Shown: piece by piece, positions 1 through 64,000 of the stretch | Numbering within the stretch: position 1 is the stretch's first letter | Layout of the letters: each line of letters begins with the position of its first letter | Assembly (NCBI RefSeq): GCF_000730165.1 | Contig: NZ_CP022110.1 | Span: 1,867,501-1,931,500 of the forward strand | Length of the DNA stretch: 64,000 nucleotides | Origin: Nitrospirillum viridazoti CBAmc | GTDB lineage: Bacteria; Pseudomonadota; Alphaproteobacteria; Azospirillales; Azospirillaceae | Direction: 5' to 3' | Program-made: the position numbers and the translations under genes | The notes under the pieces: generated by a model | What the model was told of the DNA's origin: nothing | Databases searched by the model: none | What the model saw: the letters and a program-made list of their open reading frames with translations, nothing else

Positions 1-347
1 TGGAAGGGCCGATGCGGCGTGGTGACCTCGGGGTGGCGCACCACGGCGCGGCGCACGTCGCGCAGCAGGGTGCATTGGGCCGGCGTCGCGCCGACCACGG
101 CCACCATCTCCCCCTCTGCCCGCAGGCGCTCGATCAGGCGGTCCAGCACCAGGGCACCGGCGGTATCCATGCCCGACAGGCCGGACAGGTCCAGCAGCAC
201 CTGGCCCGGCTTGCGCTCCGGCTTCAGGCGGGTCAGCGCCGTGTCCAGATGCTCCGCCCCCGCCAGATCCCAACGGCCCAGGGCAGCCAGCAACCAATGG
301 TCGCCGTCCCATGCCGTCTTGATCACGCCGCTGCCTGCCGCCGCCAT
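1..347 (-). CDS. MlaE-family ABC permease with N-terminal STAS domain (partial, 3' end outside window)
   Basis: The minus strand is open from an ATG at 347 to the window edge, giving about 115 residues. The visible part reads as a STAS-like domain: a short strand, DLAGAEHLDTAL, then VLLDLSGLSGMDTAGALVLDRL, followed by a second hydrophobic strand (EMVAVVGATP). This N-terminal STAS layout is typical of MlaE-type permeases of retrograde phospholipid (Mla/Ttg2) or related ABC systems. The permease domain itself would lie beyond the edge and is not seen. A GGGGCGAG stretch sits directly before the ATG. A free-standing STAS protein is the alternative. Confidence 0.6.
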   Translation of the reverse strand, partial: MAAAGSGVIKTAWDGDHWLLAALGRWDLAGAEHLDTALTRLKPERKPGQVLLDLSGLSGMDTAGALVLDRLIERLRAEGEMVAVVGATPAQCTLLRDVRRAVVRHPEVTTPHRPF

Positions 348-445
348 CTCGCCCCTTCGCCGGCCCGCCCCTTTACTGGGCCGGCCCCTGCCGGCCCCCG
401 CCCCCATCCTGACAGGGGCGCCGGGCGGCCTTGCTCGTCCTTCAC

Positions 446-474
446 TTGACAGAAAGGCCCGCTGCGGGTCAACA
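446..474 (+). promoter_or_regulatory. weak sigma70-like promoter candidate upstream of apt
   Basis: A perfect -35 hexamer TTGACA at 446-451 is followed after 17 bases by TCAACA, a poor -10. It lies in the 264-base gap between the divergent permease gene and apt. Nothing else is recognisable in this gap. Confidence 0.25.
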
Positions 475-611
475 GCAGCGGCCATGCGGTGCCCATCCGG
501 ATCATCCGGACGTGGGCGGCGCGGCTTGGCGCTGGCGTGCCGGACCAGCCTCCCCTATGATTTCGCGCCCCGGGACCGGGGCGTTTCCGTTTCCCCCGAG
601 GCCTTATCCCC

Positions 612-1127
612 ATGGACCTGAAGAGCCACATCCGCGGCGTCCCGGACTATCCCAAGCCCGGTATCCTGTTCTACGACATCTCGCCGCTGCTGGCCCATTC
701 CGACGCCTGGGCCGTCGCCATGGGCCGCATGGCCCGACTGATCCAGGAGACGGGCGTCGATTTCATCGTGGGCATCGAGTCCCGCGGCTTCCTGATGGCC
801 GCCCCCCTGGCGCTGAAGCTGGGGCTGGGCTTCGCCATGGTGCGCAAGAAGGGCAAGCTGCCGGGCGACGTGGTGCGCCACTCCTACGATCTGGAGTACG
901 GCAGCGACACGGTGGAAATCCAGGCCGACCTGGTGAAGCCGGGCCAGCGGGTGGTGGTGGTCGACGATCTGCTGGCCACCGGCGGCACCATGAACGCCGC
1001 CATCAAGCTGCTGCGCGACGTCGGCGCCGACGTGCGCGCCGCCGCCTTCCTGATCGAGCTGGATTTCCTGGAAGGCCGCAAGAAGCTGGACGTGCCTGTT
1101 TTGTCGCTTCTGAACTACGACAAGTAG
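612..1127 (+). CDS. apt: adenine phosphoribosyltransferase
   Basis: This purine salvage enzyme converts adenine and PRPP to AMP and pyrophosphate in the cytoplasm. The 171-residue product has the normal length of the family. It carries ESRGF (residues 56-60), typical of Apt, and the PRPP-binding loop [13 protein letters not shown] (114-126). The N-terminal [21 protein letters not shown] is also characteristic. The ATG at 612 is preceded by GAGG about 10 bases upstream. The gene stands alone: it is divergent from the MlaE-like gene and convergent with the ABC permease gene, with a strong hairpin just after the stop. Confidence 0.97.
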
Positions 1128-1152
1128 TTCAGCAGGCCCCATCCGGGGCCTA

Positions 1153-1180
1153 CAAGGGCATGAGCCTTCTCATGCCCTTG
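1153..1180. terminator. 12-bp perfect hairpin between convergent genes
   Basis: CAAGGGCATGAG and its exact reverse complement flank a CCTT loop. The hairpin lies between the apt stop (1127) and the stop of the convergent permease gene (1187), so it could serve both strands. It has no T-tract. Confidence 0.6.
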
Positions 1181-1186
1181 GTGCGT

Positions 1187-1966
1187 CTAAGGGTGGCTTG
1201 CCTCGCTGTCGTGCCAGCGCCGAAGCGCCAGGCGCTGCACCAGCGACAGCAGGGCAAAAATGGCGATGCCCAGCAGGGACAGCAGCGCCAGGGCCGCGAA
1301 CATGCGCGGGGTGTTCAGGCGGTTGCTGGCATCCACGATGCGCCAGGCGAGGCCGCTGCCCGTGCCGGAGCCGGCCACGAATTCCGCCACCACCGCGCCG
1401 ATGAGCGCCAGGCCGCCCGAGATCTTCATGCCCGCCAGCAGGTAGGGCAAGGCCGAGGGCAGTTCCAGCCGCCACAGCACCTGCCACTTGCTGGCGCCAT
1501 AGAGGCGGAACAGGTCGCGCAGGCCCGCGTCGGCCGAGCGCAAGCCCAGGGTGGTGTTGCCCAGGATGGGGAAGAAGGCGACGATCCAGGCCAGGATCAG
1601 CTGCGCCAGATCCACCCGCTCATACCCCACCCAGACCAGCAGCAGGGGCGCTATGGCCATTACCGGCGTCACCTGCAGAATGACGGCGTAGGGATAGAGG
1701 GCGGAGGCCAGCAGCGGCGACCGGGTGAACAGAATGGCCAGCGCCACCCCGCCCGTCACCGCCAGGGCGAAGGCCTGCAAGGTGACGGTCAGCGTGAACC
1801 ACAGCGACAGGCCCAACGTGTTGGGATCGGCCAGCAGGGCCGCCACCACGGCGCTTGGGGGCGGCAGGACGAAGGCAGGCACGGCCAGCAGGCGCACCAA
1901 CCCCTCCCAAGCCGCCAGGACGATCATACCCAGGATGACCGGCGCCAAGCGGCGCAGCGCGCTCAT
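1187..1966 (-). CDS. ABC transporter permease, taurine/nitrate/sulfonate (SsuC/TauC) type
   Basis: A 259-residue inner-membrane permease of the BPD_transp_1 fold with about six hydrophobic segments. The cytoplasmic EAA-type loop that docks onto the ATPase is visible as YGASKWQVLWRLELP followed by ALPYLLAGMK. The ATG at 1966 was chosen because it overlaps the stop codon of the ATPase gene as ATGA (1963-1966), indicating translational coupling; a longer in-frame ORF starts further upstream at 2014. With the ATPase it forms an importer whose periplasmic binding protein is not in the window. The substrate therefore cannot be decided; sulfonate, nitrate, taurine and pyrimidine precursors are all possible in this family. 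Confidence 0.88.
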   Translation of the reverse strand: MSALRRLAPVILGMIVLAAWEGLVRLLAVPAFVLPPPSAVVAALLADPNTLGLSLWFTLTVTLQAFALAVTGGVALAILFTRSPLLASALYPYAVILQVTPVMAIAPLLLVWVGYERVDLAQLILAWIVAFFPILGNTTLGLRSADAGLRDLFRLYGASKWQVLWRLELPSALPYLLAGMKISGGLALIGAVVAEFVAGSGTGSGLAWRIVDASNRLNTPRMFAALALLSLLGIAIFALLSLVQRLALRRWHDSEASHP

Positions 1967-2733
1967 GCCGCCCCCCGCATGGCGTCGGCCAGAGCCAAGG
2001 AAACCGTGCGGCACGCGGCGGCGTATCGGGCGTCGGTGCGCAGGGCCTCGTCCCGGGGATAGGGCAGATCCAGCGGGATGTCGGCATGGATGCGTCCCGG
2101 CCGGGGGGCCATGACGATGGCGCGATTGGCCAGGTACACGCCCTCATAGACGCTGTGGGTCACAAACATGGCGGTGAAGCGCTGCTCCCGCCACAGGGCC
2201 AGCAGGTCGTCGTTCAGCTTCTGTCGCGTGATCTCATCCAACGCCGCGAACGGCTCATCCATCAGCAGCAGGCGCGGGCGTGTCACCAGGGCGCGGGCGA
2301 TGGACGCGCGCATCTTCATGCCGCCCGACAGTTCGCGGGGATAGGCCTGGGCGTAGTCGGCCAGCCCCACCTGGGCCAGCAGGGCGGTGACGCGGGCGTC
2401 GGCCTCGGCGCGCGGCACCTTGGCCAGGTCCAGCGGCAGGCGGACATTGTCCCGGATACGGGCCCAGGGCATGAGTGTCGGTTCCTGGAACACCATCCCG
2501 ACACCGCCCGCAGCCAGCGGCTGGGACCAGGTGATGCGCCCGGCCGTGGGCGCCACCAGGCCGGCCACATGGCGCAGGATGGTGCTCTTGCCGCAGCCGC
2601 TGGCCCCGACGATGGCCAGGAATTCCCCGTCACCCACCGCCAGCGAGATGTCGGTCAGCGCCAGCGTCCCGTTGGGAAAGCGCTTGGTCACGCCCTGCAA
2701 TTCCAGGAAGGGTGCCGGCCCCTGCCCCATCAT
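1963..2733 (-). CDS. ABC transporter ATP-binding protein, SsuB/TauB type
   Basis: The 256-residue ATPase partner of the downstream permease. Walker A is GASGCGKST (residues 43-51), the ABC signature LSGGMKMR starts at 135, Walker B LLLMDE lies at 155-160, and an H-loop THSVYEGVYLA follows. The GMKMR form of the signature is typical of the nitrate/sulfonate/taurine subfamily. The ATG at 2733 begins an MMG sequence. The gene ends in an ATGA overlap with the permease gene, so the two form a transcriptional unit. No solute-binding protein gene is adjacent. Confidence 0.9.
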   Translation of the reverse strand: MMGQGPAPFLELQGVTKRFPNGTLALTDISLAVGDGEFLAIVGASGCGKSTILRHVAGLVAPTAGRITWSQPLAAGGVGMVFQEPTLMPWARIRDNVRLPLDLAKVPRAEADARVTALLAQVGLADYAQAYPRELSGGMKMRASIARALVTRPRLLLMDEPFAALDEITRQKLNDDLLALWREQRFTAMFVTHSVYEGVYLANRAIVMAPRPGRIHADIPLDLPYPRDEALRTDARYAAACRTVSLALADAMRGAA

Positions 2734-2943
2734 GTGATCCCGTCTCCAGCCGATGCGGCTTTAACCTTTACCCATGCCGAGAGCGGCGCGCCACCCTTGC
2801 TAGACCGGCCGGGGTAGCCGATCATGGTAAAAGCCTTCTGTCACGGGCGGGTTGAATGGGGCGGCGAATCCCGCTACCTGATAAGGGTGCGCGGATGGGC
2901 CGCCGGTTTGGCCCCCGCCTTGTTCGTTCCCAAGGAGATCCTG

Positions 2944-3582
2944 GTGACCCTGCCGATCCGCTTCGACGACGAAGAACCCGACGACGCCCCCGAGTCCGCT
3001 CCGGAAGGCGGCAAGGAGGAGAAGTCCAAAGGCGCGCCCTTCTCCCCCGTGGCCCAGAGCCTGTTCAAGAGCCGCACCATCCTGCTTTTCGGTGAGATCA
3101 ACCAGAAGATCGCCGAGAGCACGGTCGCCCAGCTGCTCGCCATGGCGGCCGAGAGCGACGACCCCATCCGCCTGGTGATCAACTCCCAAGGCGGCCATGT
3201 CGAAAGCGGCGACAGCATCCACGACGTGCTGCAGTTTATCCGCCCGCGCGTCCTGGTCCTGGGCACCGGCTGGGTGGCCAGCGCCGGCGCGCACATCTTC
3301 CTGGGTGCGGCCAAGGAAAACCGCTACTGCCTGCCCAACACCCGCTTCCTGATCCATCAGCCGATGGGCGGCACCGGCGGCCAGGCCACCGACATCGCCA
3401 TCGAGGCGCGCGAGATCGTGAAGATGCGCAAGCGTCTGAACAGCATCATCGCCCGCGAGACCGGCCAGCCGCTTGAGAAGATCGAGCAGGACACGGACCG
3501 TAACTTCTGGATGTCGGCGGAAGAGGCCAAGGACTATGGCATCGTCACCCACATCATCAGCAAGGCCGACGATCTGAAGTAG
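2944..3582 (+). CDS. ClpP-like serine protease subunit with Asn at the catalytic Asp position
   Basis: A 212-residue protein of the ClpP fold, expected to form the barrel protease fed by a Clp ATPase. The start is taken as GTG 2944 because AAGGAG lies 6 bases upstream; an ATG-initiated reading from 2824 would add 40 residues unlike ClpP. The nucleophile serine is in GWVASAGAH (Ser103) and the histidine in RFLIHQPMGG (His128). At the third triad position the segment IEQDTDRNFWMSAEEA aligns with IERDTERDRFLSAPEA of E. coli ClpP, placing Asn177 where the Asp would be. An acidic, lysine-rich N-terminal extension precedes the core. This is probably a ClpP paralogue rather than the main housekeeping copy. 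Confidence 0.85.
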   Translation: MTLPIRFDDEEPDDAPESAPEGGKEEKSKGAPFSPVAQSLFKSRTILLFGEINQKIAESTVAQLLAMAAESDDPIRLVINSQGGHVESGDSIHDVLQFIRPRVLVLGTGWVASAGAHIFLGAAKENRYCLPNTRFLIHQPMGGTGGQATDIAIEAREIVKMRKRLNSIIARETGQPLEKIEQDTDRNFWMSAEEAKDYGIVTHIISKADDLK

Positions 3583-3623
3583 ACCCTTGAGCTTCAGAGG
3601 CCCGATGCCTTGAGACGTTGATC

Positions 3624-3660
3624 AAAGCCGCCCGCGCCCCCCGGCGCCGGCGGCTTTTTT
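3624..3660 (+). terminator. Rho-independent terminator after clpP-like gene
   Basis: AAAGCCGCC pairs with GGCGGCTTT around a GC-rich loop and is followed by a T-run ending at about 3660. It lies 41 bases after the stop. Confidence 0.9.
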
Positions 3661-3697
3661 CTTGGCCCCGATCACCCCTTCAGGTCCGGAGTTCCGC

Positions 3698-4432
3698 ATG
3701 TCCGACACCGCCACCTTCCCCCTGTTCTACCCCACCTACCAGCCCTTCATGGGGGAACGGTGGGAGATGCGGCTGGCGGCCCTGGTCATCTGCCCCGGTT
3801 ATTGGTCCGGGCCGCGCATGGTGGAAAACATGGCGGCGCTGATCCGCCACGACAGCGGCAACACCCGCGCCTGGATGTCGATGACGCCCATGGAGACGGA
3901 AAGCCAGGAGATCGGCTGCCAGCTGGCCAGTGGGCGTACGGTGGTGATGGGCATGGGCATGGGCTGGGCCGTCGCCAACGCCGCCCTGAACCCCGCCGTC
4001 ACCGCCGTCACGGTGGTGGAGTTCGATCCTGAAGTGCTGGCGGCGGTGGAACAGTCCGGCATCTTCCGGCAGTTGCCGCCCGAGGCCGCCGCCAAGATCA
4101 CCATCCACCAGGGCGACGCCTACACCTGGACACCGGTGGACGGCCAGCCCTTCGACACGCTGCTGGCCGACATCTGGCTGCCGCTGCATGGCCTGCACCG
4201 TGAGGCTCAGGTGCGGACCATGGCCGCCAACACCGGCGCCACCCGAATCTATTTCTGGGGCCAGGAGATGAACATGGCCTGGCGCCTGAAGGAACTGGGC
4301 CTGCCCGTGGACGCGGCCGGCATCGCCCGCGTGGTGGCGGAATGGGGCCTGCCCCTGCTGGGCCCGGACCAGCCCGACTATGCGGAACGGGCGGCGACGG
4401 CGGCCGAGCGCTGGCTGCGCGCGCCGGAATAA
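3698..4432 (+). CDS. SAM-dependent methyltransferase-like protein (spermidine-synthase-like fold)
   Basis: A 244-residue cytoplasmic protein with a class I methyltransferase core. A glycine-containing loop TVVMGMGMGWAVA is followed by VTVVEFDPEVLAAVE, where the acidic residue would bind the ribose of SAM, and by IHQGDAY further on. The pattern resembles spermidine-synthase-like methyltransferases. The substrate is unknown. The ATG at 3698 was chosen because the upstream in-frame start at 3662 lies inside the preceding terminator; GGAG is 6 bases before 3698. It appears monocistronic, with a hairpin 40 bases after its stop. Confidence 0.6.
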   Translation: MSDTATFPLFYPTYQPFMGERWEMRLAALVICPGYWSGPRMVENMAALIRHDSGNTRAWMSMTPMETESQEIGCQLASGRTVVMGMGMGWAVANAALNPAVTAVTVVEFDPEVLAAVEQSGIFRQLPPEAAAKITIHQGDAYTWTPVDGQPFDTLLADIWLPLHGLHREAQVRTMAANTGATRIYFWGQEMNMAWRLKELGLPVDAAGIARVVAEWGLPLLGPDQPDYAERAATAAERWLRAPE

Positions 4433-4470
4433 GCGGCCTTCCCAAGGGGCCCGGACCGTCATCCCGTGGC

Positions 4471-4500
4471 GTCATGCCTCCTGCTGCAACGCAGCATGAC
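4471..4500 (+). terminator. bipartite hairpin after methyltransferase-like gene
   Basis: GTCATG/CATGAC forms an outer stem and CTGC/GCAG an inner stem. There is no T-run. It lies 40 bases after the stop at 4432. Confidence 0.4.
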
Positions 4501-4517
4501 AGCGCTTACCTATTTTC

Positions 4518-4550
4518 GGCGATGCTAAGGGCACCCACGATAGCATCGCC
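4518..4550. promoter_or_regulatory. 10-bp perfect inverted repeat upstream of MFS gene
   Basis: GGCGATGCTA (4518-4527) and TAGCATCGCC (4541-4550) are exact reverse complements separated by 13 bases. The repeat ends 19 bases before the proposed MFS start and 7 bases before its ribosome-binding site. It could be a repressor operator or an RNA hairpin controlling translation. No regulator gene is adjacent. Confidence 0.5.
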
Positions 4551-4568
4551 GATTCCGGAGTGGTTCCA

Positions 4569-5768
4569 GTGCCCTTGCCCCTGCTCGCCCTCGCCATCGC
4601 CTCCTTCGGCATCGGTACGACCGAGTTCGTGATCATGGGCATGCTGCCGGACCTGGCGCAGGACCTCCGCGTCACCATCCCGCAGGCCGGCATGCTGGTC
4701 ACCGCCTATGCCTTGAGCGTGGTGGTGGGCGCCCCCATCCTGGCGGTATCGACCGCGCGGCTGCCGCGCAAGAGCGCGCTGATCGGCCTGATGGGCATCT
4801 TCATCTTCGGCAACTTCTGCTGTGCGGTGGCGCCCACGTACGGACTGCTGATGACGGCGCGCATCATCACCGCCCTGTCGCACGGCACCTTCTTCGGCAT
4901 TGGCGCCGTGGTGGCGGCCGGCCTGGTGCCGCGGCACAAGCGCGGCCAGGCCATCTCCCTCATGTTTTCCGGCCTGACGCTGGCCAACGTGCTGGGTGTG
5001 CCCCTGGGTACGGCGCTGGGGCATGAGCTGGGCTGGCGTGCCACCTTCTGGGCCGTGGTCGCCATCGGCGTCATCGCCGCCGCCGCCCTGGCCCTGTGGC
5101 TGCCGCGCGGCCTGCCCGGCAGCAGCGGCGGCAGCCTGCTGGGCGAGTTCCGCGTGCTGGGCCGCCCCCAGGTCGCCATGGCCATGATGATCAGCGTCAT
5201 CTCCTCCGCCAGCCTGTTCAGCGTGCTGACCTACATCACCCCGCTGCTGGAGCGTGTCACCGGCTTCACCCCCGACCAGGTAACCTACGTCCTGCTGTTG
5301 TTCGGCGTGGGGCTGACGGTGGGCAACCTGGTGGGTGGGCGCCTGGCCGACTGGAAGATGATGCCCGTGGTCATGACCACCTTCGGCATCATCACCCTGA
5401 TCCTGGTGGCCCTGGTGTGGACCAGCGCCACGCCCCTGGGCGTCGTGCCCACGCTGGTGCTGTGGGGCATCGCCGCCTTCTCCGTCGGCTCCCCCTTGCA
5501 GATGCGGGTGGTGGACCAGGCGCGCGGCGCGCCCAACCTGGCGTCCACCCTGAACCAGGGCGCGTTCAACATGGGCAACGCGCTCGGTGCCTGGTTCGGC
5601 GGCATCGCCATCGACCATGGCGTGGCCTACGGCCATCTGCCGTGGCTGGGCGCCGGCCTGGCCGTATGCGCCCTCAGTCTGACCGCCATCGCCGCCGCAA
5701 CCGACAAGGGCACCCCGCACGCCGACGATCTGGCGGGGGACGAAGCCTGCCCTGGCTACGCACATTAA
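4569..5768 (+). CDS. MFS transporter, DHA1 (AraJ/sugar-efflux-like) family
   Basis: A 399-residue, 12-helix inner-membrane transporter of the drug:H+ antiporter-1 group. The N-terminal FGIGTTEFVIMGMLPDLA is the hallmark of AraJ/YdhP/NepI-like exporters. The loop motifs ARLPRK (between helices 2 and 3) and VPRHKRGQA are in place. Probable substrates are drugs or sugars, but none can be assigned. The GTG at 4569 is preferred because CCGGAG lies 8 bases before it; GTG 4560 overlaps that site. A perfect inverted repeat directly upstream suggests specific regulation. The C-terminal tail is hydrophilic. Confidence 0.88.
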   Translation: MPLPLLALAIASFGIGTTEFVIMGMLPDLAQDLRVTIPQAGMLVTAYALSVVVGAPILAVSTARLPRKSALIGLMGIFIFGNFCCAVAPTYGLLMTARIITALSHGTFFGIGAVVAAGLVPRHKRGQAISLMFSGLTLANVLGVPLGTALGHELGWRATFWAVVAIGVIAAAALALWLPRGLPGSSGGSLLGEFRVLGRPQVAMAMMISVISSASLFSVLTYITPLLERVTGFTPDQVTYVLLLFGVGLTVGNLVGGRLADWKMMPVVMTTFGIITLILVALVWTSATPLGVVPTLVLWGIAAFSVGSPLQMRVVDQARGAPNLASTLNQGAFNMGNALGAWFGGIAIDHGVAYGHLPWLGAGLAVCALSLTAIAAATDKGTPHADDLAGDEACPGYAH

Positions 5769-5938
5769 AACGACGCCCGGCGAATCAATGCGCCATATCA
5801 ATAGCGAACAATAACCCGAAATTTCCATTCGGCCACGCTTTGGCTTTAACGCCTTATTTACCGGAATAGCGACCTTCTTTGACCTGCATCTGAGCGCCAT
5901 TGCGCCCAAAAAAAATTTTCAGCTGCAGGGCATATACC

Positions 5939-7996
5939 ATGAAAATTCGCATAAAATTGCTCAGCATGGTCGGTATTCTTGCGACATTAACATGTTTACT
6001 TGCCATTCAACTGGCCGCGCAAGCCGTCACCAATCTGGCGGCCGCAAAACGGGTCACCCTGGTCGAAACCGCCACGTCCACCGTTTTGGAGGCCGCCACC
6101 CTGATGGCCAAGGAACGCGGCCTGACCAACGTGCTGCTGTCGGCCACGGTGCTGGAACCGGCGGCCCGCGATGCGGCCCAAGCCGCCCGGGACGACGCTG
6201 TCAGGAAAGGCGATCAGGCGCTGTCCGATGCGGAGGCCGCCGGCCTGGACGTGGCTGCCGCACGGACGACCCTGCGAGCACTGGAAGCCGCCCGGCTGGC
6301 GGCCTGGAAGACGGTGGGGCGGGCGGGAGAAGGCGGTGGAGGCCAGGTGCGGGCCGACTGGTTCGCGTCAGCGACGCAGGCCATCGAAGCCATGCTGGCG
6401 TTCAAGGATCGCATCGGCGACGCCCTGCCCGTATCGACCGACACCCGCCTGCTTGACAGCTTGGCGCTGACCGGCGATCTGGCGCAACTCAGCGAGCAGG
6501 TGGGACGGGAGCGGGGCCTCTTGTCCAGCGCGCTGGCGGCGGGCAACCCGCTCTCCCCAGCCCAGACCGAGGCATTGGGCCAGGCGGAAGGCGCCGCCGC
6601 CCAAAGTGCCGCGGCGGCCGTCGCCCGGGCCGCCCGCCACGGTCCGGCCTTCGTGACCGCACTCGCAGCCACCCAGGGCGCGCTGACGGAGCTTGCCACG
6701 ATGCGCGACCGCATCGTGGCCGCGTCCAGCCAAGGGATACCCTATCCCGTCGATGCCCAGACCTGGTTCAAGACGGCCAGTGACGCCATCACCCGGGCGG
6801 TCGCCGCCCGGCACGCGGTGGAGGACTTGGTGCGCGGGCATATCCGGGCATTCAGCCGGGCCGCTTGGCTGAACCTACTATTCAGCCTTTTCCTGGCCGC
6901 CGTCTGCGCGCTGGTCGTCGCCATGACCCTGTGGGTGGTGATCCGCCAGTTGTTGCGCCCCCTGGATTCCCTGCGGCAAGTCATCACCCAGTTCGCGGTC
7001 CGGAATTACGCCGCCGAGGTCCCCTTCCGCGAGCGTGGCGACGAGGTCGGCGAAATGGCCGCAGCCATCGCCGTGCTGCGCGCCAACGCCATGGCGGCCG
7101 ATGTGCTGGCCGCCCAGCAACGTGCCGAGGAAATGGCCAAGGAGGCGCGCCGCCAGCGCCTGGAGGCGGCCACGCGGGATTTCGCCCTCTCGGTCGACCG
7201 GGTGGTCCACGCTTTTTCCAGCGCCGAGCACTCATTGCGTGACGCGGCCGGCAGCCTGACCACGTCCGCGGACGACACCTTGGCCTTGTCCAACAGTGTG
7301 GCTGGGGCGGCGGAGGAAACCTCCGCCAATGTGCAGACGGTGGCCGCGGCGGCGGAAGAATTGAGTCTATCCATCACCGAAATATCCCGGCAGATGAACC
7401 AGGCCACCACCACCTCAACGACTGCGGTGCGGGAGGCCTCGGCCACTCGCCAGTCCATGGCCGAACTGGCCTCCGCCGCCCAGCGGATTGGGCAAGTGGT
7501 GGATCTGATCCAGGCGATCGCCCACCAGACCAACCTGCTGGCGCTCAACGCCACCATCGAGGCCGCCCGCGCGGGCGACGCCGGCAAGGGCTTCGCCGTG
7601 GTCGCCAGCGAGGTCAAGGCGCTGGCTGGCCAGACGGCCCAGGCGACAGGGGAGATACAGGCGCAGGTCGAGGCGATCCAAAGGGAAACGGCGCACGCCG
7701 TGACCGCCATCGACGGCATCGCCGGCACGGTCGCCAGCATGAGTGAAATCACCACCGGCGTCGCCTCCGCCGTGGAGCAGCAGGGCGCGGCGACGCGGGA
7801 AATCGCACGCAACGTGCAGGAGGCGTCCGTGGGCACCCGCACCGTATCCGCCAACATCGCCGGCGTGCGCCAGGCGGCGGACGGAACGGGGGCCGCCACC
7901 GGTAGCGTGATTTCCTCCTCCGACGTGCTGGGAAGGGAGGCCGATACGCTGCGTACCGTCGTCAATCGCTTCCTGGAAACGGTCAAGGCCGCATAA
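5939..7996 (+). CDS. methyl-accepting chemotaxis protein with NIT-like sensory domain
   Basis: A 685-residue chemoreceptor. It has an N-terminal membrane helix (about residues 7-28) and a long helical periplasmic domain. That domain carries the related segments [15 protein letters not shown] and [15 protein letters not shown], reminiscent of nitrate/nitrite-sensing (NIT) domains. A second membrane helix lies near residues 310-340, followed by a HAMP domain ([14 protein letters not shown] onwards). The cytoplasmic signalling domain contains the conserved hairpin tip [18 protein letters not shown]. No C-terminal CheR pentapeptide is seen. The ATG at 5939 gives a proper signal anchor; a longer reading from 5900 does not. 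The upstream 170 bases are AT-rich. The ligand is unknown. Confidence 0.93.
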
Positions 7997-8007
7997 ACCC
8001 GCGCGGC

Positions 8008-8054
8008 TTCAAAAAAATTGCGGCCGGCTGGAATAATCCGGCGCGGGCGGCGTC
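8008..8054 (+). promoter_or_regulatory. ECF-type promoter candidate for the catalase/sigma operon
   Basis: The site consists of TTCAAAAAAATT (8008-8019), 10 bases, GGAATAA (8030-8036), 14 bases, and CGTC (8051-8054). GGAA at -35 and CGTC at -10 with this spacing is typical of ECF sigma promoters. The same architecture with identical spacings recurs at 12133-12179. It would give a leader of about 45 bases before the ATG at 8108. Confidence 0.6.
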
Positions 8055-8107
8055 CATCTCGGTAGCGGCCCCCTTTGGGGCCTTGAAACCGAAAGGGGAC
8101 CCCGCCC

Positions 8108-9250
8108 ATGCCCGGGTATCGAGTGCAGGACATCCTCAGCCGCCGCAGCCTGGTATCGCTGCTGGCCATCGCCGCCGTCGCGGGCGGGGCCAGCGCCGCC
8201 TTCGCCTATGCCGGCGGCTGGCTGTCGCCCGGGCGGCTGCAGCCCGCCAAGATCGTGAACGCGCTGGAGGGCCATGACGGCAAACATGAAGGCTTCCGCC
8301 GCGCCCATGCCAAAGGCCTGTGCGTTGTGGGCCATTTCGACGGCAACGGCCAGGGCCTGGCCCTCAGCAAGGCCAGCCTGTTCCGCCGGGCCACCACCCC
8401 GGTCATCGGCCGCTTCTCGCTGGCCGGCGGCGTGCCCAACGCCGGTGATGGCCGCGTCACCTTCCACAGCCTGGCGCTGAAGTTCGACCTGCCGCAGGGC
8501 GAACAATGGCGCATGGCGCTGAACCATGTGCCCGTGTTCCCGGTGGCCACGCCGCAGGCATTCCTCGACTTCCAGTTGGCGACCACGCCCGACCCCGCAA
8601 CGGGTAAGCCCGACCCAGCCAAGGTGCAGGCCTATATGGCGCAGCATCCGGAAACCAAGGCCTTCGCCGACTACATGGCCAAGGCCCCCCTGCCCAGCAG
8701 CTTCGCCAACGCCAACTACAACAGCGTCGACGCCTTCCGCTTCACCAACGACCAGGGCCAAACCCGGGTGGTGCGCTGGATTTTCACGCCCGAGGCGCCG
8801 TTCGAAGAGCTGGACAAGGCGACGCTGGCCGACCGGCCGCGCGACTTCCTGTTCGATGAGGTCGCCGGGCGCCTCGCCCAGGGCCCGCTGGTCTGGCACC
8901 TGTCCGTCATCCTGCCCAACGACGGCGATCCCACCGACGACGCCACCAAGCCCTGGCCGGACGACCGGCAGCGGGTGGAGGTCGGCACCCTGACCATCGA
9001 CCGCGCGGTGACCGAGGATGACGGCCCCTGCCGCGACGTGAACTTCGACCCCACCATCCTGCCCGCCGGCGTGTCGCCCTCCGACGATCCGCTGCTGGCC
9101 GCGCGTTCCTCCGTCTACGCCGTGGGCTACACCCGCCGCACGGGTGAACCCGCGGCCGCCAGCGCGCTGGCCACCGACCAAGCCTTCCCCGCCCCCGCTG
9201 CCAATCAACCCGCTGCCAGCCAGCCCGCCGCCAAGGAGTCCGCGCAATGA
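8108..9250 (+). CDS. catalase-family haem peroxidase (SrpA-like), exported
   Basis: A 380-residue member of the small catalase-related peroxidases. The N-terminus has a basic stretch and a hydrophobic segment (residues about 14-35), suggesting export or membrane anchoring to the periplasm. Core features are the distal histidine in RRAHAKG (His67), the segment ANYNSVDAFRF, and the C-terminal proximal-type motif RSSVYAVGYTRR. The protein ends in an Ala/Pro-rich tail. It heads an operon with a b561 cytochrome, an ECF sigma factor and an anti-sigma factor, and it overlaps the cytochrome gene by ATGA. This suggests peroxide or reactive-oxygen defence fed by membrane electrons. Its exact activity cannot be told from sequence. 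Confidence 0.87.
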   Translation: MPGYRVQDILSRRSLVSLLAIAAVAGGASAAFAYAGGWLSPGRLQPAKIVNALEGHDGKHEGFRRAHAKGLCVVGHFDGNGQGLALSKASLFRRATTPVIGRFSLAGGVPNAGDGRVTFHSLALKFDLPQGEQWRMALNHVPVFPVATPQAFLDFQLATTPDPATGKPDPAKVQAYMAQHPETKAFADYMAKAPLPSSFANANYNSVDAFRFTNDQGQTRVVRWIFTPEAPFEELDKATLADRPRDFLFDEVAGRLAQGPLVWHLSVILPNDGDPTDDATKPWPDDRQRVEVGTLTIDRAVTEDDGPCRDVNFDPTILPAGVSPSDDPLLAARSSVYAVGYTRRTGEPAAASALATDQAFPAPAANQPAASQPAAKESAQ

Positions 9251-9786
9251 AGTCGACTACGTTCAGCGGCGCCGCCCGGCTGCTGCACTGGCTGATGGCC
9301 GTCCTGATCATCGCCATGCTGTTCATCGGCGTGGGCATGGTCTCCACCGTCGGGGCCAGCCACAACTGGCTGGTGCCGCTGCATAAGTCGGTGGGCGCCA
9401 CCCTGCTGCTGCTGGTGCTGATCCGCCTGGCGGTGCGGGCCACCAAGGGTACGCCGCCCCTGCCGGCGGACATGCCGGCACCACAGAAGGCCGTCGCCCA
9501 CCTGTCGCACCTGGTGCTGTACGCCCTGATGATCGCCCTGCCGCTGGTGGGCTGGTCCATGCTGTCGGCCGGCGGCTACCCCATCATCGTCTGGGGTGCT
9601 GTGCACCTGCCGCCGCTGCTGTCGCCGGACAGGGGGCTGTACGCGTCCTTGCGCCACCTGCACACCTATCTGGCGTACGCTTTGTTCCTCACGGTGATCG
9701 CCCACTTGTCCGCCGCCCTGATGCATGGCCTCATTTTCAAGGATGGCGTGTTCCAGAGCATGGCGGCCTGGCGCACCCGTCGCTGA
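9247..9786 (+). CDS. cytochrome b561 family protein
   Basis: A 179-residue, four-helix membrane cytochrome. Haem-ligand histidines are visible in helix 1 (AARLLHWLMA), after helix 1/2 (PLHKSVGATLL), in VAHLSHLVLYALM and in RHLHTYLAYALF. It probably passes quinol electrons to the catalase-related protein encoded immediately upstream. That coupling is an inference from the ATGA overlap (9247-9250) and from the recurrence of this gene pair in proteobacteria. The sigma-factor gene follows 30 bases later. Confidence 0.9.
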   Translation: MKSTTFSGAARLLHWLMAVLIIAMLFIGVGMVSTVGASHNWLVPLHKSVGATLLLLVLIRLAVRATKGTPPLPADMPAPQKAVAHLSHLVLYALMIALPLVGWSMLSAGGYPIIVWGAVHLPPLLSPDRGLYASLRHLHTYLAYALFLTVIAHLSAALMHGLIFKDGVFQSMAAWRTRR

Positions 9787-9816
9787 CGGTGGACCCCCGA
9801 CCGAGGGATGCGTGCC

Positions 9817-10383
9817 ATGAACGACATGATGCTGCTGATCGAGCCGCTGATTCCACCGCTGCGGCGCTACGCCCGGGCGCTGGTGAAAGATCACGCCACG
9901 GCGGACGATCTGGTGCAGGATTGTCTGGAGCGGGCCATCACCCGCTGGCACCAGCGGCGGCAGGACGGTGACGCCCGAACCTGGCTGTTCACCATCCTGC
10001 ACAACCTGGCCGTCAGCCACATGCGCCAGAACCGGCGGCGCGGCAGCCACCTCACCCTGGACGACGGGGTGGACGAGGCCATGATCGCCCGGCCGGCGAC
10101 GCAGGAGGACGCGCTGCACCACGCCGACGTGATGCAGGCCCTGCAAACCCTGCCGGAGGATCAGCGCAGCGTGCTGTTGCTGGTGTCGGTGGAAGATCTG
10201 ACCTATGCCGAGGCGGCACGGGTGCTGGACATCCCCATCGGCACCGTCATGTCCCGCCTGGCCCGGGCGCGGGAGAAGCTGTTGCAGAAGATGGAGGGCG
10301 CCCCCGCGCAGGAGGCCGCGAAGGGCGGCGCCACCATCCACCGCCCCGCTTTTGGCGCTGGAATTTTCAGGAGAGTGAAATGA
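9817..10383 (+). CDS. ECF-type RNA polymerase sigma factor
   Basis: A 188-residue sigma-70 family protein with only regions 2 and 4. Region 2 shows DDLVQDCLERAITRW and TWLFTILHNLAVSHMRQ; region 4 shows LPEDQRSVLLLVSVEDLTYAEAA and the recognition helix IPIGTVMSRLARAREKLL. The ATG at 9817 has GAGGG 9 bases upstream; ATG 9808 would abut that sequence. It overlaps the anti-sigma gene by ATGA. The operon position behind a catalase-like gene and cytochrome b561 suggests a response to oxidants. It probably drives its own operon from the site at 8008-8054. Confidence 0.93.
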   Translation: MNDMMLLIEPLIPPLRRYARALVKDHATADDLVQDCLERAITRWHQRRQDGDARTWLFTILHNLAVSHMRQNRRRGSHLTLDDGVDEAMIARPATQEDALHHADVMQALQTLPEDQRSVLLLVSVEDLTYAEAARVLDIPIGTVMSRLARAREKLLQKMEGAPAQEAAKGGATIHRPAFGAGIFRRVK

Positions 10384-11192
10384 ACGCCGGCCGCCCCATC
10401 ACCGAAGAAGACTTCCAGGCCTACGTCGACCATGCCCTGGACGAGCGGCGCCGGGAGGAGGTTGAGGAGTATCTGTCCACTCACCCCGATGCCGCCCGGC
10501 GCGTGGCCGCCTACACCGCCCAGCGTGAGGCCCTGCGCGCCGCCCTGGCCCCCATCGCGGAAGAGCCGGTGCCCGATCACCTGAACCTGGCCCGCCTGGT
10601 CGAGGCGCGGCAACACCGGCAGGCGCGCTCGTGGCTCTCCGGTCCGGGGGCCGGCCCCTGGCGCAACATCGCCGCCGCCGTGGCCCTGGTGCTGATCGGC
10701 GGGGCCGGCGGCTGGTCCATGCACGGCATCACCGCCGGCAAGGCGTCGATGAACCCGGAGAGCATGCTGACGCAGGAGGCCATGGACAATTACCGCGTCT
10801 ACGCCGCCGACGCCGTGCGGCCAGTGGAGATGCACGCCGGCGAGCAGGAGCAGCTGCTGCGTTGGGTGTCGCAGCGGCTGGACCGCAAGGTGGCGGTGCC
10901 CGACCTGTCGGCCTCCGGCTACCGGTTCATGGGCGGGCGCCTGGTCGCCACGGCCCACGGCCCGGGCGCCATGTTCTTCTACGACGACAGCAGCGGCAAC
11001 CGCATCGCCATGCTGGTGCGGCCGATGAAGCACGACGGCGACGCCCCCATGACCGAGCATCAGAAGGACGATGTCGGCGGCGTCACCTGGTGCAACCGCG
11101 GCATGGGCTACAGCCTGGTGGCCGACGCCTCGGCCCAGGCGCTGCACCCCCTGGCGGATGAGGCGCGGCGGCAGCTGCGTACCAAGATTTGA
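10380..11192 (+). CDS. transmembrane anti-sigma factor
   Basis: A 270-residue protein coupled to the sigma gene by an ATGA overlap. The N-terminal cytoplasmic part (EDFQAYVDHALDERRREEVEEYL) has the layout of an anti-sigma domain but lacks the HxxxCxxC zinc motif, so it would be a zinc-free type. One membrane helix lies near residues 98-118 (NIAAAVALVLIGGAGGW). The remaining 150 residues would be periplasmic and presumably sense the signal. The function is inferred from position and topology more than from strong motifs. Confidence 0.82.
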   Translation: MNAGRPITEEDFQAYVDHALDERRREEVEEYLSTHPDAARRVAAYTAQREALRAALAPIAEEPVPDHLNLARLVEARQHRQARSWLSGPGAGPWRNIAAAVALVLIGGAGGWSMHGITAGKASMNPESMLTQEAMDNYRVYAADAVRPVEMHAGEQEQLLRWVSQRLDRKVAVPDLSASGYRFMGGRLVATAHGPGAMFFYDDSSGNRIAMLVRPMKHDGDAPMTEHQKDDVGGVTWCNRGMGYSLVADASAQALHPLADEARRQLRTKI

Positions 11193-11258
11193 GCTTTCGC
11201 GGGCCATGACGGCGAACCAAACGTCGCCCCCGCGCTTGTACAGATCGGTTACTGGATC

Positions 11259-11287
11259 AAAACGGCAACCACGCGGTTGCCGTTTTT
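11259..11287 (+). terminator. terminator of the sigma operon, also carrying the ArsR-type palindrome
   Basis: AAAACGGCAACC pairs with GGTTGCCGTTTT around ACGC and a short T-run follows. It lies 66 bases after the anti-sigma stop. The stem contains GCAACC-N4-GGTTGC, the same palindrome found again at 11308-11323. Confidence 0.8.
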
Positions 11288-11307
11288 GTTTGGGCGGGCT
11301 ATAAACA

Positions 11308-11323
11308 GCAACCAGGAGGTTGC
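11308..11323. promoter_or_regulatory. probable ArsR operator overlapping the Shine-Dalgarno sequence
   Basis: GCAACC (11308-11313) and GGTTGC (11318-11323) flank AGGA. The AGGAGG at 11314-11319 serves as ribosome-binding site for the SRPBCC gene starting at 11329. An identical half-site pair, GCAACC-N4-GGTTGC, occurs at 11265-11280, centred 43 bp upstream (about four helical turns). Autoregulation by the ArsR protein encoded in this operon is the likely role. Confidence 0.6.
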
Positions 11324-11328
11324 GCAAA

Positions 11329-11787
11329 ATGTCCGATCATATTCGCAAGTATATCGAGTTGAAGGCCCCCATAGCCCGGGTGTGGCGGGCCCTGACCGAC
11401 CATGAGGAATTCGGCACCTGGTTCAGGGTCAAGCTGGACGGGCCCTTCGTCCCGGGGCAGGACGCGACCGGCCGCATCACCCACCCGGGCTATGAGCATG
11501 TGAAGTGGCGGGCCACCGTGGTGCGGATGGAGGAACCGCATCTGTTCTCCTTCACCTGGCATCCCTACGCCGTGGATCCGGAGAAAGATTATTCCGGCGA
11601 AACACCGACCCTGGTGGAATTCAAGCTGGAGGAACGGGACGGCGGCACCCTGCTGACCATTACTGAAAGCGGCTTCGACACCCTGCCCGACCATCGCCGG
11701 GTGGAGGCGTTGCGCATGAACGAGGGCGGGTGGACGGCCCAGGCGCACAACATCCGAGCCCATATCGAGGGGCCGCTGAATGACTGA
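11329..11787 (+). CDS. SRPBCC (AHSA1-type) domain protein
   Basis: A 152-residue START/Bet v1-like protein of the AHSA1 group. The opening IELKAPIARVWRALTDHEEFGTWF is diagnostic, and the family's strand-rich middle and final helix (LRMNEGGWTAQ) follow. Such proteins bind hydrophobic ligands and are commonly encoded next to ArsR regulators. The ATG at 11329 has AGGAGG 9 bases upstream. The next gene overlaps by 8 bases. The ligand is unknown. Confidence 0.9.
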   Translation: MSDHIRKYIELKAPIARVWRALTDHEEFGTWFRVKLDGPFVPGQDATGRITHPGYEHVKWRATVVRMEEPHLFSFTWHPYAVDPEKDYSGETPTLVEFKLEERDGGTLLTITESGFDTLPDHRRVEALRMNEGGWTAQAHNIRAHIEGPLND

Positions 11788-12109
11788 GGCCGTCGCGGCG
11801 GCCAACCCTGCCACTGTCTTCGCCGCCTTGGGCGATCCCACCCGCCTGTCCTTGCTGTCCCGCCTCAGCGATGGGCACGCGCGATCCATCGCCGCCCTGT
11901 CGGCAGACACCACCCTGACCCGCCAGGCGGTGACCAAGCATCTGCACGTGCTGCAGGATGCCGGCCTGGTGGCCTGCGTGCGGGTGGGCCGGGAAAGCCG
12001 CTTCGCCTTCCAGCCGGAGCCGGTGGCGGCGGCGCGCGGCTATCTCGACGCCGTATCGGCACAGTGGGACGACGCGCTGTCCCGCCTGCGCGCCTTCGTG
12101 AAAGGCTGA
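11780..12109 (+). CDS. ArsR-family transcriptional regulator
   Basis: A 109-residue winged-helix repressor. FAALGDPTRLSLLSRLSDG is the classic ArsR opening, and the recognition region is LTRQAVTKHLHVLQDAGLV. No CxC metal-binding motif is present, so a metal sensor is unlikely. This is the non-metal ArsR type that pairs with SRPBCC proteins. It overlaps the SRPBCC gene by 8 bases, and it probably binds the two GCAACC-N4-GGTTGC palindromes upstream of the pair. Confidence 0.92.
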   Translation: MTEAVAAANPATVFAALGDPTRLSLLSRLSDGHARSIAALSADTTLTRQAVTKHLHVLQDAGLVACVRVGRESRFAFQPEPVAAARGYLDAVSAQWDDALSRLRAFVKG

Positions 12110-12132
12110 GTTTTTCCGCCCCTCAAAAAAAA

Positions 12133-12179
12133 TTCAAAAAAATTTTCGTGCCCGGGAATAAAGCGATCTGGTCGACGTC
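12133..12179 (+). promoter_or_regulatory. ECF-type promoter candidate for the small secreted protein gene
   Basis: The site consists of TTCAAAAAAATT (12133-12144), 10 bases, GGAATAA (12155-12161), 14 bases, and CGTC (12176-12179). Every block and spacing matches the site at 8008-8054 in front of the sigma operon. It lies about 70 bases before the ATG at 12250. Confidence 0.6.
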
Positions 12180-12249
12180 TTATTGGCATCCCCAATGCGG
12201 GAAAAACCAAACTCCCTCAACGCGATGTCAAATTAAAGGAGCTTAGGCC

Positions 12250-12594
12250 ATGAACACCCGGACTCTGTCTGCGTCGATCAGGATCACCGTCGCCGCCGCC
12301 CTGATGGGCCCCGCCACCCTGGCCGCCCCGGCCTTCGCCGCCCCGGCCGCCACCCCCGAGGCCACCACCATCCAGCACACCTGTGAGCAGACCCTGGGCC
12401 TGACCGTCAACGACAGCGGCTACGCCGCCTGCGTCGCCACGCTGACCCAGGCGCGCGCCACCAGCACCCAGCCGCAGACGCCCGCCGACACCGCCTGCGC
12501 CGACGTGGGCCTGGCCCCCGGCAGTGCCGACTATGGCCGCTGCGTCGCCAACCTGGACGGCGCCCTGACCCAGGCCCAGCTGTCCGCGAACTGA
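12250..12594 (+). CDS. small secreted protein with two Cys-pair modules (paralogue 1)
   Basis: A 114-residue protein of unknown function. A signal peptide is clear (hydrophobic segment ending APAFAAPA). The mature part holds two related modules: C-x15-C in CEQTLGLTVNDSGYAAC and C-x14-C in CADVGLAPGSADYGRC, each followed by V-x-x-L. Two paralogues with the same plan follow at 12675 and 14328. The cysteines could form disulfides in the periplasm. A GGAG-containing site precedes the ATG. The ECF-like promoter upstream suggests it belongs to the regulon of the sigma factor encoded 2 kb away. Confidence 0.75.
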   Translation: MNTRTLSASIRITVAAALMGPATLAAPAFAAPAATPEATTIQHTCEQTLGLTVNDSGYAACVATLTQARATSTQPQTPADTACADVGLAPGSADYGRCVANLDGALTQAQLSAN

Positions 12595-12674
12595 GCCTCC
12601 GCCCGCTGTCGAAGCCGGCAACCTTTAAAAATCCGCTCTTAAAAAACCGACCTTCTCAACATGGAGTAAAGGCC

Positions 12675-13040
12675 ATGAACACCCGGACTTTGCCGATGTT
12701 TATTAAAACCGGCGTCGTCGCCGCCCTGCTGGGTGCCACTGTCACCGCCCCGGCCTTCGCCGCCGCCCCGCTGACGGTCACCGTCACGGCCCTCGGCACC
12801 GCCGCTGTCCAGCATGCCTGCCAGTCGACCTTGGGACTGACCGTCAACAACACCGATTATGCCGCCTGCGTCGCCGCCCTGAACCAGGCCGTAGCCACCG
12901 CCCAACCCCAGAACCAGCGCCCGACGCCCACCGGCAACGCCTGCGCTGAGGTGGGGCTGATGCCCGGCACCAACGGGTTCGAGCGCTGCGTCGCCAACCT
13001 GGACGGCGCGTTGAACCAAGTGCTGCTGGCCCCGAACTGA
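12675..13040 (+). CDS. small secreted protein with two Cys-pair modules (paralogue 2)
   Basis: A 121-residue paralogue of the preceding gene. It starts with the same MNTRTL, has a signal peptide ending in TAPAFAAA, and carries the modules CQSTLGLTVNNTDYAAC and CAEVGLMPGTNGFERC. GGAG lies 8 to 11 bases upstream of the ATG. The close spacing to paralogue 1 (80 bases) and the high similarity point to a recent tandem duplication. The function is unknown. Confidence 0.75.
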   Translation: MNTRTLPMFIKTGVVAALLGATVTAPAFAAAPLTVTVTALGTAAVQHACQSTLGLTVNNTDYAACVAALNQAVATAQPQNQRPTPTGNACAEVGLMPGTNGFERCVANLDGALNQVLLAPN

Positions 13041-13054
13041 CCGCCCTTTCGGCC

Positions 13055-13079
13055 CCCGCGCCCCATCTCAGGGCGCGGG
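13055..13079. terminator. hairpin between convergent genes
   Basis: CCCGCGCCC and GGGCGCGGG flank a 7-base loop between the stop of the secreted protein gene (13040) and the stop of the bestrophin-like gene (13090). There is no T-run. Confidence 0.5.
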
Positions 13080-13089
13080 TCGCCGGCGG

Positions 13090-14010
13090 TCACATCAGCA
13101 CGTGGCCCTTGGGCTGCGGCAGGGATGGCAATTCCGTCTCCCCTAGCGCCTCGCGCAAATTGATCTCCATGGTGTCGGCCAGCGCCTCGATAGGCAGGGC
13201 GTTGAGCCGGGTGCCGAACGGCTCCTCCAATTCGTCCCCCAGGGCGTCCAGGCCGAAGAAGGTGTAGGCCACCAGCCCGGTGATGAAGGGCGTGCCCCAG
13301 TGCAGGACGTCGGCGAAGCCGAAGGGCAGCAGGAAGCAGAACAGATAGGCCGTGCGATGCAGCAACAGGGTGTAGCCAAAAGGAACCGGCGTGTTGCGAA
13401 TGCGCTCGCACGCCGCCAGGACAGCCGACATGCGACCCAGCGTACCCTCCAGCATCGTGTACTGGATGTCGCTGACATGGCCGCCGGCCAGCAGCTCCGC
13501 CAGCACCTGGCCCATCTGGCGCAGCAGGAAATCCGGCCGGTTGCGGGAGGATTCGAAGCCCGCCAACTGTCCGGCCGACAGGAAGCGACGGGGCTTGGTG
13601 GCGTCGCCGCCGGGCCGCAGGTGGCAGACCAAGGCATGGCCGAAGGCCATGGCCAGGCGTAGCAGCTGGCGCCGCGCGGCTCTCGGTTCGCCGTCCCGGT
13701 CCAGCATCAGTGTCTGCCGGCCCAGGTCGCGCACGGTATAGAGCAGTTGCCCCCAATCCTTGCGCGCCTCCCACCAGCGGTCGTAGCAGGCGTTGTTGCG
13801 GAAGCCCAGGAATACCGACAGGGCGATGCCCAGCAAGGCGAAGGGCGCGCCATTGAAGGCGGGCGCCCAGCCCGGATGGGTGGTGCGCAGCCATACCACA
13901 CCCGCCGACAGCACGAGGATGACCAGCACTTGGGGCAGGATGCGCAGGACGATGGAGCCGCGCAGGATGAAGAACAGCCGCAGCAGGCCGGGCCGGTCCC
14001 GGACGATCAT
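13090..14010 (-). CDS. bestrophin/YneE-family membrane protein
   Basis: A 306-residue bacterial bestrophin homologue, expected to form a pentameric ion channel in the inner membrane. Diagnostic segments are MIVRDRPGLLRLFF at the start, the hydrophobic helix ILPQVLVILVLSAGVVW, LSVFLGFRNNACYDRWWEARKDWG, and the later PFGFADVLHWGTPFITGLVAYTFFGLDALGDELEEPFG. The ATG at 14010 has GGAAAG 7 bases upstream; a longer reading from 14055 is less likely. Ion selectivity cannot be inferred. Confidence 0.92.
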   Translation of the reverse strand: MIVRDRPGLLRLFFILRGSIVLRILPQVLVILVLSAGVVWLRTTHPGWAPAFNGAPFALLGIALSVFLGFRNNACYDRWWEARKDWGQLLYTVRDLGRQTLMLDRDGEPRAARRQLLRLAMAFGHALVCHLRPGGDATKPRRFLSAGQLAGFESSRNRPDFLLRQMGQVLAELLAGGHVSDIQYTMLEGTLGRMSAVLAACERIRNTPVPFGYTLLLHRTAYLFCFLLPFGFADVLHWGTPFITGLVAYTFFGLDALGDELEEPFGTRLNALPIEALADTMEINLREALGETELPSLPQPKGHVLM

Positions 14011-14139
14011 GGTGGATGCTTTCCATTGACTGACGCCGGCGACAGCCAGCGGCACCTAGGACGATGCGCCCGCCGCCGCGCCGAATCCAAACGCAAAATC
14101 AGGCAGCTGCCATCCGTATCCTTGAGTCAGGTGCCTTAA

Positions 14140-14290
14140 TGGCGGCAGTCCAGCGGGAATATAAAAAGAAAGCCGGATTGTACAAATATTCACAAAAATA
14201 ACATCAGTGATTGTTCCATAAACAACTGAATTATCCAATCCAGTAAACGACCCTACCCTTACAAAAGACTCACACACCCATAGCGTGCCG
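14140..14290. other. AT-rich intergenic block between divergent genes
   Basis: The 317-base gap between the bestrophin-like gene and secreted paralogue 3 contains about 150 bases of strikingly AT-rich sequence. No gene and no clear promoter hexamers could be assigned. It presumably carries the promoters of both genes. Confidence 0.4.
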
Positions 14291-14327
14291 GATGCGTGGC
14301 ACGCCCAGCCCTGAAGGATATCATGCT

Positions 14328-14657
14328 ATGTTGAAATCTTCCGTCGTCGCGATCGCCGCCCTGTTCGCCTTGGCCGCCCAGCCGGTCCTGGCCGCCGACG
14401 CCACGCCAACCGTCACCGTGCACCCGTCCATCGACCGCGCCTGCCAAGACGCCCTGCACGTCAGCCCCGCCGACACCCAGTACGCCGCCTGCGTCGCCAG
14501 CCTGACGCAGACCCTGTCGATGACCAAGAAGATGCATGAGCAGCGCAGCCAGACCGCCTGCGGCGAAGCCGGCCTGACCGCCGGCACGGAAGCCTACGAC
14601 CGCTGCGTCACCAACCTGAGCGGCGCGCTGCAGCAGGCCCAGACGACGGTCAATTGA
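14328..14657 (+). CDS. small secreted protein with two Cys-pair modules (paralogue 3)
   Basis: A 109-residue third member of the local family, more diverged. The signal peptide ends in AAQPVLAA. The modules are CQDALHVSPADTQYAAC and CGEAGLTAGTEAYDRC, conserving both cysteine spacings, the aromatic residue three positions before the second Cys and the V-x-x-L that follows. The ATG at 14328 is preferred over 14292 because it starts the signal peptide directly. It is separated from the other two by the bestrophin-like gene on the opposite strand. The function is unknown. Confidence 0.72.
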   Translation: MLKSSVVAIAALFALAAQPVLAADATPTVTVHPSIDRACQDALHVSPADTQYAACVASLTQTLSMTKKMHEQRSQTACGEAGLTAGTEAYDRCVTNLSGALQQAQTTVN

Positions 14658-14696
14658 TCGCGGCCGCCCCCCCTGGCCGCCAGACGACGCGCACCT

Positions 14697-15629
14697 TCAG
14701 CGCACCTCGGCGGCCAGGGCGGCGCCAATGCGGCGATAGACCGCCATGTCATCCTCGACATCGTGGGCAAACCGATCCGCTAGGGGACGCACCACCCCTT
14801 TGGCGCAAACTAGACTAAAACCGATACCCACCAGAGCCCCGGCCACCAAAGGGCCAAAAGCCTCCGGTCGGCCCAGCACGTCCAGCGCCTTCATGACACC
14901 CATCAGCGTCGCCACCAGCCCCATCCAAATTAACGCGTCACCATAACGCCGCAACACCGCCTCAGGCCGCGACCGCGCCATCTGGATGCCTTCCAGCACG
15001 GGCCCAAGCGGTTGCTTGGCCAGGCCGGCCACCATCACCATCCGCACATGCGGATCGTGCAGCAGGGTGGGAAAGGCGCCGAATATCGACCGGCCAAGCG
15101 GCAGGCTCAATTCGCGCCGCACCAGATCCGGACCATCGCCCTGACACAGCGCCGCCATCAGTTGGGCTAAGAAGTTCTCCAGCCCATCCGGCCCCAGCCG
15201 CGCTTGCCTTGGGCCAGCCAGGACGGCGCGTAGGGCCGCAATCACGCCGTCATCCCCCCTGCGCCGGCCGATGGCCATCACCGCCCAGGCACCGGCCAGA
15301 ACAGTGAAACCGCAGCCGGGCAAAGCATGCAGGATCACCGTCGTCCGCCCACCAAACACGGCGTCGAGACCGATCAGCAGCAACGGCAGCAGCACCATCC
15401 GTACGACCATGCCACCGGACACGGACGCGGCGGCACCTAGGCGCTCACGATACCCCGCCATCACACAGCCCAGGGCCCAGCGCAAAAGGCCGTCCCCATC
15501 GGCCATGCCGTCCACCTCCGCCCGCATGGCCTCCCCCCACGCGGCGCGGTGCGTCGGCAGGCTATCGGCTGCGTGACGGGTGAGCGCGCGGGCCAACCGC
15601 CGACGCAGCGGGGCAACAAGGGCGGTCAT
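14697..15629 (-). CDS. membrane protein: PadR-partner-type N-terminus fused to a degenerate MotA-like domain
   Basis: A 311-residue protein. Residues 1-70 (HRAAWGEAMRAEVDGM, LLRWALGCVMAGY) resemble membrane proteins usually encoded after PadR regulators. From about residue 80 it aligns with the MotA encoded two genes upstream: GGRTTVILHALPG against GGGKIAVILDALPG, RSIFGAFPTLLHDP against SSLFNAHPLVLRDV, and IWMGLVATLMGVMKAL against PALGIVAAVLGVIKTM. The proline of the third MotA helix is replaced by Ile, while that of the fourth helix (VVRPLADR) is kept. The ATG at 15629 overlaps the padR stop (ATGA). It is unlikely to be a working stator; its role is unknown. Confidence 0.7.
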   Translation of the reverse strand: MTALVAPLRRRLARALTRHAADSLPTHRAAWGEAMRAEVDGMADGDGLLRWALGCVMAGYRERLGAAASVSGGMVVRMVLLPLLLIGLDAVFGGRTTVILHALPGCGFTVLAGAWAVMAIGRRRGDDGVIAALRAVLAGPRQARLGPDGLENFLAQLMAALCQGDGPDLVRRELSLPLGRSIFGAFPTLLHDPHVRMVMVAGLAKQPLGPVLEGIQMARSRPEAVLRRYGDALIWMGLVATLMGVMKALDVLGRPEAFGPLVAGALVGIGFSLVCAKGVVRPLADRFAHDVEDDMAVYRRIGAALAAEVR

Positions 15630-15937
15630 GCCGGCACCGTCCCATCCGCACCGTCGGCAGCCTTCTCCTCTGGCAGCGCCAGCTCTCGCGCCAGCGCCGC
15701 CCCTTCCACCGTCAGGCGATAGGCATGGCGGGGCGGCAGGCCGGGCCGGGTGGCCTCCTCCCACCGCGCGGCCATCAGCCCCTGGTCATGCAGGCGCATG
15801 AGCAGGGGGTATAGGGTGCCGGACTTCAATCCCGTCTCCTTGGACAAATCATAGCCGTGGCGCCAGTCCAGCGGGCGTTCCAGCAAGGCCACGAACAGCA
15901 GCCGGGTTTGACGAGAGATATTGGGACGTCGGGGCAT
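15626..15937 (-). CDS. PadR-family transcriptional regulator
   Basis: A 103-residue winged-helix regulator. ISRQTRLLFVALLERPLDWRHGYDL followed by GLKSGTLYPLLMRLHDQGL and a wing (ATRPGLPPRHAYRLT) is typical of PadR. It lies 30 bases downstream of motA on the same strand and is coupled by ATGA to the MotA-like fusion gene. The gene order suggests it controls the fusion gene, possibly together with motA. The effector is unknown. Confidence 0.92.
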   Translation of the reverse strand: MPRRPNISRQTRLLFVALLERPLDWRHGYDLSKETGLKSGTLYPLLMRLHDQGLMAARWEEATRPGLPPRHAYRLTVEGAALARELALPEEKAADGADGTVPA

Positions 15938-15967
15938 GGGGCGGTTCCTTGGTGCGGCCGGCCACCG

Positions 15968-16828
15968 TCAAGCGACGGCCGCCAGCGCCTCCTCCAACTC
16001 ATAGAATTTGGGCATGTGTTCGGTGGGGATTTCCTTGCGCGCCGCCTCGATGGACACCTGGGGGGCGTAGCCCGCCAGGTGGGCGGTGATGGCAGCCCGC
16101 ACCACATGGCGGAAGCGGTTCTCCTCCTCCGCGATGCCGCGCAGGCGGGCGGCCACCGGCGCCACGATGCAATAAGCCAGGAAGATGCCCATAAAGGTGC
16201 CCACCAGGGCATGGCCGATCAGCCCGCCGAGGACCTCCGGCGGCTCGGTGATCGATCCCATGGTCTTGATGACGCCCAGGACCGCCGCGACGATGCCCAG
16301 CGCCGGCATGCCGTCCGCCATGACAGAAAAGGCGTGCGCGGGGTGCAAATCCTCATGCCGCGCCTTTTCAATCTCCCGTTCCATCAGGGCATCCAATTCC
16401 AGCGGGCTGTCCACACCGGTGGAGAACATGCGCATATAGTCGGTAATGAACTCCACCGTCGCCACGTCGCGCAACACCAGGGGATGAGCGTTGAAAAGAC
16501 TGCTCTCGAACGGCTTTTCGATATGCTGTTCGATGGACAACACACCCTTGGTCTTGATGGATCTCAGCATGCGGTACAGCAGGGCCAGCAGATCCATGTA
16601 CTCGCGCTTGCCGTAGCGGGCGCCCCGAAAGATGCGCTTCACCGCCGCGGTGGAATGGCGGATGACATCGGTGCTGTTGGCGGTGAGGAAGGCGCAGACG
16701 GCGGCGCCACCGATGGTCACCACCTCCCCCGGCAGAGCATCCAGGATAACCGCAATCTTGCCGCCGCCGACTGCGTATGACCCGAACACGCACAGGAACA
16801 CGGCCCCCAGGCCGATCATGGCGAACAT
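15968..16828 (-). CDS. motA: flagellar motor stator protein MotA
   Basis: A 286-residue proton-channel stator subunit of the flagellar motor, in the inner membrane. The N-terminus MFAMIGLGAVFLCVFGSYAVGGG is the first helix, and GKIAVILDALPGEV matches the start of helix 2. The cytoplasmic loop KGVLSIEQHIEKPFESSLF contains the charged residues that engage FliG. Helices 3 and 4 carry the expected prolines in DGMPALGIVAAVLGV and AYCIVAPVAARL. The ATG at 16828 has GGAGAG upstream. No motB is adjacent; in many alphaproteobacteria it lies elsewhere. The next genes on the same strand are padR and a MotA-like fusion. Confidence 0.95.
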   Translation of the reverse strand: MFAMIGLGAVFLCVFGSYAVGGGKIAVILDALPGEVVTIGGAAVCAFLTANSTDVIRHSTAAVKRIFRGARYGKREYMDLLALLYRMLRSIKTKGVLSIEQHIEKPFESSLFNAHPLVLRDVATVEFITDYMRMFSTGVDSPLELDALMEREIEKARHEDLHPAHAFSVMADGMPALGIVAAVLGVIKTMGSITEPPEVLGGLIGHALVGTFMGIFLAYCIVAPVAARLRGIAEEENRFRHVVRAAITAHLAGYAPQVSIEAARKEIPTEHMPKFYELEEALAAVA

Positions 16829-16904
16829 GCCCTCTCCCCATCCCGCCCCGTAACCGGGAATGGCACATTATCAACATATGTAGAGTTTATGAGTCAACAC
16901 GGGC

Positions 16905-16925
16905 AGCCAAGGTTTTTCCTTGGCT
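16905..16925. terminator. hairpin between aguA and motA
   Basis: AGCCAAGG and CCTTGGCT flank a T5 loop just downstream of the aguA stop (16944, minus strand). The adjoining 16860-16900 stretch is AT-rich and probably contains the motA promoter. Confidence 0.45.
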
Positions 16926-16943
16926 ACCAAGGGCGTTGTCGCG

Positions 16944-17972
16944 TCAGGGCTTGGGCTGCTGCTGGGTGATGCAGTGGATGCCGCCGCCGCCGCGCACGAT
17001 GTCCAGCGCCGGGACCTGCACGATCTGGCGGTCGGGGTAGAGGCGGCTGAACAGCTTGGCGGCCTCCGCGTCCATGGGGTCTTCGAAGGCGGGCAGGACC
17101 ACGCCGCCGTTGGCCAGGTAGAAGTTGGTGTAGGACAGTGTCAGGCGCACGCCCGCCTGTTCCTGGCGCGCCGGCGTGCGCAGGGTGACGATGTCCAACT
17201 CCCGCCCCTGGGCGTCGGTCGCCATGGACAGCCGCTCGATATTGTCCTGGAAGGTGTCGAAGTTGGGATCGTCGGGATCGTCCGTAGTCATGGCCAGCAC
17301 CAGGCCCGGGCGGATGAAGCAGGCGATCTCATCGATGTGGCCATCGGTCTCGTCCTGCTCATACCCCCGGCCCAGCCAGATGATCTGGCGGATCCCCAAG
17401 AAATCGCGCAGGTGCCCCTCGATCTCCCCCCGCGTCAGGCCGGGATTGCGGTTGGGGTTCAGCAAGCATTCCTCGGTGGTGATCAGCGTGCCCTCGCCAT
17501 CCACATGGAAGGACCCGCCCTCCATGATCAGGGGCGCCTTGAAGCGGGGAACCTCCAGGCCCTTCAGGATTTCCGCCGCCACCTGGGTGTCGGCCGCGAA
17601 ATCGTCGTAGTTGCGGCCCCAGGCGTTGAAATCCCAGTCCACCCCACCGATGCCGCCCTTGCCATCGATGACGAAGCTGGGGCCGTTGTCGCGGATCCAG
17701 CTGTCGGACAGGGGCACCGGGATGACGCTGACCGGCGCGCCCGAGCACAGGATGGAGGCGTCGGCCACCTCCCCCGGCGGGGCCACGATGGTCACCGGCT
17801 CGAACTGCGCGATGGCCTTGGCCACGGCGGCATAGGCCCGGCGGGCGGCGTCCAGCCCGTTGGGAAATGTTTCCGCCCGGTTGGGCCAGGCCATCCAGCA
17901 GCGGTCGTGCGGGTGCCACTCACCGGGCATGACAAAGCCCGCCGCAGCGGGGGAACCGGGGGTGTAGGTCAT
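16944..17972 (-). CDS. aguA: agmatine deiminase
   Basis: A 342-residue guanidine-modifying enzyme that hydrolyses agmatine to N-carbamoylputrescine and ammonia, a route to putrescine. Key segments are MPGEWHPHDRCWMAWP, SDSWIRDNGPSFV, MEGGSFHVDGEGTLITTEECLLNPNRN, DETDGHIDEIACF (active-site His) and GGGGIHCITQQQP with the nucleophile Cys334. The ATG at 17972 has GGAGGA about 9 bases upstream. It stands at the head of the polyamine region next to a Pot-type importer on the same strand. The partner N-carbamoylputrescine amidase gene is not in the window. Confidence 0.95.
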   Translation of the reverse strand: MTYTPGSPAAAGFVMPGEWHPHDRCWMAWPNRAETFPNGLDAARRAYAAVAKAIAQFEPVTIVAPPGEVADASILCSGAPVSVIPVPLSDSWIRDNGPSFVIDGKGGIGGVDWDFNAWGRNYDDFAADTQVAAEILKGLEVPRFKAPLIMEGGSFHVDGEGTLITTEECLLNPNRNPGLTRGEIEGHLRDFLGIRQIIWLGRGYEQDETDGHIDEIACFIRPGLVLAMTTDDPDDPNFDTFQDNIERLSMATDAQGRELDIVTLRTPARQEQAGVRLTLSYTNFYLANGGVVLPAFEDPMDAEAAKLFSRLYPDRQIVQVPALDIVRGGGGIHCITQQQPKP

Positions 17973-18068
17973 GGCGTCCGATCCTCCACCGCCCCGGATC
18001 GGGGCGGTTGCAAAGAATAGTATTCCGCCTGTGCTACAGGCTGGCAATCAGCGCTTTGGATGAGAGGG

Positions 18069-18899
18069 TTAGACCCGTCCCGCCTGGCTTTCCTCGCGCT
18101 CGCGGATGCGGGCGCGGCGGGCCTCCAGAAAACCCGCCAGGCCGATGCCGGTGGCGACCACCGCCACCACGATGGTGGCCAGCGCGTTGATCTCCGGCTT
18201 CAGGCCCAGACGGATGGAGGAGAAGACGATCATCGGCAGGGTGGTGGAACCGGGGCCGGAGACGAAGCTGGTGATGACCAGGTCGTCCAGCGACAGGGTG
18301 AAGGCCAGCAGCCAGCCCGAGACGATGGCGGGCGCGATGATGGGCAGGGTGATGACGAAGAACACCTTGGCCGGCCGCGCGCCCAGGTCCATCGCCGCCT
18401 CCTCCAGCGAGACGTCCATGCTGACCAGGCGCGACTGGATGACCACGGCCACGAAGGACATGGTGAAGGTGATGTGCGCCAGGACGATGGTCAGCACCCC
18501 ACGTCCCGCCGGCCAGCCGATGAGCTGCTCCGCGCTGACGAACAACAGAAGCAGCGCCAGGCCCATGATGACCTCAGGCATGACCAGGGGGGCGGAGATC
18601 ATGCCGGCGAACAGCGCCCGGCCGCGGAACGCGCCGAACCGGGCCAGCATCAGCCCCGCCAGCGTGCCCAGCACCACGGCGCCGCAGGCGGTGGCGAAGG
18701 CAATGCGCAGCGACAGCCACGCCGCCTCCAGCATCTGCCCATCCTGGATCAGCTCGTGGTACCAGCGCAGGGAAGCGCCGGTCCACACCGTCAGCGAGCG
18801 GTTGTCGTTGAAGGAATAGACCACGAGAAGGACGATGGGCAGGTACAGGAAGGCCAGGCCGACGCCCAGCAGCACCATCGGCAGGCGTGACTTTTTCAT
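18069..18899 (-). CDS. potI: putrescine/spermidine ABC transporter permease, PotI type
   Basis: A 276-residue inner-membrane permease with about six helices. The N-terminus (LAFLYLPIVLLVVYSFNDNRS) is typical of PotI/PotC. The EAA loop is EEAAMDLGARPAKVFFVITLP, and the segment LSLDDLVITSFVSGPGSTTLP is a family marker. It overlaps the potH-like gene by ATGA (18896-18899). Putrescine rather than spermidine preference is suggested by similarity to PotFGHI but cannot be proven. Confidence 0.9.
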   Translation of the reverse strand: MKKSRLPMVLLGVGLAFLYLPIVLLVVYSFNDNRSLTVWTGASLRWYHELIQDGQMLEAAWLSLRIAFATACGAVVLGTLAGLMLARFGAFRGRALFAGMISAPLVMPEVIMGLALLLLFVSAEQLIGWPAGRGVLTIVLAHITFTMSFVAVVIQSRLVSMDVSLEEAAMDLGARPAKVFFVITLPIIAPAIVSGWLLAFTLSLDDLVITSFVSGPGSTTLPMIVFSSIRLGLKPEINALATIVVAVVATGIGLAGFLEARRARIREREESQAGRV

Positions 18900-19888
18900 C
18901 GGGCGGCCCCCTTGTCCTGGTCGCGGCCCTGGAAGTGCTGGAAGATCATGATGGGGCCCACCAGGAAGGCCAGCAGGGCGATGGCGACGGCCGAGGCTGA
19001 AGGCCAGTCACGGCTGTTGAAGAACAGGTTCCACAGCTCACGCCCGATCATCAGCGTATCGGATCCGCCCAGCAGCGAGGGGATGACGAACTCACCCACC
19101 GCCGGGATGAACACCAGCAGCGAGCCCGCGACGATGCCCGGCAGCGACAGCGGCAGGGTGATGGTCAGGAACGCCTTCCAAGGCTTGGCGCCCAGGTCGG
19201 CCGCCGCCTCCAGCAGCGTGTGGTCCATCTTCTCCAGCGTCGCGTACAGCGGCAGGATCATGAAGGGCAGGTAGGAATAGGTGATGCCGATATAGACCGC
19301 GAGGTCCGTGTACAGGATCTTCAGCGGTTCATGGATGATGCCGAGGCTGAGCAGCAGGTTGTTCAGCAGCCCCTCGTCCTTCAGGATGCTCATCCACGCG
19401 TAGACGCGGATGAGGAAGCTGGTCCAGAACGGCAGGATGATCAGCATCAGCAGCGGCCCGCGCCGCTTCTCCGGCGCCGTGGCGATGGCATAGGCCATGG
19501 GATAGCCGATGAAGAGGCAGCACAGCGTCGAGACGAAGGCGATCTTCAGTGAGTTCAGATAGGCCAGCACGTACAGGTCGTCATCGAACAGCGCCTGGAA
19601 TCCGCTGAAGCGGATGTGCACGTCCAGCCCGCCGTCCACCCACTCGATCAGCTTGGTGAAGGGCGGGATGCCCACCGCCGGCTCCGCCACGCTGATCTTG
19701 AGCACGATCAGGAAGGGGATGAAGAAGAACAGGACCAGCCAGGCATAGGGGCCCAGGATGACGCCACCCCGGCCGGTGAGGCCCAGGCGTCGGGTAACGC
19801 GCAGCACGCGGTCCTTCAGGGTGCGCGGCGCCACGGACGGCGGGACAGCGGACGGCTGCGGTGCGGCGGAAGGCGGAGGTACGGGCAA
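18896..19888 (-). CDS. potH: putrescine/spermidine ABC transporter permease, PotH type
   Basis: A 330-residue permease. After a Pro/Ala-rich cytoplasmic N-terminus it has the helix PYAWLVLFFFIPFLIVLKIS, the motif PFWTSFLIRVYAWMSIL and the EAA loop EAAADLGAKPWKAFLTITLPLSLPG. The start reads as TTG at 19888 with a strong GGGGAGGGG site 8 bases upstream, which is unusual. The ATPase gene ends 16 bases before it on the same strand. It pairs with PotI in the importer. Confidence 0.9.
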   Translation of the reverse strand: MPVPPPSAAPQPSAVPPSVAPRTLKDRVLRVTRRLGLTGRGGVILGPYAWLVLFFFIPFLIVLKISVAEPAVGIPPFTKLIEWVDGGLDVHIRFSGFQALFDDDLYVLAYLNSLKIAFVSTLCCLFIGYPMAYAIATAPEKRRGPLLMLIILPFWTSFLIRVYAWMSILKDEGLLNNLLLSLGIIHEPLKILYTDLAVYIGITYSYLPFMILPLYATLEKMDHTLLEAAADLGAKPWKAFLTITLPLSLPGIVAGSLLVFIPAVGEFVIPSLLGGSDTLMIGRELWNLFFNSRDWPSASAVAIALLAFLVGPIMIFQHFQGRDQDKGAAR

Positions 19889-19904
19889 GGCGGGTCCCCT
19901 CCCC

Positions 19905-21113
19905 TCAGTCCGTCAGGACGACGCCGGCGAACGGGCGCCAGCTCAGCCAGACCTCATCGTCCCAGGTGATGGGCAGCTCGGTGCGGCGGGTCACGTTGGG
20001 CGCCGTCGCCCGCACGCGCTTACCGGAGGCCAAGTCGATCTGGTAGATGGAGATGTCGCCCAGATAGGCGATCTCCCGCACCACGCCGCGGGTGACGTTG
20101 CGGCCGCCGTCGGCCTCCGCCGGCTTTTCCTTGGTGATGCTGACCTTCTCCGGCCGGATGGCGACCCAGCAGTGACTGCCCGCGGCCAGATGGGCGGTGT
20201 GGGTGACATAAAGATCGCAGCCGGCTTCCGCCGAGCGGATGAGGGAGTGGTCAGGCTCCGATTCCACGATGTTGCCCTCGAACATGTTCACCGACCCGAT
20301 GAACTCCGCCGTGAAGCGGCTGTTGGGGTATTCGTAGATCTCGGTGGGCGTGCCCACCTGGGCGATGGCGCCATGGTCCATGACCGCGATGCGGGTGGAC
20401 ATGGTCATGGCCTCCTCCTGGTCATGGGTCACGACCACGAAGGTGACGCCCAGCTTCTCCTGGATGTTCACCAGTTCGAACTGGGTCTGCTCGCGCAGGC
20501 GCTTGTCCAGGGCGCCCAGCGGCTCGTCCAGCAGCAGCAGCTTGGGCTTCTTGACCAGGGATCGGGCCAGCGCCACGCGCTGCCGCTGGCCGCCGGACAG
20601 TTGGTGCGGCTTGCGCTTGGCGAAGGGGGTGAGCTTCACCAGTTCCAGCATCTCCGCCACGCGGGTGCGAATTTCATCCTTGGGCACACCGTCCTGGCGC
20701 AGGCCGAAGGCCACGTTGTTCTCCACCGTCATGTGGGGGAACAGGGCGTAGGACTGGAACATCATGTTGACCGGGCGGTCGTAGGGTGGGATGCCCGCCA
20801 TGTCGACGCCATCGATGAAGATGCGGCCCTCGGTCGGCTGCTCGAACCCCGCCAGCATGCGCAGCAGCGTCGTCTTGCCCGACCCCGACCCCCCCAGCAG
20901 CGAGAAGAATTCGCCCCGGTAGATCGACAGGCTGACATTGTCCACGGCCGTGAAGTCGCCGAAGCGCTTCGTCACCTTCTCGATCCGGATGTACGGCTTG
21001 GCGGCCGGATCATGCCAGGGCTCGAACTTCACGGCCGGTGATTTGGCGGCCGGTGATTTGCCGATGGGACCGGTGGCGGCCGGCCGGGGACGAGGGTCGG
21101 GGGCGTCGGACAT
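19905..21113 (-). CDS. potG: putrescine/spermidine ABC transporter ATP-binding protein, PotG type
   Basis: A 402-residue ATPase of the polyamine importer. Walker A is GGSGSGKTT, the signature is LSGGQRQR, Walker B is LLLLDEPLGALDK and the switch His is in VTHDQEEAMTM. The C-terminal TOBE-like domain (WVAIRPEKVSITKE) is present. A proline-rich N-terminal extension of about 45 residues precedes the ATPase domain. The start could be ATG 21113 or GTG 21128, and neither has a good ribosome-binding site. A terminator separates it from the potF-like gene. Confidence 0.92.
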   Translation of the reverse strand: MSDAPDPRPRPAATGPIGKSPAAKSPAVKFEPWHDPAAKPYIRIEKVTKRFGDFTAVDNVSLSIYRGEFFSLLGGSGSGKTTLLRMLAGFEQPTEGRIFIDGVDMAGIPPYDRPVNMMFQSYALFPHMTVENNVAFGLRQDGVPKDEIRTRVAEMLELVKLTPFAKRKPHQLSGGQRQRVALARSLVKKPKLLLLDEPLGALDKRLREQTQFELVNIQEKLGVTFVVVTHDQEEAMTMSTRIAVMDHGAIAQVGTPTEIYEYPNSRFTAEFIGSVNMFEGNIVESEPDHSLIRSAEAGCDLYVTHTAHLAAGSHCWVAIRPEKVSITKEKPAEADGGRNVTRGVVREIAYLGDISIYQIDLASGKRVRATAPNVTRRTELPITWDDEVWLSWRPFAGVVLTD

Positions 21114-21342
21114 GAGGCGGCGGATCACGATGCTGGAAGTGGGCCCGATGGCGGACGTCCGATGGGCGCTTCCTGATTGGGGGAATCGCCTGCCCGGAAT
21201 AGCGTTCCGAACCTGCTGAATGCCAGGGTGCGCCCCCGCTGTCCACAGGAACTATGGGGTCTGCGGCCCTGGGCCGCGCGTTTTTTCGCAGGTGCGATTT
21301 TGCGCAGAAATGCCAAAAACGCGAAACAAGCCAAGGCTCAAG

Positions 21343-21373
21343 AAAAAGGGGCGCCTCCAGCGGGCGGCGCCCC
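21343..21373 (-). terminator. terminator between potF-like and potG-like genes
   Basis: Read on the minus strand, GGGGCGCC pairs with GGCGCCCC around a 10-base loop and is followed by TTTTTC. It lies 26 bases after the potF stop. It would let the binding protein be made in excess of the membrane components. Confidence 0.8.
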
Positions 21374-21398
21374 GTTCCCCTGACCCTGGCCGGGCGGC

Positions 21399-22481
21399 CT
21401 AACGGCCGGTCTTGATACGGGTCCAGGTACGGTTGCGCTCCTGCTCCGCCCGCTGGGCCAGCTGCTTGATGGTGAACAGCTTGTCCATCACGTCCTTGGG
21501 TGGATAGATGCGCGGGTTGTCCTTGATCTCCGGCTTCAGCAGGGGCAGCGAGGCCGGCACGGCGTTGGCGTAGGAGACGGCGTTGCTGATGCCGGCCATC
21601 ACCTTGGGGTCCAGCATGTAGTTGATATAGGCGTAGGCCTCGGCCACGTTCGGCGCCCCGGCCGGAATGGCCAAGGTGTCGAACCACAGCTGGGCACCTT
21701 CCTTCGGAATGGCGTAGTCGATCTTGACCTTGCCGCCGGAGCGGGCCTGCGCCTGCAGCACGTCGCCGGAATAGCCGATGGCGACACAGGCGTCGCCGCT
21801 GGCCAGCGGATCGATAACGGACGGGACGAAGGTCTTGATGTAGGGGCGGATGCTGGACATCAGCTCCCCCGCCTTCTTCACGTCGTCCGACTTCTCGCTG
21901 CTGGGTGGCAGGCCCAGATAGTTCAGGACGGAGGGCAGGATGTCGGCCGGGCTGTCCAGCACGACGATGCCGCAGCTGGCCAGCTTCTTGGCGTTCTCCG
22001 GATCGAACACCTGCTTCCAGCTGTCGATGGTGGCGGTGCCCAATGCCGCCTTCACCTTGTCCGGGTTGTAGCCGATGCCGACGGTGCCCCACTGGTAGAT
22101 GGCGGCGTACTCGTTGCCCGGATCCACTTCCGCCAGGCGGGCCATCAGCACCGGGTCCAGATTCTTCAGGTTGGGGATCTTGGACTTGTCCAGCTTCTGC
22201 ACCGCCTGCGCCTGGATGAACTTGCGCAGGGTGGGCTGGGCCGTGGGGACGATGACATCGTAGCCGGAATTGCCCGTCAGCAGCTTAGCCTCCAGGGTTT
22301 CCAGATCGGTGTAGACGTCGTACTTGGTCTGGATGCCGGTGGCCTTGGTGAAATCGGCCAGCGTGGTCTCGCCGATATAGTCGGTCCAGTTATAGACGTG
22401 GACCGTCTTGCTCTGCGCCCAGGCGGCACCGGCCACCGCCACCACCAATCCCGCCAGCAGCGGCACCAGCTTCTTTTTCAT
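21399..22481 (-). CDS. potF: putrescine-binding periplasmic protein, PotF type
   Basis: A 360-residue periplasmic solute-binding protein. The signal peptide runs to about residue 22 (GAAWAQS). VHVYNWTDYIGETTLADF is the PotF/PotD hallmark, followed by YDVYTDLETLEAKL and GYDVIVPTA. Later residues include IGYSGDVLQAQARSGG and WFDTLAIPAGAPN. The ATG at 22481 has GGGGAAG 4 to 6 bases upstream; the longer reading from 22556 lacks a signal peptide start. It is the first gene of the importer cluster and is separated from it by a terminator. Confidence 0.93.
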   Translation of the reverse strand: MKKKLVPLLAGLVVAVAGAAWAQSKTVHVYNWTDYIGETTLADFTKATGIQTKYDVYTDLETLEAKLLTGNSGYDVIVPTAQPTLRKFIQAQAVQKLDKSKIPNLKNLDPVLMARLAEVDPGNEYAAIYQWGTVGIGYNPDKVKAALGTATIDSWKQVFDPENAKKLASCGIVVLDSPADILPSVLNYLGLPPSSEKSDDVKKAGELMSSIRPYIKTFVPSVIDPLASGDACVAIGYSGDVLQAQARSGGKVKIDYAIPKEGAQLWFDTLAIPAGAPNVAEAYAYINYMLDPKVMAGISNAVSYANAVPASLPLLKPEIKDNPRIYPPKDVMDKLFTIKQLAQRAEQERNRTWTRIKTGR

Positions 22482-22685
22482 CCACTTCCCCGTTCTTGGA
22501 AATTGGCCGGGCCCCACCGGTATCCCGTTGCAGGCCCTGGTCGGCGGCATTTGCACCCCATGCGACAGGCCCTGTCAAGCAGCGGGGACGGCCTGTCGCC
22601 TATTTGTACTACACCCTGCGCGCAGGTCCGCGCCCTATGGGACAAGCCCCGGAAAACACAAACACCTTTGCCCACCCACCCGGCA

Positions 22686-24509
22686 TCAGGTCGGTGTGCC
22701 CCGCGCCGCGATCTCCCGCGTCTCCGGCGTGAGCGGCCGCGCCTCCTTGCCGGCCTGGAACAGGGGCATGGGCTTGGGCTCCCTGGGCCGGAACTGGTTG
22801 AAGCCCTCCAACTGGCCGCTGGCCTGCTCCAGCGCCAGGCGTTCCTGGTCGCGGCGCCGCACCTCCTCCGCCGTCTCGCGCGCCTCTTCCTCCGGCAAGC
22901 CCAGGAACTCCAGCGCACCCTGACCGAAGGCCAGCGCCGATTCCAGGGTCTCGCGCACCTGCAGGTCCACGCCCGCCGCGATCAGCTGCAGGGTGTGGCG
23001 GCGGTCGTAGGCGCGCACCAGCAGGCCGGCGTGGGGGAAGCTGGACTTCACCAGGTCCACGATCTTGTTGGCGGTGTCCTTGCCGTCCACGCACACCGCC
23101 ACCGCCCGCGCCCGCCCGGCGCCGGACGCGTGCAGCACGTCCAGGTTGGTGCCGTCGCCATAATAGATCTGGAAGCCGAAGCCGGCGGCCGCCTGGATCA
23201 TCTCCACATCCGTGTCGATGATGGTGACGTCCAATCCGCGCGCCAGCAGCGTCTGGCTGACCACCTGGCCGAAACGGCCGAAGCCGATGATCAGCACCGC
23301 GCCATTGAGACCATCCGGCCGGGCCAGGCCAGCGGTATCCGGCGCCGGTTCGGGCAGCAGGCTCCACACCAGGCGCACGGTCATGGGCGTCAGGACCATG
23401 GACAGGATGACGGTGGCGGTCATGACGGCATTGACCTGCCCGTCCAGCACGCCCACGCCCATGCCGGCGCCGTAGAGCACGAAGGCAAACTCGCCCCCTT
23501 GCGCGAACAGGGTGGTGCGTTGGACGGATTCCCGGCAGTCGGCGCCGGAGACGCGGGCCACGGCATAGATGCCAGCCGCCTTGGTGACGACGCAGCCCGC
23601 CAGCACCAGCAGCACCATGCGCCATTCCGCCGCCACCACCGACAGATCCAGCGACATGCCCACGGCCATGAAGAACAGACCCAGCAGCAGGCCGCGGAAG
23701 GGCTCGATATCCGCCTCCAGCTGATGGCGGAAGCCGGAACCGGAGAGCAGCACGCCGGCCAGGAAGGCGCCCATGGCCATGGACAGGCCGGAGCTTTCCA
23801 TCAGCAGCGCCGCCCCCAGCACCACGGCCAGCGCCGCCGCCGTCATCGCCTCACGCACCCGGGACCCTGCCAGCAGGCCGAACAGCGGGTTCAGCACCCA
23901 GCGTCCGGCCACGATGACCACCGCCACGGCGGCGGCGGCCACCGCCACGCCCACCCAGCTGCCGCGCAGATCGTGGCTGGCCTCCGGCGCCAGCAGCGCC
24001 ACGACGGCCAGCAGGGGCACCACCGACAGATCCTCCAGCAGCAGGATCGACATGGCGCGCTGGCCGAAGGGGGTCGACATCTCCCCCTTCTCCTCCAGCG
24101 TCTGGATGATGGCGGCGGTGGAGGATTGGGCGAAGCCCATGGCGGCGACGAAGGCAACGGCCGGGGAAAAGCCGGCCAGCACGCCGGCGATGGTCATGAG
24201 CGCGCCGCAGACGGCCGCCTGCGCCACGCCCAGGCCGAAGATCTGGCGCCGCAGGGTCCACAGCTTGGCCGGCCGCATCTCCAGCCCGATGAGGAACAGG
24301 AACATGACGACGCCCAGCTCGGCGAAGTGCAGTACCGCCGCCGGATCGGCCAGGATGCGGAATCCGAAGGGGCCGATGGCCAGGCCGGCGGCCAGATACC
24401 CCAGGATGGCGCCGAAGCCCAGCCGCTTGAACAGCGGGGCGGCCACGACGCCGGCACCCAGCACGGCCACGATCTGCATCAGGTCGACGCCGGACGACGT
24501 GTCGGTCAC
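22686..24509 (-). CDS. KefB/KefC-type cation:proton antiporter with RCK domain
   Basis: A 607-residue CPA2 transporter. About 12 membrane helices span residues 10-385, with SSTAAIIQTLEEKGE and ILLLEDLSVVPLLA typical of Kef proteins. A cytoplasmic NAD-binding RCK/TrkA-N domain starts near VLIIGFGRFGQVVSQTLLARG and ends with IDTDVEMIQAAAGFG and YGDGTNLDVL. A charged tail follows. GTG 24509 is preferred because GGGGGG lies 8 bases upstream; TTG 24536 is the alternative. It is probably a potassium efflux system. No KefF/KefG-like partner is adjacent. Confidence 0.9.
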   Translation of the reverse strand: MTDTSSGVDLMQIVAVLGAGVVAAPLFKRLGFGAILGYLAAGLAIGPFGFRILADPAAVLHFAELGVVMFLFLIGLEMRPAKLWTLRRQIFGLGVAQAAVCGALMTIAGVLAGFSPAVAFVAAMGFAQSSTAAIIQTLEEKGEMSTPFGQRAMSILLLEDLSVVPLLAVVALLAPEASHDLRGSWVGVAVAAAAVAVVIVAGRWVLNPLFGLLAGSRVREAMTAAALAVVLGAALLMESSGLSMAMGAFLAGVLLSGSGFRHQLEADIEPFRGLLLGLFFMAVGMSLDLSVVAAEWRMVLLVLAGCVVTKAAGIYAVARVSGADCRESVQRTTLFAQGGEFAFVLYGAGMGVGVLDGQVNAVMTATVILSMVLTPMTVRLVWSLLPEPAPDTAGLARPDGLNGAVLIIGFGRFGQVVSQTLLARGLDVTIIDTDVEMIQAAAGFGFQIYYGDGTNLDVLHASGAGRARAVAVCVDGKDTANKIVDLVKSSFPHAGLLVRAYDRRHTLQLIAAGVDLQVRETLESALAFGQGALEFLGLPEEEARETAEEVRRRDQERLALEQASGQLEGFNQFRPREPKPMPLFQAGKEARPLTPETREIAARGTPT

Positions 24510-24585
24510 GCGGGATACCCCCCAGGCTTGCCCCAAAAGGCCCCCGCCCGAATGGTTCGGGGCCCGATGGGGTGGACCCTAACAA

Positions 24586-24627
24586 GGATGCGATGACCGG
24601 AGCAAGGCGGCCCCGGTCATCGCATCC
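24586..24627. terminator. 15-bp perfect hairpin after glutathionylspermidine-synthase-like gene
   Basis: GGATGCGATGACCGG and its exact complement CCGGTCATCGCATCC flank a 12-base loop. It lies just past the minus-strand stop at 24630, without a T-run. Confidence 0.6.
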
Positions 24628-24629
24628 GA

Positions 24630-25802
24630 TTAGCGGAAGTAGTGCGGCAGGAAGCGTGAGGCGCCGGTGATGATGGGCCCCGGATCCTCGCGCACGCAGA
24701 GGCCGGCCGCCTCATCCCCAACCACCCAGGCGCCCAGCACCACATGCCGGCCGTCGTCACGGGCCAAATCCACCGCGCGCTGATAGACCACCGGCCCCTG
24801 CCCGTAGCCACCGGATGTATGCGCCATCTCCCGCCCGTCGCGGACAAGCCGGATGTTGGCGCCTTCGCGCGCCTGCATGGGCTTGGCGATCCAGTCCGGC
24901 CCCACGGCCTCGGCGGTGAAGCCAGCGGGCAGCAGGTTGGGGTGGCCGGGGAACAGGTCCCACAGCACGGTCAGGATGGCCTTGTGCGACAGCAGCATCT
25001 TCCACGGCGGCTCCACCACCGTCAGGTTGGCGGTCGGGAGGTGGGCGCCGAAGCGTTCCGCCGCCAGCCATTCCCAGGGATAGAGCTTGAACCACAGCGC
25101 CAGCGGCCGGCCCGCCTCGTCGACGAAGCGCGTCTTGTCCTTGTCCCAGCCCACCTGGGTGATGGGCAGGTGGGCGGCGTTCAGCCCCGCCTGGCGCGCG
25201 GTGTCCACCAGATACTCGACCGTCCTCAACTCCTCCTCATAGTCGGCGTAGGACGACAGGTGGATGAGGGCGCCGGGTGGCTGGCGCCGGCTGATTTCCC
25301 GCCAGCGGGCGATCAGCCGCTCATGGATGGAATTGAACTGGTCGGCGTCGGGCAGGACGTCGCGCAGCCAGAACCATTGCACCACCGCCGATTCGATCAG
25401 GGTGGTGGGCGTGTCGGCGTTGTATTCCAGCATCTTGGGCTCGGCCAGTTCCTCCCGGTCCGGGTTGAAAGCCAAATCGAAGCGGCCGTAGAGGGCGGGA
25501 TCCTCCCGCCGCCAGCTGTCGATGACATAGGCCCGGTAGGCCGGACTGAGGCCGAAGCGGTCCATCAGGCGCGGCGTTGCCACCACGGCCGCCACCGCCT
25601 GCAGGCATAGCTGGTGCAGGGTGTTGGTCGCGGTCTCCAGCCTGTCGACTTCCCCGGCGGTGAAGGCGTAGGCGGCGGATTCGTCCCACCACAGTCCATC
25701 GGCCTCACTGCCGGGCGGCAGGCCCAGAGAGTGATAGGTCAGGCCCTGGGATTCGATACGGGCGATCCAGTCGGCCCGGGGGGTGAAGCGAACGCGTTCC
25801 AT
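24630..25802 (-). CDS. glutathionylspermidine synthase-like ATP-grasp protein (YgiC/YjfC type)
   Basis: A 390-residue protein matching the C-terminal synthetase domain of glutathionylspermidine synthase. Typical segments are YNADTPTTLIESAVVQW, LFPGHPNLLPAGF, WIAKPMQAREGANIRLV and GAWVVGDEAAGLCVRED near the end. The N-terminal amidase of bifunctional enzymes is absent. It probably ligates an amine to a peptide carboxylate; the true substrate of the YgiC group is unknown. It follows a YgiB-like lipoprotein gene on the same strand with a 14-base gap, the same pairing as E. coli ygiB-ygiC. Confidence 0.88.
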   Translation of the reverse strand: MERVRFTPRADWIARIESQGLTYHSLGLPPGSEADGLWWDESAAYAFTAGEVDRLETATNTLHQLCLQAVAAVVATPRLMDRFGLSPAYRAYVIDSWRREDPALYGRFDLAFNPDREELAEPKMLEYNADTPTTLIESAVVQWFWLRDVLPDADQFNSIHERLIARWREISRRQPPGALIHLSSYADYEEELRTVEYLVDTARQAGLNAAHLPITQVGWDKDKTRFVDEAGRPLALWFKLYPWEWLAAERFGAHLPTANLTVVEPPWKMLLSHKAILTVLWDLFPGHPNLLPAGFTAEAVGPDWIAKPMQAREGANIRLVRDGREMAHTSGGYGQGPVVYQRAVDLARDDGRHVVLGAWVVGDEAAGLCVREDPGPIITGASRFLPHYFR

Positions 25803-25816
25803 GATCGCGGGCCTCC

Positions 25817-26092
25817 CTACTCGCCGCCACCACCGCCGCCGTGGCCGCCACCTCCCTCACCGCCACCCCCGCCGTGGGCGGCGGCGCTTTCGCCGAAACC
25901 ACCGGTTTCAACGCCGCCGGACTTGGACCCGGCGACATAGCTCGCGCCCCCGCCATGGCCGCCGCCGCCGGAACGGCAGTCCGTCTGCTGGTTCGCCTTG
26001 CAATCCTGATCATGCTTTGAATCACATCCGCTCAACGACAGCGTCGTCGCGGCGGCCAGGGCCGCCAACGTGATGTGGTGACTGCGTTTCAT
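25817..26092 (-). CDS. YgiB-like (DUF1190-type) glycine-rich lipoprotein
   Basis: A 91-residue lipoprotein. The signal ends in a lipobox TLSLSGC, and the mature protein begins CDSKHDQDCK. The rest is very glycine-rich with a central SGGVETGGFGESA, resembling the GGFG motif near the end of DUF1190 proteins. Assignment rests on this motif and on its position directly upstream of the ygiC-like gene. The ATG at 26092 is chosen as the start of the signal peptide. The Gly/His/Glu-rich tail is unusual. The function is unknown. Confidence 0.65.
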   Translation of the reverse strand: MKRSHHITLAALAAATTLSLSGCDSKHDQDCKANQQTDCRSGGGGHGGGASYVAGSKSGGVETGGFGESAAAHGGGGGEGGGGHGGGGGGE

Positions 26093-26362
26093 GGATTTGG
26101 TTCCCAAAGGGTTGGCACCGGGGTGCACCCGATCAGTCGGCCCACTCTGAAAAGCCCCTGCTTAACGGGGCATCCCCGCGCAGCGAAGGGTGCGCCGGCG
26201 CCGGTCCCGGCACCAATGGCGCCGCAACATGTCAGGCCATGCATAATTGTGCGAGACAGCGGTTTGAACGCGTATGCCGGGTGGCGCGCCCATCCCCCCT
26301 TGACGCCGTGACGCCCATGGCGCACATGGCTTCGCCATTCCGTCCAACCCGGTGCCCATCCC

Positions 26363-26848
26363 ATGCCTTGGCGTCCCATGACGGCGGCCGACCTGTCCCA
26401 CGCCTTCACCCTGGCCTGCGCCATCCATGTCGACTTCTTCGAGGCGCTGGACGTCATGGCCGACAAGCTGGCGGCCTATCCCGCCGGCTGCCTGACGTTG
26501 GAGACGGCCGATGGCAGCATCGGCGGCTATGCCGTCAGCCATCCCTATGCGCGGGGCCGCGTGCCCAAGCTGAACCACCTGCTGGGCGGCCTGCCGGCGG
26601 ACGCCGACATCTATTACATCCACGACATCGCCATCGACGCCGCCGCGCGCGGCCAGGGCCATGCCGAGGCGGCCGTGAACCTGTTGGCGGCGCAGGCGCG
26701 GAGTGCCGGTTTCCGCGAGATGCGGCTGCTGTCCGTCAATAATTCCGGGGCCTTCTGGCGGCGGCGCGGTTTCAGCCCCGTGCTGGATGAACAAGTGGAC
26801 GTGTCATCCTATGGCTCCGATGCCACTTATATGCGACGGTTTCTTTAA
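26363..26848 (+). CDS. GNAT-family N-acetyltransferase
   Basis: A 161-residue acetyltransferase with a GNAT core. Strand 4 is YYIHDIAIDA, followed by the acetyl-CoA pyrophosphate loop AARGQGHAEAAVNLL (R-G-x-G-x-A) and the later strand MRLLSVNNSGAFWRRRGF. The start codon is uncertain: ATG 26363 lacks a clear ribosome-binding site, and ATG 26378 is possible. The substrate is unknown. Polyamine acetylation would fit the neighbourhood but is only a guess. Confidence 0.85.
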   Translation: MPWRPMTAADLSHAFTLACAIHVDFFEALDVMADKLAAYPAGCLTLETADGSIGGYAVSHPYARGRVPKLNHLLGGLPADADIYYIHDIAIDAAARGQGHAEAAVNLLAAQARSAGFREMRLLSVNNSGAFWRRRGFSPVLDEQVDVSSYGSDATYMRRFL

Positions 26849-26987
26849 ACCATTCGCCTCCAACGTGATGGCAACGATGTCAATATAGCAACGGTGCCTT
26901 GTCCAAGGTCCGGGTATAGCCAGCTGTTAGAGCGGCGGCGTTAAGCCGCACCCCTTTTCTGGGCCCCTATCTGGCTGGTGGTAACCG

Positions 26988-28673
26988 ATGTCATTCCTGA
27001 AATCGCTGCGCGGCATCAGCGGCCGCATCCTGCTCATCCCGCTGCTGGCCGTGATCGCGCTGGCGGCGCTGGGCGCCGTCACCGTCGTCACCTCCAGCCG
27101 GACCCTGATGGAGGAGCGGCAGGCCCGCGCCCGCGTGGCGGTGGAGGCGGCGATATCGCAAATCCAGACGCTGGAAGCCAAGGCGAAGGCAGGGGAAATG
27201 CCGGAGGACAAGGCCAAGGAGCTGGCCTTGGACCTGGCCCGCGCGTTCCGCTACGACGGCGACCACTACCTGATCATCCACGATGATACGGGCCTGACGC
27301 TGGCCAGCGGGCAAAGCCGCACGCTGGAGGGCAAGCGCAACATGGACAGCGTCGACGCCAACGGGGTCCACTACGCCCAGGACCAGCTGCAGCGCGCCAA
27401 GGAGGGCGGCGGGTTCAGCTATTACGTCTGGCCGCCCAAGACGGGCGCGCCGCCGGCGCCCAAGGCCACCTACAACAAGCTGACCAGCGGCTGGGGCTGG
27501 GTCGTGTCCTCCGGCATCTACATCGACGACGTGGACGCGGCCGCCCGGGCCAGCGGCTACCGCACCGCCGGCACGGTGGGGCTGCTGGCGTTGGCGACCT
27601 TCGGCCTGGCCCTGTGGCTCAGCCGGGGCATCACCGGCCCCCTGCTGCGCCTGACCAACACCACCAACCGCCTTGCCGACGGCGATCTCAGCGTCACCGT
27701 GCCGGGCACCAGCCGCACGGATGAGATCGGCACCCTGGCCCAGGCGGTCAACGTCCTGCGCGACCGCTCGGCCGAAGCCGTGCACCTGCGCGAGCGCCAG
27801 GAAGGAATGAAGGAAGAGGCGGAGCGGGAGCGCAAGGCCGCCCTGGCCCGCCTGGCCGACGAGTTCGAGGGCAGCGTGAAGACGGTGGTGGACGGCATCG
27901 CCGCCGCCACGACCGAGATGGCGGCCAGCGCAGACGCGGCCACAACGGCCGCCGCCCGAGCGGAAGACCAGACCACCTCGGCCGCCGCCGCCGCGGAGCA
28001 GACCAGCGCCAATGTCGCCACCGTGGCCGCCGCGACGGATGAGTTGAGCGCCTCCATCCATGAGATCGCCCGCCAGATCACCCAGTCGTCGGAGATCGCG
28101 GCCGGCGCCGTGGCCGAAGTCGGCCGAACCAGCACCGCCATGGGCGACCTGGCGGCCTCGGCCGCGCGGGTGGGCGACATCGTGGCGCTGATCACCGGCA
28201 TCGCCGGGCAGACCAACCTGCTGGCGCTGAACGCCACCATCGAGGCGGCACGGGCGGGTGAGGCCGGCAAGGGCTTCGCCGTGGTGGCGTCGGAGGTGAA
28301 GAACCTCGCGACCCAGACCGCCAAGGCGACGGAGGAAATCCAGGCCAAGGTGGCGGAAATCCAGGGCATGACGGATGCCGCCGTGGACGCCATCGCCGGC
28401 ATCGGCCAGACCGTGAACCGCATGAACGAGATCACCGCCGCCGTGGCGGCGGCCGTGGAGGAACAGGGTGCCGCCACGGCAGAGATCGCCGGCAACGTCC
28501 AGCAGGCGGCCACGGGCACGCAGCAGGTCTCCGGCAACGTGACCGCCGCCCGCCAGGCGGTGACCGAAACCGGCCAAGTCGCCCACACCGTGCGCACCGC
28601 GGCCGGCGAACTGTCGGTGGAAGCCGAGCGCCTGCGCGGCCAGGTGCACGGATTTCTGGCCAACATCCGCTAG
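26988..28673 (+). CDS. methyl-accepting chemotaxis protein with single Cache domain
   Basis: A 561-residue chemoreceptor. The first membrane helix spans about residues 13-34. The periplasmic sCache-like domain contains [30 protein letters not shown] and [17 protein letters not shown] second helix lies near 190-210, followed by HAMP ([22 protein letters not shown]) and a signalling domain with [21 protein letters not shown]. Such Cache domains often bind small organic acids, but no ligand can be assigned. The upstream site GGTGGTAA is weak. Its stop is followed by a perfect hairpin and a dispersed repeat copy. Confidence 0.94.
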
Positions 28674-28684
28674 GAAGCGAGACC

Positions 28685-28712
28685 AGCGGCAAGAGCGACA
28701 GCTCTTGCCGCT
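28685..28712 (+). terminator. 12-bp perfect hairpin after chemoreceptor gene
   Basis: AGCGGCAAGAGC and GCTCTTGCCGCT flank GACA, 12 bases after the chemoreceptor stop. It is immediately followed by a dispersed repeat copy. Confidence 0.65.
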
Positions 28713-28713
28713 G

Positions 28714-28805
28714 TAGGCCCCGACGGGGGCCGCCGGAGATTTCCGGGAAGCGTCAGCGGACCGGATATCGAGGATGGCAAGCCGGCGGATGCCGGCGCCC
28801 GCAGG
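28714..28805 (+). repeat. dispersed composite repeat, copy A
   Basis: The copy starts TAGGCCCCGACGGGGGCCG and continues with CGCCGGAGATTTCCGGGAAG, AGCGGACCGGATATCGAGGAT and CAAGCCGG. ATTTCCGG and CCGGATAT-like arms give it a partly palindromic core. It lies 3' of a plus-strand gene in the same orientation. Copies B, C and D are at 32384, 48382 and 36471. Confidence 0.7.
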
Positions 28806-28808
28806 GCA

Positions 28809-30236
28809 TCAAACATTAAGCAATAAATTCTCCCGCTCCCAGCTGGAGATCACCTGCTGGTAGGCGGCGTCCTCGGCTTGTTTCACCGCCGTGACGCAGG
28901 CGACGAAGCGCTCGCCAAATATGTCCCGTAAGGGACGGCTGGCGTTCAGCTTGGCCAGGGCGTCGCCCTGGTGGCGGGGCAAGGTGAAGGCCAGGCGATG
29001 GGCGGTGCCCTTCACCGGCTCCGTGGGTTCCAGTTCCTGCACCATACCCAGATAGCCGCAGGCCAGGCTGGCGGCGATGGCGAGGTAGGGGTTGGCGTCG
29101 GCGCCGGCCACGCGGTTTTCCACCCGCCGGGCCTCCGGCTGGCTCAGGGGCACGCGGAAGCCGGTGGTGCGGTTGTCCCGCCCCCAATGGACGTTGATGG
29201 GCGCGTCCGACCCCTGCACCAGCCGGCGATAGCTGTTCACGTTGGGCGCCAGCAGGGGCATGGCGCTGGGCAGGTACTTCTGCAGGCCGGCGATGTGGCT
29301 CATGAACAGGGGCGTGTCGCCGCCATCGGAGTGGCCGAACAGGTTGCCCCCCGTTTCCGCGTCCACCAGCGACTGGTGGATGTGCATGGCGCTGCCCGGC
29401 TCGTTCTGCATGGGCTTGGCCATGAAGGTGGCGTAGATGCCGTGGCGGATGGCCGCCTCACGCACCGTGCGCTTGAACAGGAAGACCTGGTCGGCCAGGC
29501 TCAGCGCGTCGCCATGGTTGAAGTTGATCTCGATCTGGGCGGCGCCGGCCTCATGGCTCATGGTGTCGACGTCGATGTCCTGCTGCTCGCAGTAATCGTA
29601 GACCGCCTCGAAAATGGGGTCGAACTCGTTGACCGCGTCGATGCCGAAGGCCTGGCGCCCGCTTTCCTGCCGGCCGGAGCGGCCGACCGGCGGGACCAGG
29701 GGATAGTCCGGATCCTTGTTCACCGCCACCAGGAAGAATTCCAGCTCGGGCGCCACCAGGGGCTTCCAGCCGCGCTCGGCATAAAGCTCCAGCACGCGCT
29801 TCAGCACCCAGCGCGGACTGATGTCCACGCTGGTGCCGTCGGCATAGACGCAGTCGCAGATGACGGCGGCGGTGGGCGCCTCGTACCAGGGAACGAAGCG
29901 CACGCTGCCTGGGTCGGGCAGCATGTAGACGTCGGAGTTCTCGGGATTGGTGACGCTGTTGGGCGGGGTGTCGCCCGTCACGGTCTGGATGAACACGCTT
30001 TCGGGCAGGCGCAAGCCGCGGTCCCGCAGGATGCGCAGGAACTTTTCCGCCGGAACGATCTTGCCCCGGGCGATGCCCGAGAGGTCGGGCACCAGGCATT
30101 CCACCTCGGTGATGCGGTTGCAGCGGATGAATTCTTCCAGGACGGCCATGGGGTCGTACACCTCGATATCGGGGGATGGGGACGCCGCCCTCGGGCGACC
30201 CGAACCGGACAAAATCGACAGGGACCGTCCCATCAT
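28809..30236 (-). CDS. glutamine synthetase-family gamma-glutamylpolyamine synthetase (PuuA-like)
   Basis: A protein of about 475 residues related to glutamine synthetase. The beta-grasp domain includes VECLVPDLSGIARGKIVP. The catalytic domain has APELEFFLV, HEAGAAQIEINFNHGDAL, ATFMAKPMQNEPGSAMHIHQSL, VNSYRRLVQG and NRTTGFRVP, all typical of the PuuA/GlnT branch rather than GlnA; no adenylylation-site motif was noticed. It probably glutamylates putrescine in the Puu pathway. Start codons at 30257, 30236 and 30149 are all possible, none with a strong ribosome-binding site. It is divergent from the PAP2/PuuB-like pair. Confidence 0.85.
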   Translation of the reverse strand: MMGRSLSILSGSGRPRAASPSPDIEVYDPMAVLEEFIRCNRITEVECLVPDLSGIARGKIVPAEKFLRILRDRGLRLPESVFIQTVTGDTPPNSVTNPENSDVYMLPDPGSVRFVPWYEAPTAAVICDCVYADGTSVDISPRWVLKRVLELYAERGWKPLVAPELEFFLVAVNKDPDYPLVPPVGRSGRQESGRQAFGIDAVNEFDPIFEAVYDYCEQQDIDVDTMSHEAGAAQIEINFNHGDALSLADQVFLFKRTVREAAIRHGIYATFMAKPMQNEPGSAMHIHQSLVDAETGGNLFGHSDGGDTPLFMSHIAGLQKYLPSAMPLLAPNVNSYRRLVQGSDAPINVHWGRDNRTTGFRVPLSQPEARRVENRVAGADANPYLAIAASLACGYLGMVQELEPTEPVKGTAHRLAFTLPRHQGDALAKLNASRPLRDIFGERFVACVTAVKQAEDAAYQQVISSWERENLLLNV

Positions 30237-30379
30237 ATCGGGGCGGGAATGCGGCATGGCAGCGGCCCAAGCTGGCGGGAACCCTAGCGCTTGCGGCCTA
30301 TGCCGAGGTGACAGCGCCCCCATCGAATGGTATGTGCGGACGGGTACGTCCCCTCATTCTCCCGGATCGTCCCGCCGCC

Positions 30380-31093
30380 ATGCCGTCCCCAACCCTTCCC
30401 CGCGTCCTGAGTTTCGTGGCGTTGACCGGCCTCGCGGCGTTGCTGGCCTACGCGACGGTTTCACCCACCCTGGACCTGGCCGCGGCCGGCTGGTTCTGGA
30501 CGCCGCAGGGGGGCTTCGCCTGGCGGGCGGATCCAGTGGCCAACCTGCTGCACGAGGCGGTGCAGGTGGGCGCCCGGGTGATGGCCGGCGTGCTGGTCCT
30601 TGGCACCGCCTGGACCGCCTGGCGCCGCCGGCCCCTGCTGGGGGCCGACGTGCGCGCCTGGGGCTTCCTGCTGCTGTCGCTGGCCATCGGGCCCGGCCTC
30701 CTAGGCAATGCCGTGCTGAAGGACCATTGGCACCGCGCCCGCCCCGTCCAGGTGGTGGAGTTCGGCGGGGCCGCCCCCTACACCCCGCCGGTGCTGCCGG
30801 CGCCCAAGGCCAATTGCGGGCGCAACTGCTCCTTCGTGTCGGGGGATGCCGTGCTGGCCTTCTTCCTGCACAGCTTCGCCTACACCGCGCGGCGGCGGCA
30901 GCGCCTGTGGCTCTATGGCGGGCTGGGCGTCGGGGCCGGCGCGGGCCTGCTGCGCATCGGCATGGGCGGCCATTTCTTCAGCGACGTAATGTACGCCGGC
31001 CTGCTGGCGGTGCTGACCAGCGCCCTGCTGCACGCCGCCCTTTACGGCCGCCGGGCCACCCTGGCGCTGTGGTGCCGCTGGTTGCCCGGCTGA
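30380..31093 (+). CDS. PAP2-family membrane phosphatase (LpxE-like)
   Basis: A 237-residue integral membrane phosphatase. The three PAP2 motifs are KDHWHRARP (residues 114-122), CSFVSGDA (150-157, with Asp where classical PAP2 proteins have His) and RIGMGGHFFSD (192-202). Non-His versions of the second motif are known in lipid A phosphatase-like members, so a lipid A or phospholipid substrate is possible. The gene ends one base before the start of the PuuB-like gene, so the two are probably co-transcribed, which is an odd pairing. Confidence 0.85.
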   Translation: MPSPTLPRVLSFVALTGLAALLAYATVSPTLDLAAAGWFWTPQGGFAWRADPVANLLHEAVQVGARVMAGVLVLGTAWTAWRRRPLLGADVRAWGFLLLSLAIGPGLLGNAVLKDHWHRARPVQVVEFGGAAPYTPPVLPAPKANCGRNCSFVSGDAVLAFFLHSFAYTARRRQRLWLYGGLGVGAGAGLLRIGMGGHFFSDVMYAGLLAVLTSALLHAALYGRRATLALWCRWLPG

Positions 31094-31094
31094 C

Positions 31095-32366
31095 ATGAGC
31101 ACCTGTTGGCCAGATAGCTGGTACGTCCACTCCTCCCCGCCCGGCCCCGCCCTCCCGGCGCTGGCCGGCGATACGGACTGCGACGTCTGCGTGGTCGGCG
31201 CGGGCTACACCGGCCTGTCCGCCGCCCTGACCTTGGCGGAACGCGGCTACGACGTGGTGGTGGTTGAGGCGGAGCGGGTGGGCTGGGGTGCCTCCGGCCG
31301 CAACGGCGGCCAGCTGATCAGTGGCTATAACAAATCCATCAGCGCCATCGCGCGGCTTGGCGGCGCCGACGACGCCCGGCACCTGTGGGCCTTGGCGGAG
31401 GAAGCCAAGGCCCTGCTGGTGCGGCGGGTGGAGCGGCACGGCATAGCCTGCGCCCTGCGCTGGGGCTACATCAACGCCGCCGCCAAGCCCCGCCACCGCC
31501 GGGATTTGCTGGCCCAGCTGCGCGACGCGGACGCCGTAGGCTATGACCGCCTACGCCTGTTGGAGGGCGAGGCGCTGCGCGCCCTGCTGGCTAGCCCGCG
31601 CTACGACAGCGGGCTGGAGGATATGGGCAGCGGCCATCTGCACCCGCTGGCCTACGCCCAGGGCCTGGGACGCGCCGCGCGCGAGGCCGGCGCGCGCCTG
31701 TACGAGAACACGCCCGCGCTGGCCATCACCACGGGTGCCGCCCCGGTGGTGACCACACCCCGCGGCCGCGTGCGGTCCCGCTTCCTGGTGCTGGCCGGCA
31801 ACGCCTACCTGGGCGACCTGGCGCCGCCGCTGACGCGCACCCTGGTGCCCATCGTCACCTACATGCTGGCGACGCAGCCCCTCGGCACGGAACGGGCGGC
31901 GGCCCTGCTGCCGGGCGACCACGCGGTGTCGGACACCAACGTCGGCCTGCACTACTTCCGTCGCAGCGCCGATCACCGCCTGCTGTTCGGCGGCCGCGTC
32001 AACTACGCCAACCGGGCGATGCCTGACGCCAAGCCCAAGCTGGCGCGGGACCTGGTCCACTGCTTCCCCCAACTCCAAGACGTGGGCATTGATCATTTCT
32101 GGCACGGCAGCGTGGGCATGACCGTCAGCCGCCTGCCCCAGCTGGGCCGCCTGTCGCCCACCACCTACTACGCCCACGGCTACAGCGGCCACGGCGTCGC
32201 CCTCACCGGCATCTGCGGCCACTTGCTGGCCGAGGCCATCATGGGCCAGGCGGAGCGCTATGACGTCTTCGCCCGGCTGCCCCAGCACCCTTTCGTGCGC
32301 GGCCCTTGGCGCGTGCCCCTGCTGGTGCTGGCCGGCCTGTGGTACCGCCTGCACGACCTGCTGTGA
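31095..32366 (+). CDS. FAD-dependent gamma-glutamylputrescine oxidase-like protein (PuuB-like)
   Basis: A 423-residue DAO-family flavoprotein. CDVCVVGAGYTGLSAALTLAERG is the FAD-binding GxGxxG motif, followed by VVEAERVGWGASGRNGGQ. The C-terminal part has YYAHGYSGHGVALTGICG and the family-specific start SWYVHSS. Together with the PuuA-like enzyme it would oxidise gamma-glutamylputrescine. The aldehyde dehydrogenase and hydrolase of the pathway are not in the window. The gene starts one base after the PAP2 stop. A dispersed repeat copy follows its own stop. Confidence 0.88.
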   Translation: MSTCWPDSWYVHSSPPGPALPALAGDTDCDVCVVGAGYTGLSAALTLAERGYDVVVVEAERVGWGASGRNGGQLISGYNKSISAIARLGGADDARHLWALAEEAKALLVRRVERHGIACALRWGYINAAAKPRHRRDLLAQLRDADAVGYDRLRLLEGEALRALLASPRYDSGLEDMGSGHLHPLAYAQGLGRAAREAGARLYENTPALAITTGAAPVVTTPRGRVRSRFLVLAGNAYLGDLAPPLTRTLVPIVTYMLATQPLGTERAAALLPGDHAVSDTNVGLHYFRRSADHRLLFGGRVNYANRAMPDAKPKLARDLVHCFPQLQDVGIDHFWHGSVGMTVSRLPQLGRLSPTTYYAHGYSGHGVALTGICGHLLAEAIMGQAERYDVFARLPQHPFVRGPWRVPLLVLAGLWYRLHDLL

Positions 32367-32383
32367 GAGAAGCCGGAGCGCAG

Positions 32384-32495
32384 CGACCAGCCCGCGGCCG
32401 CGGGCGCCGGAGATTTCTGGGAAGCCGAAGGCGGACTGGAAATCGGGGATGAGCCAAGGCCGGACGGCCCGCCGGCGCTTGAGGAATCAGAAAAA
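32384..32495 (+). repeat. dispersed composite repeat, copy B
   Basis: It includes CGACCAGCCCGCGGCCGCGG (a perfect CCCGCGGCCGCGGG palindrome), GCGCCGGAGATTTCTGGGAAG, GCGGACTGGAAATCGGGGATGA, GCCAAGGCCGGA and GCCGGCGCTTGAGGAATCAG. It follows the plus-strand puuB-like gene in the same orientation. It runs into the last bases of the convergent BglII-like gene. Confidence 0.7.
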
Positions 32496-33455
32496 CGGCA
32501 GTTCCGCTTCCACCGGTTCCGGGACCGGCGCCCTGGGCATGTCCGACAGGGGGATGTCGAAGGTGACGACCTCGGCCGGGATGCCGATCAGCAACAGCGG
32601 GCATGGATTGCCCACGCCCCGGTGCACCCGGTCCTCCAGCTTGCGCCAATGGGTGGTGGCCGCTCCATACTTGTCCTGGCAGAAGGAGGCGGCCCAGGCC
32701 TCGGCGAAGGACGGCGCGCCGCCGGCCATGCGGCGGGCCACGTCATCCTGCTGCCGCGTGGTGGGACGCAGGCCCAGGGCCAGCACGTCGGCGTCGCAGG
32801 TCAGGCCCCGGCCTTGGGCGAAGCGGCGCACCATGGGCACCATCTCATCCTGCAGGCTGCGGCCCCGTGTGACGATGACGCCGACGGAGATGACGCCCTC
32901 GGCATGCAGGCGCTTGAAGTTCTCCAGGTCGCGGTCGAAGAACGGATCCTTGTTGTTCCACTCGATCTCCAGCGCGATGACGCCGACGCCGGGCACGTCG
33001 CGCACATGGTCCACCTCGTGGCTGATGGACTCGCGCCGCTTGCCGTTCACCCGCTTCTCGATGGTGAAGTGCGCCTTCTCCCATCCATGCTCGGCCAGGG
33101 AACGACGCAGACGCTGGGTGATCTTGGCCTCACCGCCGCCGGACCCGACGATTTCCGTGACGGGGATGGACAGCGCGCCGATGACGGCGTCCAGCTCTGC
33201 CATGGCGTCGGGGAAGTCGACGCCCAGGATGGCCCGGGCATGGGACAGGAACTCCACCTGGAAGCCGCGCTGAAGCAAGGTAGGGAACATCTGGAGGTAA
33301 CGTCCGCTGGCGAAAACCGAGGCGGGGACCCTACCCGATCCTGCGGCCCTGTCGATACCGGATCCGGCGCCGGCACCTGTGACGCGTTCAATGGCCGCTG
33401 GCAGGGGCCCCTGCCAGGGCGTCGACCGTCGTCGCCGGGATACCTCGGTAGGCAT
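32487..33455 (-). CDS. BglII/BstYI-family restriction endonuclease-like protein
   Basis: A protein of up to 322 residues. The central region FQVEFLSHARAILGVDFPDAM, EIVGSGGGEAKITQRLRRSL, IEKRVNGKRRESISHEVDHVRD and VIALEIEWNNKDPFFDRDLENF matches the BglII-type endonuclease family, with the acidic catalytic cluster expected in EVDHVRD and EIEWNNKD. Many residues fit a metal-dependent nuclease. No DNA methyltransferase gene lies nearby, so it is an orphan if active. The start is uncertain: ATG 33455 has GGAG 4 bases upstream but gives a low-complexity N-terminus, and ATG 33290 begins the conserved part. Confidence 0.75.
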   Translation of the reverse strand: MPTEVSRRRRSTPWQGPLPAAIERVTGAGAGSGIDRAAGSGRVPASVFASGRYLQMFPTLLQRGFQVEFLSHARAILGVDFPDAMAELDAVIGALSIPVTEIVGSGGGEAKITQRLRRSLAEHGWEKAHFTIEKRVNGKRRESISHEVDHVRDVPGVGVIALEIEWNNKDPFFDRDLENFKRLHAEGVISVGVIVTRGRSLQDEMVPMVRRFAQGRGLTCDADVLALGLRPTTRQQDDVARRMAGGAPSFAEAWAASFCQDKYGAATTHWRKLEDRVHRGVGNPCPLLLIGIPAEVVTFDIPLSDMPRAPVPEPVEAELPFF

Positions 33456-33680
33456 CTATCTCCATCGGCCATACGGCTTCCGGCCCCTTGCTGTCCGGGA
33501 GATGCGTAGTCGCCCGCAGCAGGCGTCGTCTAAGGTCTGCGCCGCGAAGCAGGGTCGCGCGGGCGACTCGGGAACAGGCCTGCCGGCCGCCCGGCAAACC
33601 GTCCCTGGTCGCGAGATCGAGTGGGACGCCAGGACGATCATGCCTGATCCGTTCAACAGGAAATGACCTGAGAGGCGAGC

Positions 33681-34025
33681 GTGAGCGCGCAGCAAGATTT
33701 CACGACAACATTGCAACTAAGCTCTGCCGGCGACATGGACAAGGCGGAAGATTGGATCCGGGCCAATATTCGCGGTCGTTGGGCCGTCGAGTTTCTCGGC
33801 ATGGAAGAAAAACTGGACCCCGGCCTAAACCGCCGTTCCCAGGTCTTGCACGTGTCTTTCCGTTTCGGCCTGCGTGAGGATCTGGAGCGGTTCAAGCGCG
33901 ACTACGCCGGTATAAAAACATCCGGCTCTCCCACTCCTGCCACGGCGGGCGCCAAACGGCCGGCTGGAAAAGCCGCCATGGTGAAGCCCAAAAGCAAAGG
34001 GATTTTTGCGTGGTTGCGCTCGTGA
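33681..34025 (+). CDS. small hypothetical protein
   Basis: A 114-residue protein that I do not recognise. The start reads as GTG 33681 with GAGAGGCGA upstream. Residues 1-75 look globular (a predicted helix DMDKAEDWIRANI and strands VLHVSFRFG). The last 35 residues are basic and Pro/Ala/Lys-rich, ending KSKGIFAWLRS. No signal peptide or membrane segment is present. It stands alone upstream of the capD-like gene. Confidence 0.55.
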   Translation: MSAQQDFTTTLQLSSAGDMDKAEDWIRANIRGRWAVEFLGMEEKLDPGLNRRSQVLHVSFRFGLREDLERFKRDYAGIKTSGSPTPATAGAKRPAGKAAMVKPKSKGIFAWLRS

Positions 34026-34404
34026 GGGCGCACCCCAGACCCATCCCCTTATCGCTTCCCTTCTAGTCGGAAAGACCTATTTTCCGGGCCGCGCGTGTCT
34101 CTAGATTCCCAATGGTTTCATGCTTCTGGCCACTATCATCCGGAAGCTTTCGGGAGTACCGCTAACAAGGAGCTGGCGACTGGATATCCTCCCGCCGGCC
34201 GCCGGCCAATGCAGGACGTTGAAAAACGACCTGCCTAATGGAGTAGGCATATACCCTGCCAATCCTTTTTCGCACTTGCAGCAGAGTATCGGATGGTGTC
34301 AGGATCGCGTCAGGCGTTTAGAAATACATTCTCGAACATGCGATTTCAGTGCCTCCGTCACGCTCTGTTAATCGCCCATAAACAATCAACCGCAGGCTGG
34401 AGCC
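34026..34404. other. intergenic region upstream of the capD-like gene
   Basis: These 379 bases have a lower GC content than the neighbours. No convincing gene was seen; a short open frame at 34120-34371 has no supporting features. A GGAAA/TTTTCC inverted repeat lies near 34069-34085. The region presumably carries the promoter of the next gene. Confidence 0.4.
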
Positions 34405-36381
34405 ATGCGTAAACTAAAAGAAATCTTCCGGCTGCCGCTTATTTTTGATCGGCGCTTTCTTGCATACTTTCATGACATTTTGGTTGCCGGGATTTCGTTT
34501 GTTGTTTCGCTGTACCTGAGGGTTGGGGATGGGATTACCCACTATACCCAAGCCCTGGTTCCCGGCGTCGCGCTCTTCACCATCATCGCCGCCGCTGCCT
34601 ACCGCCTGTTCGGCATGAACTCAGGCGTCTGGCGCTACGCCTCGTTGCGCGATCTGATGGCCATCGCCCGCGCCGTCACCACCACCATCCTGGTCTTCCT
34701 GCTGCTGATGTTCCTGGTGACGCGGCTGGACGCCCTGCCCCGCTCCGTCCCGCTGATCAACTGGTTCGTGCTGGTGGTGCTGCTGGGCGGCCCGCGCCTG
34801 CTGTACCGCCTGGCCAAGGACCGCCGCCTGGCCGGCATCCTGGAAAGCAACGCCCGCGACCGCATCCCCGTGCTGTTGGTCGGCGCCGGCGATGAAGCCG
34901 AGATTTTCATCCGCGCCATGGCCACGGATCGCGACGCCGCCTATCGCGTCGTCGGCATCCTGGACGACAAGGGCGGCCGCATCGGCCGCGAGATCCACGG
35001 CGTGAAGGTGCTGGGTCGCCTGGCTGAGCTGTCGTCGGTGGTCGGCGACCTGGCCGCCGGGGGGCAATGCCCGCGCCGCCTGATCCTGACCCGCCCCCGC
35101 GCCCGCCTGTCGGGCACCAGGCTGGGCGCGCTGGTGGAAAAGTGCGAGGCGCTGAATCTGGTGCTGGCCCGCCTGCCCGACCTCACCGACTTCCGCGATG
35201 CCGTGAACGAGGGGCCCATGACCGTGCGCCCCATCGTCATCGAGGACCTGCTGGGCCGCCCCCAGGTGGCCCTGGACAAGGGTGCCATCGACGGCCTGGT
35301 CGCCGGGCGCACCGTGCTGGTCACGGGGGCCGGCGGCACCATCGGTTCCGAACTGACCCGCCAGATCGCGCAGCTGAAGCCGCGCCGCCTGATCCTGCTG
35401 GATCATGGCGAGTTCAACCTCTACTCCATCGAGATGGAGATGCGGGAGAACTGCCCGGACCTGGACTGCCGCGCCGTGCTGGCCAACGTCCGCGACCGCA
35501 ACCGCCTCATGGAAGTCTTCCATGAGGAGAAGCCGGAACTGGTGTTCCACGCCGCCGCCCTGAAGCATGTTCCCATGGTGGAGCTGAACCCGGTCGAAGG
35601 CGTGCTGACCAACGTCATGGGCACGCGCAACGTCGCCGATGCCGCCATCGCCGCCGGCGCGGCCGCCATGGTGCTGATCTCGACGGACAAGGCGGTGCGG
35701 TCCACCAACGTCATGGGCGCCACCAAGCGCATCGCCGAATGCTATTGCCAGGCGCTGGACATCGTGGCGTCAAGCGGCGTCGGCAAGGGCTGGCAAACCC
35801 GCTTCATGACAGTGCGGTTCGGCAACGTGCTGGGCTCCACCGGGTCGGTGGTGCCGCTGTTCAGCCGTCAGCTGCGCGCCGGCGGCCCATTGACCGTCAC
35901 CCACCCCGAGGTCTGCCGCTACTTCATGACCGTGCGCGAGGCGGTGGAGCTGGTGCTGCAGGCCTCCGCCTACGGCATGAACGCCGGGCGGGACGACCGT
36001 GGCCGCATCTTCGTTCTGGACATGGGCCAGCCGGTGAAGATCGTCGACTTGGCCCGCCAAATGATACGCCTGGCCGGCCTGCGCCCGGACAAGGACATCA
36101 AGATCACCTTCACCGGCCTGCGGCCTGGAGAGAAGCTGTACGAAGAGATGTTCGCCGCCGCCGAACCGCCGGAGCAGACCTCGGCCGAAGGCGTGCTGGT
36201 GGCGTCACCCCGCGCGGTGGACCTGGCCATCCTGCGCCGCTCGCTGGATGAGCTGGATGCGGCCTGCGCCACCGCCGACGCCGTCCGCCTGCAGGCCCTG
36301 CTGCACCATATCGTCCCTGACTACAGCCAGCTTGACCCGGTCCCCCTGCCCCCGGAAACCGTGTTGCCACATCAGGCGTAA
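34405..36381 (+). CDS. CapD/WbpM/FlaA1-type nucleotide-sugar 4,6-dehydratase (membrane)
   Basis: A 658-residue polysaccharide biosynthesis protein. Four membrane helices occupy about residues 15-130. A CoA-binding-like Rossmann fold follows (IPVLLVGAGDEAEIFIRAM), then the catalytic SDR domain: TVLVTGAGGTIGSELTRQIA, LLDHGEFNLYSIEMEM, FHAAALKHVPMVELNP and LISTDKAVRSTNVMGATKR. This is the long WbpM-like form acting on UDP-GlcNAc, the first step to dideoxy or acetamido sugars of surface polysaccharide or flagellin glycans. No other glycan genes are adjacent. An 18-bp terminator hairpin follows. Confidence 0.93.
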   Translation: MRKLKEIFRLPLIFDRRFLAYFHDILVAGISFVVSLYLRVGDGITHYTQALVPGVALFTIIAAAAYRLFGMNSGVWRYASLRDLMAIARAVTTTILVFLLLMFLVTRLDALPRSVPLINWFVLVVLLGGPRLLYRLAKDRRLAGILESNARDRIPVLLVGAGDEAEIFIRAMATDRDAAYRVVGILDDKGGRIGREIHGVKVLGRLAELSSVVGDLAAGGQCPRRLILTRPRARLSGTRLGALVEKCEALNLVLARLPDLTDFRDAVNEGPMTVRPIVIEDLLGRPQVALDKGAIDGLVAGRTVLVTGAGGTIGSELTRQIAQLKPRRLILLDHGEFNLYSIEMEMRENCPDLDCRAVLANVRDRNRLMEVFHEEKPELVFHAAALKHVPMVELNPVEGVLTNVMGTRNVADAAIAAGAAAMVLISTDKAVRSTNVMGATKRIAECYCQALDIVASSGVGKGWQTRFMTVRFGNVLGSTGSVVPLFSRQLRAGGPLTVTHPEVCRYFMTVREAVELVLQASAYGMNAGRDDRGRIFVLDMGQPVKIVDLARQMIRLAGLRPDKDIKITFTGLRPGEKLYEEMFAAAEPPEQTSAEGVLVASPRAVDLAILRRSLDELDAACATADAVRLQALLHHIVPDYSQLDPVPLPPETVLPHQA

Positions 36382-36398
36382 CGTTCTGTGGCTTGAAT

Positions 36399-36440
36399 AA
36401 GCAAAAGGCCCGGAACCGCCAAGTTCCGGGCCTTTTGCTT
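36399..36440. terminator. 18-bp perfect terminator hairpin after capD-like gene
   Basis: AAGCAAAAGGCCCGGAAC pairs exactly with GTTCCGGGCCTTTTGCTT around CGCCAA. The A- and T-rich stem ends allow function on both strands. Confidence 0.85.
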
Positions 36441-36470
36441 TGGCTGAACACAAATCGGTGGCAGGCCGCC

Positions 36471-36496
36471 ATAGGCCCTGACCGGGGCCGCCGGAG
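36471..36496 (+). repeat. dispersed composite repeat, partial copy D
   Basis: ATAGGCCCTGACCGGGGCCG followed by CCGGAG matches the first part of copy A; the rest of the element is missing. It follows the terminator of the capD-like gene in the same orientation. Confidence 0.45.
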
Positions 36497-36528
36497 CCTG
36501 AAGGAACGACGTCCCTGGGGGAACGACG

Positions 36529-37137
36529 TCAGGGCACCCGGGCGAAACGCACCGGCGCATCCGACCAATCCACCAGGACGATGGCATAAGGGCTGGTCAG
36601 GCTGCCTGTGGCGGTGTTGCGCGAAGACTGGTCGAACTCGTGATATTCGACCACCAGGCGGTCGCGCATGCCATCCCGATGTTCCACGCGGGTGTTGACC
36701 ACCTCCACCCCCGCGCCGGATGAGTTGCGGGACCCGAGGAAAACACCCAGCGCCATCAGCCGTTCCGGCAGGGCGCCCGGGACACGCATCCCCACCAGGT
36801 CCCACAGGGACTGCCATTCGGCGGCGTTGCGGGCCACCAGGTACGTCGTGCTTTGCGCCCGGCTCAGCCCGCCGTGCCATTCGCCGCGCCCAACAAGGCT
36901 GGGGGATACAGCGGGCGGCAGGGCGTTGTCATCTGGTGGCGGCTCGCCTCCCAACCACGCCAAGCTGCCGGAGCAGCCTGTCAAGGCGGCGCCCATGCCC
37001 AGAGCGAGCCCCAGCGCGGCCATGCGGCGCGCCGGCCCCGCACGACGGCCATGACGTCCATCCCCCGCCCGGCTGTCACAGCGGGCGGAAGCCGCGACCC
37101 GGGACCCCTCCCGGCGGATGGGCCAGGGCCGGATCAT
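36529..37137 (-). CDS. putative lipoprotein with PrcB-like C-terminal domain
   Basis: A protein of 202 residues if read from ATG 37137, which overlaps the stop of the upstream peptidase gene as ATGA. Alternatively it has 164 residues from ATG 37023, which starts a normal lipoprotein signal (MAALGLALGMGAALTGC). The mature part, with RNAAEWQSLWDLVG, LGVFLGSRNSSGAGVEVVN and SPYAIVLVDW, resembles the C-terminal domain of PrcB-like proteins. The function is unknown. The coupling suggests co-expression with the M20 hydrolase. Confidence 0.6.
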   Translation of the reverse strand: MIRPWPIRREGSRVAASARCDSRAGDGRHGRRAGPARRMAALGLALGMGAALTGCSGSLAWLGGEPPPDDNALPPAVSPSLVGRGEWHGGLSRAQSTTYLVARNAAEWQSLWDLVGMRVPGALPERLMALGVFLGSRNSSGAGVEVVNTRVEHRDGMRDRLVVEYHEFDQSSRNTATGSLTSPYAIVLVDWSDAPVRFARVP

Positions 37138-38312
37138 GCCACCCGGGGCAGAACGGTTTCCACCAGGGTCGCCCAGTAGCTGGCGCCCATCGGCAGAACG
37201 TCGTCGTTGAAGTCATAGCGCGGGTTGTGCAGGGAGCAGCCCAGCGCGCTGCCGCCCTGGCCCAGCCAGACATAGGAGCCGGGGCGAGCGTTCAACATGT
37301 AGGCGAAGTCTTCCGCCCCCATGCTGGGCCCCATGTCGCCCAGCACGTTCTCCGCCCCCGCGATCTTGGCGGCCACGGCGGCGGCGATGACCGTAGGCTC
37401 GGCGTGGTTGATGGTAGGCGGATAGCCCAGGTGATAAACCAGCTCACCCGTGGCGCCGAACACCGGGGGCAGGGTCCGCACCAGATTTCGCAAGCCATCT
37501 TCCAACTGCTGGCGAATCTCGGGCGTCAGCGCGCGAACGGTGCCGGCCAGCCTGACCTCGTTGGGGATGATGTTGAAGGCCGTGCCGGCATGGATGCGGG
37601 TGATGCTGACCACGCCGCATTCCACGGGCGAGAGGCCACGGCTGACCAGGGTCTGCGCGGCCACCACCAGCTGGGCCGCGACCACCACCGGGTCCACCCC
37701 CAGGTGCGGCTGGGCGGCATGGCCGCCGCGCCCCTGGATGGTGATCTCGAACCGGTCGGCACCGGCCATGACCGGCCCGGGGCGCACGCCCATCTTGCCT
37801 GGTGGCAGTTCCGGCCAATTGTGCATGCCGAAGACCATGTCGCAGGGGAACTGGTCGAACAGCCCTTCCTCCACCATGCGCTTGCCGCCGCCGGCCCCTT
37901 CCTCGGCCGGCTGGAAGATGAAGTTCACGGTGCCGGAGAAGTTGCGGGTCTCGGCGAGATAGCGGGCGGCGCCCAGCAGCATGGTGGTGTGGCCGTCATG
38001 GCCACAGGCGTGCATCTTGCCCGCCACCTTGGAGGCGTGGGCGAAGGTGTTCTCCTCCTGCATGGGCAGGGCGTCCATATCGGCGCGCAGGCCGATGGTC
38101 TTGCCGGTGTCCCGTCCCTCCCCCTGCAGCACGCCCACCACGCCCGTGCCGGCCAGGCCGCGGTGCACCTCGATCCCGAACTCGCTCAGCTTCCCGGCCA
38201 CGAAGGCGGAGGTCTGCGTCTCTTCGAACGCCACCTCGGGGTTTTCGTGGATGTGATGCCGCCATGCCGTCATGTCGGCGTGGAAATCGGCGATGCGGTT
38301 CTGAATGGCCAT
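37134..38312 (-). CDS. M20-family amidohydrolase (hippurate hydrolase-like)
   Basis: A 392-residue metallo-amidohydrolase of the M20D group. RHHIHENPEVAFEE, LRADMDALPM, HACGHDGHTTMLLGAA (metal-binding Cys/His), FQPAEEGAGGGKRMVEEG and MGAEDFAYML are all in place, along with the dimerisation domain segment GRGGHAAQPHLGVDPV. Members hydrolyse N-acyl amino acids; the exact substrate is unknown. The ATG at 38312 starts MAIQNRI. The gene ends in an ATGA overlap with the lipoprotein gene. Confidence 0.93.
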   Translation of the reverse strand: MAIQNRIADFHADMTAWRHHIHENPEVAFEETQTSAFVAGKLSEFGIEVHRGLAGTGVVGVLQGEGRDTGKTIGLRADMDALPMQEENTFAHASKVAGKMHACGHDGHTTMLLGAARYLAETRNFSGTVNFIFQPAEEGAGGGKRMVEEGLFDQFPCDMVFGMHNWPELPPGKMGVRPGPVMAGADRFEITIQGRGGHAAQPHLGVDPVVVAAQLVVAAQTLVSRGLSPVECGVVSITRIHAGTAFNIIPNEVRLAGTVRALTPEIRQQLEDGLRNLVRTLPPVFGATGELVYHLGYPPTINHAEPTVIAAAVAAKIAGAENVLGDMGPSMGAEDFAYMLNARPGSYVWLGQGGSALGCSLHNPRYDFNDDVLPMGASYWATLVETVLPRVA

Positions 38313-38547
38313 AACGGAATCTCAAGGGCACGCGAAGGCGAGGCGCACGACGGAAAACGGGGGCGATTGGCATTCCCAACCGGGATGGTGCCAACCACAC
38401 GGGTTCGACCACTGCATCATAGCCACGGCCAGGGGGGAACCGCCAGGGGCTTCACCCGCCCGATAGGCGGCCCCCGACCGTGCGGGCCGCCTCAACGGCG
38501 CCCGCGGCCTAGGGGAAGACCAACCCCGCACCGGCGCCTGTGCGGTT

Positions 38548-39867
38548 TTATCGCGCCGCCTCCAGCGGCAGGTGCAGGATGACCTTGAGGCCGCCCTCCA
38601 CCCGGTTCTCCAGCCGGATTTCACCGCCGTGGGCACGCACCACGTCGTTGGCGACCGACAGGCCCAGGCCCGTCCCGCCGGTGTCGCGGGAGCGTGAGGC
38701 CTCCAGCCTGTAGAAGGGACGGAAGACGTTGTCCCACTCCGCCTCCGGTATGCCCGGCCCCTGATCGGTGACGGAGACGGCCACCGTCTCACCCTGCACG
38801 GCCACGGCCACGTCGGCGCTGACACCATATTTCAGGGCGTTTTCCACCACGTTGGTGAAGGCGCGTTTCAGCGCCGTGCGCCGCCCGACCACGCGCACCG
38901 GCCCCGGCGCCGGGCTGAAGCCCACGGGCTTGCCGGCGTCACGATAATCCTCGGCCGCGCGGGACAGCAGCAGGTTGAGGTCCAGGGGCTCCAGCGTTTC
39001 CTGCGCCGCCTCGTCCCGGGCGAAAGCCAGCGTGGCGCCGATCATCGACTCCATCTCGCCCAGATCCTCCAGCATCTTTTCGCGCACGCCGTCATCGTCC
39101 ACGAACTCGGCGCGCAGTCGCATGCGGGTCAGCGGCGTGCGCAGGTCGTGCGACACGGCGGCCAGCATGCGCGTGCGATCCTCCACGAAGGCGCGCAGCC
39201 GGCGCTGCATCTTGTTGAAGGCGGCGGCGGCCAAACGCACCTCGCGCGGGCCGGTCTCATCCAGCGAGGGGGCGTTCATGTCCACGCCCAGCCGGTCGGC
39301 GGCGGCGGCGAAGCGGCGCAACGGCCGGGTGGTGAAACCAAGCACCCAGGCGGACAGCAGGATGGCCACGGCGGCGCTGCCGGCCAGCGAGGCCAGGAAG
39401 CCCGGTTCCGATAGGGCATCGGCCCCGGCCATGGGAATGTGCACGTTCAGCCAGCTGCCATCGGCCAGCTGGTGACTGGCCATGACGTACTTGGGCTCCG
39501 GCGGGGGGGTGGTGATGGTGCCGAAGGGCGGCAGGGCGATCATGTCGGTGTGATGGGGCCCAGGAGGGTTCACCTTGGGCTTCTCATACACGTCCAGCGA
39601 CACGTCCTGGGTGGTGCCGGCGACGTTGACCTTGAAATTGCCGTCGCGCAGACCCGCCAGCATCTTGTCACGGATGTCGGCCGGCTGGTGGTCCACCACA
39701 CCGGCGATGCTGGCCAGGCAGCCGGCCAGCTGCCCGCTCTGCGCCGCGGCCACGGCTTCGGCCCGGTCGGTGCGGTAAAGCCCCAGCGCGATGGCCTGGC
39801 TCAGCAGGATGCCGCCGACCAGCACGGCGAAGATGGAATACGACATGCGGTCGGTGACGGCCCTCAT
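38548..39867 (-). CDS. sensor histidine kinase, EnvZ/OmpR-pair type
   Basis: A 439-residue membrane kinase. The first helix spans about residues 10-30. A periplasmic loop of about 130 residues has a Pro-rich stretch (PPGPHHTDMIALPPF, TTPPPEPKY). The second helix lies near 158-178, followed by HAMP. The phospho-acceptor is His240 in LAAVSHDLRTPLTRMRLRAEF. The ATPase domain has NVVENALKYG, DQGPGIPEAEW and GTGLGLSVANDVVRAHGG. It overlaps the response regulator gene by ATGA. The likely target gene is divergently transcribed and encodes a PepSY-like protein. Confidence 0.94.
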   Translation of the reverse strand: MRAVTDRMSYSIFAVLVGGILLSQAIALGLYRTDRAEAVAAAQSGQLAGCLASIAGVVDHQPADIRDKMLAGLRDGNFKVNVAGTTQDVSLDVYEKPKVNPPGPHHTDMIALPPFGTITTPPPEPKYVMASHQLADGSWLNVHIPMAGADALSEPGFLASLAGSAAVAILLSAWVLGFTTRPLRRFAAAADRLGVDMNAPSLDETGPREVRLAAAAFNKMQRRLRAFVEDRTRMLAAVSHDLRTPLTRMRLRAEFVDDDGVREKMLEDLGEMESMIGATLAFARDEAAQETLEPLDLNLLLSRAAEDYRDAGKPVGFSPAPGPVRVVGRRTALKRAFTNVVENALKYGVSADVAVAVQGETVAVSVTDQGPGIPEAEWDNVFRPFYRLEASRSRDTGGTGLGLSVANDVVRAHGGEIRLENRVEGGLKVILHLPLEAAR

Positions 39868-40580
39868 GGCGTGCCGACCTCGGCGGAGAAGATATAGCCG
39901 CCGGATCGCACCGTCTTGATGATGGCGGGGTCGGCGGGGTCGGTCTCGATCTTGCGGCGCAGGCGGCTGATCTGCACGTCGATGGACCGGTCGAAGGGGC
40001 CGGCGGCGCGGCCGCGGGTGATTTCCAGCAGGTCGTCGCGGGACAGCACGCGGCGCGGCCGCTGTACCAGGGCCAGCAGCAGCTCATACTCCCCGGCGGT
40101 CAGCGCGATCTCCTCGCCCGAGGCGGCGCTGAGGCGGCGCTGGGCCGGGTCCAGCATATAGCCGGCGAAGCTGAAGGCACCCGCCGCCGGGCTGCCGCCC
40201 ACGTTGGCCGACTGCGACCGGCGCAGCACCGCCTTGATGCGGGCTACCAGCTCGCGGGGATTGAAGGGCTTGGGCAGGTAGTCGTCGGCCCCTATCTCCA
40301 GGCCCAGGATGCGGTCGGCGTCCTCGCCCATGGCCGACAGCATGACCACCGGCGGGCCGGATTCCGCGCGGATGGCGCGGCAGAGGGCCAGGCCATCCTC
40401 GCCGGGCAGCATCAGGTCCAGGACGATCAGGTCGATGTTCCGGTCAGCCAGGAACTTGCGCATCTCCTGTCCGTCGCGAGCGGCGGTGACGCGGTAGCCG
40501 TGGCGGGTCAGGTAGCGGGTCAGCAGATCGCGGATTTCCCGATCGTCGTCGACCACCAGCAGATGAATGTTCTCAGACAT
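39864..40580 (-). CDS. OmpR-family response regulator
   Basis: A 238-residue regulator. The receiver domain has the acidic pair in LLVVDDDREIR, the phospho-acceptor Asp55 in LIVLDLMLPGEDG and the conserved Lys in DDYLPKPFNPREL. The winged-helix output domain includes LTAGEYELLLALVQRPRRVLSRDDLL and RSIDVQISRLRRKIE. The ATG at 40580 is preferred because GGGACGAGAG precedes it; ATG 40592 is possible. A TGTAA direct repeat with an 11-bp period lies 124 bases upstream, a plausible binding site. Confidence 0.94.
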   Translation of the reverse strand: MSENIHLLVVDDDREIRDLLTRYLTRHGYRVTAARDGQEMRKFLADRNIDLIVLDLMLPGEDGLALCRAIRAESGPPVVMLSAMGEDADRILGLEIGADDYLPKPFNPRELVARIKAVLRRSQSANVGGSPAAGAFSFAGYMLDPAQRRLSAASGEEIALTAGEYELLLALVQRPRRVLSRDDLLEITRGRAAGPFDRSIDVQISRLRRKIETDPADPAIIKTVRSGGYIFSAEVGTP

Positions 40581-40703
40581 CTCTCGTCCCATATGCGGGC
40601 CCGGATCCGCGCCGCCGGGCGATGCCACGGAGGCGATTCCCAAAGGGCGTATCCAAGCATGGACAACTGTACCGGCAATCCCCGCCGCGTCCGACGGGGA
40701 TGT

Positions 40704-40719
40704 TGTAACGACACTGTAA
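40704..40719. promoter_or_regulatory. direct repeat TGTAA with 11-bp period, candidate OmpR-family box
   Basis: TGTAA at 40704-40708 and again at 40715-40719 are one helical turn apart, the usual geometry of OmpR/PhoB-family binding sites. It lies in the 322-base gap between the divergent response regulator and PepSY-like genes. Confidence 0.45.
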
Positions 40720-40902
40720 ATGCCCGCAAGGCCGGTTACGCACTGTTTCATTCGACCGGCCCGGCGGAAATCTCGGCGAAACAGGGCCATGGTCAGATGG
40801 GACCGTCAACGAAAACAGGAAAGCCTGAGGCCCCCGGGGGACCAAACTTCAGCCAAACCCACCCGGCGGCCCGCCAAAAGCCCCCACCCGAGGAGAACCA
40901 CC

Positions 40903-41169
40903 ATGAACCGTTTCGCCGCCCTGATGACCGCCACCGCCCTGCTGGTGGGCGCCGCCGCCCCGGCCTTCGCCGACGACGCCATGGTCAGCAGCTCTGACGC
41001 CCGCAAGGCCGTCCAAGCCTATCTGCAGACCCACGACAAGGCCAACCTGCGTGTCGGCAGCGCCACCCGCAAGGACGAGTATTACAACGTCCCCGTCGTC
41101 ACCGCCGAGGGCATCCCCGTGAAGTCCTTCCGCGTCGACGCCACCAGCGGCAAGGTCCTGGACCGCTAA
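40903..41169 (+). CDS. small secreted PepSY-like protein
   Basis: An 88-residue protein with a signal peptide (MTATALLVGAAAPAFA, cleavage before DD). The mature 65 residues, including SSDARKAVQAYLQTH, YNVPVVTAEGIPVKSFRVDATSGKVLDR, fit a short PepSY-type fold. AGGAGA lies 6 bases before ATG 40903. Such proteins often sit beside OmpR/EnvZ-type pairs and are controlled by them, as the divergent arrangement suggests here. The molecular role is unknown. Confidence 0.75.
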   Translation: MNRFAALMTATALLVGAAAPAFADDAMVSSSDARKAVQAYLQTHDKANLRVGSATRKDEYYNVPVVTAEGIPVKSFRVDATSGKVLDR

Positions 41170-41407
41170 CCCTTCCCCTTTCGCGGAGCCCCCACGGGGG
41201 ACGCGGGCCGCCCGGCGGCCCCTCCGCACCGATGCGAGACCGGTGGTGGTGGCGCCCCTTCCCCACCGCCGGTTCGAAACGGGATGGCCTGATGGTCGTG
41301 TGGCCATCCCCGATCGCACCCGGCGGACGGCGAGCGCATAGCGCCGTCCGCCGGTTCCCCTCCGGCGATAGTTCCGGTCCCCCTGCCTCCCCCTTCGGAG
41401 ACGCCCC

Positions 41408-42931
41408 ATGAAAAGCCGACGCGGGCCCCTGCTCACGCTGACGGACGGCGGTGAAGGCGGCTCCCTGCAACAGCGCCTGTTCGACCGCCTGCGCCATGCC
41501 ATCGCCACCGGCGTGGTGGCGCCCGGCGAGCGCCTGCCCTCCACCCGTACCCTGGCCCGCGACATGGGCTTGTCGCGCAACACCGCCGTGGCCGCCATCG
41601 AGCGCCTGACGGCCGAAGGCTACCTGGAATCCCGCGTGGGCTCGGGCACCTTCGTGGTGGAAAACCTGCCCCCCGATTACGCCCCGGCGGAGGTTCGCGC
41701 CCCGTCGCCGCGCGCCCAGGGCCCGGCACCGGTGGAAACGGCCCTGCCGTCGCCCACCCTGCCTTTCCGCCCCGGCATCGCCGCCGGTGACCAGCTGGAC
41801 ATCGAGGCCTGGCGCCGGGTGCTCAGCCGTTCCTGGCGCAGCCTGTCGGCCCGCGCGCTGGAGCGGGACAGCGCGCCCGGCTGGCGCCCCCTGCGCGTGG
41901 CGCTGGCCAGCTTCCTGGAGGCCAGCCGCGGCCTGCGCTGCCATCCCGACCAGATCCTGATCCTGCCCGGGCGCGCCGCTGCCCTGGACCTGGCCGTGGG
42001 CCTGGCCGCCAGCCCGGGCGACCGGGTGTGGACGGAGGACCCGGGCTGCCCGCTGACGCAGGCGCTGGTGCGCCGCCTGGGCATGACGCCCGTGCCCGTT
42101 CCGGCCGATGCCGACGGGCTGGATCCCGCCAAGGGCGTGGCCCTGGCGCCCGACGCCCGGCTGGCCGTGGTCACCGCCAACTGCCAGATGCCGCTGGGCA
42201 CGGTCATGAGCCTGGAACGCCGCCAAGCCCTGCTGGACTGGGCCGCGCGCGCCGACGCCCATGTGATCGAGGATGACGGCGACGGCGGCTTCACCTTCGA
42301 AACCCGCCCGCCGGCCACCCTCATGAGCCTTGACCGCGTGGGGGACCGAGCCGCCCAGCGGAACGGCCGCGTCCTGCACGTCGGCGGGTTCGAGCGCATC
42401 CTTTATCCCGGCCTGCGCATCGCCTACCTGGTGGTGCCGGAACACCTGCTGGAGCGGGCGCTGGAGATGCGCGCCCTCTTCGAGTTGCACGCCCCCGTGG
42501 TGGAGCAGAGCGCGCTGGCGGAGTTCATCGACGAAGGGCACCTCGCCTCCCACCTGCGCCGCTCTCGCCTGACCTACCAGGAACGGCGCGAGACGCTGAT
42601 CGACGCCGCCCGTCGCCTGTGGGCGGGCGCGCTGACCCTGACGCCGGCGGCGGCCGGGCTGCAGATGGCGGCCAAGCTGGCAGATGGCCTGACACTGAAG
42701 ACGGTGCCGGGCATTTCCCCCACCCTGGCCCCCGACATGGCGCTGCGTCAGGCGGCGCGCGCCCGGTCCATCGACGTGACGCCGCTCAGCAGCTTCCACG
42801 CCAGCCGGGGCGGTACCCAGGGCCTGGTGCTGGGCTACGCCGCCTTCCCCCCACCCCTGATCCTGAGGGCGGCGCAGCGCCTGGCCGAGACGTTGGAGGC
42901 GCATGCCGGTGGTACCGCCTGCGCCTATTGA
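41408..42931 (+). CDS. MocR-family regulator (GntR domain + aminotransferase-like domain) lacking the PLP lysine
   Basis: A 507-residue MocR protein. The N-terminal GntR winged helix (SLQQRLFDRLRHAIATGVVAPGERLPSTRTLARDMGLSRNTA) is intact. The aminotransferase fold I domain has lost key PLP residues. The usual G-T-F-S-K motif reads GGFER (326-330), so Arg330 replaces the Schiff-base lysine. The usual E-D-D-Y-D reads EDDGD (288-292), and the usual S-H-Q reads NCQ near 258-260. GGAG lies 8 bases before ATG 41408. It may sense a ligand other than PLP. It is followed by hemA 353 bases later, with no obvious link. Confidence 0.88.
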   Translation: MKSRRGPLLTLTDGGEGGSLQQRLFDRLRHAIATGVVAPGERLPSTRTLARDMGLSRNTAVAAIERLTAEGYLESRVGSGTFVVENLPPDYAPAEVRAPSPRAQGPAPVETALPSPTLPFRPGIAAGDQLDIEAWRRVLSRSWRSLSARALERDSAPGWRPLRVALASFLEASRGLRCHPDQILILPGRAAALDLAVGLAASPGDRVWTEDPGCPLTQALVRRLGMTPVPVPADADGLDPAKGVALAPDARLAVVTANCQMPLGTVMSLERRQALLDWAARADAHVIEDDGDGGFTFETRPPATLMSLDRVGDRAAQRNGRVLHVGGFERILYPGLRIAYLVVPEHLLERALEMRALFELHAPVVEQSALAEFIDEGHLASHLRRSRLTYQERRETLIDAARRLWAGALTLTPAAAGLQMAAKLADGLTLKTVPGISPTLAPDMALRQAARARSIDVTPLSSFHASRGGTQGLVLGYAAFPPPLILRAAQRLAETLEAHAGGTACAY

Positions 42932-43284
42932 TTACCCGTCATCCCGGTCCATGGAAAATATCGTTGCGCCCGCTCAGGGGGCCGTGTTCGACCAAAGACG
43001 GACCGCTTGGGCAATTTGTCCAGCGGATCCGGGCTTTTCACCCCGGGATTTCGGGGTTAAGGTCCATTTGCCCGCCGAATTGATCAACATCAAAGCTGAT
43101 GGCCCCGGTCCACTGGCATGGTACTTCTGCTCGGTCGCGGCCTGCCGGCACTTGCCAGCAGCGATTTCGCTGCCCACTATGAGGACAGCGAGCGCTTGGT
43201 CGGTGATGGTTGTCGTATCGACCGGTAGCTTGCCTCCGGTCTTCTAGAATTAGAGGACCGCTCCACGAAGGAGCCATCGGACAG
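42932..43284 (+). promoter_or_regulatory. hemA upstream regulatory region
   Basis: A 353-base gap without a credible gene. It contains a perfect FNR/FixK-type box at 43080-43093 and the hemA ribosome-binding site AAGGAG at about 43268. No other motif was recognised. Confidence 0.6.
43080..43093. promoter_or_regulatory. FNR/FixK-type binding site upstream of hemA
   Basis: TTGAT-CAAC-ATCAA is a perfect match to the FNR consensus TTGAT-N4-ATCAA. It is centred about 198 bases before the hemA start. Oxygen control of hemA through FnrL/FixK is established in several alphaproteobacteria. Confidence 0.7.
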
Positions 43285-44502
43285 ATGGATTACGAAGCCT
43301 TTTTCCGCTCCCAGATCGATGGCCTTCGCCGCGAGGGCCGCTATCGCGTGTTCGCCGATCTGGAACGCCGCGTGGGTGAGTTTCCGATCGCCTCTTACTA
43401 CCCTTCCCCGGATGAGCCGCCGCGCGACGTGACCGTGTGGTGCAGCAACGACTATCTGGGCCAGGGTCAGAACCCGGTGGTGCTGGCGGCCATGCGCGAG
43501 GCGCTGGCCAAGTCCGGCGCCGGCGCCGGTGGCACCCGCAACATCTCCGGCACCAACCACTACCACGTGCTGCTGGAGCGGGAACTGGCGGACCTGCATC
43601 GCAAGGAAGCGGCGCTGCTGTTCACCTCGGGCTACATCTCCAACGAGGCGTCGCTGTCGACGCTGCCCAAGCTGTTGCCCAATTGCGTCGTCTTCTCCGA
43701 CGCGCTGAACCACGCCTCGATGATCGAGGGCATCCGGCATAGTGGTGCTGAGAAGCACATCTTCCGCCACAACGACCCCGAGCATCTGGACCAACTGCTG
43801 AGCCGATACCCGGCCGACCGCCCCAAGCTGGTGGCGTTCGAAAGCGTCTATTCCATGGACGGCGACATCGCCCCCATCGCCGAGATCTGCGACGTGGCGG
43901 ACAAGCACGGCGCCATGACCTATCTGGACGAGGTCCACGCCGTGGGCATGTACGGCCGCCGTGGCGCCGGCGTGGCCGAGCGTGACGGCGTGCTGGACCG
44001 GCTGACGGTCATCGAGGGCACGCTGGGCAAGGCCTTCGGCCTGATGGGCGGCTACATCACCGGTTCGGCCGCCCTGGTCGACTGCGTGCGCAGCTTCGCC
44101 TCCAGCTTCATCTTCACCACCTCCATCGCCCCGGTCATCGCCGCCGGCGCCGCCGCCTCCGTCCGCTACCTGAAGGAGCATGACGAGCTGCGCGTGCTGC
44201 ACCAGGAACGGGCGGCCACGCTGAAGCGCCTGCTGACGGAAGCCGGGCTGCCGGTCATGCCGTCGGTCAGCCACATCGTGCCGGTGCTGGTGGGTGATCC
44301 GCGCCTGTGCAAGCAGGCCAGCGACGATTTGCTGACCAAGCACGATATCTATGTCCAGCCCATCAACTATCCCACCGTGCCCAGGGGCACGGAGCGGCTG
44401 CGCATCACGCCCACGCCCTTCCACGACGACCATCACATGGCTCGCCTGGTGGATGCCTTGCTGGACGTGTGGAGCCGGCTGGAACTGCGCAAAGCGGCCT
44501 GA
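43285..44502 (+). CDS. hemA: 5-aminolevulinate synthase
   Basis: A 405-residue PLP enzyme that condenses glycine and succinyl-CoA to 5-aminolevulinate, the C4 entry to haem synthesis typical of alphaproteobacteria. [28 protein letters not shown] is the family start. [45 protein letters not shown] (Asp215) and [17 protein letters not shown] with the Schiff-base Lys249 are all conserved. The ATG at 43285 has AAGGAG 11 bases upstream. An FNR box lies upstream and a clear terminator follows. It is monocistronic. Confidence 0.98.
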
Positions 44503-44515
44503 GGCCGTTCACTTG

Positions 44516-44546
44516 AAAAAGGCCGCCCACACCGGGCGGCCTTTTT
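44516..44546 (+). terminator. Rho-independent terminator after hemA
   Basis: AAAAAGGCCGCCC pairs with GGGCGGCCTTTTT around a short loop. A T-run ends the stem. Confidence 0.93.
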
Positions 44547-44656
44547 CATTCAAGCATCATCAACCGATACCAATGCACTGGAGCGCCGCGACGGTCCGCG
44601 TCTTGCGCTCCGGCGCGCCCGCGGGCTAGATCCACGGAATATGTTTGAGGGGCGCC

Positions 44657-45427
44657 ATGGTTGAGCAGACCGATTTCGACGATCTTGTTGAACAGCTCAA
44701 GGTCGAGTTCCGCGACGATGTCCATGATCGCCTGGGCGCGCTGTATGAAACGCTGAAGGCGGTGTCGCTGGGACGCATCCCCACCGCCGACGGCCTGCTG
44801 GCCATCCGGCGCGACGCCCACAGCCTGCGTGGTTCCGGCACGTCCTTCGGCTTCCCGCTGGTCAGCCTGATCGCCCAGCGTCTGGAGGCCTACCTGACGG
44901 GCCTGAAGGATCTGACGGAAAATCAGATCGTCGACCTGCACACTTTCGCCGACCGCATCGCCGAGGCGGCGGACCGTGACGACACGCCGGACCTGGCGGC
45001 CACCAACGCCGTCATCCGCGCCCTGCCCTCGCGCTATGAGTTCGACATTGCCGACGTGGAAGTCCACGACGTCGACATCATGCTGGTCAGCCCCAACAAG
45101 ATCGTGGCCCGCCGGGTGGCGGCGGAACTGGCGGCCTGCGGCTTCAAGGTCAACACCCTGGCCGATCCCATCGAGGCGCTGGCCGTGGCCGTACGCGTGC
45201 CGCCGGACATGATCATCGCGTCGGCCGTGATGGACGGCCTGGGCGGGGTGGACCTGATCCGTGCGCTGAAGGCCATCTCCCTGACCGAGGGCGTGCCCAT
45301 GGCCCTGCTGACCAGCCTGGACGCCGCCAGCCTGAAGGGTGTGCCCGGCGAGGTGGCGACCGTACGGCTGGGCCCCAGCTTCGGCGACGACATCGCCGCC
45401 GCCATCACCCATTTCAACCTGGGCTGA
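44657..45427 (+). CDS. Hpt domain protein with C-terminal pseudo-receiver
   Basis: A 256-residue cytoplasmic protein. The N-terminal helical domain contains RRDAHSLRGSGTSFGFP with His55, as in histidine phosphotransfer domains. The C-terminal half has a receiver-like alpha/beta pattern (VDIMLVSPNKIVARRVAAELAACGFKV, DMIIASAVMDGLGGVDLIRAL). However, the acidic pair is replaced by Ser-Pro (145-146) and the phospho-Asp position by Ser189. It could accept phosphate on His55 and use the pseudo-receiver for binding. GAGGGG precedes ATG 44657. No kinase gene is adjacent. Confidence 0.75.
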   Translation: MVEQTDFDDLVEQLKVEFRDDVHDRLGALYETLKAVSLGRIPTADGLLAIRRDAHSLRGSGTSFGFPLVSLIAQRLEAYLTGLKDLTENQIVDLHTFADRIAEAADRDDTPDLAATNAVIRALPSRYEFDIADVEVHDVDIMLVSPNKIVARRVAAELAACGFKVNTLADPIEALAVAVRVPPDMIIASAVMDGLGGVDLIRALKAISLTEGVPMALLTSLDAASLKGVPGEVATVRLGPSFGDDIAAAITHFNLG

Positions 45428-45521
45428 GGCGGTCCACCCCCAGACGCGCCGCGCCGGCCGCCAATGGTCTCTTCACACCGGCCAAAGCCGGGCATGCTTC
45501 ATCCGCCCGGGAAGGATGCCG

Positions 45522-46340
45522 TCAAGACCTGATGAATGAGAGCAGGTCGGGGTTCAGGACATCCGCATGCGTGGTCAGCATGCCATGCGGGTAGCCCGGA
45601 TAGGTCTTCAACGATCCGTTCCTGAGCAAATTGACCGCGCGCGGCACGGAGCTGGCGAAGGGGACGACTTGATCGGCCTCGCCATGCATCACCAGCACCG
45701 GCACCGTGATCTTCTTGAGGTCTTCGCTGTAATCTTCCAGCCAAGTGTCGACAGTCGCGTAGTGGGCCAGCGCACCGCCGGCCATGCCCTGGCGCCACCA
45801 GTTCGCGATGATCGCCTCCGAAGGCTCGGCCCCGTCAAGGTTGTAGCCGTAGAACGGATTCTCAGGGACGAACCGGTAGAACTGCGATCGGTTGCCCAGC
45901 ACGCCCGCGCGGATCGCTTCGAACCACTCCGGCGGCTGACCGGACGGGTTGTCCTCGCTCCGGTACATATTCGGCGTCAGGGAAGCGACCAGTACCGCCT
46001 TCGCGACGCGTTCCGGGTGGCGGGCGACATAGCGAGCCACCTCGCCGCCCCCTGTGGAGTGCCCGATGTGGATCGCATCGCGCAGGTCGAGGTGCTCGGT
46101 CAAGGCCGCGAGGTCGGCAACCCAGTGGTCCATGTCGTTGCCGGTGCTCGGCTGGTCGGACCGCCCGTGACCACGCCGGTCGTGAGCGATCACCCGGTAG
46201 CCGTGGCGAAGGAAGAAGGTCATCTGGGCGTCCCAGTCGTCCGCCGTAAGCGGCCAGCCATGGCTGAAAACGATCGGCTGGCCTGAACCCCAATCCTTGT
46301 AAAAGATGGTTACGTTGTCCGTCGTGGTAATGGTCGGCAT
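45522..46340 (-). CDS. alpha/beta hydrolase, non-haem chloroperoxidase-like
   Basis: A 272-residue serine hydrolase. The nucleophile elbow is HIGHSTGGGE (Ser95), the oxyanion region is FSHGWPLTADDW, the acid is in MHGEADQVVP and the His in YPGYPHGM. FYRFVPENPFYGYN is typical of the cofactor-free chloroperoxidase/esterase group. GGAG lies 7 bases before ATG 46340. It is divergent from a LysR regulator gene, which probably controls it. The substrate is unknown. Confidence 0.9.
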   Translation of the reverse strand: MPTITTTDNVTIFYKDWGSGQPIVFSHGWPLTADDWDAQMTFFLRHGYRVIAHDRRGHGRSDQPSTGNDMDHWVADLAALTEHLDLRDAIHIGHSTGGGEVARYVARHPERVAKAVLVASLTPNMYRSEDNPSGQPPEWFEAIRAGVLGNRSQFYRFVPENPFYGYNLDGAEPSEAIIANWWRQGMAGGALAHYATVDTWLEDYSEDLKKITVPVLVMHGEADQVVPFASSVPRAVNLLRNGSLKTYPGYPHGMLTTHADVLNPDLLSFIRS

Positions 46341-46432
46341 CAAGTCGCTCCGTCTCAATCAAAGTGCGGGTTCTGACTTCGGGGCGAGCGTAAATGGCCC
46401 TTCTGCCGGCGACAAAGACCTTGTACGTTCAA

Positions 46433-46453
46433 GCTATGCCTCGAAAGCATAGC
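46433..46453. promoter_or_regulatory. LysR-type palindrome (T-N11-A) in the divergent promoter
   Basis: GCTATGC (46433-46439) and GCATAGC (46447-46453) flank 7 bases and form a T-N11-A box. It ends 10 bases before the lysR start, fitting autorepression plus control of the divergent hydrolase gene. Confidence 0.65.
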
Positions 46454-46463
46454 GAGGGATTCG

Positions 46464-47390
46464 ATGGAACTGCGGCATCTCCGGTATTTCGTCGCCGTTG
46501 CGGAGGAAGGCGGTCTGCTGACCGCCGCCCAGCGGCGGCTGCACACCTCTCAGCCCTCCCTGAGCCGGCAAATTCGCGACCTGGAAGCCGAAGTCGGCGT
46601 GATGCTGCTGGAACGCCAGGCGCGCGGCGTGACACTAACCCCCGCAGGGCGCGTTTTCCTTGATCATGCGCGGCTGGCGCTTCTGCAGGTCGAGGCGGCG
46701 ACCGACGCCGCGCGCCGCATGGCGCAGCCGGAAAGGCCCGTGCTCACCATCGGCTTCATGGTGGGGCTTGAGGTCACGTGGCTTCCCCATCTGCTGCGCA
46801 TCATCCGTGAAGAGGCGCCGGACGTCGAAATCACCCTGAGCAGCCTCTCGTCCCCGGATCTCGCCCTAGCCCTGATGCGGGGCAGGCTGGACGTCGCCTT
46901 CCTTCGGCCCGAGGCCCAGAGCGTGGGCCTATCCTTCAAATTGCTGGCGAAGGAGCCTGTGATCGCCGTGCTGCCGGCGGGCCATCGCCTAGCCTCCCTC
47001 AGGAAAATTCAGCCGCAGGACCTTGCCCGTGAAACCTATGTCAGTTCGGCCAGAACCTCGCCGGTCCTGCAGTCGGTGATCCAGGACTACGCCGCGAAGG
47101 TCGGGATCACGCTCAAGGCGAAGTACGAGGGCGAGAACATATCGTCGGCAATGTCGCTGGTCGCGTCCACGGGTGGCATCACGCTGGTGCCGCTGTATGC
47201 GCAAAACATCCTGACACCGAACGTCGTGGCCAGGGCGCTGGATGGCGTGCCCCCGACCGTCGATCTGACCCTGGGATACAACCAGGCCAATCCCTCGCGC
47301 CTGCTACGGCAGCTTCTGGCCCGTACGGACGAGCTGGTCGCAAGCGTCCAAAATCAGAGCATCATCCGCTACGCCGAGGCGCCGTCGTGA
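46464..47390 (+). CDS. LysR-family transcriptional regulator
   Basis: A 308-residue regulator. The N-terminal helix-turn-helix MELRHLRYFVAVAEEGGLLTAAQRRLHTSQPSLSRQIRDLEAEVG is canonical. The effector-binding domain has VLTIGFMVGLEVTWLPHLL, LDVAFLRPE and the late GGITLVPLYAQNIL. It is similar in layout to BenM/CatR-like regulators. The ATG at 46464 lies just after a perfect LysR-type palindrome. It is divergent from the alpha/beta hydrolase gene. The inducer is unknown. Confidence 0.94.
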   Translation: MELRHLRYFVAVAEEGGLLTAAQRRLHTSQPSLSRQIRDLEAEVGVMLLERQARGVTLTPAGRVFLDHARLALLQVEAATDAARRMAQPERPVLTIGFMVGLEVTWLPHLLRIIREEAPDVEITLSSLSSPDLALALMRGRLDVAFLRPEAQSVGLSFKLLAKEPVIAVLPAGHRLASLRKIQPQDLARETYVSSARTSPVLQSVIQDYAAKVGITLKAKYEGENISSAMSLVASTGGITLVPLYAQNILTPNVVARALDGVPPTVDLTLGYNQANPSRLLRQLLARTDELVASVQNQSIIRYAEAPS

Positions 47391-47440
47391 CCTGACGCGA
47401 CCAGCCGCCTCCGGCAGGCTGGCTTATCCGGCGGCTCCTG

Positions 47441-47668
47441 TCATGGAGAGCCGGCAGTGCGCAGCCAGGCCAGCGCCTTGCCACGGTCGCCGAACACGGC
47501 CTCCGCCAACGCCAGCGCACCGGCGGCGCGGAAAGCCTGTTCGCTCACCTCCATGGCCGACAACAGGCGGTGGGGGTGCCGCAACTGGGCCAGCAGGCGC
47601 CCCTGCCGGGCGGCGGTGGCACGAAAACGGTGTTTGGTATGATCGGTTCGCAGTGACGGCTTGGTCAT
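47441..47668 (-). CDS. short protein resembling a truncated MbcA/ParS-type (DUF2384) domain
   Basis: A 75-residue protein with GGAGG 8 bases before ATG 47668. The C-terminal AAGALALAEAVFGDRGKALAWLRTAGSP resembles the start of the DUF2384 antitoxin domain (hydrophobic helix, V-F-G-D, K-A-x-x-W-L). It stops where the conserved domain would continue. It may be a remnant of an Xre/MbcA/ParS-like antitoxin or a short stand-alone protein. No RES-domain toxin gene is adjacent. Confidence 0.45.
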   Translation of the reverse strand: MTKPSLRTDHTKHRFRATAARQGRLLAQLRHPHRLLSAMEVSEQAFRAAGALALAEAVFGDRGKALAWLRTAGSP

Positions 47669-47829
47669 GGAGAGCCCTCCACCAGGTCACGTGAGTGATG
47701 CGCGGGGGACGCCCAGATGGCTTATCGATGCCGCGTCCCCACGCGAAATGGTCAGCGCGCCTCCCATTATGCTACGCGCGACCCGGCTGACCATGACTCA
47801 AATCAGCCCGTCCGGCAACCCGTCCCGGC

Positions 47830-48381
47830 TCACCCTATCTCGTCGAGGTACTGCCGCGAGAGACGGACGTAGTGCGGCGCGGTCAGGGGCAGCGTGGCCT
47901 TGTCCTGCTCCGTCAGGGGGCGCAGCAGGCGCGCCGGGCTGCCGCCCCAAAGTTCCCCCGCCCTGACCCGCTTGCCCGGGGTCACCAGGGCGCCGGCGGC
48001 GACCATGGCACCGCCTTCCACCACGGCGCCATCCATGACGCAGGCCTTCATGCCGATGAAGGCGCCGTCCTCGATGACACAGCCGTGCAGCAGCGCCATG
48101 TGCCCGATCGTCACATTGTCGCCGATGACCGTGGTGAAGCGCTCATGCGTGCAGTGGACGGTGGTGCCGTCCTGGATGTTGGTGCGGCGGCCGATCCGTA
48201 TCTGGTTCACGTCGCCGCGCACGACCACGTTGTACCAGAGGCTGGCCTCCTCCCCGATCTCCACGTCGCCGATGACGATGGCATTGGCCAGGAAGGCGCT
48301 GGCGTGGATGCGGGGCAGCACCCCCTTGTAGGGCAGCACCGTCGGCCGCACGGTCGTGAGGGCCTCGCTGACATTGGTCAT
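47830..48381 (-). CDS. gamma-class carbonic anhydrase-like protein
   Basis: A 183-residue left-handed beta-helix protein of the gamma-carbonic anhydrase/YrdA group. The hexapeptide-repeat pattern is clear (AIVIGDVEIGEEASLWYNVVVRGD, TNIQDGTTVHCTHE). The zinc ligands are probably His76, His94 and His99 (IGHMALLHGC). It may hydrate CO2 or bind other small ligands. The ribosome-binding site GGAG at 48387-48390 lies in the end of dispersed repeat copy C. It is downstream of argC on the same strand but separated by a terminator. Confidence 0.92.
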   Translation of the reverse strand: MTNVSEALTTVRPTVLPYKGVLPRIHASAFLANAIVIGDVEIGEEASLWYNVVVRGDVNQIRIGRRTNIQDGTTVHCTHERFTTVIGDNVTIGHMALLHGCVIEDGAFIGMKACVMDGAVVEGGAMVAAGALVTPGKRVRAGELWGGSPARLLRPLTEQDKATLPLTAPHYVRLSRQYLDEIG

Positions 48382-48486
48382 TTTTTCTCCCTCATGCGCC
48401 GGGCGGCCACATCCGTGGCCTTGGCTTCCTCAATTTCCGGTCCGCTACGCTCCCCGGAAATCTCCGGCGGACGCAGTCGCATCCTA
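48382..48486 (-). repeat. dispersed composite repeat, copy C
   Basis: Read on the minus strand: TAGGATGCGACTGCGTCCG, CGCCGGAGATTTCCGGGGAG, AGCGGACCGGAAATTGAGGA, AGCCAAGGCC and GCCCGGCGCATGAGGGAGAA. It follows argC in the same orientation. Its last bases form the ribosome-binding site of the gamma-carbonic anhydrase gene (ATG at 48381). ATTTCCGG and CCGGAAAT form a palindromic core. Confidence 0.72.
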
Positions 48487-48509
48487 ACCATCATGCGACG
48501 CATGATGGT
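48487..48509. repeat. 23-bp near-perfect palindrome adjoining repeat copy C
   Basis: ACCATCATGCG and CGCATGATGGT flank a single central base. It directly adjoins dispersed repeat copy C, as the hairpin at 28685-28712 adjoins copy A. Confidence 0.7.
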
Positions 48510-48523
48510 CTTGGTGTTGCGCA

Positions 48524-48555
48524 AGGAAAAGAGGCCCGCGCTTAACGCCCGGGCC
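48524..48555 (-). terminator. terminator downstream of argC
   Basis: On the minus strand GGCCCGGGCG-TTAA-GCGCGGGCC forms a stem with one bulge and is followed by TCTTTTCC. It lies 52 bases after the argC stop. Confidence 0.65.
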
Positions 48556-48606
48556 CCATACATAAGGCGGTTTCCCGGTGACGGGAACCCAGTCACGGGA
48601 CCCCAA

Positions 48607-49650
48607 TCACGGGAATAGCGGCGCCTGTTCCAGGCCGCGATCCTCGGGATAGCCCATCATCAGGTTCATGTTCTGGATGGCCTGGCCCGAGGCGCCCTTC
48701 ACCAGATTGTCGATGACCGACAGCAGGATGGCGCGGCCCGGCACGCGGTCGGGGAAGACGCCGATCAGGCAGTGGTTGCTACCCTTCACATGGCGGGTCT
48801 GCGGCGCCACGCCGGCGGGCAGCACACGCACGAAGGTCTCGCCCTTGTAGGCGTCCACCAGGGCGGCGCGCAGGTCGTCGGCCGTCTTGCCCGGCGCCAG
48901 CTTCACATAGATGCTGGCATGGATGCCGCGGCTCATGGGCATCAGGTGGGGCGTGAAGTTCAGCACCACCGGCTTGCCGGCGGCCTCACTGACGCCCTGC
49001 TCGATCTCCGGCGCGTGGCGATGGCCCGCGACGCCATAGGCGTGCACGCCTTCCGCCACCTCGCCATACAGGTTGGCCTGCTTGGCGTCGCGGCCGGCGC
49101 CGGACACGCCCGACTTGGCGTCGATGATGATGTCGTCGGCCAGGATCAGTCCCTGGCGCAGCAGCGGCAGCAGCGGCAGTTGCGAGGCCGTGGGGTAGCA
49201 GCCCGGGTTGGCCACCAGGCGCGCGGCCTTCACCGCCGCGCGGTTGTCTTCCACCAGACCGTACACGGCCTCGGCCTGCAGCTCCGGCGCCTTGTGAGCG
49301 TGACCATACCAGGTGGCATATGTCTCGACATCGTGCAGGCGGAAGTCGGCGGACAGGTCCACCACCTTCAGGCGCGGCGGCAGGCTGGCGATGACGTCCT
49401 GCGTCGTGCCGTGCGGCAGGGCGCAGAAGACGAAATCGACGCCGTCCCAGTCCACCTGGTCGATCTTAACCAGGTCCGGCAGGTCATATCCACCCAGGTG
49501 GGGGAAGACCTCGGCCAGAGGCTTGCCGGCCTGTCGCTCCGCCGTCAGGGCCACCAGGCGGACGTCGGGATGACGGACCAGCAGGCGGACCAGTTCGGCG
49601 CCGGTATAGCCGGAGGCACCGAGGATGGCGACGCGCAGGGCGGTGGACAT
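48607..49650 (-). CDS. argC: N-acetyl-gamma-glutamyl-phosphate reductase
   Basis: A 347-residue NADPH-dependent reductase of arginine biosynthesis. It reduces N-acetylglutamyl phosphate to the semialdehyde in the cytoplasm. LRVAILGASGYTGAELVRLLVRHP is the nucleotide-binding motif. FCALPHGTTQDV, VVDLSADFRL and the catalytic Cys151 in VANPGCYPTASQLPL are conserved, as is GHRHAPEIEQ. The ATG at 49650 has AGGAGAT 9 bases upstream; a longer reading from 49755 is rejected. The length fits the long (type 1) form. Confidence 0.97.
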   Translation of the reverse strand: MSTALRVAILGASGYTGAELVRLLVRHPDVRLVALTAERQAGKPLAEVFPHLGGYDLPDLVKIDQVDWDGVDFVFCALPHGTTQDVIASLPPRLKVVDLSADFRLHDVETYATWYGHAHKAPELQAEAVYGLVEDNRAAVKAARLVANPGCYPTASQLPLLPLLRQGLILADDIIIDAKSGVSGAGRDAKQANLYGEVAEGVHAYGVAGHRHAPEIEQGVSEAAGKPVVLNFTPHLMPMSRGIHASIYVKLAPGKTADDLRAALVDAYKGETFVRVLPAGVAPQTRHVKGSNHCLIGVFPDRVPGRAILLSVIDNLVKGASGQAIQNMNLMMGYPEDRGLEQAPLFP

Positions 49651-49807
49651 GGGATGTGATCTCCTAAAAAGGGGCGGGCGCGAATGGGGACTGTAAGGCC
49701 ACATAATCAATCGCGCCCGATACTGCAACCAAGGGCACCACATGGCCAAGGACACCTCGTCCCCTCAGCCATGCGTTATTGTCCGCCCCCCGATGGTCAA
49801 GACGTCG

Positions 49808-51805
49808 TCAAAGCGTCACGCCAGCCTTCTTCAGAGCCTGCTGCATCATGTTCATGCTGTCCTCGTTCATGCGGAACTGGATGCGCACGACACCGTCGAC
49901 GATGCTGGCGACACGGCCGGGGATGGCATGGTCGCCCAGGCCGCCCACCAGCAGGTCGTCGCCCGGCTTGTTGGCCATGTGGCCGATGCGCGCGGACAGG
50001 CCGGCGGCCGACAGGTCGATGGTGCGGCCGGGGTAGACCGGGCCCGGCTTTCCCGTGGCCATGCACTGCACGCTGATGGCCAGGTCGGCCGGGATGCGCT
50101 CGAACTGGCGGCGGTCGCCGGCCCGTTCCATGGCGCCCAGGAACTCCTCCACCTCCATCTGCAGCTGTTCCGCCTGGGCGGACAGCTCGCCCGCCGCCGA
50201 ATGCAGCTGGCTGGAGGCGCTGAGCGTGAACTGGGCGCTTTCCTCCACCGTGTTCATGTTGCCCGCCACCTCTGCCGTGCGGGCCGCCGCCTCCTGCACG
50301 TTGCGGCTGATCTCGGTGGTGGCCGCCCCCTGCTCGGTGACAGCCGAGGCGATGGTGGCGGAGTTGCCGCCCATCTGCTCGATGACGTCGGTGATGTAGG
50401 TGATGATGGACACGGCATCGGCGGCGGCCGTCTGCACCGCGGCGGCTCGGTTGGCGATGTCCTCCGTCGCCTTGGCCGTCTGGCCCGCCAGCGACTTGAC
50501 CTCATGCGCCACCACGGCGAAGCCCTTGCCGGCCTCACCCGCCCGCGCTGCCTCGATCGTGGCGTTCAGCGCCAGCAGGTTGGTCTGCCCGGCGATATCG
50601 TTGATCAGCTGCACCACCGTCTGCACGCCGGCCGCGACATCCGACAGCTCCGCCATCACGGTGCTGGCCTTGCGTGCCTCCTCCACCGCGCGGGCGGTGG
50701 TGGCGGCGGTGAATTCCACCTGGCGGCCGATTTCCGAGCTGGACACCGTCAGCTCTTCCGTGGCGGCGGCCACGGTCTGGGCGTTCTGGTTGGCGGCGGT
50801 GGCGCCCGTGGCCACCGTCACCGCCAGTCCACTGGTGATTTCCGCCTGTTCGCGCAGGCCGCCAGAGGTCGCCTCCAGCTCCGTCGCGGCGGCAGCGACC
50901 GAGCGCAGCTTGCCCGCCACCATGGCCTTGAAGTCGCGCACCAGGACCTCCAGCGCGTCATGCCGGCGCTGCTGCGCCTCCCGCGCGGCCTCCTGCTCCT
51001 CCTCCAGCCGGCGGTTGGCCAGGGCGTTGTCGCGGAACACCTGCAGCGCGCGCGCCATCTCGCCCAGTTCATTGGGCGCCTCGGTCCCGCTGATGGTGAC
51101 GGCCAGGTCGCCCTGGGCCAGGCGGCGCATGTCGCCCGTCAGCTCACCCAGGCTGCGCGACAGGCTGCGGGCGATGACGAAGGATAGCGAGCCCACCAGC
51201 AGCAGGGCGATGACGCCCTCGACCACGCCGCCCATGACCAGTGCCCGCCCTTGCGCCTGCACGTCGTCCAGGTAGACGCCGGAACCCAGGACCCAGCCCC
51301 AGGCCGGGACCAGGGTCACATAGGACAGCTTGTCCACCGGTTCCGTCTGGCCCGGACGCGGCCACTTGTAGGGCACGAAGCCGTGGCTCTGCGGCCCTGT
51401 CGCCATGGCGACGAAGTCGCGGAACATGTAGGTCCCGGCGGGGTCCTTGAAGTCGGTCATGTCCTTGCCCTCCAGATCCGGACGGCTCGGGTTCATGACC
51501 AGGACACCCTTGGTGTCGTTGACAAAGACGTATTCACCGGCGAAGCGCAGGGCCCTGAGGGCCGCCAGGGCCGCCGCTTGGGCGTCGGCCCTGGGCAGGG
51601 CACCCTGCTTTTCCTTCTGGATGTAGGCCTCGACGATGGTCTGCGCGGCCCCCACCGCGTCCTGCGCCATGTCGCGGCGATTCTCGTAAAGCTGCGTGCG
51701 CTGCTGCGCCACGCCGATGGCAATGTAGACCAGTGCCGCCAGCACGGCGACGCCCACCAGAACCCAAAGCCGCTGATTGATCGTCCGGTCATTGAACCAG
51801 CGCAT
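49808..51805 (-). CDS. methyl-accepting chemotaxis protein with Cache sensor and C-terminal PilZ domain
   Basis: A 665-residue chemoreceptor. The first helix spans residues 13-31. A single-Cache periplasmic domain follows ([43 protein letters not shown]). A second helix lies near 188-208, then HAMP and the signalling tip [21 protein letters not shown]. The last 100 residues form a PilZ domain: [15 protein letters not shown] carries the RxxxR motif and [12 protein letters not shown] the D/NxSxxG motif that bind cyclic di-GMP. This would tie chemotaxis to c-di-GMP level. GAGGGGGG precedes the ATG, inside a small hairpin. Confidence 0.93.
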
Positions 51806-51829
51806 CTATCAGACCCCCCTCAATAGATG
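51803..51829 (-). promoter_or_regulatory. hairpin placing the chemoreceptor start codon in a stem and its ribosome-binding site in the loop
   Basis: On the minus strand CATCTAT (51829-51823) can pair with ATAGATG (51809-51803). The GAGGGGGG site lies in the loop and the ATG at 51805 in the stem. It may tune translation of the PilZ chemoreceptor. Confidence 0.35.
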
Positions 51830-52102
51830 TACATCCACGCGATGCTTATTCTTGATGGAATATCCGACACGCCGCGGTTCTTCAACCTTCGGCCAGTTAC
51901 GCTTTCGCTGGGGCGCTGGCGGGTGAGTGGGGAGGGGCCGGGCCCCGGAAATCAACCGGCAGTCAACGGTCGGGTATTACACCGGCGTCTCAAAAGCCGT
52001 GACACATTAACCTCCCGTGAATCGAACGCCCCCACCGGAGGGTGGCCAGCACAGCCAAGTGGCGGCCCATCCTGTTCTTCCGGGTTGTCTACGAAACTAG
52101 CC

Positions 52103-52131
52103 TTGAGGTTAAGTTTTATCCAAATTAAAGT
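52103..52131 (+). promoter_or_regulatory. sigma70-like promoter candidate for the giant repeat gene
   Basis: TTGAGG (52103-52108), 17 bases, then TAAAGT (52126-52131) lie in an AT-rich block. It would give an untranslated leader of roughly 220 bases. Confidence 0.35.
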
Positions 52132-52328
52132 GGCTCTGTATATCCAGGTTGGGTAAGTCGGCGTCGGATCAATACTCGCGCACCCCCGGGTGCGGGCGGC
52201 TCCAGAACGGGGTGGCCCTCCTGGGACACAAAGTACTTCCGCTGTTTCCATAAGGGGCGCGGCGGGGGGTTGAAGACCCACGTGGCTGTGGGTGCGCCCA
52301 GAAGGGGCGTGGTGGTGCCGAGTGTGAA

Positions 52329-52345
52329 ACATCTCAAAGAGATGT
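52329..52345 (+). promoter_or_regulatory. small hairpin just before the ribosome-binding site of the giant gene
   Basis: ACATCTC and GAGATGT flank AAA. The hairpin ends 5 bases before the GGAGAGG ribosome-binding site. Confidence 0.4.
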
Positions 52346-52359
52346 GATCGGAGAGGGTG

Positions 52360-55300
52360 ATGGTTTCGTCTATCGGTACTGTACCGCCATCGCAGATCGC
52401 GGCTTATTCGACAGCGGCTATTCAGGCCCTGACCACTCAGGACGTCGCGGCCCTTACCACCGCCCAGATCGCTGTTCTTTCATCCACCCAGGTCACGGCC
52501 TTCACGGCCAGCCAGATGGTGTTCAGCGCCCAGCAGCTGCAGGCGTTCAGCGATGAGGATATCGCCGCCTTCAGCCCCGCCGATCTCGAAGCGCTGAAGT
52601 CCAACCAGGTGCAAGCCCTGACCTCCAGCCAAGTGGAGGCGATCACCGTCAGCCAGCTGTCGGGCCTGTCCACCACCGCCATCCGCGATTTCAGCCGCGC
52701 CCAGGTGGGCTACTTGTCCACCGGCCAGCTGAACGCCCTGTCCACCGGCCAGATCCAGGCCCTCAGCACGGCGCAGGTGCCCGGGTTGACGGCCAACCAG
52801 ATTTCGGGCCTCAGCACCGCCAACCTGTCGGCGCTCAGCAGCAGCCAGGTGGCGCTGCTGACCACCGCCCAGGTCCGGGCGCTGACCACCGATCAGCTGA
52901 ACGCCCTGACGACCGCGGATATGCGGGAATTCTCCGGTATACAGTTGGCGGCACTCAGCACCGATCAGGTGGTGGCGCTCAGCACCCGCAACCTCTCGGC
53001 CCTCAGCGCCGGCCAGATGCTGGGCCTGACCGCAGCCCAGGTCAACGTCTTCACCACCAGCCAGATGGCCGGCCTGACCACCCAGCAGTTGGCCAGCCTG
53101 AGCGCCACCCAGATGCGGGTGCTGGACAACGCCCAGCTGAACGCGCTCAGCACCGATGATTTCCGCGCCCTGACCACGGCGCAGATCGCCAACCTGACGA
53201 CGGAACAGATTGCAGGCCTGAGCGTCGCCAACCTGTCGGCGCTGAACAGCGCCCAGGTCGCCCGGCTGAGCCAGGCCCAGGTCCAGGCCCTGACCACGGA
53301 CCAGCTGAACGGCCTGACCTCCGCCGATGTGCGGGAGCTGTCCGCCACGCAGATTCTGCAGCTGTCCACCGCCCAGCTCGCCGGCCTCAGCACCAGCGGC
53401 GTGGCCGCCCTGACCACCAACCAGACCTTGCTGATGTCGGCCGCGCAGATCCGGGCGCTCAGCACCGCCCAGCTGAACGCCCTGGCCACGGCCGACGTGC
53501 GCCTGTTCAGCGCCCTGCAGTTGGCCGCCCTGACCACCGACCAGATGGGCGCCCTGGCCACCACCAGCCTGGCGGCGTTGAGCGCCACGCAGGTGACACA
53601 GCTGACGACGGCGCAGGTCGGCGCCCTCAGCTCCAGCCAGGTACAGGTCTTCTCCTCGGCACAGCTGGCCGCCCTGAGCACGGGGCAGATTCGCGCGCTG
53701 GGCGCGGATGGCCTGGCCGCCTTGGATTCGTCCCAAGTCGCGCGCCTGAGCTCGGCCCAGATCCGGGCGCTCAGCACCGACCAGCTGAACTCCCTATCCA
53801 CGGCCGACATCCGGGCCCTGACCTCCGGCCAGTTGACGGCCTTGACCACGGCGCAGCTGGCCAACCTGGAAACGGACAGCCTGGCCGCCCTGTCCACCAG
53901 CCAGGTGACGCAGTTGGCCGCCGCCCAGGTCAAGGGGCTAAGCAGCGACCAGCTGAATGCCTTGGGCACCGCCGACATCCGCGCCCTGACCACGGCGCAG
54001 ATCGCCGGCCTGACGACCGACCAGGTGGGCAACCTGACCACGGCCAACGTGGCGGCGCTGTCCTCCGTCCAGGTGGCGCAGCTGACGTCGGCCCAGATCA
54101 AGGTACTGACCACGGAGCAGCTGGGCGCCCTGCCCTCTGCCGACGTCCGCGCCTTCACTTCCGGCCAGCTGCGGGCGCTGACCACGGACCAGCTCTCGGC
54201 GTTGAGCGGCAGCGCCATTTCGGGCTTCACCACCACCCAGCTGAACGGCTTCACCTCCGACCAGCTGTCGGCGCTGACCACCGACCAGATGGCCGGCCTG
54301 ACCACCCTGCAGGTGGCCGGCTTCGGCTCCGCCCAGGTGCGGGGCCTGACCAGCGACCAGCTGAACGCCTTCACCACCGCCGACATCGCGGCGCTGACCA
54401 CCGCGCAGCTGTCGGCACTAAGCACGGATCAGCTGTCCAACCTCACCACCCTGAACGTGGCGGCGCTGACCAGCGTCCAGGTTGCGCGCCTGACGACCGC
54501 CCAGTTGAAAGCGCTGTCCAGCGACCAGATCAACGCCTTCGACACGGCGGACGCCCGCGCGCTGACGTCCACCCAGGTGAAGGCGCTGACCACCGACCAG
54601 GTGGCGGGCCTCAGCACCGCCAACCTGTCGGCCCTGACCTCCGCCCAGATCGCGAGCCTGACGGCCGACCAGGTGGGCGCGCTCAGCACCAGCCAGGTGG
54701 CGAACCTGGCCACCAACCAGGTGACGGGCCTGTCCAGCCTGCAGCTGAAGGCGCTGAACAGCGACCAGATCAACGCGCTCAGCACCGGCGACGTGCGCGT
54801 CCTGGCCACCGCCCTGACCGCAGCCCTGACCACCGACCAGGTCGCGGGCCTCAACACCGACAGCCTGGCGGCCCTCAGCACCGCGCAGGTGGCCGCGCTG
54901 TCCAGCGGCCAAGTCCGGGCGCTGGGCAGCGACCAGTTGAACGCCTTGTCCACGGCCGACATCCGCGCCCTGACCACCGCCCAGATCGGGGTGCTGACCA
55001 CCGACCAGCTGTCCACCCTCAGCACCGCCACCCTGTCAGCCCTCAGCAGCACGCAGATCAACCGCCTGTCGGCCACTCAGGTGCGATCACTGGGCAGCGA
55101 CCAGCTTAATGCGCTGAACAGCGCCGATCTGCGGGAATTCACCTCCACCCAGATCGGGCAGCTGACCACCGACCAGCTGTCGGGCCTGACCACGGCCAGC
55201 CTGTCCAGCCTGTCCAGCACGCAGATGCTGGGCCTGACCACGGCACAGGTGACGGCGCTGACCACCGACCAGGTGGCGGGCCTGGCGACCAGCCAGGTGG

Positions 55301-58300
55301 CGGGCCTGACCACGGCCCAGGTCCAGGCGCTGAACAGCGACCAGTTGAACGCCCTGTCCGCCGCCGACATCCGCGCCCTGTCCACCGCCCAGATCGGGGT
55401 GCTCAGCACCCTCCAGCTCACCAACCTGGGCACCGACGCCCTCAACGCCCTGTCGACGGCCCAGGTCACGCGCCTGACCAGCACCCAGCTGCGGGCGCTC
55501 GGCAGCGACCAGTTGGGCGCATTATCGACCGCCGACGTGCGGGCGCTGGGCTCCCAGCAGCTGGCGGCCCTGACCACGGACCAGCTGTCGACCCTCAGCA
55601 CCGCCAACCTGTCGGCGCTCAGCAGCACCCAAGTCATCGGCCTGTCCAGCGCGCAGCTGCGGTCCCTGACCAGCGACCAGCTGAACGCCCTGTCCACGGC
55701 CGACATCCGGGAATTCACCTCCGCCCAGATCGCGCAGCTGACGACCGACCAGGTGTCGGCCCTGGCGTCGGATAATCTGGCGGCACTCAGCACCAGCCAG
55801 GTAGCGGGCCTCAACAGCGCCCAGCTGCGCTCGCTCACCAGCGACCAGTTGAACGCCCTGGGCAGCGCCGACATCCGGGAGTTCAGCTCCGCCCAGCTGG
55901 CGACCCTGACAACCGACCAGATTTCCACCCTGGGCACCGCCACCGTGGCGGCGCTGTCGACCACGCAGCTGGCCGGCCTGGGCACGGCCCAGGTGGGGTC
56001 GCTGACCACCGACCAGGTCGGCGCACTCACCACCCTGCAGGTGTTCAAGCTCAGTACGGCCCAGTTTCGGGCGCTCAGCAGCGACCAGCTGAACGCGCTG
56101 AACAGCGCCGACGTGCGCATCCTGACCACGGCGCAGGTGGGGGCGCTGACCAGCGACCAGCTGTTGTCCTTCAGCAGCGACACGATGGCCGCCCTCAGCA
56201 CCGCCCAGGTGGCCAGCCTGTCGGCCGGCATCCTGAACGCACTGACCAGCGACCAGTTGAACGCGCTGAACACGGCCGACATCCGCGCCCTGACCACCGC
56301 CCAGGTGGCGGCACTCAGCACCAGCCAGCTGTCAACGCTCAGCACCGACAACACCGCCGCCCTCACCACCGCCCAGGTAGCCAAGCTGTCGACCACCCAG
56401 GTGGGCGCGCTGACCAGCGACCAGCTGAACGCGCTGTCCACCGCCGACGTCCGCACGCTCAGCAGCGCGCAGCTGCGGGCGCTCGGCACCGACCAGATCG
56501 CCGCACTGAACTCCACCAACCTATCGGCCCTCGGCAGCGCCCAGGTCACGGGCCTGTCCAGCACCCAGGTCCGGGCGCTGACCAGCGACCAACTTAACAC
56601 CCTGACCACCGCCGACATCCGCGAGTTCTCCTCGGCCCAGGTGGCGCAGCTGACCACGGACCAGGTGTCGGCCCTGGCCACCGCCAACCTGTCGGCGCTG
56701 ACGACCCAGCAGCTGGCGGGGCTCGGCACCGACCAGCTGGCGATACTGACCAGCGACCAGGTGGCGGGCCTGACGACCCAGCAGGTGACGGGCCTCAGCA
56801 CCAGCCAAGTACGGTCGCTGACCACCGACCAGCTGAGCGCCTTCTCCACCGCCGACGTGCGCGCGCTGACCACGGCCCAGCTGGCGGTGCTGTCGTCCGA
56901 CCAGCTGTCGGCCCTCGGCACCACCGCCACCAGCGTGCTGACCACCGCCCAGGTGGCGCAGCTGACCACGGCGCAGGTCCGCGCCCTGACCAGCGACCAG
57001 CTGAACGCCCTGTCCACGGCAGATATCCGCGCGCTGACGACGACGCAGGTCGCGGTGCTGACCACCGACCAGCTGTCGACCTTGAGTTCCACCAACCTGT
57101 CGGCGCTCAGCAGCAGCCAGGTGGGCAAGCTGTCCAGCGCCCAGGTGCAATCGCTGACCAGCGACCAGCTGAACAGCCTGACCACCGCCGACCTGAGGGA
57201 ATTCACGTCGGCCCAGCTCGGCGCCCTGACCAGCGACCAGGTGTCCAACCTCAGTTCGACCAACCTGTCGGCCCTGGCCAGCAACCAGGTGGTGGGCTTC
57301 ACCAGCACCCAGGTGCAAGCGCTGACCACCGATCAGCTCAACACGCTGACGACCGCCGACATCCGCGAATTCACCTCCGCCCAGGTGGGAACCCTCACCA
57401 CCGATCAGCTGGCGGGCCTTTCCACCGGCGTGGTGACGGCCCTCAGCACCACCCAGCTGGCCGGCCTGACCACCGCGCAGCTCGGGGCCGTCACCAGCGA
57501 CCAGGTGGCGGTGCTGTCCACGCTGCAGGTGGCCAACCTGGCGACCGCCCAGGTACAGGCGCTGACCAGCGATCAGCTGGGCGCGCTCAACAGCGCCGAC
57601 GTGCGCGCCCTGACATCCGGCCAGCTGGCGGCCCTCTCGACCGACCAGATCATCACCCTCGGTACCGGCACCGTCGCCGCGCTCAGCACCTTGCAGGTGA
57701 CCCGCCTGTCCACCGGCCAAGTGCAGGCGCTGACCAGCGACCAGCTGAACGCCCTGTCGACCGCCGACGTGCGCGCCCTCACCTCCGCCCAGGTCGCGGC
57801 GTTGACGACGGAGCAGCTGTCCACCCTGGGCTCCGACAACCTGTCGGCGCTCGGCAGCGCCCAGGTCAACAAGCTGTCCAGCAGCCAAATCCAGGCGCTG
57901 GGCTCTGATCAGCTGAACACCCTGACCACCGCCGACATACGGGAGCTCACGTCCGCCCAGCTGTCGGCCCTGACCACCGACCAGCTATCCAACCTCAGCT
58001 CCGACAACCTGTCGGCCCTGGCCAGCAACCAGGTGGTGGGCTTCACCAGCGCCCAGGTGCGCGTCCTGACCACCGACCAGCTGGGCGCGCTGACCTCCGC
58101 CGACATGCGGGAGTTCACCTCCACCCAGGTGCAGGCCCTGACGACCGAGCAGATCGCCGGCCTCAGCACGGCGGCGGTTTCGGCGCTGACGACCACGGAA
58201 CTGGGCGGCCTGACATCATCCCAGCTGGCGGCGCTGACCACCGACCAGGTCGCCAGCCTGACCACGCTGCAGGTGTCCAAGCTTTCCACGGACCAGATCC

Positions 58301-61300
58301 AGGCGCTGAACAGTGACCAGCTGAACGCGTTGACGCCAACCGACGTCCGGGCGCTGACCACGGCACAGCTGCTGGCGCTGACCACCAGCCAAGTGTCAGC
58401 GTTGGGCAGCGACACGGTGGCGGCCCTCAGCACCCTGCAGGTGGGCAAGCTTTCCACCGACCAGGTCCAGGCGCTGAACAGCGACCAGTTGAACGCCCTG
58501 TCCACGGCCGACGTGCGCGCCCTCACCTCCACCCAGGTGGCGGTGCTGACGACGGATCAGCTGTCCACCCTCAGCTCCACCAACCTGTCGGCGCTGGGCA
58601 GCGCCCAGGTGAACAAGCTGTCCAGCGCCCAGGTCAGGGCCCTGACCACCGACCAGCTGGACGCGCTGACCACCGCCGACATCCGTGAATTCACCTCCGC
58701 CCAGCTGTCGGCCTTCACCACCGACCAGCTTTCCAACCTGACCTCCGATAACCTGGGCGCCCTGGCCAGCAACCAGATCGTGGGCTTGACCAGCACCCAG
58801 CTGCAGGCCATCAGCAGCGACCAGCTGAACACGCTGTCGACCGCCGACATGCGGGAATTCACGTCGGCCCAGGTGTCGGCGCTGACCACGGACCAACTGG
58901 CCGGCCTGAGCACCACCAACTTCACCGCGCTGTCGACCCTGCAGCTGGGCGGGCTGACCTCCGGCCAGGCGGCCGCGCTGACCACCGATCAGGTGGCCGC
59001 GCTCAACACCCTGCAGGTGTCCAAGCTCAGCACCGGCCAGGTGCAGGCGCTGAACAGCGACCAGCTGGGCGCGCTGTCGACCGCCGATATCCGCGCGCTG
59101 GGCACCGCGCAGCTGGCGGCCCTGACGACGGCCCAGGTGTCGGCCCTGGGCAGCGACACCGTGGCGGCGCTGTCCAGCGTCCAGATCAGCAGGCTCGGCA
59201 CCGACCAGGTGGCCGCGCTGACCAGCGACCAGCTGAACGCCCTGGGCTCCATCGACGTCCGTGCCCTTACCACCGCCCAGGTCGGCGCGCTCGGCACCGG
59301 CCAGTTGTCGACGCTGACGGCCGCCACCCTGTCGGCGCTGACCAGCGCCCAGATCGGGAAGCTCAGCACCGACCAGGTGGCCTCGTTGACCAGCGACCAG
59401 CTGAACGGCCTGACCACGGCCGACATCCGCGAGTTCACCTCGGCCCAGCTGTCGGCCCTGACCACGGACCAGCTGTCCAACCTCAATACCGGCAATTTCG
59501 CGGCCCTGACCACCACGCAGCTGGCGGGCCTGACGGGCGCGCAGATAACGGCGCTGACCACCGCCCAGACCAGCACCCTCAACACGCTGCAGGTGGCGAA
59601 GCTCAGCACCGCGCAAACCCAGGCGCTGACCAGCGACCAGCTGAACACCCTGAGCAGCGCCGACGTGCAGGCGCTGACCACGGCGCAGTTGGCGGCGCTG
59701 ACCACCGACCAGCTGTCCAACCTGGGCACGGACGCGGTGGCGGCCCTCAGCAGCGCCCAGGTATCCCGGCTGTCGACCGGCCAGATTCAAATCCTGAACA
59801 GCGATCAACTGAACGCGCTGACCACCCTGGATGTTCGCAATCTGACCACCGCCCAGGTCGCGGTCCTGTCCACCGCCCAGCTGTCGGCCCTGGGCTCGGA
59901 CAATCTCTCGGCGCTCAGCAGCACGCAGGTCACCCGGCTGTCCAGCGACCAGCTGCGGGCGCTGTCCAGCGACCAGCTGAACAGCCTGACCACCGCCGAC
60001 ATGCGGGAATTCACCTCCGCCCAGCTGACCAGCCTGACCACCGACCAGCTGTCCGCGCTCACCACCGGCAACTTCGCAGCACTGACCACCACCCAGCTGG
60101 GCGGGCTGACCAGCGCCCAGGTGGCGGCGCTGACCACGGACCAAACGGAGGCCCTCAGCACGCTGCAGGTGGCCAAGCTGACCACCACGCAGGTGCAGGC
60201 GCTGACCAGCGATCAGCTGAACACGCTCAACACCGCCGACGTGCGCGCGCTGACCACCGCACAGCTGGGCGCGCTCAGCACGGATCAGCTGTCCAGCCTG
60301 AGTAGCGACACCGTGGCGGCGCTAACTACTCAGCAGGTGGCGAAGCTGACCACCGATCAGGTGCGGGTGCTGAACACCGACCAGCTGAACGCGCTCAACA
60401 CCGCCGACATCCGGGCATTGACAACGGCGCAGTTGCAGGCGCTCAGCACCAGCCAGCTGTCCAGCCTGAACACCGACGGCACGGCCGCGTTGACCAGCGC
60501 CCAGGTGGCCAAGCTGACCACCGACCAGGTCGCAGCGCTGACGACCGACCAGCTGAACGCGCTCAACACCGCCGACATCCGCGCCCTGACCACGGCCCAG
60601 GTCGCCGCCCTGACCACAGCGCAATTGGCCGCGCTCAGCACCGACAACGCCGGCGCCCTGACCAGCGCCCAGGTGTCCAAGCTCGGCACCGACCAGGTGC
60701 GCGCGCTGACCAGCGACCAGTTGAACGCCTTCAGCACCATCGACATCCGTACCCTGACCACGACCCAGGTGGCGGCCCTGACCACGGCCCAGCTGTCGAC
60801 GCTGGGCACCACCAACCTGGCGGCGCTCAGCACCGCCCAGCTGGGGGTGCTGACCACCGATGAAGTCCAGGTTCTGACCACCGACCAGCTGCCGGGCCTG
60901 ACCACGCAGCAGGTGGCCGGCCTGAGCACCGCGCAGCTGCAGGCGCTAGGCAGCGATCAGCTGAACGCGCTGACCACCACTGAGGTGCGGGCGTTGAACA
61001 GCCTGCAAGTGGCGGCGCTGTCCACCGCCCAGGTGTCGACGCTCAGCACCGACACCGTGGCGGCGCTGACCACAGCCCAGGTGATCCGCCTGACCACCGA
61101 CCAGGTGCGGGCACTGACGACCGATCAGTTGAACGCCCTGACCACGGCCGACGTGCGGTCGCTGACGACGGCTCAGATCACGGTGCTGGGCACGGCCCAG
61201 CTGTCCGCCCTGAACAGCGACAGCGTGGCGGCCCTGACCACCGCCCAGGTGGCACAGCTGACCACCGCCCATGTGGGGGCGTTGACCACCGGCCAGCTGA

Positions 61301-62322
61301 ACGCACTGACCACCGCAGACGTGCGGGCCCTGTCGACGGCGCAGCTGAACAGCCTGTCGACCGACCAGGTGCTGGCGCTGGACACCCTGCACGTGGCGGC
61401 GCTGACCAGCGCGCAGGTGTCCCAGCTGGGCACCGGACAGATTCACGTGCTGACCAGCGACCAGCTGGTGGCCCTGCCCACGGCGGACATCCGCAGCCTG
61501 ACCTCAGCCCAGATCGGGGCGCTGACCACCGATCAACTGGCCAATCTCGGCACGGCCAACCTGGCGGCCTTCACCACCGGCCAGCTGGCGGGGCTGACCA
61601 GCGACCAGTTGAACGCGCTGACCACCGACCAGCTGGGGGCGCTGACCACGGCCCAGGTGACGGGCCTGAGCACCGCGCAGATCCAGACCCTGACGACGGC
61701 CCAGCTGAACGCCCTGGCCACGGCCGACGTGAGGGTGCTGACCACCGCGCAGGTAACCGCCCTGACGACGGACCAGCTGCTGGCGCTGAACAGCGACAGC
61801 GTGGCGGCGTTGAGCAGCACCCAGGTGTCCAAGCTGACCACGGACCAGGTGCAGGTGCTGCTCAGCGACCAGTTGAACGCCCTGCCCTCCGCCGACCTGC
61901 GCGCCCTGACCACAGCCCAAATCCGGGTGCTGAGCACGGCGCAGCTGGACGGGCTGACCACAGACCAGATGCAGCGGCTGTCCACCACCCAGGTGGCGGC
62001 GCTGGCCACCAGCCAGGTGGCGGGCCTGACCACCGACAACCTGTCGGCCCTGACCAGCGACCAGGTGCAGCGGCTATCCACCGCGCAGCTTCAAGCCTTG
62101 ACCACCAGCCAGGTGCACGCGCTGACCACCGATGACGTGCGGGAGCTCAGCACCAGCCAGGTCGCGGCCTTGACCACCGCCCAAGCCTACGCGCTGACCA
62201 CCGATCAGCTGTCCACCATGGGCCAGAGACTGGCTCTCGCCGTCACCGGCGCCCAGGTCGCTGCCTTCTCCAGCGACCAGGTGAACGCCTGGATGAACAG
62301 CATCCTGGGTACCCCCAGCTGA
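52360..62322 (+). CDS. giant octapeptide-repeat protein (3,320 residues), unknown function
   Basis: One uninterrupted frame of 3,320 codons made almost entirely of a degenerate 8-residue repeat. The consensus is roughly A/G-L-S/T-T/S-x-Q/D/N-V/I/L-x, for example ALTTAQVA, ALTTDQLN, ALSTADIR. About 413 units can be laid end to end from residue 9 to Trp3311, with only one obvious 7-residue unit near the N-terminus. Composition is dominated by Ala, Leu, Thr, Ser, Gln, Asp, Val and Asn. Pro and aromatics are rare, and no Cys was noticed. I see no signal peptide, membrane helix, RTX repeats, LPxTG motif or autotransporter domain. Each unit has a hydrophobic pair and an S/T-x-x-Q/D helix-cap-like pattern, so a solenoid of very short helices is one guess. 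GGAGAGG precedes ATG 52360; GTG 52357 is the alternative. An adhesin, surface-layer, filament or molecular-ruler role is possible but unproven. Confidence 0.9.
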   Translation: MVSSIGTVPPSQIAAYSTAAIQALTTQDVAALTTAQIAVLSSTQVTAFTASQMVFSAQQLQAFSDEDIAAFSPADLEALKSNQVQALTSSQVEAITVSQLSGLSTTAIRDFSRAQVGYLSTGQLNALSTGQIQALSTAQVPGLTANQISGLSTANLSALSSSQVALLTTAQVRALTTDQLNALTTADMREFSGIQLAALSTDQVVALSTRNLSALSAGQMLGLTAAQVNVFTTSQMAGLTTQQLASLSATQMRVLDNAQLNALSTDDFRALTTAQIANLTTEQIAGLSVANLSALNSAQVARLSQAQVQALTTDQLNGLTSADVRELSATQILQLSTAQLAGLSTSGVAALTTNQTLLMSAAQIRALSTAQLNALATADVRLFSALQLAALTTDQMGALATTSLAALSATQVTQLTTAQVGALSSSQVQVFSSAQLAALSTGQIRALGADGLAALDSSQVARLSSAQIRALSTDQLNSLSTADIRALTSGQLTALTTAQLANLETDSLAALSTSQVTQLAAAQVKGLSSDQLNALGTADIRALTTAQIAGLTTDQVGNLTTANVAALSSVQVAQLTSAQIKVLTTEQLGALPSADVRAFTSGQLRALTTDQLSALSGSAISGFTTTQLNGFTSDQLSALTTDQMAGLTTLQVAGFGSAQVRGLTSDQLNAFTTADIAALTTAQLSALSTDQLSNLTTLNVAALTSVQVARLTTAQLKALSSDQINAFDTADARALTSTQVKALTTDQVAGLSTANLSALTSAQIASLTADQVGALSTSQVANLATNQVTGLSSLQLKALNSDQINALSTGDVRVLATALTAALTTDQVAGLNTDSLAALSTAQVAALSSGQVRALGSDQLNALSTADIRALTTAQIGVLTTDQLSTLSTATLSALSSTQINRLSATQVRSLGSDQLNALNSADLREFTSTQIGQLTTDQLSGLTTASLSSLSSTQMLGLTTAQVTALTTDQVAGLATSQVAGLTTAQVQALNSDQLNALSAADIRALSTAQIGVLSTLQLTNLGTDALNALSTAQVTRLTSTQLRALGSDQLGALSTADVRALGSQQLAALTTDQLSTLSTANLSALSSTQVIGLSSAQLRSLTSDQLNALSTADIREFTSAQIAQLTTDQVSALASDNLAALSTSQVAGLNSAQLRSLTSDQLNALGSADIREFSSAQLATLTTDQISTLGTATVAALSTTQLAGLGTAQVGSLTTDQVGALTTLQVFKLSTAQFRALSSDQLNALNSADVRILTTAQVGALTSDQLLSFSSDTMAALSTAQVASLSAGILNALTSDQLNALNTADIRALTTAQVAALSTSQLSTLSTDNTAALTTAQVAKLSTTQVGALTSDQLNALSTADVRTLSSAQLRALGTDQIAALNSTNLSALGSAQVTGLSSTQVRALTSDQLNTLTTADIREFSSAQVAQLTTDQVSALATANLSALTTQQLAGLGTDQLAILTSDQVAGLTTQQVTGLSTSQVRSLTTDQLSAFSTADVRALTTAQLAVLSSDQLSALGTTATSVLTTAQVAQLTTAQVRALTSDQLNALSTADIRALTTTQVAVLTTDQLSTLSSTNLSALSSSQVGKLSSAQVQSLTSDQLNSLTTADLREFTSAQLGALTSDQVSNLSSTNLSALASNQVVGFTSTQVQALTTDQLNTLTTADIREFTSAQVGTLTTDQLAGLSTGVVTALSTTQLAGLTTAQLGAVTSDQVAVLSTLQVANLATAQVQALTSDQLGALNSADVRALTSGQLAALSTDQIITLGTGTVAALSTLQVTRLSTGQVQALTSDQLNALSTADVRALTSAQVAALTTEQLSTLGSDNLSALGSAQVNKLSSSQIQALGSDQLNTLTTADIRELTSAQLSALTTDQLSNLSSDNLSALASNQVVGFTSAQVRVLTTDQLGALTSADMREFTSTQVQALTTEQIAGLSTAAVSALTTTELGGLTSSQLAALTTDQVASLTTLQVSKLSTDQIQALNSDQLNALTPTDVRALTTAQLLALTTSQVSALGSDTVAALSTLQVGKLSTDQVQALNSDQLNALSTADVRALTSTQVAVLTTDQLSTLSSTNLSALGSAQVNKLSSAQVRALTTDQLDALTTADIREFTSAQLSAFTTDQLSNLTSDNLGALASNQIVGLTSTQLQAISSDQLNTLSTADMREFTSAQVSALTTDQLAGLSTTNFTALSTLQLGGLTSGQAAALTTDQVAALNTLQVSKLSTGQVQALNSDQLGALSTADIRALGTAQLAALTTAQVSALGSDTVAALSSVQISRLGTDQVAALTSDQLNALGSIDVRALTTAQVGALGTGQLSTLTAATLSALTSAQIGKLSTDQVASLTSDQLNGLTTADIREFTSAQLSALTTDQLSNLNTGNFAALTTTQLAGLTGAQITALTTAQTSTLNTLQVAKLSTAQTQALTSDQLNTLSSADVQALTTAQLAALTTDQLSNLGTDAVAALSSAQVSRLSTGQIQILNSDQLNALTTLDVRNLTTAQVAVLSTAQLSALGSDNLSALSSTQVTRLSSDQLRALSSDQLNSLTTADMREFTSAQLTSLTTDQLSALTTGNFAALTTTQLGGLTSAQVAALTTDQTEALSTLQVAKLTTTQVQALTSDQLNTLNTADVRALTTAQLGALSTDQLSSLSSDTVAALTTQQVAKLTTDQVRVLNTDQLNALNTADIRALTTAQLQALSTSQLSSLNTDGTAALTSAQVAKLTTDQVAALTTDQLNALNTADIRALTTAQVAALTTAQLAALSTDNAGALTSAQVSKLGTDQVRALTSDQLNAFSTIDIRTLTTTQVAALTTAQLSTLGTTNLAALSTAQLGVLTTDEVQVLTTDQLPGLTTQQVAGLSTAQLQALGSDQLNALTTTEVRALNSLQVAALSTAQVSTLSTDTVAALTTAQVIRLTTDQVRALTTDQLNALTTADVRSLTTAQITVLGTAQLSALNSDSVAALTTAQVAQLTTAHVGALTTGQLNALTTADVRALSTAQLNSLSTDQVLALDTLHVAALTSAQVSQLGTGQIHVLTSDQLVALPTADIRSLTSAQIGALTTDQLANLGTANLAAFTTGQLAGLTSDQLNALTTDQLGALTTAQVTGLSTAQIQTLTTAQLNALATADVRVLTTAQVTALTTDQLLALNSDSVAALSSTQVSKLTTDQVQVLLSDQLNALPSADLRALTTAQIRVLSTAQLDGLTTDQMQRLSTTQVAALATSQVAGLTTDNLSALTSDQVQRLSTAQLQALTTSQVHALTTDDVRELSTSQVAALTTAQAYALTTDQLSTMGQRLALAVTGAQVAAFSSDQVNAWMNSILGTPS
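52384..62292 (+). repeat. 24-bp coding tandem repeat array (about 413 units) with higher-order cassettes
   Basis: The array encodes the octapeptide repeat. Units group into cassettes that begin with DQLN-A-L-x-x followed by A-D-I/V/M-R-A/E-L/F, usually every 7 units (56 residues, 168 bases) and sometimes every 10. About 48 such DQLN/ADxR pairs can be counted by eye. Neighbouring units differ widely in synonymous codons, so the array looks old rather than freshly expanded. Confidence 0.85.
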
Positions 62323-62323
62323 C

Positions 62324-62355
62324 GCCGGGCGCGTTCATCCAGAAACGCGCCCGGC
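62324..62355 (+). terminator. 12-bp hairpin after the giant repeat gene
   Basis: GCCGGGCGCGTT and AACGCGCCCGGC flank an 8-base loop, immediately after the stop. There is no T-run. Confidence 0.65.
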
Positions 62356-62463
62356 TCCCAAATCCCTGTTGAACAAGCGGGTTCAGGCCAGGCGGCTTCA
62401 AGCTAAGCGACCGGGCGTCTGTCCCGTGGCTGTACCATGCCCGGCCGTTCCCGGATCGCGCTT

Positions 62464-62498
62464 AAAAAGAAACGGCCGCCCCAGGTGGGGCGGCCGCT
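62464..62498 (-). terminator. Rho-independent terminator after fusA
   Basis: On the minus strand CGGCCGCCCC-ACCT-GGGGCGGCCG is followed by TTTCTTTTT. It lies 30 bases after the fusA stop. Confidence 0.88.
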
Positions 62499-62526
62499 CT
62501 TGCACTCTTTACCTTTGAAATCAGGC

Positions 62527-64000
62527 TCAGGCGGCCTTGCCGCTCTTCGCGATGATTTCGTCGGCCACGTTCTTCGGCACCGGGTCGTAGTGCGAGAACT
62601 CCATGGTGTAGGAGCCGCGACCCGAGGTCATGCCGCGCAGCTGACCGATGTAACCGAACATTTCGGACAGCGGCACATGGGATTCGACGGCGATGTTGTG
62701 GCCACGCTCCAACTGGCCCAGCACTGTGCCGCGACGACGGTTGATGTCGCCGATCACGTCACCCAGGTAATCGTCCGGAACCACCACTTCGACCTTCATC
62801 ACCGGCTCCAGCAGGATCGGACCGGCGGTCCGGATGCCTTCGCGGAAGCAGGCCTTGGCGGCGATTTCGAACGTCAGGGCGTTCGAGTCCACTTCGTGGT
62901 ACTTACCGTCCAGCAGCGTGGCTTCGAAGTCCACGGTCGGGTAGCTGGCGAGGACGCCGTCTTCCTTCTGGACTTCCAGGCCCTTGCCCACCGACGGGAT
63001 GTATTCGCGCGGCACGGTGCCGCCGACGACCTTGTCCACGAAGGTGAAGCCAGCGCCGCGTTCCTTCGGCTCGAAGCGGATCTTCACTTCGGCGAACTGG
63101 CCCGAACCGCCGGTCTGCTTCTTGTGGGTGTAGGTGTACTCGACGGTCTTGGTGATCGTCTCGCGGTAGGCCACCTGCGGGCGACCCATCACACCTTCCA
63201 CGCCGAACTCGGTACGCATACGGTCGAGCGTCACTTCCAGGTGCAGCTCGCCCATGCCGCGCAGCAGGGTCTGGCCGGTGTCGCGGTCCGTTTCCAGACG
63301 CAGGGACGGGTCCGCGCGGACCATCTTGCCGATGGCGGCGCCGAACTTGTCCTGGTCGGCACGGTTCTTCGGCTCCACCGACACGCTGATCACGGGGTCG
63401 GGGAAGCGCATGCGCTCCAGCACCACCGGGGCGGTGGCATCGCACAGGGTGTCACCGGTATCCGTCTCGGCCAGCGAGACGAAGGCCACGATGTCGCCCG
63501 CGCGGGCTTCTTCCAGGTCGTTCGCTTCCTTGGCGAACATTTCCACGATACGGCCGATGCGCTCACGCTTGCCGCGGGTGGTGTTCAGCAGGGAGGTGCC
63601 CTTGGCGACGACGCCCGAGTAGACGCGCACGAAGGTCAGCGAACCGTACTTGTCGTTGATGACCTTGAAAGCCAGACCGGCGAAGGGCTCGTCGTCCGAC
63701 GACTTGCGCTCGCCGTTCGGGTTGCCGTCCGGGTCCACGGTCTTGATGGCCTCGACGTCCGTCGGCGACGGCAGGAAGGCGACGACCGCGTCCAGCAGCT
63801 GCTGCACGCCCTTGTTCTTGTACGAGGAACCGCACAGGACCGGGGTGAAGTCGCCCTTCAGGGTGCCGAGACGCAGGCATTCCTTCAGCACGGCGGGGGC
63901 CGGCTCTTCACCGGACTCCAGGTACTGCTCCATGGCCGCGTCGTCCTGCATCAGGCAGGTGTCGATCAGCTCGGCGCGGTACTCGCCAACCTTGCTCAGC
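62527..64000 (-). CDS. fusA: translation elongation factor G (partial, 5' end outside window)
   Basis: The C-terminal 490 or so residues of EF-G, the GTPase that drives ribosome translocation. Visible parts are the end of the G domain (LCGSSYKNKGVQQLLDAVVAFLPSP), domain II (FVRVYSGVVAKGTSLLNT), domain III (LRLETDRDTGQTLLRGMGELHLEV), domain IV (GRPQVAYRETI, HKKQTGGSGQFAEV) and domain V (GDINRRRGTVLGQLERG, SEMFGYIGQLRGMTSGRGSYTMEFSHY). The N-terminal P-loop part lies beyond the edge. A terminator follows at once, with no tuf gene behind it, which is unusual if this is the str-operon copy. Confidence 0.97.
   Translation of the reverse strand, partial: LSKVGEYRAELIDTCLMQDDAAMEQYLESGEEPAPAVLKECLRLGTLKGDFTPVLCGSSYKNKGVQQLLDAVVAFLPSPTDVEAIKTVDPDGNPNGERKSSDDEPFAGLAFKVINDKYGSLTFVRVYSGVVAKGTSLLNTTRGKRERIGRIVEMFAKEANDLEEARAGDIVAFVSLAETDTGDTLCDATAPVVLERMRFPDPVISVSVEPKNRADQDKFGAAIGKMVRADPSLRLETDRDTGQTLLRGMGELHLEVTLDRMRTEFGVEGVMGRPQVAYRETITKTVEYTYTHKKQTGGSGQFAEVKIRFEPKERGAGFTFVDKVVGGTVPREYIPSVGKGLEVQKEDGVLASYPTVDFEATLLDGKYHEVDSNALTFEIAAKACFREGIRTAGPILLEPVMKVEVVVPDDYLGDVIGDINRRRGTVLGQLERGHNIAVESHVPLSEMFGYIGQLRGMTSGRGSYTMEFSHYDPVPKNVADEIIAKSGKAA

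Follow-up and report, generated by a model that had tools for sequence, protein, structure and literature searches.

Giant octapeptide-repeat proteins of Nitrospirillum viridazoti as possible glycosylated solenoids exported by type I secretion

Introduction

What could a bacterium use a protein for that consists almost entirely of one octapeptide? The question is raised by a 64,000-nucleotide stretch of the Nitrospirillum viridazoti CBAmc genome (the window, to which positions without a contig label refer), in which a single open frame at 52360..62322 of the plus strand encodes 3,320 residues with a computed mass of about 338 kDa. A preliminary description, made from the sequence alone, had reported an octapeptide register kept over nearly the whole frame and guessed a solenoid of very short helices, and it recognised neither a secretion motif nor a described function. 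Here the gene is compared with its paralogues, its orthologues and more distant relatives.

Results

Frame and repeat array

The plus-strand frame runs without interruption from 52348 up to a stop at 62322, and a Shine-Dalgarno-like GGAGAGGG, read directly at 52350-52357 (+), precedes the ATG at 52360. The repeat array (52384..62292, +) has 413 units and extends from residue 9 to Trp3311, with five units in residues 9-48, a 7-residue unit in residues 49-55 (52504..52524, +) and 407 units in residues 56-3311; all others are eight residues long. The mean in-register unit score is 15.9 bits, far above the best of 200 shuffles (-11.5), and at least 8 bits were reached by 390 of the 408 eight-residue stretches from residue 56 on, the tail being among the 18 exceptions. 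The claim of one 3,320-codon frame in register was exact. The unit starts with T (.47) or S (.32), then T (.59) or S (.33) and a variable residue, followed by Q (.73) or D (.12), by L (.40), V (.39) or I (.14), by a second variable residue, and by A (.53) and L (.90). As an addition to the earlier observations, the units are grouped into blocks of 7 (168 nt) and of 10: among the 43 spacings between DQLN-type (DQLNAL) units, 30 measure 7 or 10 units. The protein contains no Cys, one Trp, three Tyr, ten Pro and 40 Phe, so that "aromatics nearly absent" was slightly too strong. It has 24 N-x-S/T sequons, fewer than the approximately 35 expected. Many long antisense frames, of up to 750 residues (55077-57329), lie on the minus strand between 52437 and 62081; they are expected from a GC-rich repeat and were not counted as genes.

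Family assignment and distribution

The Pfam family PF20080 (ALTTAQ_rpt) matches the protein with E = 0 and 2208.5 bits in 124 stretches, against a curated cut-off of 26.4 bits. Its repeat unit is the same as that of the giant protein, and the model says nothing on partners. CAAP1 (144.7 bits), LRR_EndoS (39.7) and EF-hand_11 (27.1) also exceeded their whole-protein cut-offs with no stretch passing singly, and these scores were taken as summed weak compositional matches. An NCBIfam search returned no family up to E 1. Leucine-rich repeats have the unit LxxLxLxxN/C with a strand; 0 such motifs and no modelled strands were found, and LRR_EndoS passes by summing only. There were 0 matches to the GGxGxD nonapeptide of RTX proteins and 0 to an LPXTG anchor, which was looked for as a sign of membership in the serine-rich repeat adhesins. 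Ice nucleation protein, an annotated name in Cereibacter, is not among the six Pfam families listed up to E 1, and the models are helical.

A literature search, with most subscription papers and all bioRxiv preprints outside its scope, found no paper naming ALTTAQ, HeliScrew or PF20080 and, among papers on GT41 with type I secretion and on octapeptide solenoids, no description of the present system. The preliminary statement that no function was known agrees with the literature found, although the repeat itself was already known as PF20080. Assignment to a well-studied repeat family with a known role, which would have spoken against that description, came half true: the family exists, and its role is undescribed in the literature found.

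Repeat matches were obtained in 16 of 398 genomes of a phylum sample (E 1e-8), in 11 of 59 relatives (E 1e-10) and in 7 of 7 Nitrospirillum genomes (E 1e-6), each count including the own genome; at E 1e-6, 1 of 14 control genomes (Caulobacter vibrioides) matched as well. Among 72,556 named plasmid records, 58 matched (Rhizobium, Shinella, Cereibacter, Pseudomonas and others), and the annotated labels of their proteins are hypothetical, "heme utilization" or "ICE nucleation" protein. One C-terminal pattern, DIAA..(5-6)..FT.TQ[LV]..M[ST].AQ..[AS]LF[LM], recurs in Cereibacter and Rhodovulum proteins and in those of the Niveispirillum type (G017, G023); Rhodovastum has a variant of it. Repeat proteins with ORF lengths of 5,432 aa (G428:C1, about 2815.9-2832.2 kb) and 2,710 aa (L110) have similar non-repeat endings with VDGT and NDG, unlike the end of the window protein.

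Predicted fold

Both ends of the protein were modelled with AlphaFold2, using alignments built from window segments only. Residues 1-400 gave a mean pLDDT of 94.9 and a pTM of 0.83, and residues 2920-3320 gave 91.3 and 0.78, with the last 30 residues falling to about 70 and then 43; this confidence rests on few, self-similar sequences, and a high pLDDT is no proof. Nearly every unit contains one helix of 3-6 residues, the tail has two longer helices, and there are no strands. A degenerate unit (residues 3288-3295, 62221..62244, +) lies in a longer modelled helix with lower confidence. The best solved chain by sequence is 9zem, "HeliScrew4" (E 1e-16, 108 residues aligned), which, judging by its name, is apparently a designed protein. 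It shares with the giant protein eight-residue units of the type ALTPEQIA, but has 120 residues and is no natural giant. Among the matches listed, 49 further solved chains have E 2e-5 or weaker, many of them leucine-rich repeat proteins; 9zem is absent from the results of the fold searches. The protein is thus predicted to be a solenoid with one short helix per eight residues; both of the confident models, and the 9zem match as well, are in line with the earlier guess of very short, S/T-capped helices.

Three giant genes behind one leader

The 7.38 Mb genome (four contigs) holds three giant repeat genes: the window copy, one at C1:1.34 Mb (2,037 aa when counted from the shared start) and one on C4 (3,477 aa). 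Compared with the head of the window protein (residues 1-130, 52360..52749, +), those of the C1 and C4 copies are 58% and 64% identical. Random repeat segments are 50-51% identical on average and at best 58% and 64%, so the head identity says little by itself. The motif SQMVFS..QLQAFS, which encloses the 7-residue shift in the window protein and both paralogues, is the clearer sign of kinship. The tails of the C1 and C4 copies, 42% and 54% identical to that of the window protein (62140..62319, +), do not rise above background. This tail, a candidate type I secretion signal, ends in F-S-x-DQ-x-NAW-x, and all three proteins end in DQ.NAW.

Upstream of the window gene lies a structured 5' leader (52277..52345, +) with putative hairpins at about 52277-52292, 52294-52310 and 52329-52345. 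Six Nitrospirillum genomes contributed three giant genes each to an alignment of the 130 bases 5' of the start; of these 18 genes, which form three groups, each of close relatives, a pattern search located 13, and the other five were taken by position. A structure with three hairpins and a closing stem was drawn by hand and selected on the very sequences that were then scored. In it, 94.6% of cells were paired (shuffles 91.8%), 21 cells were changed on both sides (7.3) and the covariation score was 0.191 (0.141), values reached by 0 of 500 shuffles in each case. Less favourable were the pairs changed on both sides (6, reached by 28 of 500 shuffles) and the further pair types (12, reached by 484 of 500). 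Slid versions of the structure paired to only 30-57%. The second hairpin pairs to only 81.5% because the C4-type leader is shifted. The core consensus has three matches in the genome, one per giant gene, and none reading backwards; a covariance model found three sites in each of six of the seven Nitrospirillum genomes, none in G005, and one weak match (E 0.016) in 28 other genomes. Rfam gave no match. All three giant genes of the genome stand behind the same structured leader, which is absent elsewhere in the genome. Head motif, DQ.NAW end and leader link the window copy with that on C4. In G005 the only repeat frames seen are weaker and shorter ones (643 and 1,269 aa; C4:569512-574165), there is no leader match, and the repeat gene may have been disrupted.

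Nei-Gojobori estimates of dN/dS from comparisons with three syntenic orthologues were.028/.152,.022/.179 and.172/.518 (ratios of about 0.12-0.33); for three neighbouring genes, with the first of these species as partner, they were.025/.120,.012/.150 and.024/.112. The five internal gaps (192; 192, 80, 32 and 24 residues) are all multiples of eight, and the first comparison shows one extra residue at the very C-terminus. Because the gene is under purifying selection, its translation is likely, and the objection that the frame is not translated is improbable.

Neighbourhoods of the repeat genes

The window gene is flanked by a divergent chemoreceptor gene (49808..51805, -; Pfam domains Cache, HAMP, MCPsignal and PilZ) and a convergent gene of the elongation factor G family (62527..64000, -), which extends past the window end. 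Neither a GT41 gene nor type I secretion (ABC+HlyD) genes lie near the window copy or the copy at C1:1.34 Mb. Downstream of the C4 copy, on its strand, come a 218-residue gene with no Pfam match and then a TPR+GT41 gene (OGT/FlmG-type); upstream of this copy (L010) are a gene with a phage tail-collar domain and one for a Rep3-type replication initiator (16589-16876 and 17526-19013).

Loci of relatives were scanned with profiles built from five proteins for GT41 and four each for ABC and HlyD. In a first sample from outside the genus, GT41 occurred at 11 of 18 loci, against 0.6 expected from gene counts, and strong ABC+HlyD at 7 of 18. Four positives (G017, G023, G026, G027) had contributed to the profiles; without them GT41 was found at 7 of 14 loci against 0.49 expected, for which a simple Poisson model gives a P of about 8e-8. 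On named plasmids, GT41 was present at 7 of 12 loci and ABC+HlyD at 4 of 12, two of these four with a more distant transporter type. Of 46 genome loci from a different collection, 31 lie outside the genus and 15 within Nitrospirillum; GT41 was found at 12 of the former and 3 of the latter, and ABC+HlyD at 4 of the 31. GT41 was thus not found at 7 of 18, 5 of 12 and 19 of 31 loci, in samples that may share species and are not independent, with some loci cut by contig ends or inside the repeat gene, and with an ORF filter that may miss genes (the repeat ORF itself was uncalled in G250, G173 and G407:C1). GT41 genes also occur elsewhere in genomes with the repeat. On plasmid A of Cereibacter sphaeroides 2.4.1 (L106), HlyD, ABC, an "O-linked acetylglucosamine transferase" and the repeat gene ("ICE nucleation protein") adjoin, with rfbABCD (rhamnose) and sulfotransferase genes near. 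Plasmid repeat genes of Rhodovastum (L108) and Pseudorhizobium (L115) lie near flagellar export genes and flagellins, respectively. Judged by sequence, the absence of a secretion motif was a fair reading; the genes around the repeat genes of relatives, however, point towards glycosylation and type I secretion.

In the own genome, the nearest relative of the repeat-linked transporter, with 42% identity against at most 33% for any other, is encoded at C3:313 kb. This C39-like ABC and HlyD pair lies near family 4 glycosyltransferase, methyltransferase and RgpF-type genes, with no repeat gene in 20 kb around it. In the ABC tree it falls outside the main repeat-linked clade, between this clade and a group that joins four more distant repeat-linked transporters with three others of the own genome. 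The transporter subclass is present also in genomes in which no ALTTAQ gene was detected, and in G010, G011 and G020 the repeat is present and such a transporter absent at E 1e-110; co-occurrence alone therefore proves nothing.

Discussion

The sugar-attaching and export genes that often adjoin relatives suggest a surface protein that is exported and coated with sugar. We give an even chance to the reading that the giant protein is a solenoid rich in Ser/Thr that receives O-linked sugars in the cytoplasm and is exported through type I secretion, maybe as an adhesive or matrix fibre. Each octapeptide would form one short capped helix, the units stacking into a continuous, screw-like solenoid, and the three giant genes would share one RNA leader. 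By analogy with related loci, a cytoplasmic GT41-type glycosyltransferase probably adds sugars to many Ser/Thr residues; the C-terminal end would be recognised by a type I secretion system, and the protein, exported to the medium or the cell surface, may act there as a long adhesive or matrix fibre. The window copy would depend on action in trans, by the C4 glycosyltransferase and by a transporter that is perhaps the one at C3:313 kb. We infer cytoplasmic glycosylation, export, action in trans and a surface role from the genomic context. The fuller proposal, a widespread Gram-negative counterpart of the serine-rich repeat adhesins in which a linked GT41 enzyme glycosylates ALTTAQ solenoids before type I export, with one RNA leader for all three genes in Nitrospirillum, we put forward tentatively, as somewhat more doubtful than probable.

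The nearby glycosyltransferases may instead serve surface polysaccharide or flagellin, the giant surface protein being exported without GT41 glycosylation. The rfbABCD and sulfotransferase genes of Cereibacter and the RgpF-type genes at C3 fit polysaccharide too, GT41 genes are found elsewhere in these genomes, and the window copy has none nearby. On the other hand, GT41 adjoins the repeat gene in several unrelated genomes, and such enzymes are known to glycosylate proteins, as described for FlmG (PMC7591256) and HMW1C-like enzymes (PMC3012730); we regard this explanation as unlikely. An intracellular or motility-linked scaffold, such as a filament or a flagellum-associated protein, would explain the lack of a secretion motif, the flagellar neighbours in Rhodovastum and Pseudorhizobium and the chemoreceptor upstream of the window gene; the chemoreceptor, however, is transcribed divergently, and ABC+HlyD genes accompany 15 of 61 loci in three possibly overlapping samples, which makes such a role rather improbable. 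That the array is a functionless slippage product, open by chance, would suit a simple repeat whose length varies between species by whole units. We give this very little credence, since dN/dS is well below 1 and similar to that of three neighbouring genes, and synteny, head and leader are conserved in the genus.

The glycosylated, exported solenoid offers a testable role for a Pfam repeat that has no described one and is annotated as "hypothetical", "heme utilization" or "ICE nucleation". If true, Gram-negative surface biology would gain a glycosylated, type I exported fibre, and protein design a very small natural solenoid unit. What is new here is the genomic context of the repeat genes; the PF20080 family itself was already known.

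Several known systems resemble parts of this picture. Serine-rich repeat proteins are LPXTG-anchored and glycosylated by other enzymes. They are Gram-positive, depend on accessory Sec and are unrelated to the ALTTAQ giants. If our reading is right, the likeness lies in a repeat protein that carries O-linked sugars on Ser/Thr and has an export route of its own (PMC6973325). BapA of Paracoccus denitrificans is likewise a large protein of extremely simple repeat and a predicted type I secretion substrate, encoded beside type I genes and needed for biofilm; its repeats are Asp-Ala dipeptides, and the accessible part of PMC5588039 mentions no glycosyltransferase. In the Haemophilus HMW1C/HMW1 pair, a GT41-type enzyme also has a large exported adhesin as substrate (PMC3012730, PMC3983070), but the modification is N-linked and export follows two-partner secretion, whereas sequons are fewer than expected here (24 versus about 35). 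Caulobacter FlmG, according to PMC7591256, joins TPR and glycosyltransferase domains and O-glycosylates flagellins in the cytoplasm; it shares with the proposed system a cytoplasmic TPR-glycosyltransferase acting on an exported protein and differs in that its substrate is flagellin, exported by the flagellar system.
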